A stretch of DNA of 64,000 nt, taken from the NCBI GenBank assembly GCA_023255955.1, contig JAGDWD010000006.1, positions 62,001 to 126,000 on the forward strand, written 5' to 3'. Within the stretch, counting starts at the first letter, position 1, and each line of letters starts with the position of its first letter. Below, piece by piece: positions 1 through 64,000 of the stretch. The notes beneath the pieces are model-generated. The model was not told where the DNA came from and did no database searches. It saw only the letters and a list, made by a program, of their open reading frames with translations. Source of the stretch: Desulfurococcales archaeon (GTDB lineage: Archaea > Thermoproteota > Thermoprotei_A > Sulfolobales > NBVN01). Position numbers and translations under genes: made by a program.

Positions 1-460
1 AACTATTGACACTCTGATACTTGGGAGACTCGACGCCTTCGCGGACGCTTTACTCAGGTTGATACCGCCTGCTCTAGCTATATCAACATATCCACTAGGT
101 GTCCTAGTCAGGGTTGTCAGGGTCACACTCTCCGAGGCCTTCGAGGAGGAGTATGTTAGGCAGGCAGCTTCCTTAGGGCTGGCAAGGAAGGTAATAGTCA
201 GGAAGTACGCCTTCCCGAACATCCTCCCAGTAACCTCACAACTCTCCGGGCTGATGTTCACCTACATGTTAATTGATGCTATGGTGGTTGAGAACGTTTT
301 CTCCAGGGAGGGTCTGGGGGAGGCCGTAGCTAAGGCTGTAGTATCATCGGACTACCCGCTACTAATAGGTGCGACCGTCTTCGTAGCGATAGTCCTCATA
401 GTCGTCAACACAGTCGCGGACATAGTTCAAGCAGCTGTCGACCCTAGGGTGAGGCTATGA
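1..460 (+). CDS. Dipeptide/oligopeptide ABC transporter permease (DppB type), 5' end outside window
   Basis: This is the C-terminal half of an inner permease of a peptide-type ABC importer. The frame is open from base 2 to the stop at 460, so the start lies upstream of the window; the TTG at 59 is internal. The stretch EAFEEEYVRQAASLGL is the EAA-type loop that docks on the ATPase, and it is followed by the conserved hydrophobic segments ending in a cytoplasmic DPRVRL tail typical of DppB/OppB. It overlaps the next permease gene by 4 bases, and the two ATPase genes follow, so all four form one operon. The substrate could be peptides, but archaeal members of this family also import oligosaccharides. 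Confidence 0.9.
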   Translation, partial: TIDTLILGRLDAFADALLRLIPPALAISTYPLGVLVRVVRVTLSEAFEEEYVRQAASLGLARKVIVRKYAFPNILPVTSQLSGLMFTYMLIDAMVVENVFSREGLGEAVAKAVVSSDYPLLIGATVFVAIVLIVVNTVADIVQAAVDPRVRL

Positions 461-1362
461 GTAGCCTACCACTACGTTCAACTATAGAGGACATTACCTC
501 ACTACTCACTAGAACGTGGAGAAAGAGGCCTGGCTTCAGGGTTTCTCTAATCATTATGATAGTACTATTTACGGTAGCAGCTTTAGGTCCTTACATAGCT
601 CCGTACCCTAGGCAGGGACTTGGAGTGGAGATAGATGTCACCAACGCCCTCCTACCTCCCTCCCCGAAACATATCCTAGGGACAGACAGCTTGGGTAGGG
701 ACGTACTTAGTAGGGTGCTCTTCGCTCTCGGTAGAGGGCTATACCAAAGCCTGGTCGTAGTGGCGGTGAGCTTAGTTCTCGGTATAGTTGTCGGCTCATT
801 CACAGCTCTAGCGCCTAGAAGCATCGAGGCTGTCGTCTCGTACGTTATAGAGCTTCTACTAGCACTACCCTCAATACTCTTAGCAGCTCTACTAGCTATA
901 CTCCTTGGAGGTACCGCAACAAGCATCACTGTAGCTCTGATAGTTACGTGGTTTCCTTGGTATGCGAGGGTCTCCTACCTCCAAGCTAGGGGCCTTAGGG
1001 AGCTGGACTTCGTTAGAATACCCCTATACTACGGACTTTCGAGAGCCTATGTGGTGGTTAAGCATATAGGCCCTAACATTCTGGCACCCATGATTGTTGA
1101 AGCCTTGAGTGATATGGGTAGTGTAGTCCTGGAGATATCTTCTATAACCTTCCTCTTCGGGATAGGAATAGGCTCGTTTGAGGAGCCGGATCTGGGGATG
1201 ATGGTGGCGAACGGCCTCCGGGACCTAGTTAGAGCTCCGTGGGTCTTCACAGCACCGGCAGCTATCCTAGCACTGATAGCCATAGTCTTCACAGTTTTCG
1301 GTGAGGCTGTTTACGAGGAGCATCACCCGATACTGAGGAGGAGGTGGTGGCTCTGGTTTTAG
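457..1362 (+). CDS. Dipeptide/oligopeptide ABC transporter permease (DppC type)
   Basis: Second membrane subunit of the importer, 301 residues, the usual length for DppC. A hydrophobic N-terminal segment is followed by an extracellular loop with LGTDSLGRDVLSRVLFA, the hallmark of the DppC/OppC N-terminal region, then four or five more membrane segments. The ATG overlaps the stop of the upstream permease (ATGAG), which indicates translational coupling. The EAA-like loop (residues about 190-210) reads RIPLYYGLSRAYVVVKHIGP. It acts with the upstream DppB-like partner in the membrane. Confidence 0.92.
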   Translation: MSSLPLRSTIEDITSLLTRTWRKRPGFRVSLIIMIVLFTVAALGPYIAPYPRQGLGVEIDVTNALLPPSPKHILGTDSLGRDVLSRVLFALGRGLYQSLVVVAVSLVLGIVVGSFTALAPRSIEAVVSYVIELLLALPSILLAALLAILLGGTATSITVALIVTWFPWYARVSYLQARGLRELDFVRIPLYYGLSRAYVVVKHIGPNILAPMIVEALSDMGSVVLEISSITFLFGIGIGSFEEPDLGMMVANGLRDLVRAPWVFTAPAAILALIAIVFTVFGEAVYEEHHPILRRRWWLWF

Positions 1363-2318
1363 TGGTGAGGAGTGAGGAGCTGGGCATAGGCTACGAGCAT
1401 GACGAGGGTGTTGCCTGGGTAGTTGAGGACCTCGACCTCGAGGTAGAGCATGGGGTGGTTACGTGCCTCATCGGTGAGTCCGGTTGCGGTAAGTCCACTA
1501 TAGGTAACGCTATCTCAGGCCTCCTACCACCATACGCTCGTACGTACGGTAGGTTAGTCGTTGCCGATAGGGTGGTAATCGATGGCGATAAGATGAACTT
1601 CACCGGTGTTAGGGGGAAGGTAGTTGTTAGGATAGCTCAGGATCCTGCCTCCGCGTTAAATCCCTATCTAACCATAGGTGAACAACTCTCCACCGCTATA
1701 AGAACTCACTTCCCCGGACTCTCTGAGCATGATGTTAGATCCAAGGCTCTGGAGCTACTATCGGACGTCATGCTCGGCGAGGACGTATATGATAGATACC
1801 CTCACCAGCTCAGTGGCGGGATGAAGAGAAGGGCCGCGATAGCACTAGCACTAGCACCGGAGCCTGAGGTGATAGTTGCTGATGAGCCGACTTCCGCTCT
1901 AGATGCGTACTTAAAGTACGCGGTGGCGTCACTACTCAAAAAACTTCAGAGGGAGTGGGAGCTTACACTGGTTTTCATAACTCACGATGTCTCCATTGCT
2001 AGGTATATCTGCGATCAGGTTGTTGTCGTGTATGCTGGGAGGATAGTTGAGGAGGGTGCCTCGCCAAGGTGTCTTGAGTCCCCCTCCCACCCCTATCTAG
2101 AGCTGTTGCTGAAGGCCCTACCCAAAAGATTCTCTAAAGATAGGTTAGCAGACATACCTGGAATGCCTCCCAGACCCGGGATGTACCCTACTGGATGTAA
2201 GTTTCATCCTAGGTGCCCGTACGTGTTTGAAAGGTGTAGACAGGAGGAGCCGCCCATCATAAAAGCTGGTGATAGGTTGGTGAGGTGCTGGAGATACTAT
2301 GAGCAGTCCCTTACTTAA
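1344..2318 (+). CDS. Oligopeptide ABC transporter ATPase (DppD type)
   Basis: First of two ATPase subunits, 324 residues. Walker A is GESGCGKST (residues about 46-54), the signature is LSGGMKRRAAIALALA, Walker B is VIVADEPTSALD and the switch histidine is in FITHDVS. The C-terminal oligopeptide-transporter extension is present with its cysteines (GCKFHPRCPYVFERC), which in this family may hold an iron-sulfur cluster. The GTG start is preceded by GAGGAGGAG and lies 19 bases inside the permease gene. It overlaps the next ATPase by 20 bases. Confidence 0.93.
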   Translation: MVALVLVVRSEELGIGYEHDEGVAWVVEDLDLEVEHGVVTCLIGESGCGKSTIGNAISGLLPPYARTYGRLVVADRVVIDGDKMNFTGVRGKVVVRIAQDPASALNPYLTIGEQLSTAIRTHFPGLSEHDVRSKALELLSDVMLGEDVYDRYPHQLSGGMKRRAAIALALAPEPEVIVADEPTSALDAYLKYAVASLLKKLQREWELTLVFITHDVSIARYICDQVVVVYAGRIVEEGASPRCLESPSHPYLELLLKALPKRFSKDRLADIPGMPPRPGMYPTGCKFHPRCPYVFERCRQEEPPIIKAGDRLVRCWRYYEQSLT

Positions 2319-3234
2319 GATAGAGAATCTACATGCCTTCTATACAGTCCCTCTTGGGGGACTTAGATACGGTTACAGGAAGGTCTGGGCACTGAAGGGA
2401 GTAAACCTAGACGTATTCCCCGGTACAACCCTCGGGGTAGTTGGTGGTAGTGGAAGTGGTAAAACCTCCCTCATCAGGGCTATACTAGGTTTCTTAAGAC
2501 CGGCTAAAGGGAGAATACTGTTCCGGGGTATGGACATATCTAAGTTGGATCGTAGGAGGAGGATGGAGATAGTTAAGGAGATAGGTTATGTACCGCAAGA
2601 GCCCAGTCAGTCCATAAACCCCAAGATGACTATTAAGGACTCGATCGCGGAGCCCTTAAGACCTCTCGGGCTGTCCAAGGAGGATATCGAGAAGAGAATT
2701 GGTGTAGTAATGGAGATGCTGGACCTGGATCGATCGGTTGGGAGGATGTTAGCTAGGGAGTTAAGTGGTGGGATGCTTCAGAGGGTTGCCATAGCCAGAG
2801 CAATAATCCTGAAGCCCAGACTACTACTGTTAGATGAACCAACATCATTCCTGGACATATCCACCCAGGCTCAGATACTAAACATTCTGAGGGACCTTAA
2901 GGAGGAGTTAGGACTCACATACGTACTAGTATCGCACGACATAGACGTAGTGAGCTACATTTCCGATAGGATAGCAGTTATGGTGTCCGGGAAGGTAGTT
3001 GAGGAAGGTGTAGCAGAGAAAATACTGAGAGAACCTCTACATCCATACACATCAATACTTCTAAACCCTGAGGGAGTCGCTAGAGAGATCTCGATAGCCA
3101 ATAGCGAGACAGATCTATGTCCTATAAGAAGCTGGTGTCCTTTGAGGATGAAGAAGTGCTCCACCGAACCACCACCAGCTGTGAAAATAGATAACGAAGA
3201 GAGAACGGTACTGTGCTGGCACTACACCACCTAA
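2299..3234 (+). CDS. Oligopeptide ABC transporter ATPase (DppF type)
   Basis: Second ATPase subunit, 311 residues, expected to form a heterodimer with the upstream one. Walker A is GGSGSGKTS, the signature LSGGMLQRVAIARA, Walker B LLLLDEPTSFLD, and the H-loop VLVSHDID. The C-terminal cysteine motif CPIRSWCPLRMKKC matches the oligopeptide ABC C-terminal domain. It is the last gene of the operon. The solute-binding protein is not in the operon but follows on the same strand after tRNA-Val and its own promoter region, so binding protein and transporter can be made in different amounts. Confidence 0.93.
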   Translation: MSSPLLKIENLHAFYTVPLGGLRYGYRKVWALKGVNLDVFPGTTLGVVGGSGSGKTSLIRAILGFLRPAKGRILFRGMDISKLDRRRRMEIVKEIGYVPQEPSQSINPKMTIKDSIAEPLRPLGLSKEDIEKRIGVVMEMLDLDRSVGRMLARELSGGMLQRVAIARAIILKPRLLLLDEPTSFLDISTQAQILNILRDLKEELGLTYVLVSHDIDVVSYISDRIAVMVSGKVVEEGVAEKILREPLHPYTSILLNPEGVAREISIANSETDLCPIRSWCPLRMKKCSTEPPPAVKIDNEERTVLCWHYTT

Positions 3235-3333
3235 TCCTCCCATACCCAAACAACCCTGAACTAAGTGCTTAGCATGTTCCTGAGGTACTCAGCGCGTGAG
3301 GTCATCCAACATCGAATTCGAACCTTTAGGAGG

Positions 3334-3407
3334 TGGGCCCGCGGGGATTCGAACCCCGGACCTCCGCCGCGTCAGGGCGGCGTCCTAGCCAGCTAGACGA
3401 CGGGCCC
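3334..3407 (-). tRNA. tRNA-Val (GAC)
   Basis: Read on the minus strand, a 74-base cloverleaf: acceptor GGGCCCG pairs with CGGGCCC and the discriminator is A. The anticodon stem CCGCC/GGCGG encloses the loop CTGACGC with anticodon GAC. The T arm contains GGTTCGAATCC. There is no intron and CCA is not encoded (the genome continues CCT). A TATA-like TTTTAA lies at about 3430-3437, roughly 25 bases upstream of the 5' end, as expected for an archaeal tRNA promoter. Confidence 0.95.
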
Positions 3408-3589
3408 CTTCAATATTTGTAGCACCACCTTAAAAGCATTGATAGCTACTAGATCTCAAGTATACTGTTGCTCAGCCTAGCGTGGGACTCGATACCGTAT
3501 TAGGCTATGGTTTAAATGATTATTCGTTAAAGTATTTATTCCTTACGTGGAGAGGATTTGTAGTGCTTAGATAATTTAAGAAAGCTTAA

Positions 3590-5554
3590 ATGAGTAAGCA
3601 GGAAGTTACTGTGGTGTATAACTTGAGATCTACATCTAAGTCTAAGTATTTAGCTATCTTAGTTACAGCGGCATTAGTGGCTTCACTACTTGCGGTACTA
3701 CCTTTTGGAAACACTGCGGAGGCTTTGAAGATCTCGGCTGAGACGTATGATAGGTGGTTAAAGCCATGTACGTGCTATGGAGGTACTCTCCGAGTAGCAT
3801 TACCGAGTGATGTGACTACTCTGAACTGGTGGGTTGCTGGAGCTACTTGGGATCTCCTAGTACTTGACTACATATATGATAGGCCCCTCAGAATAATCAA
3901 CGGAACGTTAACCTGGGAGGTAGCTACTTCGTTGGAGTATAGTGAGGATTATAAGGTACTTACTATGAAGATTAGGGAGGGTATTAAGTTCCATGATGGT
4001 GTTGAGCTCACAGCTGAGGACGTAGCGTTCACGATAAACGTCCTAGCAAATAGGTCGTGGCCGTACTACCACGGATACTTCACATCAGTAGATAGAGCCG
4101 AGGCAGTAGACAAATACACAGTGAAGATATACTTCAAGACCCCGGACTCGCAGTTCGTTCTAAACTCTCTCACTGCTATGAGGATTATGCCTAAGCACAT
4201 ATGGGAACCACTACTACAAAAACTGGGCGATGAGCTAGCTAAGTACTCTCCGAAACCTGAGGAGCTGGTAGGTAGTGGCCCATTCAAATTCGTGGAGCGT
4301 GTTCCCGGGCAGTACATAAAGCTTGCTGTAAACACCGGATACTGGCTCGGTAGACCATGCATTAACGAAGTAATCTTCATACCCATAACAGACGTTAGTG
4401 TAGTGATCCTCGGAATACAGAGAGGGGATATAGATGCCTACGCGTGGGGTGTAGACGCAGTAGTCGTGCCGACACTACTCGCCGACCCTAACATCGGGAT
4501 ACATGTCTACACATCCGAGTACTTCTATCATTGGGGTCTCAACAACGAGGTCTGGCCTTTAAACATATCGAAGTTCAGGTTAGCACTATCCTATGCTGTC
4601 AATAGGGAGGCTATAGTTCGAGATATCCTGCTAGGCTACGGACTACCTGGAAGCCCCGGCGTTGTCGGGCCTTTCGGTTCCTGCGCTCCCTGGTATAATC
4701 CTAATGTTGAGAAGCTCGTCTACTACGACCCGAAGAAGGCTGCTCAAATACTTGATGAGATAGGGTTTACTGATAAGAATGGTGATGGCTGGAGAGACGG
4801 ACCTAGAGGAGAGCCGGTAGTAATAGAGATATACTCACCAACACCAGGCTACGACCCCATAAGGGCCAGAGCTGCGGAGTTCATTAAGAGCGACCTTGCT
4901 AAGATAGGTGTCAAGGCCGAGGTATACTACTACGAGTGGGCAACCCTCTGGCCTATGATCAGGGAAGGGAAGGTCATGACCTGGCTACTCGGTAGTGGTT
5001 GGTCTCCAGATATAGGCTGGCTCAACTTCAGATTCCACAGCCCACCGCAAGGTGCTGGTAACTGGGCTAGGTACTCTAACCCAGAAGTTGACGCACTAAT
5101 AGAGGAACTTCTCTCTACGTTCGACATGGAGAAACGGAAGGAGCTGGCCTGGAGGATACAGGAAAAACTAGCATTGGACGCTCCTATAATAACGCTCTAC
5201 TACAGGTCGTACCCGAATCCCTACAGGAAGGACAGATTCAGTGAGTGGTTCTACGAGAGCTCTGACAGCGTCGTTAATAGAATCACCCTCCTGAGGTTGA
5301 GATTGAATCCGTCAGTATGTCCGACACCTGTCACGCCAACACCCACACCAACCCCAACACCGACACCAACACCAACGACACCTGTTACCGCTCCTGTTAC
5401 AGTCACTGTGACCCCGCCTGCTGTAGGCACAGTCTCCGTGACAGTCCCGGTAACCGTGACGGCCCCTCCATCAATGGAGATGGTTGCCATACCAATAGCT
5501 ATAGCTATAGTAGCTGTACTAGCACTTATTGTGGTCATCCTCAGACGGAAGTAG
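3590..5554 (+). CDS. ABC transporter substrate-binding protein, family 5 (peptide-binding), membrane-anchored
   Basis: Extracellular binding protein of 654 residues for the peptide-type transporter encoded just upstream. It has a hydrophobic signal segment (residues about 20-42), then the SBP_bac_5 fold. Recognisable pieces are VATSLEYSEDYKVLTMKIR, KFHDGVELTAEDVAFTI and the ALSYAVNREAIVRDILLGYG segment. The C-terminus has a low-complexity Thr-Pro/Thr-Val linker (residues about 575-625), a hydrophobic anchor and a basic RRK end, the usual way crenarchaea tether binding proteins to the membrane. The ATG at 3590 follows an in-frame TAA. No strong Shine-Dalgarno is seen; TATA-like AT-rich stretches lie at 3511-3540. 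Confidence 0.93.
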   Translation: MSKQEVTVVYNLRSTSKSKYLAILVTAALVASLLAVLPFGNTAEALKISAETYDRWLKPCTCYGGTLRVALPSDVTTLNWWVAGATWDLLVLDYIYDRPLRIINGTLTWEVATSLEYSEDYKVLTMKIREGIKFHDGVELTAEDVAFTINVLANRSWPYYHGYFTSVDRAEAVDKYTVKIYFKTPDSQFVLNSLTAMRIMPKHIWEPLLQKLGDELAKYSPKPEELVGSGPFKFVERVPGQYIKLAVNTGYWLGRPCINEVIFIPITDVSVVILGIQRGDIDAYAWGVDAVVVPTLLADPNIGIHVYTSEYFYHWGLNNEVWPLNISKFRLALSYAVNREAIVRDILLGYGLPGSPGVVGPFGSCAPWYNPNVEKLVYYDPKKAAQILDEIGFTDKNGDGWRDGPRGEPVVIEIYSPTPGYDPIRARAAEFIKSDLAKIGVKAEVYYYEWATLWPMIREGKVMTWLLGSGWSPDIGWLNFRFHSPPQGAGNWARYSNPEVDALIEELLSTFDMEKRKELAWRIQEKLALDAPIITLYYRSYPNPYRKDRFSEWFYESSDSVVNRITLLRLRLNPSVCPTPVTPTPTPTPTPTPTPTTPVTAPVTVTVTPPAVGTVSVTVPVTVTAPPSMEMVAIPIAIAIVAVLALIVVILRRK

Positions 5555-5570
5555 CCTTAGGCACTATATT

Positions 5571-5580
5571 CCTCTTTTTC
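5571..5580 (+). terminator. T-rich putative terminator after the binding-protein gene
   Basis: CCTCTTTTTC lies 17 bases after the stop codon. Archaeal RNA polymerase terminates at short U-runs, so this is a plausible terminator, but nothing else supports it. Confidence 0.3.
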
Positions 5581-5778
5581 TGTAACTACCTTAACTATTT
5601 GCCTGGGAGCTAGCGCTTACTAGATACGTATCAACTCAACATAATTAAAATAACTTCCACAAACAGTAACTAAATACATTAACGAACAATCTAACCCTAA
5701 ATAACGGATTCGAACACGGATCGGTCAAGACCCTAGGACTCGGAGAAGAGGGAGATCTTTTGTGGCCTATCCTCACCG

Positions 5779-5792
5779 TTTTTATCTTTAAA
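5779..5792 (+). promoter_or_regulatory. TATA region of lysS
   Basis: The stretch TTTTTATCTTTAAA lies centred about 30 bases before the GTG at 5815. With archaeal TATA-to-start spacing, transcription would begin only a few bases before the start codon, giving a nearly leaderless mRNA. Confidence 0.5.
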
Positions 5793-5814
5793 CCGCATCG
5801 TAGGTTAGCTATAG

Positions 5815-7314
5815 GTGGTCGAGGTGAGTAGTGAGGTTGAGCTACGTAGGGAGGTTAGAAGGAGGCTGGAAGCTCTCGGGATAAACCCGTACCCCCATTC
5901 CCCTAAGAGCCGGGTAGTCCCCGTAGCAGACGTGGTGAAGAATCCTAGTATCGATGGCTCCGTAGCCATAGCAGGTAGAGTTGTTGGTGTGAGGAGGCAT
6001 GGCGGCCTAATATTTTTCGACATTGTTGATGATGGTGTGAGAATACAGTGCTCCCTATCGAGGAGTGAGAGTAGGGAGCTATTCAGCTTCTTCGATGAGT
6101 TCGTGGATTTAGGGGACTTCCTCTACGTGAGTGGGACTCTGTACTACACTAAGAAGGGTGAGCTAACAGTAGCCGTTAAGGACCTGCAGATCCTAGCTAA
6201 AGCTCTTCGAAGCCCACCAGTAAAGTGGGGTCACAGGGTTCTAGACCCGGAGGTTAGGTACAGGAAGAGATACTTAGACATAATGATGAGCCCTCAGGTC
6301 AGGAAGATATTCGAGATAAGATTTAGAACTATCGAGGAAATCAGGAAGTTCATGTGGGGTAGGGGATACATAGAGGTTGAGACACCGATACTACAGCCCA
6401 TATACGGGGGTGCGGCGGCCAGGCCCTTCAAGACCTACATCTGGGCTCTGGATACTGAGTGGTACCTAAGGATAAGCTTAGAGCTCTACTTAAAGAGGTT
6501 CATAGTAGCTGGGTTCAACAAGGTCTTTGAGATAGGTAAGAACTTCAGGAACGAGGACATAGATGTCGAGCACAACCCCGAGTTCACTATGATGGAGTCC
6601 TACGAGGCATATGCTGACTACAACGACATAATGAGGCTCACGGAGGATCTGATCAGCACGGTCGCTGAGAGGGTTCTTGGGACTAAAGTTGTTGAGTACC
6701 CGGTGGGGAACGAGAAGGTGAGGATAGACCTCTCACCACCCTATAGAAGGCTCTCCATATACGATGCTTTCAGGGAGTATGCCGGTATCGACGTGGAGTC
6801 CATCCCGGACGATAAGCTCAAGGAGTACCTAGACAGGTACTCGATAAGGCTTGTCGGTGCTTACGATAGGGGTAGGGCTATAGTCAAGCTCTTCGACAGG
6901 GTGGTCGGTAGGGAGCATCTCCTACAGCCAACGTTCATCACGGACTTCCCGAGGTCTTCATCACCTCTAGCTAAGCCCCACAGATCTAGACCGGACCTCG
7001 CTGAGAGGTTCGAGCTCTACATAGCTGGGATGGAGCTAGCTAACGCATACACAGAGCTAAACGACCCCGACCTCCAAGCTACTTACTTTAGGGAGGAGGA
7101 GTTGAGGAGGAGTCTCGGCGATCTCGAGGCACACCCATTTGACTGGGACTTCGTTGAGGCTTTAGAGTACGGGATGCCTCCAACGGGGGGTTTAGGTCTA
7201 GGCATAGACAGGCTTGTAATGGTTTTCATAGGCACTACATCTATTAAGGAGGTAATACCGTTCCCGATGATAAAACCTAGGGAATTCGAGGAAAAAGAGG
7301 GACTTTCAGGTTAA
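5815..7314 (+). CDS. lysS: Lysyl-tRNA synthetase, class II
   Basis: Charges tRNA-Lys with lysine in the cytoplasm. The 499-residue protein has an N-terminal OB-fold anticodon-binding domain (residues about 45-140, VAIAGRVVGVRRHGG onward) and a class II catalytic core. Motif 2 is around FRNEDIDVEHNPEFTMMESY and motif 3 is GLGLGIDRLVMVF; PTFITDFPRSSSPLAK is also diagnostic of LysRS rather than AspRS/AsnRS. Class II LysRS is found in Sulfolobus-type crenarchaea, while many euryarchaea use a class I enzyme. The GTG start is chosen because it lies just downstream of the TATA region; monocistronic. Confidence 0.97.
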   Translation: MVEVSSEVELRREVRRRLEALGINPYPHSPKSRVVPVADVVKNPSIDGSVAIAGRVVGVRRHGGLIFFDIVDDGVRIQCSLSRSESRELFSFFDEFVDLGDFLYVSGTLYYTKKGELTVAVKDLQILAKALRSPPVKWGHRVLDPEVRYRKRYLDIMMSPQVRKIFEIRFRTIEEIRKFMWGRGYIEVETPILQPIYGGAAARPFKTYIWALDTEWYLRISLELYLKRFIVAGFNKVFEIGKNFRNEDIDVEHNPEFTMMESYEAYADYNDIMRLTEDLISTVAERVLGTKVVEYPVGNEKVRIDLSPPYRRLSIYDAFREYAGIDVESIPDDKLKEYLDRYSIRLVGAYDRGRAIVKLFDRVVGREHLLQPTFITDFPRSSSPLAKPHRSRPDLAERFELYIAGMELANAYTELNDPDLQATYFREEELRRSLGDLEAHPFDWDFVEALEYGMPPTGGLGLGIDRLVMVFIGTTSIKEVIPFPMIKPREFEEKEGLSG

Positions 7315-7330
7315 TTTTAATCTAGGGAAT

Positions 7331-7678
7331 CTAAGCCCACGAAATTAAGCCTACATTGTCTAGCTCGGTGAGGACCATCGCGAGGATGCGCTTCAGCTCC
7401 AAATCCTCCAGACCTTCCTCACCACTTTCCTTCAGGTCAGCCTTTACCTTCTCGAGTATGTCGTTAACTGATCTAACCCCGTCACAAAGGCTCCATATGT
7501 AGTAAGCAGCTGGTGCTAGGGCAAATACCTTCTCCTCTCCTAGGCTAACTATGTACTCCTCACCGCTGAGCCCTACCTCGGTTCCCTGCCTAAGCGGTCT
7601 CTTAGCAGCTATACTATCGTATACGGCTACGTAATCTGCCTGCCCTGAAGTGTCATTCCCTTCACTCAAAGTCTTCAC
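7331..7678 (-). CDS. PqqD-like small protein
   Basis: About 115 residues. The segment EEYIVSLGEEKVFALAPAAY followed by YIWSLCDGVRSVNDILEKV matches the PqqD fold, a winged-helix-like domain that binds peptide substrates of radical SAM enzymes or occurs alone. The frame is open further upstream inside ssb, but that part is a shadow. Two starts fit: GTG at 7678, preceded by GGAAGAGG, or TTG at 7669, which overlaps the ssb stop. It is translationally coupled to ssb. No radical SAM partner is near, so its client is unknown. Confidence 0.7.
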   Translation of the reverse strand: MKTLSEGNDTSGQADYVAVYDSIAAKRPLRQGTEVGLSGEEYIVSLGEEKVFALAPAAYYIWSLCDGVRSVNDILEKVKADLKESGEEGLEDLELKRILAMVLTELDNVGLISWA

Positions 7679-8126
7679 CCTCTTCCCTACTTTCCTCCCT
7701 ACTTCTACCTCCAAACCTTCTTCTTTGGAACCCCCTAGAAGGTCTAGGTCTTCTAGGCGGTACTGAGCCCTCCGCTTTAGGCTCTGTCTCCGGGATCTGC
7801 TCTGTTGATGGTAGCTCACCGGTGTCTTCAACTACCTTAATGTTCTCAGTACCACCAACGTTTAGCTGTAGCTTACCTCGGAATACCGTTGTCCAAGCAC
7901 CGGAAACCTCTACTACGTCTCCCTTAGCCAGGGACTTTATCGACTTCCCCCACATCACCAGCTTTACCCTACCGCTTTCGTCGCCTACTACTGCCTCTCG
8001 TATTGTTCTCTCGCCTGACTTCGTAGTTATTCTTCTGACCTCTCCTGGATCTATTACTCTTACGAGAACGGATACCTTCTCCATTCCCGGTTTGAGATCC
8101 GATACCTTTACCTTACCTTCCGACAT
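7662..8126 (-). CDS. ssb: Single-stranded DNA-binding protein (crenarchaeal SSB)
   Basis: Coats single-stranded DNA during replication and repair. It has one OB fold (residues about 5-110; KVSDLKPGMEKVSVLVRVID, RTIREAVVGDESGRVKLVMW, KGDVVEVSGAWTTVFRGKLQ) and a flexible Arg/Gly-rich, then acidic tail ending EEGEDFE, the arrangement of Sulfolobus SSB. The ATG at 8126 (MSEGKVKV) is preferred over the in-frame TTG at 8135. A TATA-like CTTATAAAC lies at about 8170-8180 on this strand. The gene overlaps the start of the PqqD-like gene. Confidence 0.9.
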   Translation of the reverse strand: MSEGKVKVSDLKPGMEKVSVLVRVIDPGEVRRITTKSGERTIREAVVGDESGRVKLVMWGKSIKSLAKGDVVEVSGAWTTVFRGKLQLNVGGTENIKVVEDTGELPSTEQIPETEPKAEGSVPPRRPRPSRGFQRRRFGGRSREESREEGEDFE

Positions 8127-8180
8127 ACGTTCCAACTCTTTACGTTTTGACGAACTCCTATCGTGGCAGAGTTTATAAGC

Positions 8181-8666
8181 TTATCTGTTACGGGGCAAAC
8201 TACCCGTAGGAATTTGACCGACTACTATCTCCACTTGCTGCGGACGCACCCCTAGAACCAGCCTCAGCAGGATCCTCACAGCCTCCAGCGAATCCGGTAC
8301 GTTAACTCTGAAGAGGTGTGTTACGTGGTTCCTACTATCTGAAGCTCCGAACCCCCTGACCGCTGGGGTAAACAAGGTTTGTGTAGCTAGAGCCGAGTAC
8401 AGAGCCTCCTCCGATACACCGTACGCTAAAACTGCTAGGATAGGTCTAACTGATGGGTTAGATGTGAGGATATCTATATGCCACCTCACCTTCTTAACCT
8501 TCTGTAGATGTCTTAAGACCCTCAGGTAAGGCCTTGCTATGCTGGCGGAACCCACGTAGGTGTAGTAACCACGTTCCAGGACCCAACTAATTCTTCGCGG
8601 AATACTTAGGGAGTTATCGATCTCGATAAGTAGAGCGTATGATGCTGTAACCACCCTCGATACCAT
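8181..8666 (-). CDS. DUF123 protein, GIY-YIG nuclease-related domain
   Basis: 161 residues. The pattern YALLIEIDNS near the N-terminus, then GYYTYVGSAS, RVLRHLQ and VRWHIDILTS matches DUF123, a domain related to GIY-YIG nucleases that occurs alone in archaea and fused to endonuclease III in some bacteria. A DNA repair role is often proposed but not established. It is divergently oriented from the small operon starting at 8756. Start ATG at 8666. Confidence 0.75.
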   Translation of the reverse strand: MVSRVVTASYALLIEIDNSLSIPRRISWVLERGYYTYVGSASIARPYLRVLRHLQKVKKVRWHIDILTSNPSVRPILAVLAYGVSEEALYSALATQTLFTPAVRGFGASDSRNHVTHLFRVNVPDSLEAVRILLRLVLGVRPQQVEIVVGQIPTGSLPRNR

Positions 8667-8755
8667 TCAAAACCCCTACGTCCACACATAATAAAAACCA
8701 GAACAGACATCAGTAAAGCTTTATTCCGATATATCCAACCGTACTGGGTCAGGCA

Positions 8756-9010
8756 TTGAGCTCTACAACGCTCGTGGTTTACGTAAAGAGTAGGGAAGGG
8801 GTTACCACGGTGAGTCTCTACGATCACAGAGGCCTGCTATTAGAGAGCTTAGAGATGAAGGGTGTTGACCATGTCAGCATAGAGGCGGAGAAGTGCTCCC
8901 TAGATGTATCGTTCGCAGAGTTCGACCATGCTGTAATGCTGAGGGTTAGTGGGAGCGTAAGCTATAGGCAGGTCAATAAAGTTCTTGAGGTACGTTGCGT
9001 TGGTTCTTAG
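8756..9010 (+). CDS. Hypothetical protein, first gene of the pth2 operon
   Basis: 84 residues, TTG start, no family recognised. It looks like an all-beta or alpha/beta domain with alternating hydrophobics (TTLVVYVKSREGVTTVSLYD) and no membrane segment. A TATA-like GCTTTATTCC lies about 35 bases upstream. It overlaps the next gene and is followed by two more small genes and pth2 on the same strand, so a role in RNA or translation is possible by context only. Confidence 0.6.
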   Translation: MSSTTLVVYVKSREGVTTVSLYDHRGLLLESLEMKGVDHVSIEAEKCSLDVSFAEFDHAVMLRVSGSVSYRQVNKVLEVRCVGS

Positions 9011-9419
9011 AGTAAGAGTTGAGAAATCTACAAGTAGGAGCGGCCTACACATGAGGGTCTCTACGTACCTAGTAGTAGGTAGAGGTTGCGTGAGAGCAGT
9101 ACCTACCCAAACCTCAAAAACACCTGTGAACCCTACATACGCTAAGGGCGAGGCCTATGAGGTCTTGTTGGAGGTAGCGAAGGATAACTACGTAGTGGTT
9201 GTGGACTTGAGAAGGAATCCCCAGAAGAAGGTGAGGGGGGATATCCTTGTCTACGGTTGGGATGGGAGTGTCCTGCTTAGAGCTGTCTACAGAAAACTTA
9301 AGATAAGGGTAGTCGAGTGCCGTGTGAGTAGAGGCCTAGCTGAGGAGCTCGTTAGATGCGTATATAACGTACTCAAGCTACCGGTGAAGAGGTATGGAGT
9401 ATCAAGATGTGAAGTCTGA
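9000..9419 (+). CDS. Hypothetical protein in the pth2 operon
   Basis: About 139 residues, not recognised. The TTG at 9000 is preferred over TTG at 8985 because GAGGT lies 8 bases before it. Seen features: hydrophobic strands (YVVVVDLRRNPQ, GDILVYGWDGSVLLRAVYRK), many basic residues and no membrane segment, suggesting a small soluble nucleic-acid-associated protein, though this is inference. It overlaps its neighbours on both sides (11 and 26 bases), indicating coupled translation. Confidence 0.55.
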   Translation: MVLRVRVEKSTSRSGLHMRVSTYLVVGRGCVRAVPTQTSKTPVNPTYAKGEAYEVLLEVAKDNYVVVVDLRRNPQKKVRGDILVYGWDGSVLLRAVYRKLKIRVVECRVSRGLAEELVRCVYNVLKLPVKRYGVSRCEV

Positions 9420-9711
9420 CCTCATAGCATCCCTCAGAAGATACGGTTTCTATATTTTCAGTAGAGACGTGCAGGACCATATTCGTGAGATTATGAGGGT
9501 CTTGGGGGACCTGAGGCCTCTAGTGAAGATCAGGAGCCTGCAACAGAACCCGAACTACTTCCTACTTGAGGTAGACAGCTCTATCTACGAAGCTCACTGT
9601 AGGGACAGATGCTTCAGAAACGGAGTGCAGGATCCCCAGTGCTATAATAAGTGCATAGTTGACAGTGTTAGGAACGCTGTGGAGAGGATAGTAGCTGTGT
9701 TAAGCAGGTAG
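9394..9711 (+). CDS. Small helical protein with twin CX3C motif
   Basis: 105 residues, ATG start inside the upstream gene. The last third reads [20 protein letters not shown]: two CX3C pairs separated by nine residues on predicted helices, a spacing that could form a disulfide-linked helical hairpin or bind a metal. The N-terminal part is an amphipathic helix region followed by a beta segment. No family is recognised. It ends five bases before pth2, so both are probably co-translated. Confidence 0.65.
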
Positions 9712-9716
9712 GGGCC

Positions 9717-10073
9717 GTGAAGCAGGTAAAGCAGGTAATAATAGTTAGAACCGACATAAAGATGAGTAGAGGAAAGCTAGCAGCTCAAGTAGCTCACGCA
9801 GCTGTTAGTGCTACCTTAGAGGCCATGAGGAGGAGTCCGCAATGGTTCAGTCAATGGATCGAGGAGGGGCAGAAGAAGATTGTCCTGAAGGTTCAGTCAG
9901 CTGAGGAGTTACTTAAGTATGCTAGGGAAGCTGAGGAGCTCGGCATCCCCGTAGCGGTAATACAGGACGCGGGCCTCACGGAACTACCTCCAGGTACACT
10001 AACAGCCGTTGCTATAGGGCCCGCTCCTGAAGATCTTGTAGATAAGATAACGGGGAAGTTAAAGCTCCTCTAG
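9717..10073 (+). CDS. pth2: Peptidyl-tRNA hydrolase, Pth2 type
   Basis: Releases peptides from peptidyl-tRNA so the tRNA can be reused. The 118-residue length and the motifs [61 protein letters not shown] and [12 protein letters not shown] fit the archaeal/eukaryotic Pth2 fold throughout. GTG start. It is the last gene of a four-gene operon; seven bases after its stop a family-2 repeat begins on the other strand. Confidence 0.96.
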
Positions 10074-10079
10074 TCGTGT

Positions 10080-10226
10080 CGTTCTGGTCTAGCACTGCTT
10101 TCATCCCTTCCTCCCTCGTGACATGGGGAAGCCTCCGCCGTGAACGGACGGAGCCGGCACATCCCTCTCTATCTACACCTATTCAGATTTAGCTCCCTCA
10201 CACCGGGCACAGACATGAAACCCTAG
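10080..10226 (-). repeat. Dispersed repeat, family 2, copy 1 (putative IS605-type right end)
   Basis: Clearly homologous along about 150 bp to 59904-60056, with a further short fragment at 35459. On the minus strand it begins with the end of a reading frame (VCARCEGAKSE then TAG at 10179-10181) that corresponds to ...GRAKPE-stop in copy 2. This is followed by a noncoding segment with the hairpin CTCCG-CCG-TGAA-CGG-A-CGGAG and the end motif GTGCTAGACCAGAAC. A conserved C-terminus, stop and structured tail is what the 3' part of a tnpB gene with its overlapping omega-RNA would leave behind; that is inference, since no TnpB remains. Confidence 0.6.
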
Positions 10227-10363
10227 TTATCATAAATACTAGACTTTTACGTAAAATAGACGGAGTTACACAGCCCCAGCTTGTTAAGGGTTCATCAGTT
10301 GTGGTAATTATGTTTTTATGTACGTAATGCTGGGTTTGTCTGAGTACTACGGAAGTAGGGGAT

Positions 10364-10382
10364 CTATAAAATATATATATAT
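10364..10382 (+). promoter_or_regulatory. TATA box of the coiled-coil gene at 10412
   Basis: A run CTATAAAATATATATATA lies 30-48 bases before the ATG, the strongest TATA-like tract in this part of the window. Confidence 0.55.
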
Positions 10383-10411
10383 CAAAATACTACCTAATTT
10401 ACGGTGCTAGT

Positions 10412-10843
10412 ATGTCTTCGGTCAAACCACTTACAGCAACAGACATTAAGGAGTTCGATAGCTTCGCTGAATTTCTGAAGAGCTTAGATGAGGAAATTGC
10501 TGAGCTGAGGCGTAAGATGGGGGACCTCCTGAAGAAGCTGGAGGAGCTTAGGATAAAGGTCGAGCAGGAGAAGAGAATTAAGGAAATCCTGGGTAAGCTG
10601 GGGGTGAAATCTGAGGCTGTCTCTAATGCTATCAACTTGAGGGGGCTGACCCTAGTGTTTAACCCAACAGCAGAGCAGGAGCAGACAGCTCTCGAGTTAG
10701 CAGTAGAGAGCCTAAATAATAAGCTCACAGCTCTTCAAGCTCTTCGGAGAGAGCTTGACGTCATAGCTGGAACAGAGATAGTAACTAAGATACGTGTAGT
10801 GTACGTGGACGGCATCCCTAAGACCGTCCTCTTCAGGTTCTAG
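10412..10843 (+). CDS. Hypothetical coiled-coil protein
   Basis: 143 residues, not recognised. Residues about 14-70 and 85-120 are strongly heptad-like (EIAELRRKMGDLLKKLEELR and ALELAVESLNNKLTALQALR), and the protein ends with a short beta segment (TKIRVVYVDGIPKTVLFRF). The two-helix coiled-coil layout recalls prefoldin subunits, but the central beta region of prefoldin is not evident, so I leave it unnamed. It has its own strong TATA box and converges on the Trm112-like gene with an 11-base overlap of 3' ends. Confidence 0.7.
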   Translation: MSSVKPLTATDIKEFDSFAEFLKSLDEEIAELRRKMGDLLKKLEELRIKVEQEKRIKEILGKLGVKSEAVSNAINLRGLTLVFNPTAEQEQTALELAVESLNNKLTALQALRRELDVIAGTEIVTKIRVVYVDGIPKTVLFRF

Positions 10844-11240
10844 GCTTAAGTAACTTCAGAGGGTCTTTTTCAGCTATTTCTGGTGGTATCTTATCTGAGT
10901 ACCTACCTATGAACTCCTCCTCTCTACTCCTCACCCTCGGCTTCGTTCTCAGATCGTCTGGATACATGAACGGTATGCCATCTATTATCGGGTACCACCT
11001 ACCACACTTCTCGCAGTGAAGTAGGCCCCACGTAATGTCGTGTTTAACGCACTCCCCGCAGTTAAGGTCCTCAACCTTAATGTCCTTTATGTAGGAACCC
11101 TTGAGACCGCAGTAGAGATCACAGAAAGGTGTCTTCACTGAGAAGTTCTTCTCTATGACCTCCTCCTCGAAAACCAATAACTTTAGCGGGAAGTTCTTGC
11201 ACATAGGGCATGCCAGTAGGTTAAGCAGTACGTACCTCAC
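10833..11240 (-). CDS. Trm112-like zinc-ribbon protein
   Basis: 135 residues. It starts with YVLLNLLACPMCKNFPLKLL and ends with a zinc ribbon CEKCGRWYPIIDGIPFMYPD, the pattern of Trm112/UPF0434 proteins, which activate several tRNA, rRNA and protein methyltransferases in archaea and eukaryotes. Additional cysteines (CDLYC, CGEC) lie in the middle. The gene overlaps the 3' end of the phosphohexomutase gene by 20 bases and is translated after it. Which methyltransferase it serves cannot be told from context. Confidence 0.8.
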   Translation of the reverse strand: MRYVLLNLLACPMCKNFPLKLLVFEEEVIEKNFSVKTPFCDLYCGLKGSYIKDIKVEDLNCGECVKHDITWGLLHCEKCGRWYPIIDGIPFMYPDDLRTKPRVRSREEEFIGRYSDKIPPEIAEKDPLKLLKPRT

Positions 11241-12621
11241 TTCCTACCACCTCCCTGAAGATGTCCAGCACCTCCTTTAATATCTGGTTAGCTAGCTCCT
11301 CCGACTCTGCCTCAACGAAGACCCTGACCAGTGGCTCAGTACCGCTAGGCCTAACAAGAAACCAGAAAGAGTTTGAGATAGCTTTAATCCCGTCGACCTC
11401 GACGAACTCCAGCCCTGAGAACACTGTCTTTATCCTCTCGTAGACCTCAGGTAGGACTGACTTATCTATGTAAACCCTCCTCTTGACTACGAACCTCTTC
11501 GGGAGCCTATCCAGTAACTCGGAGAGGGAGACCCTCTCAACGCTCAGGAGCTCAGCCATTAAGGCTAAGCTCATACCCCCATCCCTCACGTACTGGTGTC
11601 TAGGATACATGAAGCCACCATTCTCCTCGAATCCTGCTATAGCCCCGACCCTCATCATAGTTCTAGCTATGATTATGGACCCGACCCTCGTCCAAACCAC
11701 CTCGATCCCATACTTAGATAGCATGGACCCGACTAGCGTCGTACTTGATACAGCTGTCACGACACGTGGTGGATGCCTCTCACCCCGGTTCTTCACTATA
11801 TGCTCACATAGCAACACCGCGGAGTAGTCCCCGGGGATGTACCGGCCGTCGTTAGCTATGAAGATAGCCCTATCAGCATCACCATCGTGAGCTACACCGA
11901 AACTCGCGTTAGTAGCTCTAACAGTGTTTATGAGGTCCCTAACGTTCTCCGGACTCGGCTCGATGTTCCTCGAAGGTATGTGGCTTATATCGCTGTTTAT
12001 CGTCAACACCTTAACCCCCAGTCTTCGCAGTATCTTAGGGGTGGTTAAGGTACCCACATTGTTTGCCGGGTCCACAACCACCTTAAGCCCGGCCCTCCGT
12101 ATGCTATCACCATCCACTAACCCCACCACAGCGTCTACGTAGCTCTCAACTACGTCATATACCTTAACAGCATCATACGAGAGATCCTGCCAACCAACCC
12201 TCCGGAACCTCGACTCGTAGAATATCCTCTCTATCTCCTCCTCAACCTCCCGAGGTGCTTCAACACCGTCAGCCATCACCACCTTAACCCCGCTATATTC
12301 AGGTGGATTGTGGGAGGCAGTGATCATCACTCCCCCATCAAACCCCCTGGTTTTGACGTAGTGCTGAAGAGCTGGGGTTGGTGTCAAGCCAGCCTCAAAC
12401 ACCTTAACCCCGGTCGACAGTAGACCCCCAACAACGACTCTAGTCAGGGAGCTCCTCCCAGCTCTAGAGTCAGACCCTACTACCACCCTAGATCCTGGAC
12501 CAAAGTACGTACCTACAGCCATAGCGAGCTTCAGAACCATCTCAGGGGTCAGCTCGGTGTTGACTACACCCCTAACACCGTCAGTCCCAAATAACCTCTT
12601 AAACTCCAAGTAAGCCCCCAA
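11221..12621 (-). CDS. Phosphohexomutase (phosphoglucosamine/phosphomannomutase family)
   Basis: Interconverts sugar 1- and 6-phosphates for nucleotide-sugar synthesis. The 466 residues contain all four active-site loops: the phosphoserine loop TASHNPPEYSG, the Mg-binding loop DGDADR, the sugar-binding loop GFEENGG and the phosphate-binding loop RPSGTEPLVR. The N-terminus RLFGTDGVRGVVN is GlmM/PMM type. Start is TTG at 12621 or the in-frame TTG at 12609. Archaeal members may act on glucosamine, mannose or glucose phosphates, and sequence alone does not decide. Confidence 0.93.
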   Translation of the reverse strand: MGAYLEFKRLFGTDGVRGVVNTELTPEMVLKLAMAVGTYFGPGSRVVVGSDSRAGRSSLTRVVVGGLLSTGVKVFEAGLTPTPALQHYVKTRGFDGGVMITASHNPPEYSGVKVVMADGVEAPREVEEEIERIFYESRFRRVGWQDLSYDAVKVYDVVESYVDAVVGLVDGDSIRRAGLKVVVDPANNVGTLTTPKILRRLGVKVLTINSDISHIPSRNIEPSPENVRDLINTVRATNASFGVAHDGDADRAIFIANDGRYIPGDYSAVLLCEHIVKNRGERHPPRVVTAVSSTTLVGSMLSKYGIEVVWTRVGSIIIARTMMRVGAIAGFEENGGFMYPRHQYVRDGGMSLALMAELLSVERVSLSELLDRLPKRFVVKRRVYIDKSVLPEVYERIKTVFSGLEFVEVDGIKAISNSFWFLVRPSGTEPLVRVFVEAESEELANQILKEVLDIFREVVGSEVRTA

Positions 12622-12711
12622 CTTACTCCATAGACGCTATTAAATTAATGATCTTAACTCGCTTAGGGGGAAGTGAGCTTATTAACTACTCAATAATTTA
12701 CATTTAATGGT

Positions 12712-12810
12712 GCGGGGGTGCCCGAGCCAGGTCAAAGGGGTCGGGCTCAGGACCTCAGGTGAGAGCCCCGATGGCGTAGGCCTGCGTGGGTTCAAATCCC
12801 ACCCCCCGCA
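12712..12810 (+). tRNA. tRNA-Leu (CAG) with 14-base intron
   Basis: Class II cloverleaf: acceptor GCGGGGG pairs with CCCCCGC, discriminator A. The variable arm is long and the T arm reads GTGGG-TTCAAAT-CCCAC. The anticodon stem TCGGG/CCCGA is interrupted by an intron at 12752-12765, at the canonical 37/38 position. The sequence around it forms an ideal bulge-helix-bulge: bulge GGA, 4-bp helix CTCA/TGAG, bulge AGC. Splicing leaves the loop CTCAGGC with anticodon CAG. CCA is not encoded. Confidence 0.95.
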
Positions 12811-12920
12811 CTCCTAAATTAACTTGAGCTAAGCTACTCAGGGTCTTGGATTAATGTCTAGTGACTGTCCATAGCTAGATATAAAAGTTTTCATGCTGTA
12901 AGCACGGTGGTTTACCTAGT

Positions 12921-13433
12921 ATGGGTGAGGATGTTGGTGTAGCTATATTAAGGATGGTTGTGTGTAGTGCGGAGCTGGAGGAGAAGGTGCATGAGCTCTA
13001 TGAGAAGCTTTCAGCAGCTCTACCGCACCCTCACTCAGAGGCACTCCTATACATTGCTAGGGAGAGTAGAAACCACTCGGAGTTCTTTAGAGCTATCCAG
13101 AGAGTTCTTGAAGATGTGTACCACACTAAGGTAGATGAGTGCGGTTCTCAGGTGTACCTAGATTACGTGAAGAAAGTCTTGGAGGGTTTAAGGGAGGGTG
13201 GGGCATTAAGTCTTGAGAAAGTAAGGGAGATCTTAGAGAGGAGCATCTCTCTAGAGGCGTACGTCGGTGAAGAATACTATTCGATGATAATGTCACCGGC
13301 ACTAGCAAATATTCTGAGGAAGTATATATCGGGTAGTGAATTAGTGAATATGTGGATACCTATACTTCGGAAGATTAGTGGGGATGAGAAGCACCATGAG
13401 ATGATACTGAAGCTAATTATAAAGAGGTTGTAG
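12921..13433 (+). CDS. Ferritin-like four-helix protein
   Basis: 170 residues, all helical. Acidic and histidine residues are spaced as in ferritin/rubrerythrin-like di-metal proteins: HSEALLYIARESRNHSEFF in the first helix pair, SLEAYVGEEYYSMI in the third and GDEKHHEMIL in the fourth. Such proteins bind iron or manganese and act in oxidative stress or metal storage. No rubredoxin domain is attached. ATG start with TATA-like ATATAAAA at about 12879-12886. Monocistronic. Confidence 0.7.
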   Translation: MGEDVGVAILRMVVCSAELEEKVHELYEKLSAALPHPHSEALLYIARESRNHSEFFRAIQRVLEDVYHTKVDECGSQVYLDYVKKVLEGLREGGALSLEKVREILERSISLEAYVGEEYYSMIMSPALANILRKYISGSELVNMWIPILRKISGDEKHHEMILKLIIKRL

Positions 13434-13562
13434 GAAGTGCGTGCCGTCCTCGAAATTAATACGTAGATTCAGAGCTGTTCTGTGACATTATCTGTGAGAT
13501 CTCCTTCAAGGTCTCGTAAGTATTTGAGGTAGTGTTCTCAGGCTGTGCCCAGCTAGCTCTAC

Positions 13563-14240
13563 CTAGTACACTATCCTCGTTCCGGTGAAGTCCTTTCCCT
13601 CTAGTAGTCTAGTCATGTTCTCCACATCATAAACGCTCAGAAAGACTAGGGGGATCTTACTCCTCTTTACTATCTCCAGGGCCACCATATCGAAGAGCTC
13701 GTAGGAACCGGCAACAACGTTACGTAGAGCCAGCCTCTCAAGCTCCTCAACCGTGACCTCCTTCAATAGCTTAGCGTTCGGGTTGAGCTTGGGGTTCGAG
13801 TCGTAGACACCTAAGACGTCGGTAGCGTTGATGAGGAGGTCTGCCCCTATCAACTCGGAGACTATGGCTGCTACCGCGTTAGTTGACTGCCCTGGCTGAA
13901 GCCCTCCTAAGACTACGACCTTCCCCGAGGCCCAGGCCTCCAGGAAGTCGTCCACGCTCCTCGGGATCGGTAAGTAGGCGTGTGGTGCCAGGAGTGACGC
14001 CATCAGTAAGGCATTGACCCTGCTGACCTCTATACCTAGAGCATCGAGGAAAGCCTCCCCGATACCTAGCCTCCTACCTAGCTCTATATACTCCCTCGCT
14101 CTCCTACCACCACCAACCACTACAGCAAATCTATAGCCCTGACCCAGCTTCTGCTTTAAGAGCTCGGCAATCCTGAGGATGGTGTCGGCACCTACTTCAC
14201 CGTCGAACACCTTCCCAGTTATCTTCACGACTACCCTCAC
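13563..14240 (-). CDS. pyrH: Uridylate kinase (UMP kinase, archaeal type)
   Basis: Phosphorylates UMP to UDP in pyrimidine nucleotide synthesis; amino-acid-kinase fold. The start VRVVVKITGKVFD, then FAVVVGGGRRAREY, KVVVLGGLQPGQSTNAVAA and LINATDVLGVYDSNPK are characteristic. I place the start at GTG 14240 (225 residues, the crenarchaeal size) rather than 14288, because a TATA box at 14271-14278 lies inside the longer frame. Divergent from the THEP1 gene. Confidence 0.93.
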   Translation of the reverse strand: MRVVVKITGKVFDGEVGADTILRIAELLKQKLGQGYRFAVVVGGGRRAREYIELGRRLGIGEAFLDALGIEVSRVNALLMASLLAPHAYLPIPRSVDDFLEAWASGKVVVLGGLQPGQSTNAVAAIVSELIGADLLINATDVLGVYDSNPKLNPNAKLLKEVTVEELERLALRNVVAGSYELFDMVALEIVKRSKIPLVFLSVYDVENMTRLLEGKDFTGTRIVY

Positions 14241-14270
14241 TAGCCCACCCGGAGACTTTAGGATAGCCAC

Positions 14271-14278
14271 TATAAAAA
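14271..14278. promoter_or_regulatory. Shared TATA box between pyrH and THEP1
   Basis: TATAAAAA on the plus strand (TTTTTATA on minus) is the only TATA-like stretch between the two divergent genes. It lies about 27 bases before the plus-strand GTG at 14298 and 31 bases before the minus-strand GTG at 14240, so it could serve either or both. Confidence 0.4.
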
Positions 14279-14297
14279 CCTCCTCCACCAGCTTCTA

Positions 14298-14936
14298 GTG
14301 AACACCGGGTCGAGGTCAACCTCTATGAGCTCCCAAGCCTCTAACAGTAAAGCTGAGAACTCGAATCCCCCGGGCTCGATCAAGGTCTTGATTAGTGGGA
14401 GGCCAGGCATCGGGAAGTCAACAGTCTTCATGAGAGTCGTAGAAGGTCTTAAGCTCGCTGGTCTCAGACCCTGCGGTTTCTACTGCCCTGAGATAAGAAT
14501 CGGGGGTGTTAGGAAAGGCTTTAAGATAGTGTCCCTGGGACTACCCCTAGAGGGGATCCTCTCCTACGTCTGCGGTGAGATGGATGGGCTCAGTAACCTA
14601 ACAGTCGGTAAGTACTGCGTTAAGGTAGATGACGCACTATCAGTCGGCCTCAGATCACTGGAGTATGCCGAGAAGGAGTGTGATATAGTAGCTATAGATG
14701 AGGTCGGGCCCATGGAGCTTAAAGTGAGGGAGCTGGGCAGAAAGATCTGGGAAGTCCTGTACAGCCCTAAACCCACGATAGCCGTAGTACACATAAGGTC
14801 CTTCGACGAGGTTAGGAGAACTTTAACCTCAAGGTCTCTCCAGGTTCTCTCCTACATAGTGACGGAGAGTAATAGAGACAACCTGCACAATGAAATAATT
14901 CATAGATTAGTCGGCTCTAGATGGCGTACCCTTTAG
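14298..14936 (+). CDS. THEP1-family nucleoside-triphosphatase
   Basis: 212 residues. P-loop GRPGIGKST (after the first 30 residues), then PCGFYCPEIRIGGVRKGFKI and the Walker B-like DEVGPMEL are hallmarks of the THEP1 family, which hydrolyses NTPs in vitro and has no settled cellular role. The first 25 residues are Ser/Asn-rich, so translation may start at ATG 14325 instead of GTG 14298. Confidence 0.9.
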   Translation: MNTGSRSTSMSSQASNSKAENSNPPGSIKVLISGRPGIGKSTVFMRVVEGLKLAGLRPCGFYCPEIRIGGVRKGFKIVSLGLPLEGILSYVCGEMDGLSNLTVGKYCVKVDDALSVGLRSLEYAEKECDIVAIDEVGPMELKVRELGRKIWEVLYSPKPTIAVVHIRSFDEVRRTLTSRSLQVLSYIVTESNRDNLHNEIIHRLVGSRWRTL

Positions 14937-15065
14937 GTCGGCGGATAGAGTTGCCAAAAACTCTCGTTATGGAGCCTACTGGAAGATATCCTATCGCTGT
15001 GATACGCATAGCCGTAAACAGACGATTTTTACAATACCTTTAACTATTAACACCTGAGAGGTTTC

Positions 15066-15566
15066 CTAAGACCCATGAATTGCCAGTCCCATAACAACGT
15101 GCTCATAGTGGATTTGGTCGAAGCTCCGTCTCTGAGGAACTCTAGTTAGCTCGAAGTGTTCTCTAATTCTCTTGACTTGAATCCCGGGGTTTGAGGATCC
15201 TAACATATGGGGTCTGAACCCAAGCTTCTTGGACTACCAGACCACAAACCTGTTGAAGACCCTACTGAGCCTCTTACTAGCCTCTCAAAGGTCTTAGTAG
15301 GTCTTGGGGTCCGCTATCTCTATTAAGGTGATGAAGCAGTTACATCGAACTGGAATGAGGTGACCTTCTAAAGCTTATCCTACTTTTTGAGAACTTTCCC
15401 GAGCTCCCTCCTAAGCATGTGCTTGTAGTGGAGGAGGGACTCCTGGTCTCGCGGTTGCGTAGAACGATGACCCTCCCGTTCACGTCCTCAATGTAGTCCT
15501 CAAAGAAGCGTGAAGCCTAGCCCTGCTGTCCTCATCCAGCTACTTTACATCGGCAATGAACCTCAT
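15066..15566 (-). pseudogene. Decayed protein-coding gene, family not recognised
   Basis: On the minus strand a former gene can be read in pieces through stops and frameshifts. It begins MRFIADVK-stop-LDEDSRAR, then FFEDYIEDVNGRVIVLR in another frame, ASKRLSRVFNRFVVW-stop-SKKLGFRPHMLGSS, and ends with an intact stretch including RIREHFELTRVPQRRSFDQ before TAG at 15066. The residue composition is protein-like, but I do not recognise the family. The surrounding 14937-15662 interval holds no other gene. Confidence 0.55.
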
Positions 15567-15662
15567 GGTTTGAATTTAGCGGCAGGCAATAGAGTACGTG
15601 AGGTTCTAAGGCCCGTAAAAGTAATTTAGTGTAAACACATTACTGTGTCGGTCTATTGAGGT

Positions 15663-17165
15663 GTGGGGAGCTTTAGCTTGGTGAGGTCAGTGATATCCCG
15701 CGCAACTCTGTTTAAGGTGGTGGAGGTAGCTGTCCTAGTAGCTATATTGGTGATATATGGATACTACCAGCTCACCTATGCTGGTTCCGTGGATGACTAC
15801 ATATCGGATGAGGTCTGGTATGTGAGCTCAGCTAGGAACTACCTCAATAAGGTCTTCGGAGCTTACCCTAAAGTCGGGGAGGGTGTTTACAGAGTCACTG
15901 TAGAGCTGGTAGCTACGAGTAGGAGTAGCTACGTAGATACTGCTCTGAGGGTTCAGGATGAGATAGAGGAGCTTGGTGGTAGAGTCGTTAAGTCAACTGA
16001 GTACTACGGTACCGGGGATAACCCCCTCTACGCTATCTGCGTGGATATCCCTGAGGAGGCTTTAAGTAAGTTGACGTCAGCTCCTTACGTGAGGTCCTTC
16101 GGTGTCGGGTACTGCTACCCGAACGCTGGCGGTATACTTAACTACATGAACTTTGAGCACCCACCTCTAGGTAAGTACATGATTGCTCTATCCATGGCTG
16201 TCTGCGGTGACAGACCTCTCTGCTGGAGGTTACCGTCCATAGCTTCAGGGATCGGTATCCTGGTCTTAGAGTACGTACTACTTAAGAGGGTTATCGGGGG
16301 GACATGGGGCGGTGTCCTAGCTGTCGTTATCCCGGCTGTCACAGCCCTCGATAAGACCTTCAGATCCCTCACTGTAGTAGCTATGCTTGACGCCCCACTA
16401 GCTTTCCTTACCTACGTGGCCTGCTTCTACGCTATCAGTGGAGGCATATACAAATCCGCGGTATCCCTCTCACTAGCATTCTCAACGAAGTTCAGCGGTG
16501 GGTTCGTAGTACCGGCCCTGTACCCGGGGTATGTGAGGAAGAAGCCCCCGGCCATGGCTATCCTCCTACTAGTCTACCTACCCCTAACTGTGCTGATAGC
16601 TCTATCAGTACCCCTCATAGTCTACAAAGGGGATTTCCTTAGATGGTGGGCTGAGGCTGTTGCAGGTGCCTTCAGGTGGCATATGTCGATGAAGGTTGAG
16701 CCGGGTAGGGGGCCGCCCGCAGCAGCTCCTTGGGAGTGGTTGGTGGGGGCTAACTCCTTCATCCTACGCTATAAATATGTGGAGGGTGTCGGGTTCGTAG
16801 CTGACTTAGTAGCATCCGGTAACCCGGTACTCTACCTAGGTACGGCTGTAGCCAGCATATTCGTCCTACCGAAGCTGAGGAAGATGCCTGACGGTGGCTC
16901 TACCTGGCTATACACCTGGCTTACGTGGGCTATGTACGTGTTCCTATGGGTTATGGGGAACAAGAGCCAGTACAGCTTCTACATGGTGCAGCTAGCACCC
17001 CTCCTCTACACCTTGCTAGGCTTTACCGCGTACTACCTCTCTGATATGGGGAACCTCACTGAGGTAGCTAGGGAGTGGTTGAAGCTCTTGAGGGGCTTGG
17101 TTAGGTATTTACGTGGGGAGGCTAGGTTAAGTATCCAGGTAAGGCTTGAGGATGTAGGTAGCTAA
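15663..17165 (+). CDS. Membrane glycosyltransferase, PMT/GT39-like
   Basis: 500 residues with about nine or ten membrane segments. After the first one comes SVDDYISDEVWYVSSARNYL, whose Asp-Glu pair is the catalytic/metal region of GT-C enzymes. A long extracytoplasmic loop then reaches FEHPPLGKYMIALSMA, the PMT-type second loop. These enzymes transfer a sugar from a dolichol-phosphate donor to proteins or lipids outside the membrane. GTG start. Substrate unknown. It lies apart from the other glycosyltransferases in the window. Confidence 0.8.
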   Translation: MGSFSLVRSVISRATLFKVVEVAVLVAILVIYGYYQLTYAGSVDDYISDEVWYVSSARNYLNKVFGAYPKVGEGVYRVTVELVATSRSSYVDTALRVQDEIEELGGRVVKSTEYYGTGDNPLYAICVDIPEEALSKLTSAPYVRSFGVGYCYPNAGGILNYMNFEHPPLGKYMIALSMAVCGDRPLCWRLPSIASGIGILVLEYVLLKRVIGGTWGGVLAVVIPAVTALDKTFRSLTVVAMLDAPLAFLTYVACFYAISGGIYKSAVSLSLAFSTKFSGGFVVPALYPGYVRKKPPAMAILLLVYLPLTVLIALSVPLIVYKGDFLRWWAEAVAGAFRWHMSMKVEPGRGPPAAAPWEWLVGANSFILRYKYVEGVGFVADLVASGNPVLYLGTAVASIFVLPKLRKMPDGGSTWLYTWLTWAMYVFLWVMGNKSQYSFYMVQLAPLLYTLLGFTAYYLSDMGNLTEVAREWLKLLRGLVRYLRGEARLSIQVRLEDVGS

Positions 17166-17253
17166 CGTAGTGTTTTGGGTTGAATACCTACCTATGCTGA
17201 AAGAATTTATCAACGCCGTAATTCCTTAGTATTGGATTTGGAGGTGGGGGTAT

Positions 17254-18219
17254 GTGAAGGCTTCAGTAGTGTTCCACGGGGACTGTGATGGCGTTATAGC
17301 AGCATATCTCTACATAAAGAGGTTCTACAGAGATCTCTACCCACACGGACTCAACCTAGTAGTGACCCACCCTTGGAGAGCACACATCGACATCACTAGG
17401 TCTGCGTCCGGTGTGGAGGAGCTGGTCATAGTGGACATAGCTTTAAGTGAGAAGCTTGCCGATACTCTAAGGTCTATCTCCACTAAGTGCAAGAAGATAG
17501 TCTACATAGATCACCACGAGAGCTCGAGCTCCTTAATTCCTAAGATAGAGCCCTACGCTAAGGTAATATATGCTCAGGTCTCCTCAACCCCCAGACTACT
17601 AACTCAATTTATGGGGACACCCTTAAACCCCTACGAAAACGTGCTCGTAGAGGTGGCCGATATATGTGAGGGACGTACCCCTACATCCAGTACTGATAGG
17701 TCTATCCTGGAGATAGTGGACTCAGTCCGGATGTCCGTGGCGGTAAACCCCGGTGACCTGGACTTCATGAAGTACCTCATCGACCTGATGGTTAAGGCGA
17801 GGAACATACCTCAAGACCCTCTAGTCAGGATGAGGGTTCGGAGAGCTAAGTTCCTGCTTAACAGCTTGCTTAAGGTGTTGTCGGAGGACTCCCTAGATGT
17901 TGGGAGGATTAAGATGTCCTTCTTAGACCTCCCGATGTCCAGAGCTTTCGCTGGGATCATAGGTGTAGCAGCTACGGAGCTCTCCAAGGCTTACCGTAAG
18001 GGCATAGTACTCATAAGGGAGGAGCAGGATAAGGTAGTCATAACGGTTAGATCTGCCCGTAGGGACGCGTTGGAGCTTTCTAAGCAGATAGCTAGCTCAC
18101 TGAAAGGAGTTTACGGGGGCCACGCAGAGGCCTCATCCATAACGATACCCAAAGAACCTGTAGGAAGCGTGGTCAGTAAGATCCTCAGTACAGTGCTGGG
18201 AGTGGAGAGCACGTCGTAG
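17254..18219 (+). CDS. DHH-family phosphoesterase
   Basis: 321 residues. Metal-binding motifs are FHGDCDGVIAAY (motif I), VDIAL (motif II) and YIDHHESS (the DHH motif). The C-terminal DHHA1-like part contains GIVLIREEQDKVVITVRSA and YGGHAEASS. Family members cleave short RNA or DNA or cyclic dinucleotides; this is an archaeal RecJ-like or nanoRNase-like member, but the exact substrate cannot be read. It is 17 bases upstream of nucS on the same strand, so the pair may act together in DNA repair. Confidence 0.85.
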   Translation: MKASVVFHGDCDGVIAAYLYIKRFYRDLYPHGLNLVVTHPWRAHIDITRSASGVEELVIVDIALSEKLADTLRSISTKCKKIVYIDHHESSSSLIPKIEPYAKVIYAQVSSTPRLLTQFMGTPLNPYENVLVEVADICEGRTPTSSTDRSILEIVDSVRMSVAVNPGDLDFMKYLIDLMVKARNIPQDPLVRMRVRRAKFLLNSLLKVLSEDSLDVGRIKMSFLDLPMSRAFAGIIGVAATELSKAYRKGIVLIREEQDKVVITVRSARRDALELSKQIASSLKGVYGGHAEASSITIPKEPVGSVVSKILSTVLGVESTS

Positions 18220-18236
18220 ATGTCTAGGGGACTGCC

Positions 18237-18947
18237 TTGAGGGAGGTGCTCGTAAGTGGTGAGGTAGACCCACCAGATCTTGTGGAGCTAGTCAGTAAGT
18301 GGTTCAGAAAAGCTACAATAATATCTATCTCAAGATGCTCCATCGAGTACTCCGGTAGGGCAACAAGCACCGCGAGGGAGGCACCAAGACTGATAATCTT
18401 GAAGAAGGATGGGACCCTCCTAATACATGAGGCAGTAGGGCGCGACCCCCTAAACTGGCAACCTAAATCTGAGATCTATGCTAGGAAGGTGGATGACGAG
18501 ACAGCTGAGATCAGGGCTGTGCGGACTAGCCCTAAGGAGGAAGTCCTCGTGCGGGTGAGGGGCCGTTCCTGGATACTCATAGCGGACCTAGGTAGTGTAG
18601 GGCTATCCCTCTTCGGTAGTGAGGACGATTTAGTGGATGAATTATCGAGGAACCCTTCACTAATTCTAGGTGGTGCCACACTCATCGCGCGTGAGGTGAG
18701 TACACCGTACGGTAGGGTAGACCTCCTCCTACGTGATAGTTCAGGTAACCTCGTCGTAGTTGAGGTGAAGAGATCTAGAGCTGACGTTGAGGCAGCGTAC
18801 CAGCTACACCGCTACGTAGAGTACTACAGGCGCTTAGGCCTGAACACTACTGGTGTGCTGGTGGCTCCTGAGGTGAGTGGTCAGGCAGTTAAGTACTTGG
18901 GAGACCACGGACTTAGGTTCGTGAAGTTGAAGTACCCGCTTAAGTAG
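18237..18947 (+). CDS. nucS: Endonuclease NucS (EndoMS)
   Basis: Cleaves DNA at branched or mismatched sites. The 236-residue protein has the N-terminal dimerisation/DNA-binding domain and a C-terminal RecB-like nuclease domain with PYGRVDLLLRDSSGNLVVVE and VEVKRSRADVEAAYQL, supplying the catalytic D...E-x-K. It ends with VSGQAVKYLGDHGLRFVKL, also typical. TTG start. Placed directly after the DHH gene. Confidence 0.93.
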   Translation: MREVLVSGEVDPPDLVELVSKWFRKATIISISRCSIEYSGRATSTAREAPRLIILKKDGTLLIHEAVGRDPLNWQPKSEIYARKVDDETAEIRAVRTSPKEEVLVRVRGRSWILIADLGSVGLSLFGSEDDLVDELSRNPSLILGGATLIAREVSTPYGRVDLLLRDSSGNLVVVEVKRSRADVEAAYQLHRYVEYYRRLGLNTTGVLVAPEVSGQAVKYLGDHGLRFVKLKYPLK

Positions 18948-18979
18948 TGCCCTACTCAGCATGAAGTACTCTATACTCC

Positions 18980-19765
18980 TTAGCTGCTGCTATTAGTCTC
19001 CTGTACGTGTTCCCCGGAGTTTTCTGAGGGGGTTGAGACTAGCTTAGCTAGCTTACTGTAGGTTGCTAAAGCGCTTTTCAGGAACTTATAGAGGACTCTA
19101 CACTCGACCTTAGTTAGGGCGGCCTTGTTTAGTATGTGTTTAAGTGAGGCTACCTCGTCCCGGCTCATCCCGTAGGCAGACCCCAACTTCTCTATGTACG
19201 ACACAACTATCTCCATATAGTCCCCGGCACATCTCTCACCCACTACCAGGCTCTCAGTAGGCCCCAGAACCTCGTAGAGGTATAGAGCTACAGCATGAGA
19301 TAGATTCAGAACGTTATAGTCTGAAGGTGTTATGAGTGTTGAGACTAGTGAGCAGGTAGATAGCTCAGACCTAGTCAGCCCGACACTCTCCCGCCCGAAG
19401 ACGAGGGCTATCTTAGAGCCCGGGGGCACTAGCCACCGGATAGCTCTGGGGGACACAGCCTGCCTGAGGGGGTCGTCCGGTGAGCCAGCTATCGACGTAG
19501 TGCATATTGAGATGTCCACACCCTCAAGACATTTCCCCAGCTCGTCGACGACCCTAACCTTCTCGAGAAGTACTGACCCACCCGCCGCGAACTCCACGAC
19601 CTCGTGGTCGTGAATGTCGAACTTGGGGTTCACGACGCATATGTCGTCTATGCCGAAGTTCCTGCTGAGCCTCAGAACCTGGCCGAAGTTCATTCTCCCC
19701 TCGGGCTCCACCAGCACTATCCTAATAGCTGTGGGAGGGATGGAGCTCAACTCACTTCTCTCCAT
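18980..19765 (-). CDS. trmJ: tRNA (cytidine-2'-O)-methyltransferase TrmJ-like (SPOUT family)
   Basis: 261 residues. The N-terminal SPOUT/TrmH-like domain shows IRIVLVEPEGRMNFGQVLRL, SICTTSIAGSPDDPLRQAVS and the knot motifs KIALVFGRESVGLTRSEL and TPSDYNVLNLSHAVALYLYE. The C-terminal helical extension is as in TrmJ, which methylates position 32 of tRNAs in archaea. It overlaps DUF655 by 14 bases and ends the rpl21e operon. Confidence 0.88.
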   Translation of the reverse strand: MERSELSSIPPTAIRIVLVEPEGRMNFGQVLRLSRNFGIDDICVVNPKFDIHDHEVVEFAAGGSVLLEKVRVVDELGKCLEGVDISICTTSIAGSPDDPLRQAVSPRAIRWLVPPGSKIALVFGRESVGLTRSELSTCSLVSTLITPSDYNVLNLSHAVALYLYEVLGPTESLVVGERCAGDYMEIVVSYIEKLGSAYGMSRDEVASLKHILNKAALTKVECRVLYKFLKSALATYSKLAKLVSTPSENSGEHVQETNSSS

Positions 19766-20411
19766 ATAGCTTACTTAGACAATCAAGAAATACTGCTGTA
19801 GCGACGTTCCTGGGTGGGTGTACGAAGAGGTAGTACCTCTCACTCCCCCTCAACTCACTAAGTATCCTCTCCACCACAGCTTTCTGGGGGTCGAAACCCT
19901 TAACTCTGTTCCTTATGTCAGCGAAGTTCTTGAACGGCTCCCTACTCCTCTCCTCAAGTATAACCCAAAGGGTCTTCTTACCTACACCGGGAATTAGCTC
20001 CAGCATGTGGAGCTTTATCGTTAGGGGCTGCGCTATGTTGAAGAAGGTTGTGAACTCCTTCTCCAGCTCCAGGACTATGCTCTGAATAGCTGTCGGTAGG
20101 TTTGACTTAGCTATGGAGGTCAGGTCATCGTACAGTATCGGCTCACCCCACACGAACGACACCTTATCACGTAGCTCCCGCCTGGAGAAACCTACGTAAA
20201 GCTTCTCACCGATAGCTACGTCCACTCCGGGCTTCGGGTGGAACTCCAGTAGAGTGAAGTACCTGCATCCGATTGCCTGAGCTATGGGTCTTTCCCGGTG
20301 GGATGGGTGGTGATGATCTGTCGGGTTTCCCCTAGGCATGAAGTCCAGTACTAGAGCGTACTCTTCCCTACTTACTAATCTCCTCCAATAATCCCTATCT
20401 CTAGAACTCAT
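19752..20411 (-). CDS. DUF655 protein, OB/helix-hairpin-helix RNA-binding
   Basis: 219 residues. The N-terminal part (YALVLDFMPRGNPTDHHHPS, then IGCRYFTLLEFHPKPGVDV) and the helix-hairpin-helix LELIPGVGKKTLWVILEER match the archaeal DUF655 family, always encoded near rpl21e and rpoF. A nucleic-acid role is likely from the HhH motif and the context; the biochemical role is not known to me. Confidence 0.9.
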   Translation of the reverse strand: MSSRDRDYWRRLVSREEYALVLDFMPRGNPTDHHHPSHRERPIAQAIGCRYFTLLEFHPKPGVDVAIGEKLYVGFSRRELRDKVSFVWGEPILYDDLTSIAKSNLPTAIQSIVLELEKEFTTFFNIAQPLTIKLHMLELIPGVGKKTLWVILEERSREPFKNFADIRNRVKGFDPQKAVVERILSELRGSERYYLFVHPPRNVATAVFLDCLSKLYGEK

Positions 20412-20435
20412 AGTATCACTTTCTAGCTAGCCTAT

Positions 20436-20765
20436 CTACTGGCTCCTGTGGCAGTATGTGTTAACTAGCTCTAAGATCTTGGATATTACATCGTCACTTA
20501 CCGACTCCTCGAAGTTTAGGAGGATCTTAACCTCCTCCTCGCTCTTGGGGGCTACATCAACCAACATGGAAGCAGTTATATCCTTAAGCCCTAAATCAAG
20601 TAGCTTCCCGTAGAGCTCCTCAGGCTGCTCACACCTATTGAGTAGGTCTGCTAGCTCCATGGTCCTCTTAGCTATGCTCCTAACAACAAATCCTCTCTCC
20701 TGAGACTCAACCAACTTCTTACGTACTAGAGCTAGAGGGATGTTCCTGACTTCCAGAACCTTCAT
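20436..20765 (-). CDS. rpoF: DNA-directed RNA polymerase subunit F (Rpo4)
   Basis: 109 residues, Rpb4-like stalk subunit that pairs with Rpo7. Seen: EVRNIPLALVRKKLVE at the start, ERGFVVRSIAKRTMELADLL in the middle and the HRDC-like C-terminal half with LVDVAPKSEEEVKILL. It lies between rpl21e (10-base gap) and DUF655 (24-base gap), the conserved archaeal order. Confidence 0.94.
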   Translation of the reverse strand: MKVLEVRNIPLALVRKKLVESQERGFVVRSIAKRTMELADLLNRCEQPEELYGKLLDLGLKDITASMLVDVAPKSEEEVKILLNFEESVSDDVISKILELVNTYCHRSQ

Positions 20766-20775
20766 ATTATTTTCC

Positions 20776-21081
20776 CTAGCTTCCTGGCTGGACAGGCCTT
20801 AAGTGTTCGGGAACGACCATCAGGACCTTCCTTTTACTACCTACGTAGACCTCGACGAGGTAGGCCCTCCCCCTCCTACCTATTACGGTCCCGGTCTTAC
20901 CTATGTACCTTCTGTGTGGTAGTGCCTCATGTATAGCTGGGTTGGGCACTATGTGGACCTTATCACCGACCTTATACTCAATCATGAGTAGGCTTAGCCT
21001 GGGTACGGCTCCCCTCTCCCTAACACTCTTACTCAGCATCTTCCTAGTCTTATGCCTCAAACCCTGAGATGCTTTAACCAC
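20776..21081 (-). CDS. rpl21e: 50S ribosomal protein L21e
   Basis: 101 residues. SQGLRHKTRKMLSKSVRERG, YKVGDKVHIVPNPAIHEALP and HRRYIGKTGTVIGRRGRAYL are diagnostic of L21e. GTG start after a GGTGGTGGTAGG purine-rich leader; TATA-like TATTTAAGTTTATC at about 21112-21125 on this strand. First gene of the rpl21e-rpoF-DUF655-trmJ operon. Confidence 0.97.
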   Translation of the reverse strand: MVKASQGLRHKTRKMLSKSVRERGAVPRLSLLMIEYKVGDKVHIVPNPAIHEALPHRRYIGKTGTVIGRRGRAYLVEVYVGSKRKVLMVVPEHLRPVQPGS

Positions 21082-21138
21082 CTACCACCACCATCCCAAA
21101 GCTACATAAGATAAACTTAAATATCCTTTTTCAGTACC

Positions 21139-21612
21139 CTACCTACGTTTCCTACCCCTACCACCAGCTGACATCATGCTCAGCAAGCTGTCCTCAGATA
21201 TGACTCTCTGCTTAATCTCCTCAACAGCCTGGAGAACCTCATCGAGGGACCCACCCGCACTAGCACCTACCTTGTCGAGGAGCTCCTTCCCGAGAGACGT
21301 GAGCCTCAGCTTCCTCCTCTCAGTAACCTCCAGTAGCCCTAGGTAGAGCAGTATCCTCACATCCTCGAGGAGGTCCCTGGAGTTTACTGCCTTACCAACA
21401 ACCTGGAACTGGTACCCCAGGTCCTTACCTTTCTCTGTCTTCAGTATGTACAGCGCGTTCACCAAACCCCTCTCACTGACCTCACCGAGCCTACTAACTA
21501 CGGAGAGAACACCCACCTTCCTAGAGTCCTTAAGCACCTCATCCACAGTCACCACAGGCCTAGTCACGATCTTCAGCTCCTTCGACACTGTCTTCTCAGC
21601 CTTCTGAGACAA
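21139..21612 (-). CDS. Hypothetical protein, possible winged-helix
   Basis: 157 residues, not recognised. The region KVGVLSVVSRLGEVSERGLV, ALYILKTEKGKDLGYQFQVV and LYLGLLEVTERRKLRLTSLG reads like a winged-helix domain (helix, recognition helix, beta wing). The rest is helical and the tail GGRGRKRR is basic. A DNA-binding role is plausible but not shown. It is upstream of rpl21e with its own TATA-like ATTAAAGCTTAATATG. Confidence 0.6.
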   Translation of the reverse strand: MSQKAEKTVSKELKIVTRPVVTVDEVLKDSRKVGVLSVVSRLGEVSERGLVNALYILKTEKGKDLGYQFQVVGKAVNSRDLLEDVRILLYLGLLEVTERRKLRLTSLGKELLDKVGASAGGSLDEVLQAVEEIKQRVISEDSLLSMMSAGGRGRKRR

Positions 21613-21658
21613 CTTAGAGCACCTTGAGACTATGTTATAGAAGCATATTAAGCTTTAA

Positions 21659-21714
21659 TGCGGGCCACCTCAAGACCGATTATCAAGGACTACGTATAGT
21701 ACATGCGGCCCGCA
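21659..21714. other. Inverted repeat in intergenic region
   Basis: TGCGGGCC at 21659-21666 and GGCCCGCA at 21707-21714 are perfect 8-bp complements around a 40-base loop. They could fold an RNA hairpin or be an operator next to the promoter of the gene at 21612. No known RNA family is recognised. Confidence 0.35.
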
Positions 21715-21842
21715 GGAAGCGGAGGCAGTGCCCCGAGCCTGAGAAGAGAATGCCCAAAGCTATGAGCAGATACAACCAGATGATAAGGTTTCGAGAGTAC
21801 TAGGTCTACTGTGGTACGCTATCGACAAGGGTTGAGCTGTGA

Positions 21843-22691
21843 CTAGACGGCTTCACTCTGCTTCTTGTGGACATGGGTGATTAGCTCCGCGAACATAGCT
21901 CTCATTAGCTCCCGCTCTCTAGCTACCTCCTCCACCCCGTACCTGCTCCTCGGCCTTGAGAGGCTCTCGCGGACTATGTGGAGGACAGGATTGTACGGTA
22001 CGTAGATGCTGTCCCACCCTTTCAGAACCAGCTGGAGGCCTACATACTGCTCGTATCTTATCCCCCTCTTGAGGAGCGGGTGCTCGGGGAATTCCACCTC
22101 GTCTAGGGCCTCCTTCTTAAAGCTCATGTTAACGCCCCTATACGGTAGTGAGTAGCAGGTCCTGCCGGGTATGTAGGGGCCGAAGGCCACCCTCATGTCA
22201 TTAGTTATGTAGACCCCTAACCTGTACTTCTTTAGTAGGGGGTGGGGTCTCCTAAGCCACGGCCTAGCAAGCCACTTACGTAGCCTTACGAGGGGCTGCT
22301 CCTCTGGTCCCTTCTTAAGGCCTTCCCTGAGGTCTAGGTATATGTCCCTACTGCTAATACAGCCAGCACTGTAGCTTCTGTGGAGCTTTAGGTAGGTCTC
22401 CACCCACCTGGGGTTAGGTACCGCGTCTTCATCAGTGAAGATCACTACATCACCTCCCGCACTTCTCTTGCCGAGGTTAAGAGCGTGGGTCACATACCCT
22501 TCGCACTGCTCTACAACGACACAGTTGAGGGCCTTCTTAGCGCAGACCTCCTCAACACGCCTCGGTTCGGCCCCCTTAAGGACTACGACAACCTCACTAG
22601 GCCTCACAGTCTGCCTCGATAGGCTGAGTAGTAGGACCTTAAGGTAGGGGGTTCCCAGCGAGGGCACGACGACGGAGGCTCTGTAGGGCAT
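21843..22691 (-). CDS. Family 2 glycosyltransferase
   Basis: 282 residues, soluble GT-A fold. SVVVPSLGTPYLKVLLLSLS, ALNLGKRSAGGDVVIFTDED (nucleotide-sugar and DxD-like region EDAVPNPRWVE) and RGVNMSFKKEALDEVEFPE are typical. It transfers a sugar from a nucleotide or dolichol-phosphate donor; acceptor unknown. Monocistronic, and not in an obvious glycan cluster. Confidence 0.88.
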   Translation of the reverse strand: MPYRASVVVPSLGTPYLKVLLLSLSRQTVRPSEVVVVLKGAEPRRVEEVCAKKALNCVVVEQCEGYVTHALNLGKRSAGGDVVIFTDEDAVPNPRWVETYLKLHRSYSAGCISSRDIYLDLREGLKKGPEEQPLVRLRKWLARPWLRRPHPLLKKYRLGVYITNDMRVAFGPYIPGRTCYSLPYRGVNMSFKKEALDEVEFPEHPLLKRGIRYEQYVGLQLVLKGWDSIYVPYNPVLHIVRESLSRPRSRYGVEEVARERELMRAMFAELITHVHKKQSEAV

Positions 22692-22921
22692 TAGCTACAC
22701 CCACGAGCTAGTACTCCGAGCTCTTTCCCACAGCTCCCAGCACTCGCAGTAGGTTACCGGGGTAAGCACCGGACCATCCCTGAGGTAACGTCGGGTCTAA
22801 GGCTTTATACGCTATCTCACTACTGTGTGAAGTGTACAAGCACTTTAGCTTTAATTATGGAGGGAAAACTGTCTGTTCCTCTTCTTTGAGTGGTTAAGGA
22901 CCTACCTCTTTATTAGGTATG

Positions 22922-23644
22922 TTAGTGGATGATCCGGGACTGGGGGGACATCAGCATTTGATAAACTGCGGGCGGGTACCTCAGGTTCACGGTCTTCAAC
23001 CTGTTGAGGGTTTTCTGTAGGTCCTCCACCTTCATGCCTAGCCAGAGCTCGTCATCCTGTGCCTCAGCTATAGCCCTCGCACCACCGCACGGCACTGTTA
23101 ACCACGGGCTCCTACCCTCCGCGACTGTGGCAACCATCTCACACGCTGCGTGTCCGTTGAAGTCTGATGAGGGCTTGATACCGGTGCTGTCGAAGTACCC
23201 GACGAGAAGTAGGTATGCCTGAGCTGAGTTAGCTATCAGTATCACACCGTCAGGGTCCAGCTTCAGCTTACTGAACTGCTTAAGTGGTGCGAACACTCCT
23301 GACTTGTACTTACCTGCTTGGAGTGCGTGAATCCCCTCAACAAGCTTCTTAAACAGATCCTCACTGTACGCGAAGTCCTTAACCCACCTCAACATCAGGT
23401 CCTCGGGAGGGGTCTTGAAGCCCAGGATGTACGTCCCAACAACGCAGGCATCAACGTTATCACCGTTAACACCCACCGTCATGCCGTACACAGCAGCTAA
23501 TTTAATGACCTGGCATAGGGCCAGGTTCTTACTAAGGTATGGAACACCCTTAATCACTTTCTCGGAAAGCTTAAACCCTACCGGATCCCCCTTAAGTCTT
23601 AGAATGCTGACCACTTCATTATGTAATGCTTCGTAATCAATCAT
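22922..23644 (-). CDS. DUF169 family protein
   Basis: About 240 residues. [13 protein letters not shown] at the start, [16 protein letters not shown], and the conserved end [20 protein letters not shown] with [19 protein letters not shown] are the DUF169 signature, including cysteines that may bind a metal or flavin. Function unknown. I prefer ATG 23644, preceded by GGTGAAAG, over the in-frame ATG 23659. AT-rich promoter (TATTTTTGTATTTATAG) lies just upstream. Confidence 0.85.
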
Positions 23645-23853
23645 ACTTTCACCACACATAATACTATAAATACAAAAATATAGTTACCACATCACAGCTA
23701 AATAGCCCCTCCCTGGAGAACGGGAGTCGCGAGGTGCGGGTTAAACCAGCTTAAAGCTTTTCTGTCAGCACGTTTTAGCGGCTTGATGAGTAGAGCCATA
23801 CACTGGGGTTTTGATTACTGAAGAAGCTTAAGTTAGGGGAGTTGATTCTTAAC

Positions 23854-25278
23854 CTACTCTCCTGAAATACTGGTTGAGTTTCTAGTGATGACTACCTCCA
23901 ATATCTTGAAGAAGCTCCTTGAGCTTACCTCCTTAACTACCACCTCCACGCGGGTCTCACTACCCACCGCCAGGTCTTCTAAGCACGAGCTGTCGGAGGT
24001 TACGACCTCGATCACCTCCCCCCACTTATTGATCGTTATTACGTAGGCTCTACTCAGGTTGTTGAGTAGTAACGCGCACGCTACGTCTTCCGGTGTTGTT
24101 CTAGGTACTACGATTATGTCTCCGGGTCTCGGGTTTCTTAGGTATAGGTGTACGAACCTCTCCACCCAGGGTCCGGTGACTACGGGCTTACCCAGCCTTG
24201 AGATTTCCTCAGCTACTTCCAGGGCTTGATCGTATATTTCCAGGATACCTGGTGTGGGGACTATGCCTGCCGGCATCCTCCACAGGGAGCTTACTAAGAC
24301 GCTGTTCAGGTTATTCAAGCCCTCCGTGCTTACGGCTAGGAACCCCGGTAACGTGAGGAATACTAGGAAGATTATCTTAGCTACCCTACTCCTCATCAAG
24401 CTCAGCTGAGGTACTGCTAAAGCGACTATGAAGGGGGATGCGGACATCAGTAACCTATCCCACTCACCACCCGAGAAGTCTGTTAGTGGTGTTAGTAGAG
24501 GTGAGAGTGATAGAGCTACTAGGGTTGAGGCTGTGGCTATGGATACCTTAGCCCTACCCCAAAACCTCTCAATACCTAGTAGGAAGAACGGTATGAGAGG
24601 GCCTAAGCATATCAGTATGTACGGGTAGACCCACTCCCTAAACGTGAGGCTCTCAGTAACTACCGGTGGGGTGTAGCCGAGTACCAGGTTCCCCGCGATG
24701 GGTGCCCTCAGATACCAGGAGATCAGGGCGTAGGACACTACCGCTGTAGCTGAATACACTGCGGAGATTAGGGCCCTGTCCAACCCCCTCAACCAGCGTA
24801 CGTGGAGGAGTAGGGTGTATGCTGAGATAATGATTGATATAGCCGCCCCGAACTCGCTGGCAAGCCCTGCTAGGAGGAGTAGTGGTACTGCCTTAAGTAG
24901 GCTACGTGGATCACGCTCAGAGCTATCTACCAGTATTAGGGAGGCTATGATGAGGATCTGTGAGAGCATCTGCTTATGTAGATCCCACGAAAGCCTTAAA
25001 CCAATTAGCGATAACGAGAACGCTAGGGATACCGCGAAAACGGTCCTCCCACCACGGTTAAGTACCTTAACACAGTACGTAGCCACTAAGGCTGTGAGGC
25101 AACCGTAGGCTACGGGTGGGTAGATCTTGAATAGGTGTGCCGGGTCTACCAGTAGTGCTGGTAGGTAGAGGAGCCAGTCCAGTAAGGGCGGTACGTTCCT
25201 CACACCACCCATCCAGTGGTATGAGCCGAAGAAGCTCGGGGAACTCACGAAGTCCCTTAAGTGAGCTACGTAGCTCAC
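23854..25278 (-). pseudogene. C-terminal part of a membrane glycosyltransferase-like protein, split by repeat A
   Basis: The frame actually runs upstream to the element boundary at 25303, adding GPRLIGYDT before VSYVAHLRDFVSSPSFFGSY. About nine membrane segments are followed by a soluble end. The phrase IGYDTVSYVAHL followed by PPLLDWLLYLPALL is the first extracytoplasmic loop of GT-C-like archaeal membrane proteins. The N-terminal part is 25504-26148. Joining the two across the 25304-25601 element restores LLPEIIW-GPRLIGYDTVSY in frame without loss, so this was one gene of about 680 codons. An internal GTG at 25278 might still allow a fragment to be made. Confidence 0.8.
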
Positions 25279-25303
25279 CGTATCGTAACCGATGAGTCTG
25301 GGA

Positions 25304-25601
25304 CCGTTTGTCCCTAGATGCTCGTTGATGTGGGTTTATGTTCGTTCATCGCATCTAGGGACTTCTACCTCGCTCACAGGGGTTTCCCTACCCCTGCGGG
25401 TCATGGGTGGCTGTCGAGCCCAACGGCATGGGGCTCCCATCTACGTCTAACCCCGCAGAGCTCGGAGCACTGCTCCCATCACTCAGCGGGGTGTCCAAGC
25501 TACTTATAGGAATGGAGTTAATAAGCTTAACGCATAACCCCAGAACACAGCAACCCTAAAACCATAAACACAACGACCACTAATCAAAAACAGAACAGCC
25601 C
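25304..25601 (-). mobile_element. 300-bp structured element, family 1, copy A (inserted in a gene)
   Basis: One of four copies (also 27836, 31599, 62047), bounded by CCGTTTG and GAACAGCCC on the plus strand. There is no terminal inverted repeat, and the target shows at most a 1-base duplication (ambiguous C run). Helices read on the plus strand are P1 GTCCCTAGATG/CATCTAGGGAC, P2 CAGGGGT/ACCCCTG, P3 GAGCCC/GGGCTC and P4 ACCCCGC/GCGGGGT with an inner GGAGC/GCTCC. A TATA-like GCTTATTAAC on the minus strand lies about 28 bases before P4, so a minus-strand RNA of about 200 bases ending after P1 is possible. I infer a non-autonomous IS200/IS605-like element. Confidence 0.75.
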
Positions 25602-26148
25602 AGATGATCTCCGGTAGTAACCTCACGCAGAAGCCTATTATGAAGCTGAGGACTATCGGGTACCGCCCTAGGAGGCCGGTGAAAGACCTTAACCTGCTTA
25701 GAAGTTCCTCGAGAGATATCGAGTGGGTGAATATTGTGGGACCCTTAAACACTGCGTGGAGTGTAAGGCATAGGACTACCAGGTACGTTCCCAGGAAGGT
25801 CACCGCGTAGCCTACTACAGCCATTTCAGGACTCCGCGTGAAGCCCCCTACGTAGAATAAGTGGGAGCTCGTAAGGTAGGTGCGGGCAACTAGGTAGAGC
25901 CTAGCAGACCAAGCCGTGGCGAGCCCGACAAGCTCGAGAAGAATTGTTGATGTGGTAGGAGCTGTAGAGTACGTCTTGAGATCTACCGCAGCAGCTAGGG
26001 TAGTGAGGATGAGTGAGGTGAGGAGGACGTAGTCCAGCCTAACCAAGAAGTAGGGGTGGCTTAGCTGTCCAGGTACTAGAGGAATCAGTAGGATAGCGAG
26101 GCCGGTGAGACCTACTAAGACCCTGAACCTCCTCAACAAGCTGAACAA
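25504..26148 (-). pseudogene. N-terminal part of the split membrane glycosyltransferase-like protein
   Basis: Real coding sequence ends at the element boundary (25602); the last 31 codons of the open frame are element sequence. Five or six membrane segments are seen (LVGLTGLAILLIPLVPG, YVLLTSLILTTLAAAV, VVGYAVTFLGTYLVVLCLTL) and the part ends ...FCVRLLPEIIW just before the insertion. A truncated membrane protein could be produced but would lack the catalytic loop region of the downstream part. Confidence 0.75.
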
Positions 26149-26658
26149 TAACTCAAGACCTGGAATAGCTAACCACCCGTGTATCTATAGAGAGGTGAGC
26201 TACTTAAGCATGAGATACCTAAACATAAAACAACTCCGCAGACCGTGAACAGCACAGTGAACTCACCGGAACCAGCCCCGTGGAAATACTCCCGCAGTTT
26301 ACAGGCTCACCACGTGGGAGGTCCTAAACCGTCGAGTCTAGTATCCTGTACCGTGAGGAGGTAACCTAACTAATGTTCTGATAACCTGTTAGAGGGTATC
26401 ACAGCCGGTCAGAACCTCCACATCATCTTCGGAACATATTAGAGCCATAAACGCTCTATCTACGTCTCAATCTCCTCGATCCCTTCCCTCCCCCTCTAGG
26501 GCTATCCTTAGGGTCTAGCACCTTCGGTGCGGGTCCTAGTGACTTTCTTTGGGTGGGGACCTATTCCCTGAGCGTTAACACTGCTCTCTGCGGAGCTTCT
26601 TAGCTAGCTGCTTCCACCCATCATTGCTTTACGGGTTTCTCTACCTTAGGATGTGGGT
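26149..26658. other. Intergenic region without intact gene
   Basis: No open frame of note. It contains a very stable UUCG-capped hairpin GCACC-TTCG-GTGC near 26520-26532 and, on the minus strand, GGGAATAGG...AAAGTCACTAGGACC, which weakly resembles the family-2 repeat (stop codon followed by a CTAG end motif). This may be a degraded copy, but the match is too short to call. Confidence 0.35.
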
Positions 26659-27835
26659 CTACCTGCTACAGAACATTATCTCGTAGTTTGCTGGGTCGTC
26701 GTCTCTATACCACCAGTAATACCATCCGTAGGGCCTACCGCTCACGTCGATGACTCTGACGTAGGGCTTGGTGTACTGGCTGTCGTCCCTACCGGATTTG
26801 TAGAAGTTTACGGTTAGGGTGGTGGACCATGCTCCGATGTAGGTGAAGGTTATGTCTGTAGATGTTATAGATGCTGATGAAAGATCTCTTCTGTAGGTCT
26901 GTATCTCCATGAAGGAGATGTCGCAGTTACCTCTGAAGGGTCCAGAAGCGTAGTGTGGTGAGGTTGTGGGTGGTGTGTAGGGTTGGGCAGGCTCCCAATC
27001 TATCGATTGCCCGCCTACACTGACCGGGTAGAGGTACCAGTACCGGTAGCAGATATCCCCAGATGTATCGCACCACCTACCCTCCACGTACCTGAATAAT
27101 ACGTTGAGGTACACCCTAACCTTACTGTTACCACTGAGAGCTTCACTACACCCACCAACAACCGAAGGTGTTAACATCCTACCAGCACTCAACCACTGAG
27201 GTGTTTCTTGGTCGCATGAACCTAGGTAGCAGAAAGCTGAGTCTGCGAAGCTCTCTACATATACTGCTGAAGCCCTCGGAGACACTGCGAGGCAGAAAAC
27301 TGTCTCGAGACCTTCTATGCTGTATAGGTACGGCCCCCTAATCCACGTTGCGCAATCAGTCCACACATACCCGCCCGGACCTTCCCTCACTTCAGCTATG
27401 TAGCACACCCCGCTAGCACTACCCCCACCATCATGCCCGGCCTGTGCCTCTGTAGTGCTACTAGGGGGTCTAGCTAAGCTGACAGCCTCCCTGTGTACTA
27501 TGCTCCTCGGGTAGACCTCAACTATCTTGGAGAACTTAGCTGTGGTGATCCTACCCTTAGTGCAGTGCACTACTACCCCGAACTCCTGTGGCTCGTAGTA
27601 CTCGATAAAGTAGCTCCTAGACGTATCGTCATACCTCAACTTAACCGGGATGGCCTGTACGTACTTCTTCACAGACACCACGACACCCGGAGATGTGAGC
27701 CCGAAATACAGAGGTTCCGGCAAGCCCCTCTCAGTCGGGTTCATCTGTGTAGGGAACCTATGCACAGCTACGAAACACCTATCCGCATCAACCCTCGGAA
27801 CCAGGATGTCGAGCCACACGAGGACTACAGGCCTA
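26659..27835 (-). pseudogene. Exported Tyr/Cys-rich protein, 5' end lost at repeat B
   Basis: The frame is open from the element boundary (GRPVVLVWLDILVPRVDADR onward) to the stop at 26659, about 390 codons, with no start codon that would give a sensible N-terminus. The sequence is rich in Tyr, Trp, Ser and Cys (for example GRWCDTSGDICYRYWYLYP) with beta-like periodicity, as in secreted or surface proteins. No family is recognised. A signal peptide, if there was one, was in the lost part. Confidence 0.6.
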
Positions 27836-28149
27836 CCGTTTGTCCCTAGATGCTCGTTGATGTGGGTTTATGTTCGTTCACCGCATCTAGGGACTTCCAC
27901 CTCACTCGCAGGGGTAGGGAAAACCCCTGCTGGTCATGGGCGGCCTTCGTCCCGAACGGAACGCGGGACACATCTACGCTTAACCCCGCAGAGCTCGGAG
28001 CATCGCTCCCATCACTCAGCGGGGTATCCAAGCTACTCATAGGAATGGAGTTAATGAGCTTAACGCATACCCCAGAGCACAGCAACCCTAAAAACAACCA
28101 ACCACAAAACCATGAACCCAACACCCACCAATCAAAAACAGAACAGCCC
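27836..28149 (-). mobile_element. 300-bp structured element, family 1, copy B (most diverged)
   Basis: Same ends (CCGTTTG, GAACAGCCC) and helix order as copy A. Helix P3 has a different sequence with pairing kept: GTCCC-G ... C-GGGAC instead of GAGCCC ... GGGCTC, three compensated pairs in one helix around a conserved AACGG loop. P1, P2 and P4 match copy A. The tail between 28085 and 28125 is about 15 bases longer than in other copies. Unlike copy A, its two flanks belong to two different truncated genes, which suggests a deletion or recombination after insertion. Confidence 0.72.
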
Positions 28150-28565
28150 TTCCTCAGTAGGACCTCAGCTACGGACCTAGCGTTCACGGTTGATGATATG
28201 TAAACGTGCCTATATCTCTGTTTAATAGCTTCAACCACGGCAACAGCCCCGGAGCTGGTCCTGATCACTAGCTCACTAACACCCCTCCCTAGATACGTTG
28301 GTCCGTGCTTAACGATCTCGCTCGGTGAGTTATCCAGGTCCGCTTCCTGTGGCTTTACACCGTGAACCTTGGCTGAGAGGGGTAACCCCCTCGACCGAGC
28401 GAAGCTAACAGCGTCGCTGAGCTCGGAGAAGACGTAGATGCTTTTAAAACCGAGGCTGAGGGCAACGGCCACAGTAGTTGAAAACCTCAGCACGTCTATC
28501 ACGACAACAGCATCGGCCTCCTCATCAAATCCTTCCTTAAACCAGGTGACGCGTACTACGGTCGT
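28150..28565 (-). pseudogene. comB: 2-phosphosulfolactate phosphatase (ComB-like), 3' end lost at repeat B
   Basis: The sequence reads VVRVTWFKEGFDEEADAVVV, VIDVLRFSTTVAVALSLGF, SAKVHGVKPQEADLDNSPSE and VIRTSSGAVAVVEAIKQRYR, the N-terminal 140 residues of the ComB family, acting in sulfolactate/coenzyme M-type pathways or on related phosphates. The last third is missing: the frame runs into the element. Upstream of GTG 28502 there is no ATG/GTG/TTG before an in-frame TGA; ACG at 28565 lies 5 bases after GGTGAT. Not functional as it stands. Confidence 0.7.
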
Positions 28566-28643
28566 GTGTAATCACCTACAAGGTTATGGCTATCATAAAT
28601 TATAGTAAAAACCTATTTGGGAAGCCGACCCCGGTTTAGGCAG

Positions 28644-29210
28644 TCACTTCTTAACAACTTTCGGGAATGTTAACAGTATGTTGAACCAGCCGAGGAAGCC
28701 TCCGAATATCCCTGCTAGGCTTACCCATATCCAAAGTATCCATGGATCTATTAGTGGATTTCCTGTGAGGGGCCCAGCACCAGATCCGGGCCCGATGCCA
28801 CCGAAGTAGAGAGCTAAGTACATAGACAAACCGTTGAAGTACGGGAGACTTCCGTGCTGGAAGATTGGGTGGAACCTCATTATGTAAACAGCTATTGCGA
28901 CCCATATGAATATCCAGACAGCAACCGATGTGAGTAGATCCCACCCGGCATAAACAACGCAGTAGTTGTTTATAGTTGCGAAGATAGCCATGGTTAAAGC
29001 ACCTAGCGGGAACAGTATCCATATGTATTTCAATGCTGAGGGCTTTGCTCCGAGCGCGAAGTACTCAGCCCAAGCTATGAAGGATGCCCACAGCGCTAGG
29101 TTGTACTTGCCCAGTAATGTTCCGAAAGGTAGTGACACGATGACTGTTATAGCTACAGCAAGCCAGAGAGGTACCCTCTGCACGATAATTTCGGTAGGCT
29201 TAGAGGCCAA
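28644..29210 (-). CDS. DUF1097 membrane protein
   Basis: 188 residues with five to six membrane segments (PLWLAVAITVIVSLPFGTLL, WASFIAWAEYFALGAKPSAL, YIWILFPLGALTMAIFATIN). The pattern of an early Trp-Ala-Glu-Tyr segment and the Gly-rich C-terminal region fits DUF1097, bacterial and archaeal membrane proteins of unknown transport or scaffold role. It is divergent from the PEP-hydrolase-like gene, with a 67-base gap holding both promoters. Confidence 0.7.
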   Translation of the reverse strand: MASKPTEIIVQRVPLWLAVAITVIVSLPFGTLLGKYNLALWASFIAWAEYFALGAKPSALKYIWILFPLGALTMAIFATINNYCVVYAGWDLLTSVAVWIFIWVAIAVYIMRFHPIFQHGSLPYFNGLSMYLALYFGGIGPGSGAGPLTGNPLIDPWILWIWVSLAGIFGGFLGWFNILLTFPKVVKK

Positions 29211-29277
29211 TTGAGTAACACCTCACAAACTATACGTCGTAAAGGTTTATAATCTTTCTGGAAGAATAGTACATGAG

Positions 29278-30141
29278 GTGCCATACTTGGTTGAGTACAT
29301 TCCTAGGAAAATAATTCTAGAGAACATGTACAGTAAGATATCTAAGGGCGAGCCAATAATAGGTGTTGGCGCGGGTGTGGGCATAATAGCTAAGGTAGCG
29401 GAGCTAGCTGGTGCGGACCTCATCATAATATATAACTCGGGCAGGTACAGGATGGCTGGCTTCGGGTCTCTTGCTGGGCTCATGCCTTACGGTGATGCTC
29501 ACCAAGTACTCCTGGAGTTAGCTCCCGAGGTGTTGAGCGTCGTTAAGTACACACCTGTTCTCGCTGGAGTTACGGGTACACATCCATTCTATCAAGGCTA
29601 CAGGATGAAGAGGTTCCTGCTACAACTGAAGGACATGGGGTTCTCAGGTGTTCAGAACTTCCCGACCGTCGGACTTATCGATAAGAACTCACTATTCAGG
29701 AGGAACCTAGAGGAGACAGGGATGGGTTACGATAAGGAGGTTGAGATGGTGAAGATGGCGCGTGAACTCGATATGCTTACAACACCCTACGTGTTCGACG
29801 AGGAGGACATAGTCAACATGCTGAAGGCTGGTGCCGATATCCTGGTCCTACACTTCGGCTTAACAGCTAAGGGAACCATAGGAGCTAGAACCACCATATC
29901 CCTAGAAGAAGCTGCTAAGAAAGCACAGGAGTGGTCTGAGCTAGCGAGGAGTCATAAGCCGGACGTAATCGTCCTAGTCCACGGGGGGCCGGTAGCTGAT
30001 CTAGGTGATTGGAGGTACATAGCTGAGAGAGTTAGGGGAGTCCACGGATTCTTCGGAGCTACAACATTTGAGAGACTACCTACCGAGAAGGCAGTCGCAG
30101 AGCAGATAAGAGCGTTCAAAGCGACGCATATAAAGACTTAG
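29278..30141 (+). CDS. Phosphoenolpyruvate hydrolase-like TIM-barrel protein
   Basis: 287 residues. SKISKGEPIIGVGAGVGIIA, DLIIIYNSGRYRMAGFGSLA, GVQNFPTVGLIDKNSLFRRN and LVHGGPVADLGDWRYIAERV match the PEP-hydrolase-like family (isocitrate lyase/PEP mutase-type barrel). The GTG start follows TATA-like GTTTATAATC at 29244-29253, so the mRNA is nearly leaderless. It is always found beside UPF0261 proteins, as here. The reaction is not established. Confidence 0.88.
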   Translation: MPYLVEYIPRKIILENMYSKISKGEPIIGVGAGVGIIAKVAELAGADLIIIYNSGRYRMAGFGSLAGLMPYGDAHQVLLELAPEVLSVVKYTPVLAGVTGTHPFYQGYRMKRFLLQLKDMGFSGVQNFPTVGLIDKNSLFRRNLEETGMGYDKEVEMVKMARELDMLTTPYVFDEEDIVNMLKAGADILVLHFGLTAKGTIGARTTISLEEAAKKAQEWSELARSHKPDVIVLVHGGPVADLGDWRYIAERVRGVHGFFGATTFERLPTEKAVAEQIRAFKATHIKT

Positions 30142-30152
30142 AGGTCTCATAT

Positions 30153-31589
30153 ATGATTAAGAAACCTACGATAGCTATCCTAGTAACCCTGGATACTAAG
30201 GAGTGTGAGGGCTACTATCTGAAGGAGAGGGTGGAGGCACACGGAGGTAGGGGTTTACTAGTAGACCTATCAATGCGTAGGTACACCCCCAAGTTAGGTA
30301 AGCCAGACGTAAGTAACGAGGAGATCGCTAGAGCTGCTGGCGCCACCATAGACTACGTAAGCAGTCTCGACAGGGCGAAAGCTCAGGAAGTTATGGCTCG
30401 AGGAGCTACCAAGATACTTAAGGAACTCCTAGCGAGGGGGGAGTTAAGCGGGGTCGTAGGTCTCGGAGGATCTACAGGCCTCTCCTTAGTAGTCTCAGTA
30501 ATGCGTGAACTACCTATGTTCCTACCTAAGTTCGCTGTAACCACAGTCATAACGGAGGCTGGGTCGCTCATAGCTGGAGCGGACATATCGCTCGTATGGT
30601 CTATCTCCGACTTAGCAGGTGGTGAGAGGGTTAACGCTATAGAAGCTGAGGTACTTAACAAAGTAGCTGCCGCAGTAGTTGCGGCTGCTTCACCAGCTCC
30701 GTACACTATCGAGAAACGCCCTACAATACTCTCTACGCAGTTCGGTAACACGACCCCACACCTCATAGTAGCTAAGGACTACCTAACTAAGGAGGGCTAC
30801 GACATAATACCATTCCACGCTCTCGGAAAGACAGGTGGGTACACTATGGAGAGGTTAGTGGAGGCCGGGCTAGCTGCTGGGGTATTAGACCTAACAACAC
30901 ACGAGCTTGTGGATGAGGTAGCTGGGGGTGTTCTCAGTGCTAGCTTCGGGGATAAGCTGAGGTTAACTGCGGCCGGGCTTAAGGGAGTACCGCAGGTAGT
31001 TCTGCCGGGGGCTGTTGACATGATAAACTTCTGGGGGCCTGAGACAGTCCCGGAGAAGTTCCGGGAAAGATGTGTTTACGAGCACAGTAGGGGGCTAGTC
31101 ACCTTAGTTAGAGCTACAGCTGAGGAGCTCTACGCTACAGGTAAGCTAATGGCTGAGAGACTTAACTTAGCGGTAGGACCTACAGTCGTGATCTTCCCGC
31201 TCAGAGGCTTTAGCATAATAGATAACGACCCTAACGCTAAGCCGAAGAACGCCCCTCCCGGAGCTTACTGCCAGAAAATGGTTTTCAAGGATGGTGAGGT
31301 AGTGTTTGAGAAGACCTCCAAGCCTTGGCACGACCCGGTAGCAGACCTCCAGCTACTTAAAGCCCTACTCGAATACCTAGACCTCTCCAAACCGAACATA
31401 GACCTGATAGTAGTTGATTACAACATAAACGACCCTGAGGTAGCACTACTCAGCGCTAAGATCCTTGACAGCATGATTAAGAACGCCTGGAAGAAAGGAC
31501 ACATCCCGGACGTACCGGGATTAGAACCTCATAAAGTCCTTAAAGACCCGGAGAAAATTAAGGAGCTCCTAAAGGAGAGACTCAGCTAG
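30153..31589 (+). CDS. UPF0261 / Tm-1-like ATP-binding protein
   Basis: 478 residues. AILVTLDTKECEGYYLKERV, VVGLGGSTGLSLVVSVMREL, SDLAGGERVNAIEAEVLNKV, ILSTQFGNTTPHLIVAKDYL and VIFPLRGFSIIDN define UPF0261, two Rossmann-like domains that bind ATP in the plant homologue Tm-1. It forms an operon with the upstream barrel protein (11-base gap). In plants and fungi the two domains are fused, which supports a common function, but the substrate is unknown. Confidence 0.9.
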   Translation: MIKKPTIAILVTLDTKECEGYYLKERVEAHGGRGLLVDLSMRRYTPKLGKPDVSNEEIARAAGATIDYVSSLDRAKAQEVMARGATKILKELLARGELSGVVGLGGSTGLSLVVSVMRELPMFLPKFAVTTVITEAGSLIAGADISLVWSISDLAGGERVNAIEAEVLNKVAAAVVAAASPAPYTIEKRPTILSTQFGNTTPHLIVAKDYLTKEGYDIIPFHALGKTGGYTMERLVEAGLAAGVLDLTTHELVDEVAGGVLSASFGDKLRLTAAGLKGVPQVVLPGAVDMINFWGPETVPEKFRERCVYEHSRGLVTLVRATAEELYATGKLMAERLNLAVGPTVVIFPLRGFSIIDNDPNAKPKNAPPGAYCQKMVFKDGEVVFEKTSKPWHDPVADLQLLKALLEYLDLSKPNIDLIVVDYNINDPEVALLSAKILDSMIKNAWKKGHIPDVPGLEPHKVLKDPEKIKELLKERLS

Positions 31590-31598
31590 AAACCCTAA

Positions 31599-31897
31599 CC
31601 GTTTGTCCCTAGATGCTCGTTGACGTGGGTTTATTTTCGTTCATCACATCTAGGGACTTCCACCTCGCCCACAGGGATCTACCTATCCCTGCGGGTCATG
31701 GGTGGCTGTCGAGCCCAACGGCACGGGGCTCCCATCTACGTCTAACCCCGCAGAGCTCGGAGCATTGCTCCCATCACTCAGCAGGGTGTCCAAGCTACCT
31801 ACAGGAATGAAGTTAATAAGTTTAACGCATAACCCCAGAGCACAGCAACCCTAAAAACCATAAACACAGAGACCACTAATCAAAAACAGAACAGCCC
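31599..31897 (-). mobile_element. 300-bp structured element, family 1, copy C
   Basis: Nearly identical to copy D. It begins 9 bases after the UPF0261 stop and damages no gene. P2 reads CAGGGAT/ATCCCTG, a G-C to A-T pair change relative to copies A and B. In P4 one pair is C-A on the plus strand, which is G-U on the minus strand, arguing that the folded molecule is the minus-strand RNA. Ends are CCGTTTG and GAACAGCCC. Confidence 0.75.
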
Positions 31898-32130
31898 TAA
31901 AGACCTCGCGGTAATTAAATAGTAATTGATTTTACCTTAAGTTTATCGTGACCAAGTACGTAACGCAATCAACATCTCCTTCTCTCCTTTCCTCTTACTT
32001 GTAGGGGTTTACATCCACATATGTTCCCACAAGAGAGCTTGTTAATTGAAAACCATGTTAGTAGGGAGCTTTAAAGCCCTATCTGAGACTCCAGCAGAAT
32101 CAGGTGGCTTAGAGAAACATAAGTTGTAAT

Positions 32131-32161
32131 ATGTGCACTGTGTAAGCTTATAAGTGCACAT
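32131..32161. promoter_or_regulatory. Palindromic operator around the TATA box of the metal/cofactor ABC operon
   Basis: ATGTGCACT (32131-32139) and AGTGCACAT (32153-32161) are perfect 9-bp inverted repeats that flank GCTTATAA (32145-32152). A dimeric repressor bound here would cover the TATA box. The first gene starts at 32188, about 38 bases after the TATA. Metal-responsive regulators of the DtxR/MarR kind are candidates, by inference from the iron/cobalamin-type transporter downstream. Confidence 0.6.
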
Positions 32162-32187
32162 CGGAGAATATCAAGCTGGTGTAAGCC

Positions 32188-32406
32188 GTGGTAGATGTTA
32201 GTACGGTTAGGAAGGATGAGGATCTCCATGGCTACGTATGTCCCGCACTGATCCAGGACTTTAGGATGAGTGAGGTAATCATGAAGAAACTGGGTAGTAT
32301 GGTTGAGGAGGTTCTGCGCCTAAAATTTGCTGGAGGACTTGTCGCGGTGGTTGTTGATGGGAACATCTTAGTGGGGTTTGAGTACCCGGTGCTGGGGGCT
32401 GGGTAA
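32188..32406 (+). CDS. Mini FmdE-like protein (N-terminal motif only)
   Basis: 72 residues. DLHGYVCPALIQDFRMSEVI resembles the HGxxCPGL...G.R motif at the start of FmdE domains, which bind metal through this Cys. The rest of a normal FmdE (about 150 more residues) is absent, and the next gene follows after only 2 bases, so this is either a minimal protein or a truncated one kept in the operon. GTG start. As first gene behind the operator it may sense or hand over the transported metal; that is inference. Confidence 0.5.
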   Translation: MVDVSTVRKDEDLHGYVCPALIQDFRMSEVIMKKLGSMVEEVLRLKFAGGLVAVVVDGNILVGFEYPVLGAG

Positions 32407-32408
32407 GT

Positions 32409-33563
32409 ATGGTGGGGAGAAACCTCCTCGTAGCTGTGTTAATCACTGCTATCCTTCTAGGTACTCTCGGAGTTTACTTAGTTAGTCGTGGACAGCTATC
32501 GAGTGAGGGTGTTACAACCCCTTACGTGGAGGTTAGCCCGGTAATCATTAAGGACCACGCAAATAGGACTATCACGATAAGGACCCCGCCGAAGAGGGTC
32601 GTAGCTATAGGGCCCGGCATGCTTAGGCTCGTTAGCTACCTAGGTGCGGTAGACCTGGTTGTAGGTGTTGAGGAGGTGGAGAAAAGTTGGGGAGCTGTAG
32701 GTAGGGACTACGCTATGGCTTACCACGAGCTATTCAAGGACCTACCTGTTGTAGGTCCCGGAGGGCCGGGTAAGCCACCGTCACCGGAGCTCATACTGTC
32801 CGTTAAGCCGGACCTCGTCATAATGAGCTCGAGCTACCTTACCTACGTAGACCCAGATAAGCTGTCTTCCGAGGTTAACGCGACTGTGATAGTCCTGGAC
32901 TACAGCCCAGTCACGTCGGTCGACCTCTCCCTGTTCTACGACGCCCTGAAGATCTTGGGGAAGGTCCTCGGTAGGGAGGAGAGGGCTACGCAGCTCATAT
33001 CCTATGTCCAGTCCCTCCTGAGAGACCTCTCCAATAGAACTAGAGGTCTAAGTGGGACTAACCTGAGAGTGTACGTGGGGGCAGTATCCTATAGAGGTGC
33101 CCAGCCCTTCACAGCCACGCAGTCACCCTACCCACCACTAGCGTGGCTCGGTATTGGGTCCATAGTTGATAAGCTCGGTAGGCGTGGCTTCATTAACGTA
33201 GACTTCGACTACCTAATCAAGGAGGACCCGGACGTAGTGTTCGTAGATGAGGGTAACCTCAACATAGTTATCCAGGACTTCGAGAAGGACCCGCTGAAGT
33301 ACTGCTCACTCAAGGCCTTCAGGAACGGTGAGGTGTACGGGCTAATACCATTCAACTACTACCACTCGAACATCGCGACAGCCCTCGCAAACGCCTACTT
33401 CATAGGTAAGGTACTCCTCCCGGAGAGATTCGCTGACATAGACCCCGCTAAGAAGGCTGACGAGATCTTCAAGGTCTTCCTCGGTAAACCACTGTACCAA
33501 GACTTCATCTCTGGTGGTTACCGGGGCTACACCAACCTCGCGCAGATATTCCGATGTTCGTGA
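32409..33563 (+). CDS. ABC transporter substrate-binding protein, iron/cobalamin type (BtuF/FepB-like)
   Basis: 384 residues: an N-terminal signal-anchor segment (LLVAVLITAILLGTLGVYLV) without a lipobox Cys, then the two-lobed class III binding protein. RTITIRTPPKRVVAIGPGML, SPELILSVKPDLVIMSSSYL and FINVDFDYLIKEDPDVVFVD are typical. It binds a metal chelate, haem or corrinoid outside the cell and delivers it to the permease encoded next. Which ligand cannot be told. Confidence 0.9.
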   Translation: MVGRNLLVAVLITAILLGTLGVYLVSRGQLSSEGVTTPYVEVSPVIIKDHANRTITIRTPPKRVVAIGPGMLRLVSYLGAVDLVVGVEEVEKSWGAVGRDYAMAYHELFKDLPVVGPGGPGKPPSPELILSVKPDLVIMSSSYLTYVDPDKLSSEVNATVIVLDYSPVTSVDLSLFYDALKILGKVLGREERATQLISYVQSLLRDLSNRTRGLSGTNLRVYVGAVSYRGAQPFTATQSPYPPLAWLGIGSIVDKLGRRGFINVDFDYLIKEDPDVVFVDEGNLNIVIQDFEKDPLKYCSLKAFRNGEVYGLIPFNYYHSNIATALANAYFIGKVLLPERFADIDPAKKADEIFKVFLGKPLYQDFISGGYRGYTNLAQIFRCS

Positions 33564-33594
33564 GGCCTAGTGCTGTGAGGGTGAGGCTGTCCCG

Positions 33595-34656
33595 ATGCCT
33601 AGGTACCGGGTCGGTTACCTACCCCTCTTTTTACTGTTAACAGCTCTACTCCTAGTCCTCTCCCTAGTAGACCTGATAGTAGGGCCCTACACGATCAGTA
33701 TGGGGGACATATTATCCTACCTACTGAGAGGTCCCGACGTCAGCAAAGCCACGACAGTGGTGATAGGTATGAGGCTTAGGAGGGTGTTGACAGCCATAGC
33801 TGCTGGGGGACTCCTAGGTACCTCAGGCTACGTCGTGCAGGCTAACCTAAGGAACCCCCTAGCATCACCATTCACCCTCGGAATCCAGCACGCAGCTGCT
33901 CTCGGTGCTGGGGTAGGTATCCTCGTCTTGGGGGGAGGTGGGGTTGTAGGACCTAGGAGCGCTACCTCCGCAACGATACTTATTGCGAACCCCTTCACAG
34001 TCTCCATACTAGCGTTCGGAGCCTCCATGCTCCACACAGCCCTCGTACTTACCCTAGCCTACGTTACCGGTCTAACCATATACTCAATAATACTCGTAGC
34101 TCTAGCACTATCCTTCACGGTGCAGGCAGTCCTAGCTCTACTACAGTACCTAGTGTTCAACGAGATCCAGGTTGCTACACTGATGTTCTGGACCTTCGGG
34201 AGTGTTGAGAGGACATCGTGGCTTGAGGTGGAGGTACTTCTAGTTGCCTACGTAGTTATGGCTGTTGCCACCTGGGTCGTTGCTCCGGATCTAGACCTAA
34301 TGCTACTCGGGGACGATATCGCCTCGTCTAGTGGGGTGAACCCGAGGGTGTTCAGAGCTGTTAGCATGTCTACAGCGGCACTCGCTACAGCACTGACCAT
34401 ATCGTTCGTGGGTGTGGTAGGCTTCGTATGCCTGGTATCGGGACACATAGCTAGGCTGGTCTTCGGCTGGAGTGCTAGGAGGTCTGGGCTAGCTTCCGGG
34501 TTAGTAGGTGGGTTAACAATGCTCGCAGCAGACGTAATCAGTAGGACAGTCATCAGCCCCGTAACCCTCCCCATAGGGATAACCACCACGATCGTCGGGG
34601 TACCGGTACTGATAGCCCTAGTCCTCGGTGGTGGGCGTGGTTATACTAGAGATTAG
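33595..34656 (+). CDS. ABC transporter permease, FecCD/BtuC family
   Basis: 353 residues with about ten membrane segments. RLRRVLTAIAAGGLLGTSGY, NPLASPFTLGIQHAAALGAG and SFVGVVGFVCLVSGHIARLV are FecCD motifs (nucleotide-binding-domain contact and helix ends). ATG follows the binding-protein gene by 31 bases, and the 3' end overlaps the ATPase gene by 29. Confidence 0.93.
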   Translation: MPRYRVGYLPLFLLLTALLLVLSLVDLIVGPYTISMGDILSYLLRGPDVSKATTVVIGMRLRRVLTAIAAGGLLGTSGYVVQANLRNPLASPFTLGIQHAAALGAGVGILVLGGGGVVGPRSATSATILIANPFTVSILAFGASMLHTALVLTLAYVTGLTIYSIILVALALSFTVQAVLALLQYLVFNEIQVATLMFWTFGSVERTSWLEVEVLLVAYVVMAVATWVVAPDLDLMLLGDDIASSSGVNPRVFRAVSMSTAALATALTISFVGVVGFVCLVSGHIARLVFGWSARRSGLASGLVGGLTMLAADVISRTVISPVTLPIGITTTIVGVPVLIALVLGGGRGYTRD

Positions 34657-35389
34657 CGGGGTGTGCTTCAGGTACGGAAGTGTGGAGGCTCTCAACGACG
34701 TATCGTTCTCCATAGACGCTGGTGAGGTAGTCTCCGTCATAGGCCCCAACGGCTCGGGGAAGACGACGCTACTCAAGGTCATAGACGGCATAGTGAAGCC
34801 TGTGAGGGGTGCTGTGTACGTTGATGGGAGGAGTCTAGGTAGGTATAGCCGGAGATCCCTAGCTAAGATAGTTGGCTACGTTCCTCAGAGACTCAACATA
34901 CAGCCCCTAACACTATACGACTTCGTCTTAAGTGGTAGGAGACCTCACTACGTCCTCACCCCGACAGCTAGGGATAGGGAGAAGGTCGTTGAGGCCCTCA
35001 AATCCGTGGACCTACTGGATAAGGCAGATAGGAAGCTAACGGAGCTTAGTGGGGGAGAACTACAGAGGGCGGTGATAGCGAGGGCCCTCGCCTCGGAGCC
35101 TAAGGTCCTACTACTCGACGAACCTACAGCAAACCTCGACCTAAGGTACCAGGTGGAGGTATTGGAGACCATCAGGAAACTCACGAAGAGTAGGGGGATC
35201 ACTGCGGTCATGGCGTTACACGACCTCTCACAAGCTATGAGGTACTCCGACAAGGTCATAGTCCTGCACAGGGGGAAGGTTTACGCCCTAGGAGCTCCGG
35301 AGGAGGTAATCAACGAGAAGGTCATTGAAGCCGTCTACGGGGTTAGAGCCACTGTTCTGAGGGACCTCAAAGCCATCGTAGTCCTCTAG
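34628..35389 (+). CDS. ABC transporter ATPase, FepC/BtuD family
   Basis: 253 residues. Walker A is GPNGSGKTT, signature LSGGELQRAVIARALA, Walker B VLLLDEPTANLD, H-loop MALHDLS. PLTLYDFVLSGRRPHYVLTP is characteristic of iron-siderophore/cobalamin ATPases. Last gene of the operon headed by the mini FmdE-like gene. GTG start within the permease gene. Confidence 0.94.
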   Translation: MVGVVILEISGVCFRYGSVEALNDVSFSIDAGEVVSVIGPNGSGKTTLLKVIDGIVKPVRGAVYVDGRSLGRYSRRSLAKIVGYVPQRLNIQPLTLYDFVLSGRRPHYVLTPTARDREKVVEALKSVDLLDKADRKLTELSGGELQRAVIARALASEPKVLLLDEPTANLDLRYQVEVLETIRKLTKSRGITAVMALHDLSQAMRYSDKVIVLHRGKVYALGAPEEVINEKVIEAVYGVRATVLRDLKAIVVL

Positions 35390-35458
35390 CTCAAGGTTCT
35401 CCACATTATAGTATCGACCCTAGGACGCCTCGGAAGGTAACCAGCTCCATCCACAGAA

Positions 35459-35485
35459 ACCGTTCTGGTCTAGCACTAGCTTCAC
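35459..35485 (-). repeat. Fragment of the family-2 repeat end
   Basis: About 25 bases including CCGTTCTGGTCTAGCACT match the outer end of the family-2 repeats at 10080 and 59904. Only the end motif remains. Confidence 0.45.
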
Positions 35486-35511
35486 CTCTACCACTACTAG
35501 CCCTTACCTTA

Positions 35512-35731
35512 ATGGGGTTAGTGGAGGTGATTAAAAAGGAGGTGGGCCCTCAAATACTCGAACATATCGACAACAGCAGGCCTAGTCACCTTCCCACCTA
35601 CATTAACTACCGCGGGGCTGGCTGGGCTACTAGTACGGTTACTTCTAATACTGGCTGTAGCTGACGTAGTTAGCGCGGCAACCCTCTACCTAAAATATAG
35701 TAGGGGGCCCGAGACCAGGAAAGCCAGATAG
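35512..35731 (+). pseudogene. Small membrane protein gene with a one-base frameshift
   Basis: ATG at 35512 opens MGLVEVIKK; after the A5 run at 35533-35537 the other frame continues RRWALKYSNISTTAGLVTFP, then GLAGLLVRLLLILAVADVVS, a clear membrane segment, and ends with basic residues at TAG 35729. Removing one A joins both parts into 72 residues. Neither frame alone gives a sensible protein. It may be a real inactivation, a sequencing error in the A run, or slippage. The rest of 35390-35836 holds only a repeat fragment. Confidence 0.4.
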
Positions 35732-35836
35732 CGAAACACTGAGCACAGCATGCACGGCCTAAACATTATGGGAGCTCACCACCCCACTCAGAGGAAAACT
35801 TAAATATATAGACACTAAGAATACTTAAATCTGAAT

Positions 35837-36802
35837 CTAATGGTTAGGATTGAAGGAGGAACTACGTTTAAGTAGCTCCCCCAAGAGTTCGTCTACGCCT
35901 ATGTAAGCTACAGCTAGGTACTTATCGGATGCTCCGTAGTAGACCAGGAGCTTTCCGTCTAGGACTACGTGGCCGCATGAGAATACGACGTGGATTCCCT
36001 CGGTCTCGTACCACTCTCTAGGTTCGAGTATCGGGTAGTCAAGTCTTGAGATAACTATGGTGGGGTCCTCCCTATCTAGTAGAGCTGCTCCGAGTCTGTA
36101 CGCTCCGTCCTGGGATGACTTAGCGTGGTAGATCATGAGCCACCCCTCGTTAAACTCTAGGGGAGGTCCGGCGATCCCGACTCTATCACTATCCCACATA
36201 CCTGGTCTTACTCTGAAGAATTCGTAGCCCCTGATCCAGTAGCCCTCGAACTCCAGGTCCTCCACGAAGTCTATCCATACGTTGGGGAAGAACCTGTGCA
36301 GTACTACGTACCTACCCTGAACCCTCCTGGGGAGTATAGCTGCGTTCTTATCCCAGACTCCGGGAGGTGAAATGGGCCTAGGCCTTGACCAAGCACTCCA
36401 CCTCCTCTTGAGGAAGGAGTCTACGTCTATGCTTGTCATAACTACCCTAACGTAGTCGTAGGCATCACTGACAGCAGTGTACAGCATGTAGAGCCTGCCA
36501 TCCAGTACCGTTACCCTAGGATCCTCACAACCCGCAGGTCCGAAGCCCCCTAGAATACGACTCTCAAAAGGCTCGCGAGGCCTGTAGATAGGTTCATCCG
36601 ATACGTAAGTTACTGTAAAGCCATCAGGTAGCTCCACTAGGGCTATCGTTGAGGTTAGGTCGTAGTCCTGAGCCCTGAAGAGGATGTAGACCCTACCACC
36701 TAACTCCACCGCAGCGGGGTTGAATGCAGCGAACTCCATGAAGGGCTTCGCAGGGTCCGGCCTGAGGATGGGGTTCCCCTTAAACCTAGTGAGGGATACC
36801 AC
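35837..36802 (-). CDS. GH130-family glycosidase/phosphorylase, paralogue 3
   Basis: 321 residues, five-bladed beta-propeller family. RFKGNPILRPDPAKPFMEFA, CEDPRVTVLDGRLYMLYTA and LDGKLLVYYGASDKYLAVAY mark GH130. Characterised members phosphorolyse or hydrolyse beta-mannosides, including mannosyl-N-acetylglucosamine linkages. No signal peptide, so it acts in the cytoplasm. It overlaps the next upstream paralogue by one base (stop/start), so the three GH130 genes form an operon. Confidence 0.88.
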   Translation of the reverse strand: MVSLTRFKGNPILRPDPAKPFMEFAAFNPAAVELGGRVYILFRAQDYDLTSTIALVELPDGFTVTYVSDEPIYRPREPFESRILGGFGPAGCEDPRVTVLDGRLYMLYTAVSDAYDYVRVVMTSIDVDSFLKRRWSAWSRPRPISPPGVWDKNAAILPRRVQGRYVVLHRFFPNVWIDFVEDLEFEGYWIRGYEFFRVRPGMWDSDRVGIAGPPLEFNEGWLMIYHAKSSQDGAYRLGAALLDREDPTIVISRLDYPILEPREWYETEGIHVVFSCGHVVLDGKLLVYYGASDKYLAVAYIGVDELLGELLKRSSSFNPNH

Positions 36803-37770
36803 TAGGAACCACCCCTCAGTAGGTACTTAACTAAGTCCTCAACAACTACCTCAGCTACAGCAACGTACCTATCAGCCGCACCGTAGTAGAGGAGGACCTT
36901 ATCACCTACCCTAGCAAGCCCCGACGGAAATAACACACCCCTTAAAGGCTCTGAGAAGGTGAGCTCGTACTCAAGTGTAGGGCTTAGAAGGGGCTTCTTA
37001 GACATAGCTACAACCCTAGCTGGATCATCCCTATCCAGCAGTACTGCGGCGACCCTGAACTCTCTGAAGTGCCCATCCTCGTAGACTATGTCCGGTACGA
37101 ATAGTAGCCAGTAGTTATCTAGCTCTAGCGGTGGGGTCCCGATCTCCACGAACGGCTTCTCGGAAGTACCCTGGAGGACTACCCTAGCCTCACTTAGGGC
37201 AACCTTCCAGAACTCGCGGTCAAGGAGATCCGAGACCTTGCTGAAGTATACCAACACCACCCTAGATGGAGGTAGGTCGGGGTTCAGTGTTAGAGCTAGT
37301 ACATACTTACCGTCATACTTCCTGGGGAATACGAAGCCCGCCTTGGAGTTGTAGGGGCAGATAACCCCTACCTTAGATACCCTCCTGAAGTCCTCGGTTA
37401 CAGCTAGAGCTAGGCGTACCGTCTCCGGCCTAGGGGATATGGAGGCTACTGCTGTGTAGGTTATGTAGTAGACACTCTCCACCGCGGTGACCCGAGGATC
37501 CTCAACGGAGTAGGACTCCCACGGTAGCTCCGGACCTAGGAACATCCTCCTATACCCAAAGTTGTAGCCATCGTGGGATTCAGCATAGAATATCGTGGAG
37601 ATCCTAATGCTCTCGTACGGTGACCTAGGTATCTCCTTAGATAAGGCTCTGTAGAGCATTAGCACCCTCCCATCGAGGACTGCGACTGAGGGGTTGAAGA
37701 CCGCGGTAGCTTCAAGCCAGTTCCGCGGGTTTGGGTAGAGGATGGGATTGCCGACAAACCTCCTCAGCAG
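36802..37770 (-). CDS. GH130-family glycosidase/phosphorylase, paralogue 2, probable CTG start
   Basis: The first ATG/GTG in frame is at 37665, but the conserved N-terminus is encoded upstream: RRFVGNPILYPNPRNWLEAT then VFNPSVAVLDGR, which aligns with both neighbours. There is no ATG, GTG or TTG between it and the preceding stop. Tandem CTG codons at 37770 and 37767 follow GGGTG by 7 and 10 bases, so I take CTG as the start, giving about 322 residues, the same as paralogue 3. VEDPRVTAVESVYYITYTA and DKVLLYYGAADRYVAVAE are also GH130. Same operon. Confidence 0.78.
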   Translation of the reverse strand: MLRRFVGNPILYPNPRNWLEATAVFNPSVAVLDGRVLMLYRALSKEIPRSPYESIRISTIFYAESHDGYNFGYRRMFLGPELPWESYSVEDPRVTAVESVYYITYTAVASISPRPETVRLALAVTEDFRRVSKVGVICPYNSKAGFVFPRKYDGKYVLALTLNPDLPPSRVVLVYFSKVSDLLDREFWKVALSEARVVLQGTSEKPFVEIGTPPLELDNYWLLFVPDIVYEDGHFREFRVAAVLLDRDDPARVVAMSKKPLLSPTLEYELTFSEPLRGVLFPSGLARVGDKVLLYYGAADRYVAVAEVVVEDLVKYLLRGGS

Positions 37771-37817
37771 TAAGCAGCACCCATAGGTAGCTACAGCTAT
37801 TGAGCTGTTTTAAGCTG

Positions 37818-38903
37818 TCAGGTCTTAGCGGGTAGAGCCTCGAGCTCCTCCTTCAGCTCCCGTAGGTTTACCTCACCTAGAGCTACGAAGTAATCTGATG
37901 CTCCGTAGTACACCAGTAGCTTCTCCCCAACTAGAGCAGCTCCAGTAGGGTACATAACACCTGGCTTACCGCCGGGGTACATCTCGTACCAGTACGTTGG
38001 AGCCCCTATAGGGTAGTCCGGCCTGTAGAGCACCTCCTCAGGGTTTTCACGATTTAGGACTGCGATACCGACCTTATAGTAGTAGGGGCTATCAGGGTAC
38101 CTAAACATCTCTGGGGTAAGCCCCTCCGAGTAGTAGTAATCGTCCCAGCCAGTAACTCCGTAGTAAATCATTAACAACCCATCCCCCCACTCCACAACAA
38201 CCCCAGCACCCACCTTCCTACTATCCCACGAGCTCGGCCTAGTCTTGATCGCAGGCTTCCCCCAGAGGTAGCGCCCTCTGGAGAATTCCTCAAAGCTCTC
38301 AACATAGTCTAGCCATATATGTGGGAAGACCCTGTGGAAGAAGGCTAGCTTACCACCGACCCTCCGGGGGAGCATCACGACGCTCTTATCAGCTACACCA
38401 GGACGTGTTATTACTAGAGGCCTACTCCAACTATCCCAGCGATGCTCCAGGAAGTCCCTCAGATCTATCCAGCTAATAGCCCCCCTAGGGGGGTCAACAC
38501 CATTGTAAGCTACGTAGGTTAAGTAGAGCTTACCGTCGAGTACGGTGGTCCGGGGATCCTCAACACCGAAGTGGGAGCCTCCCGAGAGGTTGGAGAGCCT
38601 GGTACTCACTAGCTGCACCTCCTCAAGGTTTACGTAGGGAGTGAGATCCGGGTGCACTTCGAAGCTCTCCCTAGGTACGTACACAGGCTCACACTCTCTT
38701 TCTAAGACCTCATAGCCCCCGTCGAGGACGGCTAGACCCAGTGTAGATATACCGCTACGAGATACCTGCCTGTAGAGTAGGTATACCCTACCTCCATAGC
38801 TGAAGACTGCTGGATTGAAGGTTCCGCCAGCTTCCCAGAAGCATCCCGGCCTAGGCCTTAGTAGGGGGTTACCGCGCCACCTAACTAGTTTAATAAAGCC
38901 CAC
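37818..38903 (-). CDS. GH130-family glycosidase/phosphorylase, paralogue 1
   Basis: 361 residues, the longest of the three. WRGNPLLRPRPGCFWEAGGT, VEDPRTTVLDGKLYLTYVAY and EKLLVYYGASDYFVALGEV are GH130 motifs. Extra residues lie in the loops around 190-260 (GRYLWGKPAIKTRPSSWDS, YSEGLTPEMFRYPDSPYYY), suggesting a different substrate from the other two. GTG start; TATA-like GGTTTAATTAACC at about 38950-38962. First gene of the GH130 operon. Confidence 0.88.
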   Translation of the reverse strand: MGFIKLVRWRGNPLLRPRPGCFWEAGGTFNPAVFSYGGRVYLLYRQVSRSGISTLGLAVLDGGYEVLERECEPVYVPRESFEVHPDLTPYVNLEEVQLVSTRLSNLSGGSHFGVEDPRTTVLDGKLYLTYVAYNGVDPPRGAISWIDLRDFLEHRWDSWSRPLVITRPGVADKSVVMLPRRVGGKLAFFHRVFPHIWLDYVESFEEFSRGRYLWGKPAIKTRPSSWDSRKVGAGVVVEWGDGLLMIYYGVTGWDDYYYSEGLTPEMFRYPDSPYYYKVGIAVLNRENPEEVLYRPDYPIGAPTYWYEMYPGGKPGVMYPTGAALVGEKLLVYYGASDYFVALGEVNLRELKEELEALPAKT

Positions 38904-39222
38904 CTCAGCTCCCGTAACTCGGCTTGTGGAAGCCTACATAGTGTATTACGGTAGGTTAATTAAACCTCTACAGCAGGTCCTCACGTAGTTAGGGACATAC
39001 TGAATCAGGAGCTCCGCAACTACTTCTCCAACTACTTTACATAAGTCTACGTGCAGTCCAGTACCCGTAGCGTGGAATTTTCACAAAGTTATTAAGGTAA
39101 GGTACTTTAACACGAGTAGAGACTCCTTCAGGAAACCAATAGAGCTGTCTTGTAGCTCCCACAATAAGTTCAACTGTATTACGGAACTGCACTATTAAGA
39201 GTGCTGAAACCAACCCAACGCA
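38904..39222. other. Intergenic region between divergent genes
   Basis: It holds the TATA-like element of the GH130 operon on the minus strand near 38955 and, on the plus strand, GCACTATTAAGAGTGC about 30 bases before the gene at 39223. Nothing else is recognised. Confidence 0.35.
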
Positions 39223-39492
39223 GTGAGTTTAGTGCTGGAGAGAGTGGAGGACTTAGAGTTAAGGAGGAGGCAGCTACTTCGACTTCTCTCAGACCTAGAG
39301 GAGAAGTACTCCATAAAGAGCTCTAGACTATTCGTTAGTGCCTACGCTTTTAGGGATGCTGCCACAAGAAGTGGTAGGGATGAGGTAAGAGGGGAGCTAA
39401 CTCTATGGCTTTCACTATACGATGAGCTGAGAAGGATCGAAGCTCTTAGAGCCTCCCCGGAGTACTCAAGTAAGGAGCGTAAAGAACGTTAA
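39223..39492 (+). CDS. Hypothetical small helical protein
   Basis: 89 residues, GTG start, not recognised. Highly charged and helical with heptad-like leucines (LVLERVEDLELRRRQLLRLL) and a Lys/Arg/Glu tail. Size and charge would fit an antitoxin or a small regulatory protein, but no partner gene is adjacent. The codon pattern is like the neighbours'. Confidence 0.5.
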   Translation: MSLVLERVEDLELRRRQLLRLLSDLEEKYSIKSSRLFVSAYAFRDAATRSGRDEVRGELTLWLSLYDELRRIEALRASPEYSSKERKER

Positions 39493-40205
39493 GCCTAGTA
39501 ATCTAGGGATAACCTCCCCGGGAAAGCCCGCTAACCCCTAACTTATCTCCCCCACTTAAGTGAGGTAGTCAGCAGCATGATCCAGCTAAGCTACCTAAAC
39601 CCACCTCTCAGTGGACTAGGGTGGGTAATCAGAACACGTCATCCTGGGAAAGGTAGAGGTTTAGCGTACTCCACTCATAACTAAGGAGTAGGTGGAGTAG
39701 ACCATCTAAACTACGCGGGGGCTCTCCATAGCCTCTTCCGGGAATATCGAGAGCCACAAATTTGTGGCTCCCTACGCCCTCGCGAGCGTTCTGCGGGGTG
39801 CTCGAGCGATGAGCTTAGATGGCTTAGTTATGTTTTGGGTGGAGTAGGCCCTGTCTAGTAGGTACACTCCCACTACTAACTATAGGAGTAGACCAACTGG
39901 AAGATTCACCTCTAGCTAGCTAGAAGTAATACACTACTCTAACAATTTAGACTGCTATGGCTTAAATTACTTGGGAGGAACCTAAATTAGATTGAAGATA
40001 TCTATGCTATCAGCGAGTGAGGAGGAAGTCCCTAAATGCTATAAGGAGTCTCTACTTGTGTTAAGGTACCTCATCGTATACATATACGAGAATAAGTATT
40101 CAGGAACAAATGGTATTGGTATCTGAATACCTTTATGATTTGTTGGCACTACTTAGCTTATATGTTCCGGCATATACTGACCGTAAGGTATGTCGGTGTA
40201 GCTAG
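39493..40205. other. Long intergenic region with a palindromic repeat
   Basis: About 710 bases without a convincing gene. It contains the family-3 repeat (39720-39769), followed by GC-rich hairpin-prone sequence to about 39820. An open stretch at 40007-40129 (MLSASEEEVPKCYKESLLVL) may be a gene remnant. The last 100 bases are AT-rich and hold the promoter of the HAD gene. Confidence 0.4.
39720..39769. repeat. Family-3 palindromic repeat, copy 1
   Basis: GGCTCTC...GAGAGCC forms one inverted repeat and AGCCACAAATTTGTGGCT a perfect 18-base palindrome that shares an arm with it, so two alternative hairpins are possible. A copy with about 85 percent identity by eye is at 59827-59875. Origin unknown. 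Confidence 0.6.
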
Positions 40206-40925
40206 ATGTCTGTAGGTAACGGTACGTCACCCCAGGGGGTTAACTATCGGACAGCGATTTTCGTAGATCTTGATGGTACGTTGGTTGTTTCCCCTATCTC
40301 GAGAATAATAAGGGAGGCTTACACTGTCCTAGCTAGTGCTTCCGGGTTGGGGCTCGAGGGTGTTGAGCGGCTTTCATGGGAGCTACATATAGGGTTGATA
40401 AAGGAGTCGAGCCCTCTAGCTTTTGACTGGGACTACATATACAGGGAGGTTGCTGGGAGGTTAGGTGTTAGGGAGGGATATAACATAGAGAAGAAGATGC
40501 TTGAGGTATGCTACCTAACTAGAGTCCTCGACGACGCGCTCAACGTACTGCCGAGGCTGAGGAAGCCCGGCACACTACTAGTCCTCGCTACTAACGGGTT
40601 AATGAAGTACCAGAGATGTGTCATCGAGCTCTACAACCTAGATCAATACTTCGACCAAATCATCACACCGGATACCCGCGGCTGCTTGAAGAACTGTGAG
40701 AGGTTCTACAGGGTTAGCTACTCAGACACATACGGTGGGGTCGTCATAGGAGATAACTACACATTCGATGTGCACTACCCGAAGAAATTCGGATTGAGAG
40801 CTATATACGTAGCTAGATCTAAGCACGATCCTTACCTCACTTGGATGGGGATTGAGAGGTCTGTCGAGCCGGATCTAACCATTGAGGACCTGAGGAGCCT
40901 CCCCAAACTACTTGAAGCACTCTAG
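40206..40925 (+). CDS. HAD-superfamily hydrolase
   Basis: 239 residues. Motif I is FVDLDGTLV with both catalytic aspartates, motif II is LATNGL, and motif IV is VVIGDNYTFDV. A helical cap lies between motifs I and II (type C1). These enzymes are mostly phosphatases of small metabolites; the substrate is unknown. ATG start. Monocistronic. Confidence 0.85.
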   Translation: MSVGNGTSPQGVNYRTAIFVDLDGTLVVSPISRIIREAYTVLASASGLGLEGVERLSWELHIGLIKESSPLAFDWDYIYREVAGRLGVREGYNIEKKMLEVCYLTRVLDDALNVLPRLRKPGTLLVLATNGLMKYQRCVIELYNLDQYFDQIITPDTRGCLKNCERFYRVSYSDTYGGVVIGDNYTFDVHYPKKFGLRAIYVARSKHDPYLTWMGIERSVEPDLTIEDLRSLPKLLEAL

Positions 40926-41108
40926 AAACAGACGTAGATTCAGGTTTTCTAGGTATGCTAAGCCATCACAGCTTAATTACGTAGATGAGGCTCTAACCTG
41001 AACAAGACAGTGAAACTCGTCACCCAATTCACTAACCAAGCTAATATGGGCCATCACTCTTTAGAGTTGAGGATATTAGTAACTTGGTTGGGTGAGGGTT
41101 AGGACCTG

Positions 41109-42332
41109 ATGGGAGAGTACCACCCTAGGACGGTGGAGTACGTTCTTAGGAAGGACCCGGAGTACAGGAAGTCTATGGGGCAGTTCTTTACTCCGAAGGG
41201 CCTTAGGGAGAGGCTTCTCTCACATCTCCCAAGGCTTTCCAAACCTAAGGTCCTGGACCCTGCCTGCGGTACTGGGGAGTTCCTGCTGAGTGCTAGGGAG
41301 TACTTCATAGACCCTGAGCTACATTGCTGGGAGATTGATGGTGAGTTAGCTGAGATAGCTAGGACCGTTGTCTCGGAGGCACGTGTCGAGGTGGTAGATT
41401 CCCTGAGGAAGCCATTCGTGGAGGAGTTCGACGTGGTTCTAGGTAACCCACCTTACTACGAGTTCAAGCCTGATGAGGAGCTTAGAGAGAAGTATAGGGA
41501 GATAATCTACGGCAGAACAAACATATATGCCCTCTTCATCTACCTAGGACTGAAGCTACTGAAGCCCGGAGGCTACCTAGCCTACATAGTCTCGTCAAGC
41601 ATGAATAACGGGGCGTACTTCAGGAAGCTGAGGGAGTTCATCGTTAGGACAGCTGATATAGAGTACATGGAGGTGATTGAAGACCCACACATATTCGAGG
41701 AAGCTAACCACACCTTCCAACTCCTCGTTCTGAGGAAGGGGGTGAACAGTGGGAGGTACATATTTAGGAGAGGTCCCGCAACCATATTCTCAGAGAACGC
41801 TGAGGAGCTTAGGAAAGCATTTGAGGACGCCTACTCACTGAAGGAGCTTGGCTACAGAGTAAGAACAGGGAAGGTAGTGTGGAACGAGAACAGAGATAAG
41901 CTAACTAACGACCCCAGTAAAGGCGTCCCACTGATATGGTCTCACAACATAGTCGAAGGCAGGATAGTCCTAGGAAACAAACCAGGGAAACCACAGTACA
42001 TTATGTGGGATCAGCCAGACGTGGGGCCAGCAATAGTAGTAACGAGAGTCGTGGGGCACCCTAAGTCAGCGACACTGGAGGCCGCCCTCATACCCCCAGG
42101 CTTCAAGTTCGTAGCAGAGAACCACGTAAACGTGGTTTACCCACCTAAGAATGCCTCAGTGGAGGAGATGGAGGATATAGTGAGGCAGATTAACAGCCCT
42201 GAAACCCGGAGGGTAGTCAGCCTAGTCACCGGGAACACACAGATATCTGCTAGAGAACTTGAGTGGCTAGTCCCCGTAAAGCTTAGGAATCCCTTGAGGA
42301 CTCCCGCCGAACTTAGAGGGGGTAGCTGCTAA
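41109..42332 (+). CDS. Orphan N6-adenine DNA methyltransferase
   Basis: 407 residues. The N-terminal MGQFFTP motif and VLDPACGTGEFLLSA (SAM-binding motif I), DPELHCWEIDGELAEIA and the catalytic NPPY in VVLGNPPYYEF define a gamma-type N6A enzyme like M.TaqI or Eco57I MTase domains. The C-terminal half is the target-recognition domain. No restriction endonuclease gene is adjacent, so it is either a solitary methylase or a host-protection relic. ATG start. Confidence 0.87.
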   Translation: MGEYHPRTVEYVLRKDPEYRKSMGQFFTPKGLRERLLSHLPRLSKPKVLDPACGTGEFLLSAREYFIDPELHCWEIDGELAEIARTVVSEARVEVVDSLRKPFVEEFDVVLGNPPYYEFKPDEELREKYREIIYGRTNIYALFIYLGLKLLKPGGYLAYIVSSSMNNGAYFRKLREFIVRTADIEYMEVIEDPHIFEEANHTFQLLVLRKGVNSGRYIFRRGPATIFSENAEELRKAFEDAYSLKELGYRVRTGKVVWNENRDKLTNDPSKGVPLIWSHNIVEGRIVLGNKPGKPQYIMWDQPDVGPAIVVTRVVGHPKSATLEAALIPPGFKFVAENHVNVVYPPKNASVEEMEDIVRQINSPETRRVVSLVTGNTQISARELEWLVPVKLRNPLRTPAELRGGSC

Positions 42333-42463
42333 CGTTTAGGGTATTACCGGCATGTTCGGACTCTACTTCTATACGATGATGGATGATATGGTTACGGCTA
42401 TTACACAGGCATGGACGGTCAGGTTAATTAAAAATGGGTTAGTTATCGGTGTGTGGAGGCTTG

Positions 42464-43855
42464 CTACCCCCTCTTAACTAGTAAGGAGATGGTTAAGCAT
42501 AGTACTAGACTTACTATAGGTCCTACTATGCTCGGGATCCACCACTCAGCTATGTAACCAGCATTGTAGAGTGCCTCCAGTAACAGTCTCGATATAGTGC
42601 CGCCGGAGATTCCTGCGATAGCCCCAGCCCCGGTGAATCCCTTCCAGAAGATAGCTAGTGTTAAGGGGAAGAAGAGTGCGGCAAAGAGTACGTCGAAAGC
42701 TAGGGTAAGCCAGTAGAGGATGTCTGGCCTGGGTATTGATACTAGGATAGCTAGGAATCCCAGGGTAGCTACAGCAACCTTCGACACGGTCAGCATTTCC
42801 CTATCACTCATACCGGGCTTGAGGAAGTCCCTAACGATGTTCTTAGCTATGAGGGTTGCTGGTGCTAGTAACATACTGTCCGCATTACTCATTATAGCCG
42901 CCATAACCCCCGACAACACTAAGCCAGCTATCCCGGTCGGTAGCGTGATGGTTATGAGTGTAGGTAGGGCGAGCTCAGGGTCTTTGAGTCCCGGGCTAAT
43001 AACGTAGACAGCTACACCTACGAGAGCTGAGAACAGGCCTATCAGGATGTAGGCAAACCCGCTGAGTACGGCTGACCTCCTGGCAGTCTTCTCACTATCT
43101 GAAGCGAACACTCTCTGCATGAGGTCCGGGGCCGGGACATCCCCAAGCCCTAGAACAACTAGGAGAGCCCAGAAGTCCACAGCGAGCAGGATCTTACCGA
43201 AATCGAATAACCCTATCTCAGTAGTTCTCGTTAAAACTGGCTCGAAACCCGCCCTACCGATAGCTAGGACTAGAGCTAGCGGGACCCCAACAACTATCAG
43301 CAGAAACTGTATGAAGTCGGTTAAAGCAACAGACCACAGACCCCCCAGAACCGTGTAGACCACTATCACACCTCCAACAACTAGGAGAGCTATGAGGTAG
43401 TTCCATCCGAAGACTGTCTCCACGAGCTTAGCTCCAGCAATGAATTGCGCAGTGACAGCGAATATGTAGGCTATGAACATAACTAGAGACGCGAGGATGC
43501 TTGCCCACCTACTCCCAAGCCTCACCTCAAATACGTCTGCCAGTGTAGTCAGCCTAAGCTTGTGGAGGGGGCCCGCATAGAACAAACCTACGAGGAACAG
43601 AGATAGTGCGAATCCTAGGGTAACACCCCAGAGTCCTATAACCCTACCTGCGTAAGCCCTACCAGCTACTCCTAGAGTTATCCCTCCACCTATCCATGTG
43701 GCAGCTACTGTAGCAAAAGCTAGCCACAACCTCAACCTCCTACCAGCAACCATGTATTCCTCAGCACTAACAACGATCTTAGTGGATATGAAGCCTACGA
43801 CCAAAAGTATAGCTAGGTAAACTACGAAGATGACCTGATCCAGTAGCTCGACCAT
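42464..43855 (-). CDS. Sodium:solute symporter (SSS family)
   Basis: 463 residues with 12-13 membrane segments. AEEYMVAGRRLRLWLAFATV and ATWIGGGITLGVAGRAYAGR at the start, ALTDFIQFLLIVVGVPLALV and GLVLSGVMAAIMSNADSMLL are SSS motifs. It imports a sugar, organic acid or amino acid with Na+. The neighbouring catabolic genes suggest a sugar acid or similar carbon source. ATG start after AAGGTG. Confidence 0.9.
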   Translation of the reverse strand: MVELLDQVIFVVYLAILLVVGFISTKIVVSAEEYMVAGRRLRLWLAFATVAATWIGGGITLGVAGRAYAGRVIGLWGVTLGFALSLFLVGLFYAGPLHKLRLTTLADVFEVRLGSRWASILASLVMFIAYIFAVTAQFIAGAKLVETVFGWNYLIALLVVGGVIVVYTVLGGLWSVALTDFIQFLLIVVGVPLALVLAIGRAGFEPVLTRTTEIGLFDFGKILLAVDFWALLVVLGLGDVPAPDLMQRVFASDSEKTARRSAVLSGFAYILIGLFSALVGVAVYVISPGLKDPELALPTLITITLPTGIAGLVLSGVMAAIMSNADSMLLAPATLIAKNIVRDFLKPGMSDREMLTVSKVAVATLGFLAILVSIPRPDILYWLTLAFDVLFAALFFPLTLAIFWKGFTGAGAIAGISGGTISRLLLEALYNAGYIAEWWIPSIVGPIVSLVLCLTISLLVKRG

Positions 43856-44012
43856 TTACAGCACCTTAGATGGATTTAATTACGGGATATAAGCTCAGTA
43901 ACAAAAGGGTTCAGCTAGAGGTTCCCGCTTTACGATGACCGTAAAGGAATTAACTTCTCAGGTCCTACCTCAACCAGGGCCTACTCTAGGGAGTAGTGTA
44001 GTCCCTATTGAG

Positions 44013-45020
44013 CTATGTTACAAGCTTCCGCTGTTTCTTAGGTAGGACTACGAGGCCGTCTATGGGTTTACCGTTAAGGTAGTTTACTATGGCCTCGACC
44101 ACCGCCTCATCCATACCCTTCAATGCCTCCACAGTATATGCTGCTATGTGTGGGGTGATGATGATGTTCTCGAATTTAAGTAGTGGGTGGTCAGCTCCTA
44201 TCGGCTCCCCCTCGACTACGTCTAAAGCTACCGCAGCTATCTTACCTTTCCTCAGGTACTCGATCAGTGCCTGCTCATCTATGAGTTCACCACGTGCTGT
44301 GTTAACTAGGATCACCCCGTCCTTCATTAACTCGAATTCCTCCCTACTGATCATGTGGTAGGTCTCAGGTGTTAGTGCGGTGTGTAGGGTTATTATGTCT
44401 GCCTGCTTAAGGAGGTCCTCAAGGTTCTTAACTGGTTCACAACCTAGTTCACGTATCTTCTCAGGGGGGACGTAGGGATCGTAGACAACTACTCTAGCCC
44501 CGAAGCCCCTCCTAAATATCTCAGCAGCCCTCGACCCTATGTTTCCGAACCCGATGACACCTATTGTTAGGCTGGGCAACTCCTTACCGATGAACTTAGC
44601 TCTCTCACCCCACCTACCAGCCCTCACGTAGTTGTAGGATCTTGAGACATGTCTTAGAGCATCTAGTGCTAGAGCTACAGCATGCTCAGCAACAGCCTCC
44701 CTCTCCCTCCAGCCCGGAACCCTAGCAATAACTACACCGAACTCCTCAGCTGCCGCAACATCTATGTTATCGTACCCTATACCGTGCCTCACAATCATAA
44801 CTACCGAGTCGTTCTGCTCAAAGAACTCGCGGCTATACCTCGGTGTCACACTAGCTACGACGAAGTGGAACCCTCGGAGCTTAGATGCTAACTCAGCCCC
44901 ACCTATATCCTTCGGAACCTCGAGCCTAACTACCTCACAGAGCGCTGATAGCCTCTCGATGGCGTCCGTGTAGACACCGAAGGACTTGGAGTTCACGACA
45001 GCTACTCTAGGTTTCAGCAT
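44013..45020 (-). CDS. D-2-hydroxyacid dehydrogenase (phosphoglycerate dehydrogenase-like)
   Basis: 335 residues. The NAD-binding motif IGVIGFGNIGSRAAEIF, VYDPYVPPEKI, ADIITLHTALTPETYHMISR and VNTARGELIDEQALIEYLRK, with the catalytic Arg/Glu/His (NTARGELID, DVVEGEPIG, ITPHIAAYT), are typical. It reduces or oxidises 2-oxo/2-hydroxy acids. Encoded directly after the DapA-family aldolase gene with no gap, so it probably acts on that enzyme's product or substrate. Confidence 0.9.
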   Translation of the reverse strand: MLKPRVAVVNSKSFGVYTDAIERLSALCEVVRLEVPKDIGGAELASKLRGFHFVVASVTPRYSREFFEQNDSVVMIVRHGIGYDNIDVAAAEEFGVVIARVPGWREREAVAEHAVALALDALRHVSRSYNYVRAGRWGERAKFIGKELPSLTIGVIGFGNIGSRAAEIFRRGFGARVVVYDPYVPPEKIRELGCEPVKNLEDLLKQADIITLHTALTPETYHMISREEFELMKDGVILVNTARGELIDEQALIEYLRKGKIAAVALDVVEGEPIGADHPLLKFENIIITPHIAAYTVEALKGMDEAVVEAIVNYLNGKPIDGLVVLPKKQRKLVT

Positions 45021-45908
45021 CTACAGCTCCCTTAAGACGTCCTCAACGAGTTTCTTAAGCTCCGAGAGCTGCTGCGTGCTGAAGTCTATGCTTAGCTGTA
45101 GAGGTGGGTAGCCTGGGTCTACCCCGCGGAACTTGAGGGCGGCTCTAAGTATCTCCTGAGTCTCCACCCCGAACTTCCTGAAGAGCTTTCTGATCCCGTT
45201 GATCTTGTACTGGAGGTCCACAGCTCTCTGATGGTTTCCCTCAGCTACAGCTCTGTACAGCTTTACAGCTAGCTCCGGGAATAGGTTGGATATTCCGCAT
45301 ATGTGTGCTGGTGCCCCTATAGCGAAGGTGTAGTAGAGGAGGTTGTCTCCAGCTCCAGCTACGGTGTACCTAGCTCCGAACCTCTTCACGTACTCTAGTA
45401 GCTGGTCGACGTCGTAGCTAGTATCTTTTATACCTACAACACTCGGAACCTCCTTAACTATGAACTCGAAGTCGTCTGGTGAGATGTTGTAGCCCTGCCT
45501 ACCGCGGTTATTGTATATCACTATATCTACCCCGGCCCTAGCTACGTGGTTGAAGTACTTCGCAAGTCCTTGCTTAGTGGGTACGTGGTATATAGGCCCG
45601 ACAACACTTACAGCTCTGTATCCTAGGTCCTTAGCTAACCTAGCTAGATGTAGCACTACCTCCATGTCTGAGGTACCTATATGTGGGAGTATACTGAGCT
45701 TACCTGGAGCTATCTCTATAGCTGCTTTCAGCAGCTCCTCCCTAGTCTTAACACTAGTTATAACTCCCTCACCGTAGGTGCCGGAGATGAAGAGGGTTGA
45801 GACCCCGGCCCTCAACTGGAGCTCCACTAGCTGCTCGAGGCAACCCCTACACAGACCTCCACTCTCCGTGAACGGTGTTAGTAGAGCCGTGACTATACCC
45901 TTAAGCAT
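45021..45908 (-). CDS. DapA-family aldolase (class I, KDG-aldolase-like)
   Basis: 295 residues, TIM barrel. GIVTALLTPFTESGGLCRGC at the N-terminus and LFISGTYGEGVITSVKTREE (phosphate/carboxylate loop) match the family. The Schiff-base Lys is in VVGIKDTSYDVDQL and the conserved Tyr in IVIYNNRGRQGY. The family includes dihydrodipicolinate synthase, N-acetylneuraminate lyase and 2-keto-3-deoxygluconate aldolase. Next to a dehydrogenase and a sugar kinase, a 2-keto-3-deoxy sugar acid is the likeliest substrate. Confidence 0.88.
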   Translation of the reverse strand: MLKGIVTALLTPFTESGGLCRGCLEQLVELQLRAGVSTLFISGTYGEGVITSVKTREELLKAAIEIAPGKLSILPHIGTSDMEVVLHLARLAKDLGYRAVSVVGPIYHVPTKQGLAKYFNHVARAGVDIVIYNNRGRQGYNISPDDFEFIVKEVPSVVGIKDTSYDVDQLLEYVKRFGARYTVAGAGDNLLYYTFAIGAPAHICGISNLFPELAVKLYRAVAEGNHQRAVDLQYKINGIRKLFRKFGVETQEILRAALKFRGVDPGYPPLQLSIDFSTQQLSELKKLVEDVLREL

Positions 45909-46010
45909 GGCGCATCCATAATCTACTCTAGGATAGAGGTATAAACCCTCCGTAGAACATGTTATATGAGGGTATTAAGAATTCTTAGCTAATGAACTAG
46001 CGGGGAGCTG

Positions 46011-47477
46011 ATGAGGGTATTGTCGATAGATGTTGGAACCAGCTTCATTAAGGCAGCTGTCGTGGACATCGATGAGGAGCTCAACATTGTTGACCATAGG
46101 AACATCCCGGTAGAGTCTAGGAGTGCGGAGCCCCTAGCCTACGAGCATGACCCGCAGGAGGTCGTAGGCTCCGTACTGAAGCTACTTAAGCACTACTCGA
46201 GACTTAAACCAGACGCCATATCACTATCAACATACCTCTTCGGTTTCGTAGCTGTAGACCGCGGGATGAGGCCTTTAACGAACATAATAACATGGCAAGA
46301 CGAGAGAGCCTCCACAGTTTTACCGCACATTAAGCCCTACTCCCAGGAGCTTTACCGTAGAACGGGTTGCCCACCCCTACACATATACTCCCTACCTAAA
46401 ATAATGTGGCTCAGGAACTACCGCGGGGATATCTTTAGCTCAGCTAGTCTATTCCTAGACGCTAAGTCGCTACTAGTATCTACCTTAACCGGTGAGGTAG
46501 TTACAGACATCTCAACCGCCTCAGGTACCTACCAGCTACTCGATATACATAGCCTTAAGTGGGATAGCCTAGCCCTAGAGCTAGCCGGGATTGACGAAGC
46601 TAGACTACCCCAGCTAGCTGAGGGAGATACGGTAATGCGGCTTCGAGCTAGCGTGGAATCCGATGTAGGTCTGGAGGGGGTTAAGCTAGTTCTGGGGGTG
46701 TATGATGGGGGCTCCATGATACTTGGCTTAAGCGGTGGGAGGAGTGATGTAGCTATAGTTAATCTGGGGACTAGCGCTATGTTGAGGACCACATCAACAT
46801 CCCCAATAGTAGATTCATCACCCTTAATGCGGTTCCAAACCTACTACCTTCTGAGAGGAACCTGGCTTAGTGGTGGGGCAATAAATAACGGGGCTGTCGC
46901 AGTAAGCTACATACTGAAGCTACTCTACGGGGACGTAAGCGAGAAGATCTACGAGGAGGTGTTTACCGAGATCTCTAGGCGTATCTCATCCCACCCTAAG
47001 GTCCTCTCAGTACCTCTACTCTTCCCTGAGAGGCTACCGTTTATGTCGAGTTCCAGGAGGATGTCCCTGGTTGGTGTAGGGCCTGGCGTGGATAGGGTAG
47101 ACCTGGTTAGAGGGGTTGTTGAGGGTGTGCTACTACTCCTCTCTCTAATAGCTAGAGCTATGAGTGAGTGCGGGATTAGGTATGAGGAGGTACGTGTAGG
47201 GGGTAAGCTCTCCCAGTACAGCTTCGTAAGGTACGTCCTATCAAACCTACTGAGAGCTCGCGTAACCTACCTAAACCTTCCGGACGCTGTCCACGTAGGT
47301 AACTCGATACTGGCCCTCAGAGCTCTGGGAACTCCTAGCAAGACCATCGACAAGATCTTGGAGAACCTATTCCAAGCTGCTGAGGTAGTTGAGCCGGCTC
47401 CCGAAGCAGTTAAGGTTTATGAGGAGCTACTTAAGGACTTCATGGACCTAATCAACAGGGTCTACTCCACGGAGTAG
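46011..47477 (+). CDS. FGGY-family carbohydrate kinase
   Basis: 488 residues. N-terminal ATPase lobe SIDVGTSFIKAAVVDIDEEL, substrate region ITWQDERASTVLPHIKPYS, second lobe LGVYDGGSMILGLSGGRSDV and VNLGTSAMLRTTS, C-terminal GGKLSQYSFVRYVLSNLLRA. Members phosphorylate xylulose, gluconate, glycerol or similar. Divergent from the aldolase/dehydrogenase pair across a 100-base promoter region, so probably one catabolic cluster. Converges on the HTH-10 regulator with a 16-base overlap. Confidence 0.88.
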   Translation: MRVLSIDVGTSFIKAAVVDIDEELNIVDHRNIPVESRSAEPLAYEHDPQEVVGSVLKLLKHYSRLKPDAISLSTYLFGFVAVDRGMRPLTNIITWQDERASTVLPHIKPYSQELYRRTGCPPLHIYSLPKIMWLRNYRGDIFSSASLFLDAKSLLVSTLTGEVVTDISTASGTYQLLDIHSLKWDSLALELAGIDEARLPQLAEGDTVMRLRASVESDVGLEGVKLVLGVYDGGSMILGLSGGRSDVAIVNLGTSAMLRTTSTSPIVDSSPLMRFQTYYLLRGTWLSGGAINNGAVAVSYILKLLYGDVSEKIYEEVFTEISRRISSHPKVLSVPLLFPERLPFMSSSRRMSLVGVGPGVDRVDLVRGVVEGVLLLLSLIARAMSECGIRYEEVRVGGKLSQYSFVRYVLSNLLRARVTYLNLPDAVHVGNSILALRALGTPSKTIDKILENLFQAAEVVEPAPEAVKVYEELLKDFMDLINRVYSTE

Positions 47478-47479
47478 AC
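47460..47479. terminator. Palindrome holding both stop codons of convergent genes
   Basis: GTCTACTCC, AC, GGAGTAGAC is a near-perfect palindrome. The kinase stop TAG (47475-47477) and the regulator stop TAG on the minus strand (47462-47464) lie in its two arms. A hairpin would form in either transcript; there is no T-run, so termination is only a guess. Confidence 0.4.
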
Positions 47480-48193
47480 CTCGGAGAGTATCTTCCTCAG
47501 AGCCCTCCTTATAGTTATACTTACAGAGGACTTAGCACCGTTAACGACCTCAGAGAACGTTGCTAGGTTAAGCTTCTTAACGTCGTCGAAGTAACCACTC
47601 CGGTAAGCTTTCTCAAGTACCGTACGCTGCCTCTCAGTCAGGTTTGATAGTAGGCTCCTGATCACGTACTTCCTACGTTCCTCAACTACCCTACTCCATC
47701 TAACTCTACGTACATCAACATCCCCGTACACCTCCCTAAGATCGTTGAAGAGCTTCCTAGCCCTGTCCGGGGAACCCGCTATAAAGAACTTCCTTACGCC
47801 ACTATCATAGGAGTAGGTAGGTACCAACACGACATTCACGGAATCCACGAGCTCGTAGAACGGGCATTTGTACTTAGCCGCGACTATAGTTACGGTACTC
47901 CTCTCCCTATTTACATGTACTCCGAGTACGTTACGCCTGAAGACCTTGTATATCTCCTTAAACCTAAGCATATCGAAGCTACTCAAATTTGTAGTAGCTA
48001 GCGTCAGGTACAGCTCCTCACTAACCTTAACTACGAGTATGTCTATGTGCGTACCTAGAGCTAGGCTGAGAGTCCCAAATAAACTATTCTTAGTACTGCC
48101 TACAACAACCTCATAGAGATGGAGTCTAGGTAGGGAATAAACATAGCTATCACCATACTCGACATCTACCTGACTATAATCATGTACACCCAC
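47462..48193 (-). CDS. HTH-10 family transcription regulator
   Basis: 243 residues. The C-terminal LTERQRTVLEKAYRSGYFDD followed by NLATFSEVVNGAKSSVSITI is the bacterio-opsin-activator-type HTH-10 domain. The N-terminal 150 residues are a ligand-sensing-like domain not recognised further. TATA-like GTTTTTAAACG at about 48219-48229 and an AGGAGAGG before the GTG start. It may control the sugar-acid cluster or the copper pump; neither is shown. Confidence 0.85.
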   Translation of the reverse strand: MGVHDYSQVDVEYGDSYVYSLPRLHLYEVVVGSTKNSLFGTLSLALGTHIDILVVKVSEELYLTLATTNLSSFDMLRFKEIYKVFRRNVLGVHVNRERSTVTIVAAKYKCPFYELVDSVNVVLVPTYSYDSGVRKFFIAGSPDRARKLFNDLREVYGDVDVRRVRWSRVVEERRKYVIRSLLSNLTERQRTVLEKAYRSGYFDDVKKLNLATFSEVVNGAKSSVSITIRRALRKILSEVYSVE

Positions 48194-48317
48194 AATCCTC
48201 TCCTGTTTATCTACGAAACAACGTTTAAAAACTTACGAAAGAGCTGCATAAGCACGTAAATCCTTTTAATACTAGTCCAAACCTATTTTCCTCCCCACTA
48301 CCCGGGGTTAGATCCTA

Positions 48318-50735
48318 CTAATGTGAGGTGGTTGACGGCCTCCACCTAGTTAGGGATATACTATTTAGGACTACCGATATATCGCTAAGAACCATGGCCG
48401 TAGCTGCCATTTCCGGTCTTAACACCAGCCCTAAAACCCCGTAGAGAGCTCCAGCAGCCACAGGAACTAATACTACGTTGTAGATGAATGCCCACATAAG
48501 GTTCTCCAAAGCTTTCCTTCTAGCTACTTTAGCAAGCCTGTATAGGTTCTCCAAGGACTCGATACCGGAGAGGGCGACTATATCGCCAGCTTCTTTAGAT
48601 ATGTCAGCACCCATACCCATAGCTACACCCAGGAATGCCTTACCTATGGCCGGCGCGTCGTTAACTCCATCCCCGACAAACATGACCTTACCACCCTTCT
48701 TCGTAAGATCCTCCACTAGCTTGGCCTTATCTTCAGGTTTCATTTCAGCATACACCTCATCTATTTCAAGTTCTTTTGCTACAGCCCTAGCTGACGGGTG
48801 GGAATCACCGCTTGCTAGTATAGTCTTAACACCAACAGACTTTAGGAACCTCACGAAATTCCTAGCCTCAGGCTTGATCGAGTCCCCAATCTGAATTAGG
48901 GCTGCGGGTGTCCTGTCAAGTAGTGCTAAGACAACTGTATGACCTTTAGAAGCTCTCCCCAAGACCTTACTAACTAGTTCCTCACTTAACACTACACCAA
49001 GTTCCTCAGCAAGCTTTACAGACCCTACAGCTACTTCCACCCCATCAACCCTAGACAATATCCCCAATCCAGGTAGCTGGATATAGTCCTCAACCTCCCG
49101 GCTACCTACACCACGCTCCTCGCAGTACCTAGCTATAGCTCTAGCTAGCGGGTGCTCACTCCTACTCTCAGCAGCACATATGTATTCGAGCACCTCCCTA
49201 ACGTCCCTACCGTTAAGAACCTCAACGTCGTGTACTAGTGGCTGACCAACCGTTAACGTACCGGTCTTATCTAAGACAGCTACGTTAACCTTAAGGATCC
49301 TCTCGAAGACGTCACCCCTCCTAACAAGTAGACCCAGCTTCGACGACTTTAGGGAGGCTACCCAAACCACTAAGGGTACAGCTATACCGAGAGGGCATGG
49401 ACATGAAACCGCTAGAACTGCTACTGAGAAGGTTATGGCCATCCCCAAAGAGACCTTCTGGATTAGGACCCAGTACGTAAAGGTAGCTAGGCTAACCACC
49501 ACCACGACCCACGTAAATATCCCGATAACCCTATCGGCCAACCTCTGGTAGCTAGGCTTATAGAACTGAGCCTCCCTAACAGTTCTAACTATGTAAGCTA
49601 GATTAGTTTCCCTACCAACCCTCGTCGCCCTAACTCTTAGAAAACCTGAGGTCAGTACGGTCCCAGCTAAGACAGGGTCCCTCGTGTCGGAACTCCTAAA
49701 CCTGGGTACTGGCTCACCTGTGAATGTAGATTCATCTAGGTATCCCCAGCCCTCAACTACGACACCATCTACCGGAACCCTCTCCCCAGCTCTAACCTCG
49801 ACAACATCCCCTGGTTTCACATCCTCAACCGGGACCTCCTCAACTACACCTCCATCTCTAACTACCCTAGCTTTAGAGACTTGAAGCTCTGCGATATGTT
49901 TAATGGAGATCGCGGCCTTAGCTCTAATCCTCTCCTCTAGGTACTTACCAGCTGAGACGAAACCTAGAACACCAGCTGATGACTCAAAGAAGGTTCCTCC
50001 AGAGTTTACTAGTCCTAGGAGAGCGGCTAAGCTAAAGATATATGCTAACACAGCTGATAACGAGATTAGGGACTCCATTACAGGTGTTCCGCGGATCAAG
50101 GACCTGAATCCTTTGGTTAGGATATCTGTATTTAACGCTATAACAACCGTAGCTGCTGCTAGATAGAGGTAGTCCCTGAAGTCCCAGAAAGGTGGTCTAA
50201 ACCCTAAGATACCCATAGTGTGGTGTAGTACTACTGTAAGACCTATTGAGAAGGATGCTAGCTTTAACGATAATTCAGAGCCCGGATGGGCCTCTTCCAG
50301 CTCTTTTATATCCTCCTCTGAGATCTCCCGGACCTCCGGGTACTCCCTCCTAATATAGCTTAGAATAGCCTCTCTCGATGTAGTGTTGGGGTTGTAGAGT
50401 ACGACTGCCGTGCCGTCAACTAATGAAACCCTGCACTCAGCAACCCCGTCAAGCTCGGTGACCCATTTCTCGAACCGCGGTATCTCCTCATCACTTAGCT
50501 CTAGAAGTAGGTGAAGTCTCTCCAGGTAGACATCGTAACCGGCATTCCTTACAGCCTTAACTATGTCCTTTAAGGAGAGCTTACTTCCATCGTAAACTAC
50601 TACAGCGTCTCCGGTAGCCACATCTCCCTTAAAACTAACTAGGCCTTCGAGAGACCTTAGGGACCTGTCGATGGCATAGATACAGCTGGGGCAGTCTACA
50701 CCAACTAGTTTAAGTCTCTCACTTTTCAGACTCAG
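48318..50735 (-). CDS. copA: Copper-type P1B ATPase, probable CTG start
   Basis: Exports Cu(I)/Ag(I). Core motifs: CPC in VSCPCPLGIAVPLVV, phosphorylation DKTGTLTVG, SEHPLARAIA and GDGVNDAPA, with eight membrane segments. The first ATG/GTG/TTG is GTG 50621, but upstream in frame lies LKLVGVDCPSCIYAIDRSLR, a heavy-metal-associated domain with its CxxC, which a real start must include. The frame has no standard start between it and a TAG; CTG at 50733-50735 follows GAGGTG by 7 bases, giving 805 residues. A second HMA-like domain without CxxC (residues about 80-140) follows. Confidence 0.9.
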   Translation of the reverse strand: MSLKSERLKLVGVDCPSCIYAIDRSLRSLEGLVSFKGDVATGDAVVVYDGSKLSLKDIVKAVRNAGYDVYLERLHLLLELSDEEIPRFEKWVTELDGVAECRVSLVDGTAVVLYNPNTTSREAILSYIRREYPEVREISEEDIKELEEAHPGSELSLKLASFSIGLTVVLHHTMGILGFRPPFWDFRDYLYLAAATVVIALNTDILTKGFRSLIRGTPVMESLISLSAVLAYIFSLAALLGLVNSGGTFFESSAGVLGFVSAGKYLEERIRAKAAISIKHIAELQVSKARVVRDGGVVEEVPVEDVKPGDVVEVRAGERVPVDGVVVEGWGYLDESTFTGEPVPRFRSSDTRDPVLAGTVLTSGFLRVRATRVGRETNLAYIVRTVREAQFYKPSYQRLADRVIGIFTWVVVVVSLATFTYWVLIQKVSLGMAITFSVAVLAVSCPCPLGIAVPLVVWVASLKSSKLGLLVRRGDVFERILKVNVAVLDKTGTLTVGQPLVHDVEVLNGRDVREVLEYICAAESRSEHPLARAIARYCEERGVGSREVEDYIQLPGLGILSRVDGVEVAVGSVKLAEELGVVLSEELVSKVLGRASKGHTVVLALLDRTPAALIQIGDSIKPEARNFVRFLKSVGVKTILASGDSHPSARAVAKELEIDEVYAEMKPEDKAKLVEDLTKKGGKVMFVGDGVNDAPAIGKAFLGVAMGMGADISKEAGDIVALSGIESLENLYRLAKVARRKALENLMWAFIYNVVLVPVAAGALYGVLGLVLRPEMAATAMVLSDISVVLNSISLTRWRPSTTSH

Positions 50736-50758
50736 GAAATAGCACCTCTAGAGCTGGC

Positions 50759-50992
50759 CTACCGCTTAACCCTCCTAAGTTTAGCTCGAACTACGTTCTC
50801 CTCCATGGACACCTCAGTAACTTCATAGCCGTTTCTCGAGGCGATAAGCCGGAGTACCCCAGCCGGTAAGTCCTCCTTATTAGCTATCACTAAAACTTCC
50901 TCCTCTTCTCCTCTATTGATTACGTTTAGGAACCTGACCATGGGGTTGTCAGTGCAGGAGGTCGAGCCCCTCCTAAGGTCTAGTACCTTCAC
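50759..50992 (-). CDS. TusA/SirA-like small sulfur-carrier protein
   Basis: 77 residues. VLDLRRGSTSCTDNPMVRFL resembles the TusA start (DLRGLRCPEPVM...), with one Cys that could carry persulfide sulfur, followed by VLVIANKEDLPAGVLRLIAS and NGYEVTEVS, the TusA beta-alpha order. It overlaps the IscU gene by 20 bases, so it belongs to the same sulfur-transfer operon as the cysteine desulfurase. Confidence 0.75.
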   Translation of the reverse strand: MKVLDLRRGSTSCTDNPMVRFLNVINRGEEEEVLVIANKEDLPAGVLRLIASRNGYEVTEVSMEENVVRAKLRRVKR

Positions 50993-51518
50993 TAGACCCG
51001 CCCCTCGGTAACGTTATCTTTATAGAGTAACCACCATACAGCTTCTCGATCATCTTTTCCTCCTCCAGGGTCTGCCTCTCCTCTACTGTAAGCTCCTTAG
51101 GAAGCCACTCCGGCTCTACACCGATCTTAGTGTAGTACGATCTTATAGCCCTCTTGAGAGCTCCCACCGCGAGTATACTGCAGTGGTACTTTATGGGTGG
51201 TAGCCCACCCAGCTCATCAGCTATGTTCTTCCATGTAATAGTCCAAGCCTCTCTGAGGCTCTTACCGACGATAAGCTCCGTTAATATGCTTGCGGCAGCT
51301 ATGTTAGCTGCGCAACCATAGCTCTCAAAGGTAGCTCTCTCTATTACCTCCTCACCACTCCTCCTAGATATCTTCAGGTAGAGCCTTATCATGTCCCCGC
51401 ATGCCGGGCTACCAGCAACCTCTATAACATCTGCATCGTCCATAGAGCCGACATTCTTCGGGTTCCTGAAGAGCTCTAAAACCTTAGCGTTATATGGTAG
51501 TGGTATCCGGGTGCTCAC
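50973..51518 (-). CDS. iscU: Iron-sulfur cluster scaffold protein IscU/NifU-like
   Basis: 181 residues. Three cluster-binding cysteines are present in SPACGDMIRLYL, ESYGCAANIAAASILTELI and KYHCSILAVGALK. The segment FRNPKNVGSMDDAD at the N-terminus is standard. A C-terminal extension of about 40 residues (ELTVEERQTLEEEKMIEKLY) goes beyond the usual IscU. Works with the cysteine desulfurase encoded 70 bases upstream on the same strand. Confidence 0.92.
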   Translation of the reverse strand: MSTRIPLPYNAKVLELFRNPKNVGSMDDADVIEVAGSPACGDMIRLYLKISRRSGEEVIERATFESYGCAANIAAASILTELIVGKSLREAWTITWKNIADELGGLPPIKYHCSILAVGALKRAIRSYYTKIGVEPEWLPKELTVEERQTLEEEKMIEKLYGGYSIKITLPRGGSSEGTRP

Positions 51519-51587
51519 ACCATCCCCAAGTTTTTCTAGGACTGATAACTAATAAGCCTTTCCTATAACAGAGTTAAAGAATATTCC

Positions 51588-52814
51588 CTAGGAACTCCTC
51601 CTGAGAGGGCTTATAGCCCTAAGCCTCTCAACAGCCTCAGCTACAGCCCCTACCGCGTAGTCTATGTCCTCCTCTCTATGGTACCTAGAGGTCTTGAACA
51701 ATATACTTCCGTGAGCCTCCTCATGCTTTCTACCTATAGCAAGCAGTACGTGGCTCGGCTCGAGGATCCTGGAGGTACACGCACTACCACTAGCTACGTA
51801 AACCCCCCTCAGACTCAGCTCTACTGTGAGAGCCTCCCCCTCTACGTAGAGGAAGCTTAGGTTAGCGTTATCCGGAGCCCTCCTAGATAGGTCCCTAGGC
51901 CCATTCACCAGGACGTCCGGGACCCTACTTAAGATCCCCTCCATCAGCCTATCCCTCAGAGACCTCATCCTAGCTACAGACCCATCGAAATCGTTGAAAG
52001 CTAGCTCAACAGCCTTCCTAAACCCTGCTATCAGCGGTACGTTCTCGACTCCCGGCCACAGCTTCTCCGTACTTAACTGCCCCCTCAACACCGGCTCCAG
52101 CTTGACTCCCTCCCTAACGTATAGGGCCCCGACCCCCCTAGGTCCGTGGATCTTGTGGCTACTTAAGGTGAGGAGATCCACGTTACTGAGCCTACCCAGG
52201 TCTATCCTAAACTTACCGAAAGCGTCAGCAGCATCTGTGTGGAATACGGTGTCCGGGTTGATGTCCTTAACTAGCTTAGATAGCTCCTCTATGTTCTGGA
52301 CAGTACCTATCTCGTGGTTTACGAACTGCACACTAACAAGTATGGTATCCCTATCTACGAATTCCTGAAGGACCTCCGGGTATATGAAGCCCTCCCCATC
52401 TACGGGAACCCGGACGACCTTGAAACCTAGGAGGGATTCTGCGAGCTCAGCTGGATGTATGACACTGAGGTGCTCTATGGCTGAGACAACTATCTTCCCC
52501 TTACGAGCCCTATTAGCTAGGGCCAGGCCGAGGATAGCCAGGTTATTAGCCTCGGTACCACTGTGAGTGAAGACTAACTCCTCGTGGCTCCTCGCTCCCA
52601 GAACCTCCTTAAGTAGCTCCTTAGTCTCGTAAATAACTTCGTAAGCCTCCCAACCAGGTTTATGGGTTATAGAAGGATGTCCATAGCCAGTTGAGTTAAA
52701 GTATGGTAGCATAGCGTCGATAACCTCCCGAGGAACATACCCCGAGTTCTCTAAATCAAAGTAGACCTCCCTAGGAGGACTACCGTGGAGCTTAAGTAAC
52801 TCCTTAACGGACAC
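51588..52814 (-). CDS. iscS: Cysteine desulfurase (IscS/NifS family)
   Basis: 408 residues, PLP-dependent. DLENSGYVPREVIDAMLPYF, TSGTEANNLAI-like FTHSGTEANNLAILGLALA, FHTDAADAFGKFRIDLGRL, the PLP Lys in LSSHKIHGPRGVGALYV and the sulfur-accepting Cys in VASGSACTSRILEPSHVL are all present. It supplies sulfur to IscU and perhaps to the TusA-like protein and thiamine synthesis. ATG start; first gene of the operon. Confidence 0.93.
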   Translation of the reverse strand: MSVKELLKLHGSPPREVYFDLENSGYVPREVIDAMLPYFNSTGYGHPSITHKPGWEAYEVIYETKELLKEVLGARSHEELVFTHSGTEANNLAILGLALANRARKGKIVVSAIEHLSVIHPAELAESLLGFKVVRVPVDGEGFIYPEVLQEFVDRDTILVSVQFVNHEIGTVQNIEELSKLVKDINPDTVFHTDAADAFGKFRIDLGRLSNVDLLTLSSHKIHGPRGVGALYVREGVKLEPVLRGQLSTEKLWPGVENVPLIAGFRKAVELAFNDFDGSVARMRSLRDRLMEGILSRVPDVLVNGPRDLSRRAPDNANLSFLYVEGEALTVELSLRGVYVASGSACTSRILEPSHVLLAIGRKHEEAHGSILFKTSRYHREEDIDYAVGAVAEAVERLRAISPLRRSS

Positions 52815-52986
52815 CTACACCCCCAAGTACATTACACTGCCAACGTATAATAAACAACATTGAGATACCTCCTCAGATACCTTTAGAGAGTTTATGGTGG
52901 GGCATATGATAGACAGGACTAGACCTAAACTTCCTTAACCTATCGCTCACTTATAAGCTGAGCCACACCATTTCCATGGTGGTCTC

Positions 52987-53799
52987 TTGGAGTGGTTGGG
53001 CAATGCTTTGGAGAGGGTTAGGAGTAGGAGGCCTTTAGTCCACAACATAACGAACTTCGTAGTTATGAACACGACCGCTAATGCCTTACTAGCTCTAGGT
53101 GCCTCACCGATAATGGCCCATTCCCCGGAGGAGGTTGAGGAGCTGGTTAGAGCTGCGGATGCTTTAGTTGTGAATATAGGTACCTTAGACTCAAGCTTCA
53201 TCTACTCAATGATTAAGGCCGTCTCGGCAGCTAAGGAGCTGGGTAAGCCGGTAGTTCTAGACCCTGTCGGGGCTGGTGCTACCAGACTTAGAACTAGGAC
53301 AGCTCTCCACATAGTTAGCTTAGGTGGTGTGAGTGTTGTTAGAGGTAACTTCGGTGAGATCTCAGCTCTAGCTGGTGAGGTAGGTATGACTAGAGGAGTT
53401 GAAGCCTCAGCGTACGACGAGTTGAGAGCTAGGGAGCTAGCTACAGAGGTTTCCAGGAAGTTCGGGACCGTAGTAGCTGTTACGGGTAGGGTTGACTACG
53501 TAAGCAACGGTAGGGAGGTGTACTCAGTAGAGCCGAACTCAGCAGTTGTCGAGGGAGTAATAGGTAGGGTAACCGGTCTAGGGTGTATTGTGACCGCGCT
53601 GATCGGGGCTTACCTAGCTGTTGAGGAACCTCTGAAGGCTGCTATAGCCGGTATAGCTACCTTCAAGGTAGCTGCTGAGAAAGCTGCTGAGGAATCCCCG
53701 TACCCGGGTAGCTTCCACGTTAAGCTATATGACTGGCTGTACAGGTTAGATGGGGACCTCCTAGCTAGGTACGCTAAGGTGAGGAGCTACGAGGCTTAG
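52987..53799 (+). CDS. thiM: Hydroxyethylthiazole kinase
   Basis: 270 residues. RSRRPLVHNITNFVVMNTTA, ALGASPIMAHSPEEVEELV, KPVVLDPVGAGATRLRT and GRVTGLGCIVTALIGAYLAV are ThiM motifs. The catalytic Cys is in GLGCIVTA where bacterial enzymes have GTGCxxTA. It phosphorylates the thiazole alcohol to feed thiamine phosphate synthesis. TTG start after TGGTGG. Overlaps thiE by 11 bases. Confidence 0.93.
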   Translation: MEWLGNALERVRSRRPLVHNITNFVVMNTTANALLALGASPIMAHSPEEVEELVRAADALVVNIGTLDSSFIYSMIKAVSAAKELGKPVVLDPVGAGATRLRTRTALHIVSLGGVSVVRGNFGEISALAGEVGMTRGVEASAYDELRARELATEVSRKFGTVVAVTGRVDYVSNGREVYSVEPNSAVVEGVIGRVTGLGCIVTALIGAYLAVEEPLKAAIAGIATFKVAAEKAAEESPYPGSFHVKLYDWLYRLDGDLLARYAKVRSYEA

Positions 53800-54421
53800 G
53801 GAGTACCTTAAGCTAATCGTCATAACGGACCCCAAGCTGAGACCTGACGTAGTTAGGTCTGTGAAAGAAGCTCTCGAGGGTGGGGCGACCTCGATCCAGC
53901 TCAGAATAAAGGAGGGCTCTACTAGGTACATGATTACAGTAGGTAGGGAGATTAGAGCGTTAACTAGAAAGTACGGAGCACTCTACTTCGTAGATGACAG
54001 ACTCGACGTGGCTCTAGCTACCGATGCTGACGGTGTTCAGCTAGGTCCGGATGATATGCCCATCGATATCGCTAGGGAGCTGACCCCGAACCTAATCATC
54101 GGGGCCTCAGTCTACAGCCTCGAGGAAGCCTTAGAAGCTGAATCTAGAGGTGCTCACTTCCTCGGTGCCGGCTCTGTGTACCCAACACCATCTAAGCCGG
54201 ATGCTCGCGTGATAGGTTTAGCAGGTCTTGAGGCTATAGTCAGATCTGTTAAGGTTCCGGTAGTAGCTATAGGGGGTATAGGGGAGTCGAACATAGTTGA
54301 GGTCCTAGGTACCGGTGTAGTCGGTGTAGCTGTCATTTCAGCTGTTATGGGGGCTCCTAACGCTAGGGAGGCCACAGCTAGACTCAGGAACTTAATTGAT
54401 GGATTCATATCCTCCAGGTAG
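53789..54421 (+). CDS. thiE: Thiamine-phosphate synthase, probable ACG start
   Basis: Joins the thiazole and pyrimidine phosphates to thiamine phosphate. Motifs: ALEGGATSIQLRIKEG, ALYFVDDRLDVALATDADGV, QLGPDDMP, GASVYSLEEA, GAGSVYPTPSKPDA and PVVAIGGIGESNIVEVLGTG. The first GTG is at 53861, but YLKLIVITDPKLRPDVVRS, part of the fold's first strand, lies before it in frame with no ATG/GTG/TTG. ACG at 53789 follows GGTGAGG by 4 bases and would give 210 residues, the normal size. Confidence 0.9.
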   Translation, partial: TRLREYLKLIVITDPKLRPDVVRSVKEALEGGATSIQLRIKEGSTRYMITVGREIRALTRKYGALYFVDDRLDVALATDADGVQLGPDDMPIDIARELTPNLIIGASVYSLEEALEAESRGAHFLGAGSVYPTPSKPDARVIGLAGLEAIVRSVKVPVVAIGGIGESNIVEVLGTGVVGVAVISAVMGAPNAREATARLRNLIDGFISSR

Positions 54422-54427
54422 GTTCAG

Positions 54428-55399
54428 TTGGGTTTAGAAGACCTCGTCCGGAGACTAGCCAGGGAAGTTAGGAGACACCCTAAAACACTACTCACCTGGT
54501 TTGATGACGCTGGTGGCTTCGAGATCGGGGGCACCTACCTGTTGGTGAAGGTCGATGGCTTCGCAGCCTCCAGAGCTCTCTACCCGTGGTGTAGCTACCG
54601 GGACCTAGGCTTCAGAGCAGTCACCGGGGCTGTGAGCGATGTCCTAGCTAAGGGCTGTAAGCCCTACGTCTACGCTGCTTCACTAGGTACTACCCCGGAT
54701 AAGGTCGAGGTCGTTGAGGAACTCACTAAGGGTATTGAGGAAGCTGTCGACATCTACGGAGGGTACCTGGAGAACCTCGACACCAACGTAGGGCTAGATA
54801 CCTGGGTCGATGTCTTCGTGGTTGCTGAGTGTAGGGGTAGGCCCGTATCTAGAGGTGCTAGACCTGGTGATAGGGTAGTGCTAGCTAGGAGTGTGGGGCT
54901 CTCATCGATAGCCTACCTAGAGTACTCGAACGGTAGGACCCCCGAGCTCCGAGAGGTCCGGGAGTTCTCCTGCAGACCTAGAGCCATCCCCTGGGTAGCA
55001 GATGTGGTAACCGAGTTCTCAGGATGTCTAAGCGGCTCCATAGACATCAGCGACACACTACTCGAGTCCCTACAGCAACTAGCTGAGGTTCAGGGAACCG
55101 GGATAAATCTCGAGTTAGACCCCTCACAAGCTCTCCACCCCCTAGCATCACAGTACTCCTATACCTCAGGGATACCTAAACACGTAATCCTGCTAGCATC
55201 AAACGAGGAATACGTACCGGTACTAACATGCCGCGGTAGCTGTGTGGAGGACCTCATCGACGTACTTAGGAGTAGGGGGGTTGAGGCCGTCACTCTCGGA
55301 ACAGTCCTGGAGAGAGGTGGTGTACTGTGGAGGGGAGCGGAGGTTAAGGGTATAGTGTGGGACTACACTACCGGTAAGATCGTGCTGAAGACCTCGTAG
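54428..55399 (+). CDS. ThiL-like / AIR-synthase-family kinase
   Basis: 323 residues. AIR-synthase fold: LTWFDDAGGFEIGGTYLLVK, GFRAVTGAVSDVLAKGCKPY (metal/ATP loop), LDTNVGLDTWVDVFVVAEC and ARPGDRVVLARSVGLSS. As third gene after thiM and thiE it is probably a thiamine-phosphate kinase or a related crenarchaeal enzyme, although the typical ThiL sequence is only partly matched. TTG start, 6 bases after thiE. Confidence 0.75.
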   Translation: MGLEDLVRRLAREVRRHPKTLLTWFDDAGGFEIGGTYLLVKVDGFAASRALYPWCSYRDLGFRAVTGAVSDVLAKGCKPYVYAASLGTTPDKVEVVEELTKGIEEAVDIYGGYLENLDTNVGLDTWVDVFVVAECRGRPVSRGARPGDRVVLARSVGLSSIAYLEYSNGRTPELREVREFSCRPRAIPWVADVVTEFSGCLSGSIDISDTLLESLQQLAEVQGTGINLELDPSQALHPLASQYSYTSGIPKHVILLASNEEYVPVLTCRGSCVEDLIDVLRSRGVEAVTLGTVLERGGVLWRGAEVKGIVWDYTTGKIVLKTS

Positions 55400-55456
55400 T
55401 AGAGGTCTGGAGCTACATTAGAGTCTCTGGTCCACCTTCTCCTCGGTACTGGCCCT

Positions 55457-55864
55457 CTAGGTATTAACGGTACCCTTAGCTACCTTGAGAGCTTCAGCGA
55501 AGTACCCTTCCACAGTTCGTGGCGGTATGAAGATGCAGAACAGCTTCAGAGGTTCGTTACCGGTGTTCATAGTCTCATGACGAGCCCCGGCCTTGACTGC
55601 TATAACGTACCCTTCCTCCACATCCCTCTCCACGGCTAACCCACCATTAACTAATCTAGCCCTCCCCCTACCGGAGATTACGTATATCAGCTCATCAGAT
55701 GTGTGTTCGTGGAGGCCGGTAGTACCTCCAGGTTCTATCGTGACTGCCATGACCGTGGCCTTATCATAGTTACCTAACCTAGGATCTAGAATAACCCTCA
55801 ACGACATTCTCCCAGCTATCTTAAACTCCGGTACGACCTTCGTATCCACTATCAAGTATATCAC
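55457..55864 (-). CDS. Cupin-domain protein
   Basis: 135 residues. Cupin motif 1 is PGGTTGLHEHTSDELIYVIS with two His and one Glu as metal ligands, and motif 2 is AGARHETMNTGNEPLKLFCI. A small single-domain beta-barrel. Members include sugar-phosphate isomerases, dioxygenases and binding proteins; no substrate can be named. Converges on the thi operon. Confidence 0.88.
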   Translation of the reverse strand: MIYLIVDTKVVPEFKIAGRMSLRVILDPRLGNYDKATVMAVTIEPGGTTGLHEHTSDELIYVISGRGRARLVNGGLAVERDVEEGYVIAVKAGARHETMNTGNEPLKLFCIFIPPRTVEGYFAEALKVAKGTVNT

Positions 55865-56120
55865 CGCAGATCTACGTAGACCCCAGAATTTAAACTTAAT
55901 CTACGTAAGAGACAGCATACTGACATATCCAAACACAATCCACAGAGTTATCGTTGTGGAGACCGAGTCTCCTCTAAGGCTACCACATCTATCCGGACCC
56001 CCAGCTCTCTAGCCGGTGAGTTTGAGTTTCATGGCGCAACCACCGAAGATCTAATCCCAGACTGATCTTCAACACACTACCTTCATATTGTAGGAGGTTC
56101 AGTGATTAGTTGATGATGAG

Positions 56121-56783
56121 CTAAGGACGTTGCATTACTACCTTGTTAGGACATATAATGGAGTACGGACAGTAAGAGCATTCCCAGCTATATCTTGGAG
56201 CTTTCTTAGATGTCACTACGCTCGCTACCTCTGAGTCACTCATCCTCTCATCTACATAGAACTGCGTGACTCTATCTGGTGTTACGTAGAGGAGTATAGA
56301 CCTGTCGAGGTCTAGAAGCCAGTTATATGCTCTGACCTGATCTACATGGTGTTCCTGAGGTATCCCCCTATCCGACCTGGACGTCTTGATCTCAACTGCT
56401 ACTCTCCAATCCCCTCTCGCTAGTAGCAGGTCTACCCGGCCTCTAACCACAACTACCTCCCCACTCTCAAGGAGTACCTCCTTAGACCCCTCAACCTCCG
56501 CCTGCACTGTGACCTCTCCAAGGATATTTCTAAGTAGCTCCTCGAGACCTCTGTGGAGTAGGGTGCCGATCACGAGACTCGGCCTAAACATATCGCTTAA
56601 GGCTATCTCAGGGAACCTCTCCTCATACACCCTCTTCAGCGAGCACCTAACTAAGTCTGAGACCCAGAGGACACCTGGCTCACGTCTATGTTTCTCCCTC
56701 TCTGTTTTCACGTAGTTGTAGAGTAGGTTAACGAGATCCAGCTCCCCTCCCTCAGTGCTTGCGTACAAAGGAGAGCCCACCAT
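56121..56783 (-). CDS. Cas4-like iron-sulfur PD-(D/E)XK nuclease
   Basis: About 220 residues from ATG 56783. One Cys early (VSDLVRCSLKRVYEE) and three at the end (WECSYCPYSIICPNK) can bind a 4Fe-4S cluster. Between them lies a RecB-like core with LLHRGLEELL, VVRGRVDLLLARGDW (Asp) and VAVEIKTSRSDRG (E-x-K). The family resects DNA ends; with no CRISPR or cas genes here it is a stand-alone Cas4-like protein. A TATA box at 56800-56809 inside the longer frame rules out the TTG at 56855. Confidence 0.82.
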   Translation of the reverse strand: MVGSPLYASTEGGELDLVNLLYNYVKTEREKHRREPGVLWVSDLVRCSLKRVYEERFPEIALSDMFRPSLVIGTLLHRGLEELLRNILGEVTVQAEVEGSKEVLLESGEVVVVRGRVDLLLARGDWRVAVEIKTSRSDRGIPQEHHVDQVRAYNWLLDLDRSILLYVTPDRVTQFYVDERMSDSEVASVVTSKKAPRYSWECSYCPYSIICPNKVVMQRP

Positions 56784-56880
56784 ACAACTAAGAGCCCCGC
56801 TATTTATAGTGGGTGGTGAGTCTATGGAATTAGTTTTCAGGGGTTGGTGCGGCAATACCTATCTAGAGTGCGGCTATGCT

Positions 56881-58026
56881 CTACTGCTTAGCGTGAGGGA
56901 GGTAAACCACTAAGTCAGCAACTATATCTGCCTCCCTCTTAACTACGTTTTCAAATCTTCCAAGACCTAGTAGTAGGTAGGGGGCTAGACCACTCATAAG
57001 TCTGTCTACAGACATCCTCCTCCCTCCAATACTAGCGTTGAGAGCAGGGTTCTCAGTTCTTACTTTAGTTCTCACCGTAATGTAGGTGCCGTACCTCTCC
57101 CTCTGAGCACTACTTAGTAGTATAGCTGTCACCATCTTCATGTGTCCCTCAACACCTAGAGTGCTAGCTACATCCTTAACTAGGGGGGTGAATACCTCGA
57201 TGTAGTCACGCCTCTCATCCCTAAATCTCAGCCGCCTATGGTTGAGCACTATCCCGACCTCATATACCCGGAAAATGAGGTCCGTAGCGGAAACTAGGGT
57301 ATCCCCTACCGACCCTGGTTTATGTGATATTATGGAGTAGGCACTGTCTTTAGATGGTATGAGGTCCTCAATAGCTATACCGAACCTACCAGCTACCTCG
57401 ATGTTAGCGACCCCCAAGAACCTCTCGGCTGCGAACCGAGGGGTGTTACGGAGTGAGTATACAAAGAATGTGTAGGGGTTGTAGTGAGGTAGTACCCTGC
57501 GTAGGGTTGTCAGTAAACCCCCCAACAACTTAAACAGCCTGAGCGGGTTCCCTGAGAGTGTGTTGAAGTCCTTCTCGACCATGGTGTTAAGGTAGTCCTC
57601 GTCTATGTCGACCCCTATAGCTGTCTTCACACCATCCCTCACTAAACCCTCCAATACCCTAACCAACTTCAGGAACTCCACCTCCCCGAACCTTAGAGCT
57701 ACTGAGGAAGTTACCTGCTCGAAGGGGACTCCTGCGGAGACCTTAGCGATAGCTTCCCGACATCTAAGGCACTCCACACCGAGGAAGCTACTGAAACATT
57801 CCTGAATATCCCTACTATACCCGATAGTATCCCTACCTATAACACCCATAACTATCTTCACAGCAGCTAAGGTCCCTGACCTAAGCTTGAGGAGCTCTAC
57901 GAGCCTGCGGATCCTAGTAGCATAGCTAGCTACTCTGAGGAGGTCTACCTTGAAGAACTCACGCCAACCATCGTAGCTCAACCTCATGAAGCTCCTTACA
58001 GGATCCGCACCCATACCTGAAGCCAT
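56881..58026 (-). CDS. Hypothetical protein next to the Cas4-like gene
   Basis: 381 residues, not recognised. Mostly helical, no membrane segment, with one CxxC (ECLRCREAIAKV, residues about 95-107), a VDIDEDYLN acidic stretch and a strongly basic RRLRFRDERRDYIEV near residue 265. It is upstream of the Cas4-like gene on the same strand, 97 bases apart, but that gene has its own TATA box. A DNA-processing role is possible by neighbourhood only. Confidence 0.6.
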   Translation of the reverse strand: MASGMGADPVRSFMRLSYDGWREFFKVDLLRVASYATRIRRLVELLKLRSGTLAAVKIVMGVIGRDTIGYSRDIQECFSSFLGVECLRCREAIAKVSAGVPFEQVTSSVALRFGEVEFLKLVRVLEGLVRDGVKTAIGVDIDEDYLNTMVEKDFNTLSGNPLRLFKLLGGLLTTLRRVLPHYNPYTFFVYSLRNTPRFAAERFLGVANIEVAGRFGIAIEDLIPSKDSAYSIISHKPGSVGDTLVSATDLIFRVYEVGIVLNHRRLRFRDERRDYIEVFTPLVKDVASTLGVEGHMKMVTAILLSSAQRERYGTYITVRTKVRTENPALNASIGGRRMSVDRLMSGLAPYLLLGLGRFENVVKREADIVADLVVYLPHAKQ

Positions 58027-58240
58027 CTCAACCTATACCGCACACATAAAGTAAACCGGAGATATTATACTAGCTATAGTTAGTACGAATCACATACGCC
58101 ACAAGCTACGGATCTATGAAGGATTAATACAAGCCACTGAGAGTAAAACCTTCATTGAGGACGGAAATAGCACTCATGCCATACAAATCTAGAAGACCTA
58201 CCCGAAGAAGTAACCATACATTAAACAGACATTACCAAGC

Positions 58241-58417
58241 TTACGCTTTCATGTCAGCATGTTTTAGCCAGTCTCTCACTCTTTCAATGCTTTCTTCTGA
58301 TAATGTAGAATTCTTATTAGACTTAATCCGTAGAACATTTCCTGTGTCTTGTCGACCTATTAATTGACGAGAACTCTTCTTGGAATCGAAACTAAACTTT
58401 TCTAAACTTTTCTTACT
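58241..58417 (-). pseudogene. AT-rich gene fragment without a start codon
   Basis: On the minus strand a protein-like C-terminus ends at TAA 58241: SRQLIGRQDTGNVLRIKSNK and LSEESIERVRDWLKHADMKA. Upstream the frame closes at a TAA after 58417 with no start codon. The base composition is more AT-rich than the neighbours, pointing to foreign origin. The rest of the 58027-58916 gap holds no gene that I can support; near 58441-58461 there is a hairpin ACCGTTA/TAACGGT, and AT-rich promoter-like sequence lies at 58640-58720. Confidence 0.4.
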
Positions 58418-58916
58418 TTACCGTCGTTGACCGCTCGGATGGTACCGTTAAAGCAGTAACGGTTTTCCCGCGCCTTGCGGAAGATACGTAAAAGCTTTCT
58501 CTAATGCCTTTTTCACAAACTCCTTTAGAGTTGCGGTAATGAAGGAGGGGTTGAGAGACTTCATGAAGCTCTTACTGGGAAGTATCTGATGGTGTCCCTG
58601 GGTTCAGCAAGACATCAGAGCCCGTAGAGGGCACTGAAACAATATATAAACAGCTCTCTTACGTTAGTAGTCTACTTGGAGATGTGGCTGTTATTGAGTA
58701 TAATTTAGTATAAAGGTGGAGAAAGGGAGTTCGTAGATGCTGAAGAAGCCACCTTTATCGTTTCACCACTGCGGACGTAAACCATATATCCACTAACCAT
58801 TAAATGGTGATGTATACGAGCATCACGAGAAAGCTAGGAGTTCGACCTACATAGGTGTTGGTGAGCCTATGTAAGTTGAACCCCTACATCCTCTTTTCGG
58901 TAAAAAACTAACTAGC

Positions 58917-59774
58917 TTACTTTACGGGGAACCTCACTTCATTAGTTATAGCATATCTTCGCGGTGCCGCCACTATGCTAAGTACGAAGTCTACAACGAC
59001 GCTCTTTCCCTTAAGTTCCTCCCTGAAGTTATCAAGTATTTGAGCCTGTGCCGCCAGCTCCTTTGACTCACCTGGCATGACTATCTCTTCTGGCGGAACG
59101 AGCACCCACCCTATTACAGTTCCGTTTCGTTCTATACCGACTCCTGTTATGATTAACGGCACTTCTCCCGTGTTGGCGATAACGAGTTTCAGATTCTCGT
59201 TCCAGGAAGTCCATGTAGTCGGAGATATCGTCGCTTTAAGGTCCATTCTGTAGGTGAAATTTTTATCGAAGAGTGTCGTACGGTTCTCGTAGGGCCCCTT
59301 CAACCAGACCGTAACTCTGTATACTCCCTCCAAGCATGGGTTCTCGTACCAGCTGGTAGGTATGTAGACATCTAACACCTTCACACCCCGAAGGTATGAG
59401 AACTGAGTTACGATATTCGTATAGTCAGGTGGTTCATGAAGCCGAGCCCCTTCACCGCTAGGAAGAATCACGTTAATTCTGCCAAACCAAGAACCGTAGA
59501 CCCCGCTAATCGTGGTATAGTTACGTAGATCTACCTCACCATAAATCTTAATCCTCCAATAAATTTCCCCGCCCACCAGCACGAACCCCTCAGGTACAAC
59601 GTCCGTAATTCTGGGTTGGGCCAATCCGGGAGAAGTTGTGGTCGGTGTCACCGGCCTTGTTGTGGAAGTAGTTGTAGGTGCTGCAGGATACATTAAGTAC
59701 AGAGTCGAGCCGATTATCGCACCTAGAATGAACACGATGATTACGACCAACAATGAAGTCCTCAATTTAGACAC
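58917..59774 (-). CDS. Exported, membrane-anchored protein of unknown function
   Basis: 285 residues: one N-terminal hydrophobic segment (SLLVVIIVFILGAIIGSTLY), a Thr/Pro linker (TTTSTTRPVTPTTTSP), then a beta-rich extracellular domain of about 230 residues. The C-terminal part (ENLKLVIANTGEVPLIITGV) reads like an immunoglobulin-like domain. GTG start; TATA-like GTTTTTAAAC about 35 bases upstream. Monocistronic. Confidence 0.75.
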   Translation of the reverse strand: MSKLRTSLLVVIIVFILGAIIGSTLYLMYPAAPTTTSTTRPVTPTTTSPGLAQPRITDVVPEGFVLVGGEIYWRIKIYGEVDLRNYTTISGVYGSWFGRINVILPSGEGARLHEPPDYTNIVTQFSYLRGVKVLDVYIPTSWYENPCLEGVYRVTVWLKGPYENRTTLFDKNFTYRMDLKATISPTTWTSWNENLKLVIANTGEVPLIITGVGIERNGTVIGWVLVPPEEIVMPGESKELAAQAQILDNFREELKGKSVVVDFVLSIVAAPRRYAITNEVRFPVK

Positions 59775-59826
59775 TCAAGACTTTGTACGTATCAAAGTTT
59801 AAAAACAAATTATAACAAGAGTAGAT

Positions 59827-59875
59827 GGCTCTCCACAGCCTCTTCCGGAGTATCGAGAGTCGTAAATTTGTGGCT
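59827..59875. repeat. Family-3 palindromic repeat, copy 2
   Basis: Matches 39720-39769 along its whole length (GGCTCTCCACAGCCTCTTCC start, AAATTTGTGGCT end), but the palindrome is imperfect here (AGTCGTAAATTTGTGGCT). It lies 28 bases from the end of the family-2 repeat. Confidence 0.55.
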
Positions 59876-59903
59876 ACCAGCACCCATGGAGGAAAGACTA
59901 GAA

Positions 59904-60056
59904 CCGTTCTGGCCTAGCGTAAAACTTTCATCCCCCTCCTCGCATCATGGGAGAGCACCCGCCGTGAATGGGTGGAGCCAACACATCTATCCACCGTACC
60001 CACACCTATTCAGGCTTAGCCCGCCCCATATGTCGGGCACAGGCACAATACACTAG
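59904..60056 (-). repeat. Dispersed repeat, family 2, copy 2 (putative IS605-type right end)
   Basis: Homologous to 10080-10226 over its full length. On the minus strand a lost reading frame ends ...RHMGRAKPE-TAG, followed by a structured noncoding part and the end CGCTAGGCCAGAACGG. The CTAG...AACGG end is shared with family 1. The structure fits the 3' end of a tnpB gene plus omega-RNA scaffold, as inference. Confidence 0.6.
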
Positions 60057-60099
60057 ATACCAAGATCAATAAACTCCATGCTAAATAGAGATGGTTCCT

Positions 60100-61230
60100 C
60101 TACCCTAGAAGCTCTCTGAGTGAGTTAACTAACCTATCCGCAACTTCATAGGTTACGTGAGATCCTACTACAACCCTCAGTGCTCCGGGGATTGATGTGG
60201 GGTAGATGTAGAGCTTCCTAGACCACAGGGCCTTGATGATCCTGTCCCTGTTTGGGACCTTAAATGTTACTATCGGTAGCTCAGGCTCTCTAATAACATC
60301 CACACCGATCTCCCTAAGCCTCCTACTGAGGTAGAGAGCCCTAGCTCTAAGCTCTCTAGCTAACTCCTTCAACCCCTCAACACCGAGAACCTGCGTGACA
60401 GCCCATGCTACAGCAGCAACACCTCCTGACCTAGTTCCAAGTAAGGTTCTCTGCTTCCCGGACGGCATGTAGGGAGCGTCGAACGTAGCTAGCTCCTCCA
60501 GCTCCCCACTCCGCAGTAGGATAGCTCCGCACGGGGCCGGGGCAACCAGCTTGTGGAGGTCTACCGATAACGTGTAGACCTTATCGACCCTGAAGTCGAA
60601 GACAGGGTATCTGACGTCCCCGTCCCTCAATACCTGAGCTAGTAACCCTCCGTAGGCAGCATCTACATGCACAACGTAGTCGACGTCACTACATGTCTCC
60701 ACCAGCTCATCTACGGGTTCGACAATGCCCAGCTCTGTAGTACCGGCTGTGAGGACCACTGCTACCAGCCTATCCCTGTACTTCTTGATGAGCTCGCACA
60801 TGGTACTCAAGTCGGGGTAGTAGTCACTGCCTAGACCGACCTCAACGAGGTGGAGCCTCAGTATCTTGCAGGCCTTTCTAATACTGAAGTGAGCTGATTT
60901 AGGGGCTATGACGATCTCTCCCCCAGTGAGTTCCCTCAGTATGTAGAGGGCAGTTATATTAGACTCCGTACCACCATAGGTTAGGAAGCCGTGGCCATAC
61001 CCGTAGAAGAGCTTCGACAACCACCTAACCGACTCCACCTCTAATGAGCGGGTAACCCTGAACATCTCCGGGTCGTTCAGGTTGGTGTTAGCGAAGATCT
61101 TAAATGCCTCGAGGAGGTACTCCGGGGGATCCACAGTCATGGATCCCAGAACCTCCCCCTCAGAGTACGATGGGTCCTCACTCCTCAATCTCCTCAATGA
61201 CTCAATCACATGACCCCACTCCAACCTCAT
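60100..61230 (-). CDS. mfnA: PLP-dependent L-tyrosine/L-aspartate decarboxylase (MfnA family)
   Basis: 376 residues, group II decarboxylase. GHGFLTYGGTESNITALYIL, APKSAHFSIRKACKILRL, VVHVDAAYGGLLAQVLRDGD and the PLP Lys in YTLSVDLHKLVAPAPCGAIL are typical of archaeal MfnA. In non-methanogens this family mainly makes beta-alanine from aspartate for coenzyme A. ATG start. No operon partner. Confidence 0.9.
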   Translation of the reverse strand: MRLEWGHVIESLRRLRSEDPSYSEGEVLGSMTVDPPEYLLEAFKIFANTNLNDPEMFRVTRSLEVESVRWLSKLFYGYGHGFLTYGGTESNITALYILRELTGGEIVIAPKSAHFSIRKACKILRLHLVEVGLGSDYYPDLSTMCELIKKYRDRLVAVVLTAGTTELGIVEPVDELVETCSDVDYVVHVDAAYGGLLAQVLRDGDVRYPVFDFRVDKVYTLSVDLHKLVAPAPCGAILLRSGELEELATFDAPYMPSGKQRTLLGTRSGGVAAVAWAVTQVLGVEGLKELARELRARALYLSRRLREIGVDVIREPELPIVTFKVPNRDRIIKALWSRKLYIYPTSIPGALRVVVGSHVTYEVADRLVNSLRELLG

Positions 61231-61392
61231 GCCCCACAGATCTAGTAGAAAAGTAAATGAGATTTAGGTTGAGGTCTCATACTTGAGGACACGTGCTCAG
61301 CGACGCACTAAGTAGGTGGGCTAGGCTACCTAACTGGTAAGGATGTCCCGGAGTGAAAGTTTATAACTCCTATACGTAATCATTTTGTTGGT

Positions 61393-61476
61393 GCCGCCGT
61401 AGCTCAGCCTGGGAGAGCACCCGGCTGAAGGTTTCTGGAGACCGGGGTGTCGGGGGTTCAAATCCCCCCGGCGGCA
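61393..61476 (+). tRNA. tRNA-Phe (GAA) with 10-base intron
   Basis: Acceptor GCCGCCG/CGGCGGC, discriminator A; D arm GCTC/GAGC; anticodon stem CCCGG/CCGGG with loop CTGAAG-A after removal of GTTTCTGGAG (61431-61440) at position 37/38. T arm GGGGG-TTCAAAT-CCCCC. The exact splice points are by position; the bulge-helix-bulge is weaker than in tRNA-Leu. TATA-like GTTTATAA lies at 61361-61368. Its 3' 19 bases overlap the coding end of the methyltransferase on the other strand. Confidence 0.93.
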
Positions 61477-62042
61477 CTTCCCTTAATACACAGCACCTCC
61501 AGCCTACCTACCTGCGCTACCTCTACGAATCCCTCCGGACATGAAGGCTTCCTATCAGCACATATTATGGTGATAGCACATTCCTCAAGAGCCTCGTCAA
61601 CTAGGTCCGCGATCCGGGTGGCGTCCCCGTAGTTGCATATGTACGTCGTGAAGGAGTAGATGTTCGTGAAGCCTGCCCTAGACCTGAACGGTAGGTAGTC
61701 CATATCTGCTGCCACTAGCTCGATGATCCCGGGACCTCTATGTCTGGACCTGAAGATCTTCAGAGATTCGTAGCTTATGTCCACCCCGACGTAGATCTCC
61801 GGCACCACCTCTAAGACCTCGGATATGTAGTCGTATAGTAAGCCCATACCGCAACCGATGTCGAGAACTTTCCTCAGGTTTCTGTGTCTAATAGCGGTAG
61901 CGTACTTAGATAGCTGCTCACTTCCGTAGAGCTCCTCGTATGACTTGACTATAGTGTCGTAGTAGTCCATTACAGAGTACTTCGAGTAGGGACGCTTAAC
62001 GTGCTGCTCTACCTCTCCAATACCCTGCTCTGTCTGCGCCAT
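61458..62042 (-). CDS. Class I SAM-dependent methyltransferase
   Basis: 194 residues. Motif I VLDIGCGMGLLYDYISE, then YVGVDISYESLKIFRSRH, VAADMDYLPFRS and TNIYSFTTYICNYGD. Substrate unknown. The last residues (KGSAAGGI) and the stop codon are encoded by the antisense of the tRNA-Phe T arm and acceptor. The ATG at 62042 lies 5 bases from element copy D, so its promoter must be in the element or the start is further inside, for example at the MDYYDTIVKSYEEL methionine. Confidence 0.82.
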   Translation of the reverse strand: MAQTEQGIGEVEQHVKRPYSKYSVMDYYDTIVKSYEELYGSEQLSKYATAIRHRNLRKVLDIGCGMGLLYDYISEVLEVVPEIYVGVDISYESLKIFRSRHRGPGIIELVAADMDYLPFRSRAGFTNIYSFTTYICNYGDATRIADLVDEALEECAITIICADRKPSCPEGFVEVAQVGRLEVLCIKGSAAGGI

Positions 62043-62046
62043 GGCG

Positions 62047-62345
62047 CCGTTTGTCCCTAGATGCTCGTTGACGTGGGTTTATTTTCGTTCATCACATCTA
62101 GGGACTTCCACCTCGCCCACAGGGATCTACCTATCCCTGCGGGTCATGGGTGGCTGTCGAGCCCAACGGCACGGGGCTCCCATCTACGTCTAACCCCACA
62201 GAGCTCGGAGCACTGCTCCCATTACTCAGTGGGGTGTCCAAGCTACTCATAGAAATGAAGTTAATAAGTTTAACGCATAACCCCAGAACACAGCAACCCT
62301 AAAAACCATAAACACAACGACCACTAATCAAAAACAGAACAGCCC
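62047..62345 (-). mobile_element. 300-bp structured element, family 1, copy D
   Basis: Nearly identical to copy C over the whole length. P4 reads ACCCCAC/GTGGGGT, a compensated G-C to A-T change relative to copies A and B; P2 is CAGGGAT/ATCCCTG as in copy C. It sits between the stop of the small membrane-protein gene (2 bases away) and the start of the methyltransferase gene (4 bases away), both on the minus strand. Confidence 0.75.
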
Positions 62346-62347
62346 CG

Positions 62348-62629
62348 CTACTGTTTGAGTAGTACGTAGATTAGGTTGAAGATGGCTACCCAGGAAATGA
62401 ACGTTACCGATAGATAGAACGTTATGCCCTGCCTCACCGAGCACCTCGCTCTAGAGATGATCGATGCCGGTAGGTGAACAAAGAATATTGAGGCTATGTA
62501 TATGCCTACAGAGACGTAGTGTAAGGTATCAGACGACGTGTTGGTAGCTACTAGAGAGACCGAGGCCATCAAAACACCGACTAGAACCCCGATGAGGCCT
62601 TTAGATATAGTGCAGTCCAAGAGCAGCAC
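62348..62629 (-). CDS. Small membrane protein
   Basis: 93 residues with three hydrophobic segments (GLIGVLVGVLMASVSLVA, YVSVGIYIASIFFVHLPA, FYLSVTFISWVAIFNLIYVL) and a basic SRARCS loop, so the N-terminus is probably outside. Not recognised. It follows the coiled-coil gene by 22 bases and is probably in one operon with it. Its stop is 2 bases from element copy D. Confidence 0.6.
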   Translation of the reverse strand: MLLLDCTISKGLIGVLVGVLMASVSLVATNTSSDTLHYVSVGIYIASIFFVHLPASIISRARCSVRQGITFYLSVTFISWVAIFNLIYVLLKQ

Positions 62630-62651
62630 CCGGAGCTAGAGAGAACCGAAT

Positions 62652-62894
62652 CTATAGGTACTTCATGCGGACGAGGTTCAGCTGGGTGTATACCCTCCTC
62701 AGAGCCTCGTGGGACCTCCTTATCTCACCTACAAGAGCCTCCAAAGCCCTAACCTTATCTTCATTCTTCGATACCCTGCTCTCCGCTATAGCCATGCTGA
62801 GCTCGTCACGCAGTATCTCCAGGTCGGTTAACAGAGTCTCGACCTCTCTAATTACCTTATCTACTGTTACCGCTAGAGGTTTCGAGGACTCCAA
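62652..62894 (-). CDS. Small coiled-coil protein
   Basis: 80 residues, almost entirely heptad-like helix (VDKVIREVETLLTDLEILRD, VRALEALVGEIRRSHEALRR). TTG start. No family recognised. Paired with the downstream three-segment membrane protein, which suggests a small membrane complex, by position only. Confidence 0.6.
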   Translation of the reverse strand: MESSKPLAVTVDKVIREVETLLTDLEILRDELSMAIAESRVSKNEDKVRALEALVGEIRRSHEALRRVYTQLNLVRMKYL

Positions 62895-63031
62895 TTCACG
62901 TCCCAGATACTACTGAAGCATATATTAATTTCCTTTTCTGTATTCCCGATCTACGTACAGAGCCTGTTAGGGGTTTCTGCTTAAAGCCAGCTCATCTATA
63001 TGGTCTTAGTAGGTACTCTGGGGCACACTAG

Positions 63032-63547
63032 GTGACGCTGGAGATGCGGGCTACCATACTTATGGAGTTCTCCGGGATCTGCCGCGATAACCCTGTTAGG
63101 TTGATGAGGATGCTTAGAGAAGCTGGTGGGAGGGTTATCTCCTACGATTCCGGGTCTAGAATGCTTATCGGTACCTTAAGACTGACCCCAGCTATCGGGC
63201 AGGTCCTCGATGAGAGAACTAGGGACACCTTGGAAGGTATTTTCAGGGGGCTTGACAGCTGTAGGGTGTGGGCTAGGATAGTCCTAGTAAACTATCGAGC
63301 CGAGATCCTAGGTAGGTTTCAGGTCACGAAGCTAGCCTCCACTAGCGGTGAGGTCCTAATAGTTAAACTCCACAACTTCACGTACGCTCTCTGGGCTGAT
63401 AGGAAATCCGGTAACGCTAGGATGGTACCTATAGGACCACCATCCATGAAGTTACCTGGAGATCTATCAGAGATATCATACCCTTGTGGGGAAGCTTCAG
63501 AGCTAATTCAGAAACTACTGAGTGATCTCACTCATATCTCCGGGTAG
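63032..63547 (+). CDS. Hypothetical protein
   Basis: 171 residues. GTG 63032 start or ATG 63044. The sequence starts RATILMEFSGICRDNPVRLM, followed by alternating strands and helices (GTLRLTPAIGQVLDERTRD, RVWARIVLVNYRAEILGRFQ), and looks like a soluble alpha/beta protein. No family recognised. It converges on the partial taw1 gene. Confidence 0.55.
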   Translation: MTLEMRATILMEFSGICRDNPVRLMRMLREAGGRVISYDSGSRMLIGTLRLTPAIGQVLDERTRDTLEGIFRGLDSCRVWARIVLVNYRAEILGRFQVTKLASTSGEVLIVKLHNFTYALWADRKSGNARMVPIGPPSMKLPGDLSEISYPCGEASELIQKLLSDLTHISG

Positions 63548-63628
63548 GTCTGGACGTCCTCAACGCTCAGTAACTACTCCAAACTTCATGGAGTGTTTAG
63601 GAGGGTTTCTCGAACTATCCTGGATACC

Positions 63629-64000
63629 CTACCGGTACTCTTCTACGTACTTCTCGCCTTCAACATCAACTTCATCCCAGGCCTTAGGACATCCCTTACC
63701 GTACCGGATGGTCGGTTTTTCGAGCTTCGTTAGTAGGGCTACCCTAGATGGTCTAGAGCTTGATGCTAGCTTATAGCCTGTAGCCTCAGATAACTTCCTA
63801 GCGAAGTCCATTACCTCCTCGTAGCTAGGCATATTACTACGTGTAAGCCTACCTATAGAGGCCCCTACATGCATGTACGCCTTGGGCTCCACGAAGGTCG
63901 GGTTCGCTCTCTCTATTAGCTTAGCGAAGCCCTCCACGTCTCTAGCCCCCATGTTAAAGCCTTTCACTAATGTGATTCGGATTACAGTCCTAGTACTAAG
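63629..64000 (-). CDS. taw1: tRNA 4-demethylwyosine synthase (Taw1/TYW1), C-terminal part
   Basis: The frame is open to the window edge; only the last 120 or so residues are here. TLVKGFNMGARDVEGFAKLI, ANPTFVEPKAYMHVGASIGR and LTRSNMPSYEEVMDFARKL are the end of the radical SAM enzyme that builds the tricyclic base at position 37 of tRNA-Phe. Its substrate, tRNA-Phe(GAA), is encoded 2.2 kb away. The iron-sulfur motif must lie outside the window. Confidence 0.9.
   Translation of the reverse strand, partial: LSTRTVIRITLVKGFNMGARDVEGFAKLIERANPTFVEPKAYMHVGASIGRLTRSNMPSYEEVMDFARKLSEATGYKLASSSRPSRVALLTKLEKPTIRYGKGCPKAWDEVDVEGEKYVEEYR

Follow-up and report, generated by a model that had tools for sequence, protein, structure and literature searches.

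The window analysed here is a stretch of 64,000 nucleotides (G000:C3:62001-126000) from G000, the 1.64-Mb genome of a thermophilic Desulfurococcaceae-related archaeon, and within it a membrane-protein gene resembling GT-C glycosyltransferases is split by a short segment that encodes no recognizable protein. What this segment is, how it was inserted and whether it does anything beyond interrupting a gene are the questions raised by the locus. An earlier note, made from the window alone, had described it as a precise mobile-element insertion in the style of IS200/IS605. The segment at 25304-25601 is very probably a non-autonomous (MITE-type) derivative of the IS607 family, moved in trans by TnpA and carrying an omegaRNA scaffold; the splitting of the GT-C-like gene by this MITE and the assignment of its right-end segment as a TnpB guide RNA scaffold, the latter by analogy with known systems, share that same high confidence as parts of one reading.

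Results

A gene-less segment interrupts a GT-C-like membrane gene

Orthologues of the interrupted gene in G005, G031 and G002 are unbroken across the junction (G005, 47% identity over 457 residues), and the ends of the segment are common to 22 other full-length copies in the genome, which bears out a precise insertion. A Pfam search of the two gene halves gave no match, so resemblance and the alignment of orthologues are the sole basis of the label "GT-C-like". On the minus strand, the element starts with GGGCTGTTCTGTTTTTG... at its left end and finishes with ...CATCTAGGGACAAACGG at its right end (Table 1). No intact transposase or tnpB gene is present inside the 298 bp, the longest listed open reading frame being 63 aa.

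Table 1 Features of the interrupted gene, the inserted element and its further copies in the window.
Feature	Positions	Strand	Basis or context
Complete MITE copy, 298 bp	25304..25601	-	Same exact ends in 23 full-length genome copies
5' part of interrupted GT-C-like membrane gene, ending ...RLLPEII	25602..26148	-	Orthologue alignment
3' part of interrupted GT-C-like gene, PRLIGYDTVSYVAHLRDF...	23854..25303	-	Orthologue alignment
Left end (LE)	25555..25601	-	Matches LE of IS607 tnpA-bearing element at end of contig C10 (GGGCTGTTCTGTTTTTGGTTAGTG...)
GGG at left end, probable GG core plus one target G	25599..25601	-	Empty site of locus L025
GG core at right end (AAAC-GG)	25304..25305	-	Right-end tally
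Probable omegaRNA-like scaffold, 185 nt, six helices	25304..25488	-	Covariance model match G000:C3:87304-87488:-, 206.7 bits; covariation
Would-be guide, host flank (TCCCAGACTCATCGGTTACG)	25284..25303	-	Position relative to right end; analogy
Second MITE copy	27836..28149	-	Junction of two truncated genes
Third MITE copy	31599..31897	-	Just 3' of stop of ORF 30153-31589
Fourth MITE copy	62047..62345	-	5 bp upstream of start of methyltransferase-like ORF (61458-62042)

The exact junction is blurred by five terminal C's on the plus strand, CC at 25304-25305 and CCC at 25599-25601. When the flanks are joined, the long frame is recovered only if one or four of the five corresponding minus-strand G's are retained; exact removal of 25304-25601 (298 bp) is out of frame. 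With four C's retained (294 bp removed) the product reads LLPEIIW-GPRLIGYDTVSY, and EII-WG-PRLIGYDT aligns without a gap to the orthologue sequence EIHWWPRLVGYDT; with one C retained (297 bp removed) the frame is also open, but EIIC-PRLIG needs one gap against the same sequence. The joined peptide given in the earlier note was correct, though it is obtained by removing 294 bp and not all 298, and the ambiguity that the note had placed at a single base is a run of C's.

An empty site reveals a two-base GG core

At locus L025, the MITE copy spanning G000:C1:75342-75640 interrupts a sodium-symporter-like transporter gene that is present without the element in six congeners, five of them 76-82% identical over the full length. 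When the L025 flanks are joined with CCC, the alignment to G003 is gap-free at the DNA level (CTACCCCAG versus CTACCCCAG), and G002, G001 and G005 are likewise gap-free across the junction. Without the element the site reads CCC, and with it CC-element-CCC, so that insertion within a GGG target has repeated a dinucleotide, CC (GG on the opposite strand); the third G is assigned to the target because the reading frame fixes three bases. This 2-bp repeat within GGG is the signature of IS607, whose serine recombinase acts at a GG core. Published IS607 elements insert at GG with a preference for (G)GG, lack terminal inverted repeats and leave no duplication beyond the shared dinucleotide (PMC6188088; insertion model, PMC4058570).

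A tally of element ends gave GGG at all 25 left ends tallied and AAACGG at the right end in 33 of 36 copies from this genome and in 26 of 27 from relatives, T being the next base in 36 of the 63. The right ends at loci L040, L049 and L051 read AAACAG, by mutation of the core or insertion at a non-GG target. Thus a GG core is found at both ends and GG at the target, with no larger duplication; the lack of a terminal inverted repeat and of a DDE-type target duplication agrees with the earlier note, whose observation of a discrete element lies far beyond chance. That note had allowed no target repeat beyond the ambiguous base: nothing larger than the CC/GG dinucleotide is indeed present, but the L025 empty site shows that dinucleotide to be repeated. 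Upstream of the left end, the tallied copies share no target tetranucleotide. Neither a fixed short left-end target nor an absence of repeated bases, as expected of IS200/IS605 or PATE-like elements, was found, and no ends are shared with a Y1 element.

At 25304 itself the orthologue-supported frame implies a TGGGGT target, for which the 2-bp rule predicts six G's where five are present. This one-base discrepancy is unexplained, whether the G was lost after insertion, the gene already carried a frameshift or the assembly is in error. An MFS gene at L024 gives a fitting in-frame join with three G's, its orthologues being too distant (29%) for proof. The copy at 27836-28149 was unusable as a second empty-site test, both adjoining genes being truncated.

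The element belongs to a diverged family of MITEs

A DNA search with positions 25250-25660 as the query returned 42 matches in G000, of which 23 are full length (276-320 bp) with the fixed plus-strand ends CCGTTTGTCCCTAGATGC... and ...CAAAAACAGAACAGCCC. A further, shorter copy on contig C9 (259 bp) has both ends, giving about 24 near-full-length, gene-less copies of 259-320 bp. No two copies are identical; identity reaches 97% in the closest full-length pair and averages 84%, so the family does not appear freshly expanded, and copy identities lend no support to recent movement.

The genes flanking the second window copy (26662-27840 and 28158-28556) are a ComB-like gene ending at about residue 135 of 250 and a member of a 430-490-residue family that lacks the first ~49 residues. 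A search of G000 did not find the other half of the ComB-like gene, which suggests a deletion or MITE-to-MITE recombination. The fourth window copy, 5 bp before the methyltransferase-like start codon, may affect expression of that gene.

IS607 elements of the same genome share the MITE ends

Contig C2 encodes an intact pair, a serine recombinase TnpA (Pfam Resolvase, E 2.7e-24, with HTH_17) and a 437-residue TnpB with a Cas12f1-like_TNB match, in which the RuvC positions D (DVNENN), E (LEKLG) and D (HRDV) are conserved among relatives. This tnpB runs at its 3' end into the homologous counterpart of element positions 1-179, and does so in the sense of the element's minus strand. Moreover, the MITE right end matches tnpB 3' ends on contigs C3, C8, C2, C1 and C10, those on C3 and C8 lying at contig ends, as does a tnpB N-terminal part on C11. 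A second and smaller group of MITEs (GGGCTGAAAAGTTTATTAGGG), in which six copies have a clear left end, matches the C2 element at its left end (GGGACAGAAAGTTTATTAGGG), and the left end of the window element matches that of the tnpA-bearing element on C10 (Table 1). Both MITE ends therefore match IS607 elements of the same genome, the C10/C3/C8 parent being cut by contig ends. No complete parent having precisely the window element's left end was seen in G000, likely because contigs break at the repeated element.

These matches, together with the 2-bp GG core at the empty site, overturn the IS200/IS605 attribution of the earlier note. An IS200/IS605 element is present in the genome on contig C9 (locus L043, 638-2355), with a Y1 tnpA and a tnpB carrying an OrfB_IS605 domain, ~400 bp from a MITE copy. 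Its own ends are unrelated, and neither MITE end was found in it outside the adjoining MITE copy. The subterminal hairpin of the window element, similar in look to an IS605 end, forms the final stem of the omegaRNA-like fold described below.

The right end folds as a conserved RNA

The right 185 nt of the MITE match IS607 tnpB at its 3' end and share its orientation, and the scaffold is embedded there in the autonomous relatives. An alignment of 60 right-end segments from this genome and its relatives gave a fold of six helices and 42 pairs, 24 of which show compensatory (both-sided) changes, such as GAGCCC...GGGCTC in one group and GTCCCG...CGGGAC in another. The fraction of cells paired (96.1% vs 86.6% in shuffles), the number of both-sided cells (205 vs 54) and the covariation score (0.318 vs 0.150) reached values found in none of 500 shuffles, and slid structures were less than 45% paired. 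The structured RNA overlaps tnpB at its 3' end and runs up to the element's right end, where variable flanks begin exactly after AAACGG, an arrangement shared with TnpB guide RNAs. Rfam gave no matches at E up to 5. As Rfam lists curated families only and a match is not a defining feature of omegaRNAs in general, this does not exclude membership among them.

In the copies at L025, L027 and L029 (C1:75342, C6:9014, C12:390402) the two arms of helix 3 belong to different sequence types, e.g. GTCCCG with GAGCTC, and these look like recombinant copies with a broken hairpin. Since helix 3 is broken in some copies, conservation of the RNA is not strict across the MITEs. Identity among MITE copies is about the same in the RNA part as in the spacer (87.0% vs 85.8%), and purifying selection on the RNA within MITEs is not evident from identity alone. 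The MITEs taken alone hold 31 both-sided cells, above all 500 shuffles (mean 11.0), an excess that shared ancestry can also produce.

A covariance model search found 50 RNA copies in G000, against one intact tnpB and a few fragments, and had matches in 26 of the 41 genomes searched. RNAs likewise outnumber tnpB genes of the same subfamily in G002 (38 vs 1), G003 (38 vs 13) and G037 (47 vs 5), and G030, which is 99% complete, has five RNAs and no tnpB. Among public records, the right-end hairpin occurs mainly in MAGs of Desulfurococcaceae or Desulfurococcales, and in a Thermosphaera. It is also present in a Candidatus Methanomethylicota MAG (L121, QNVI01000044.1), perhaps through horizontal transfer or mis-binning.

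Discussion

Direct support is at hand for a mobile gene-less repeat, its relation to IS607, a GG-core empty site and a conserved RNA fold. In the mechanism that we propose, tnpA and most of tnpB would have been lost from the interior of a parent element, leaving the left end and the last ~185 nt with the right end and the omegaRNA scaffold. The IS607 serine recombinase TnpA, acting in trans, would excise the MITE and insert it at GG within GGG, as in published IS607 work; insertion at that position leaves one GG repeated, with no terminal inverted repeat or larger duplication. Judging from published work on IS607 and TnpB, transcription through a copy would yield an RNA ending in flanking host sequence, and this MITE-derived RNA could be loaded on TnpB, whereupon empty alleles would be cut. 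Where IS607/IS605 systems are active, TnpB is directed to the empty allele by an RNA of this type, which would favour retention of the element.

That the MITE RNAs themselves function in trans with TnpB is proposed tentatively, by analogy with those systems. There is close to an even chance that the RNA is passive baggage, the copies being ordinary IS607 MITEs with a long right end needed by TnpA and a fold inherited from the parents but unused. The equal divergence of RNA and spacer among copies and the mismatched helix-3 arms fit such baggage, whereas the excess of both-sided cells in the MITEs alone, with shared ancestry as a possible cause, and a retained length far above that of typical recombinase binding sites do not. 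Use of the RNA is further favoured because two MITE groups that differ in their left ends have each retained this ~185-nt segment independently, and the second group bears a TATA-like GAAAAGTTTATTA in its left end.

The MITEs may be amplified guide-RNA-only elements, although we put this below an even chance: dozens of trans-acting omegaRNAs per genome, each aimed at its own empty allele and served by one or a few TnpB proteins, would allow a gene-less transposon to borrow its parent's transposase and also its RNA-guided nuclease for retention. The third target G, which distinguishes the GGG of an empty site from the ACGG of an occupied right end, would then let TnpB spare occupied sites.

An IS200/IS605-derived, PATE-like MITE moved as single-stranded DNA by a Y1 transposase is very improbable. 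The lack of a terminal inverted repeat, the hairpin close to the right end and the Y1 element adjoining one MITE copy on C9 would suit it, but that element offers no second copy of the MITE ends, no target tetranucleotide is conserved upstream of the left end, two bases are repeated at the empty site and it is with serine-recombinase elements that the MITE ends agree. A regulatory RNA of the host or a riboswitch-like repeat, to which a strong structure conserved across the order might point, is more improbable still: the genes that the segment breaks are whole in congeners, both of its ends match those of transposons, and varied flanks follow from the base after AAACGG.

An IS607-derived MITE with an RNA scaffold has partial precedents. 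PATEs (palindrome-associated transposable elements) are filed under IS200/IS605 and are not serine-recombinase elements. Like the MITEs described here, these haloarchaeal elements are gene-less, and the end part of one is reported to be transcribed and active as an ncRNA (PMC10544981, citing Gomes-Filho 2015). In Staphylothermus marinus, IS607-related MITEs occur in 14 copies of ~260 nt and disrupt genes (PMC2678158), resembling the present family in archaeal group, IS607 context, size, copy number and gene disruption; compared by description, and in the portion of that report consulted, they differ in being flanked by inverted repeats and matched upstream of transposase genes, with no guide RNA described. 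IS607-related MITEs and ncRNA-bearing PATEs are thus already known, and a literature search of partial coverage found no IS607 MITEs described as guide-RNA carriers. The window element resembles IS607 transposons in carrying GG at each end, in its GG/(G)GG target and in having neither a terminal inverted repeat nor a duplication larger than the core (PMC6188088, PMC4058570), and related tnpA and tnpB genes are present in its genome; unlike them, it is gene-less and probably dependent on TnpA in trans. IS607 TnpB reRNAs are likewise encoded at the tnpB 3' region and work with G-rich TAMs, but those of the cited study are bacterial and RAGATH-18-derived, whereas the archaeal RNA has no Rfam match, lies inside the tnpB 3' coding end and occurs in MITEs without tnpB (PMC11061315).

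The analysis corrects the family of the element and provides an empty-site test of IS607 insertion in archaea. In many Desulfurococcaceae-related genomes, copies of a putative guide-RNA family without an Rfam match are much more numerous than its tnpB genes. Should the RNAs carried by MITEs act in trans, RNA-guided retention would be open to elements without genes, and the wealth of natural guides could reveal the target-adjacent motif of a thermophilic TnpB.
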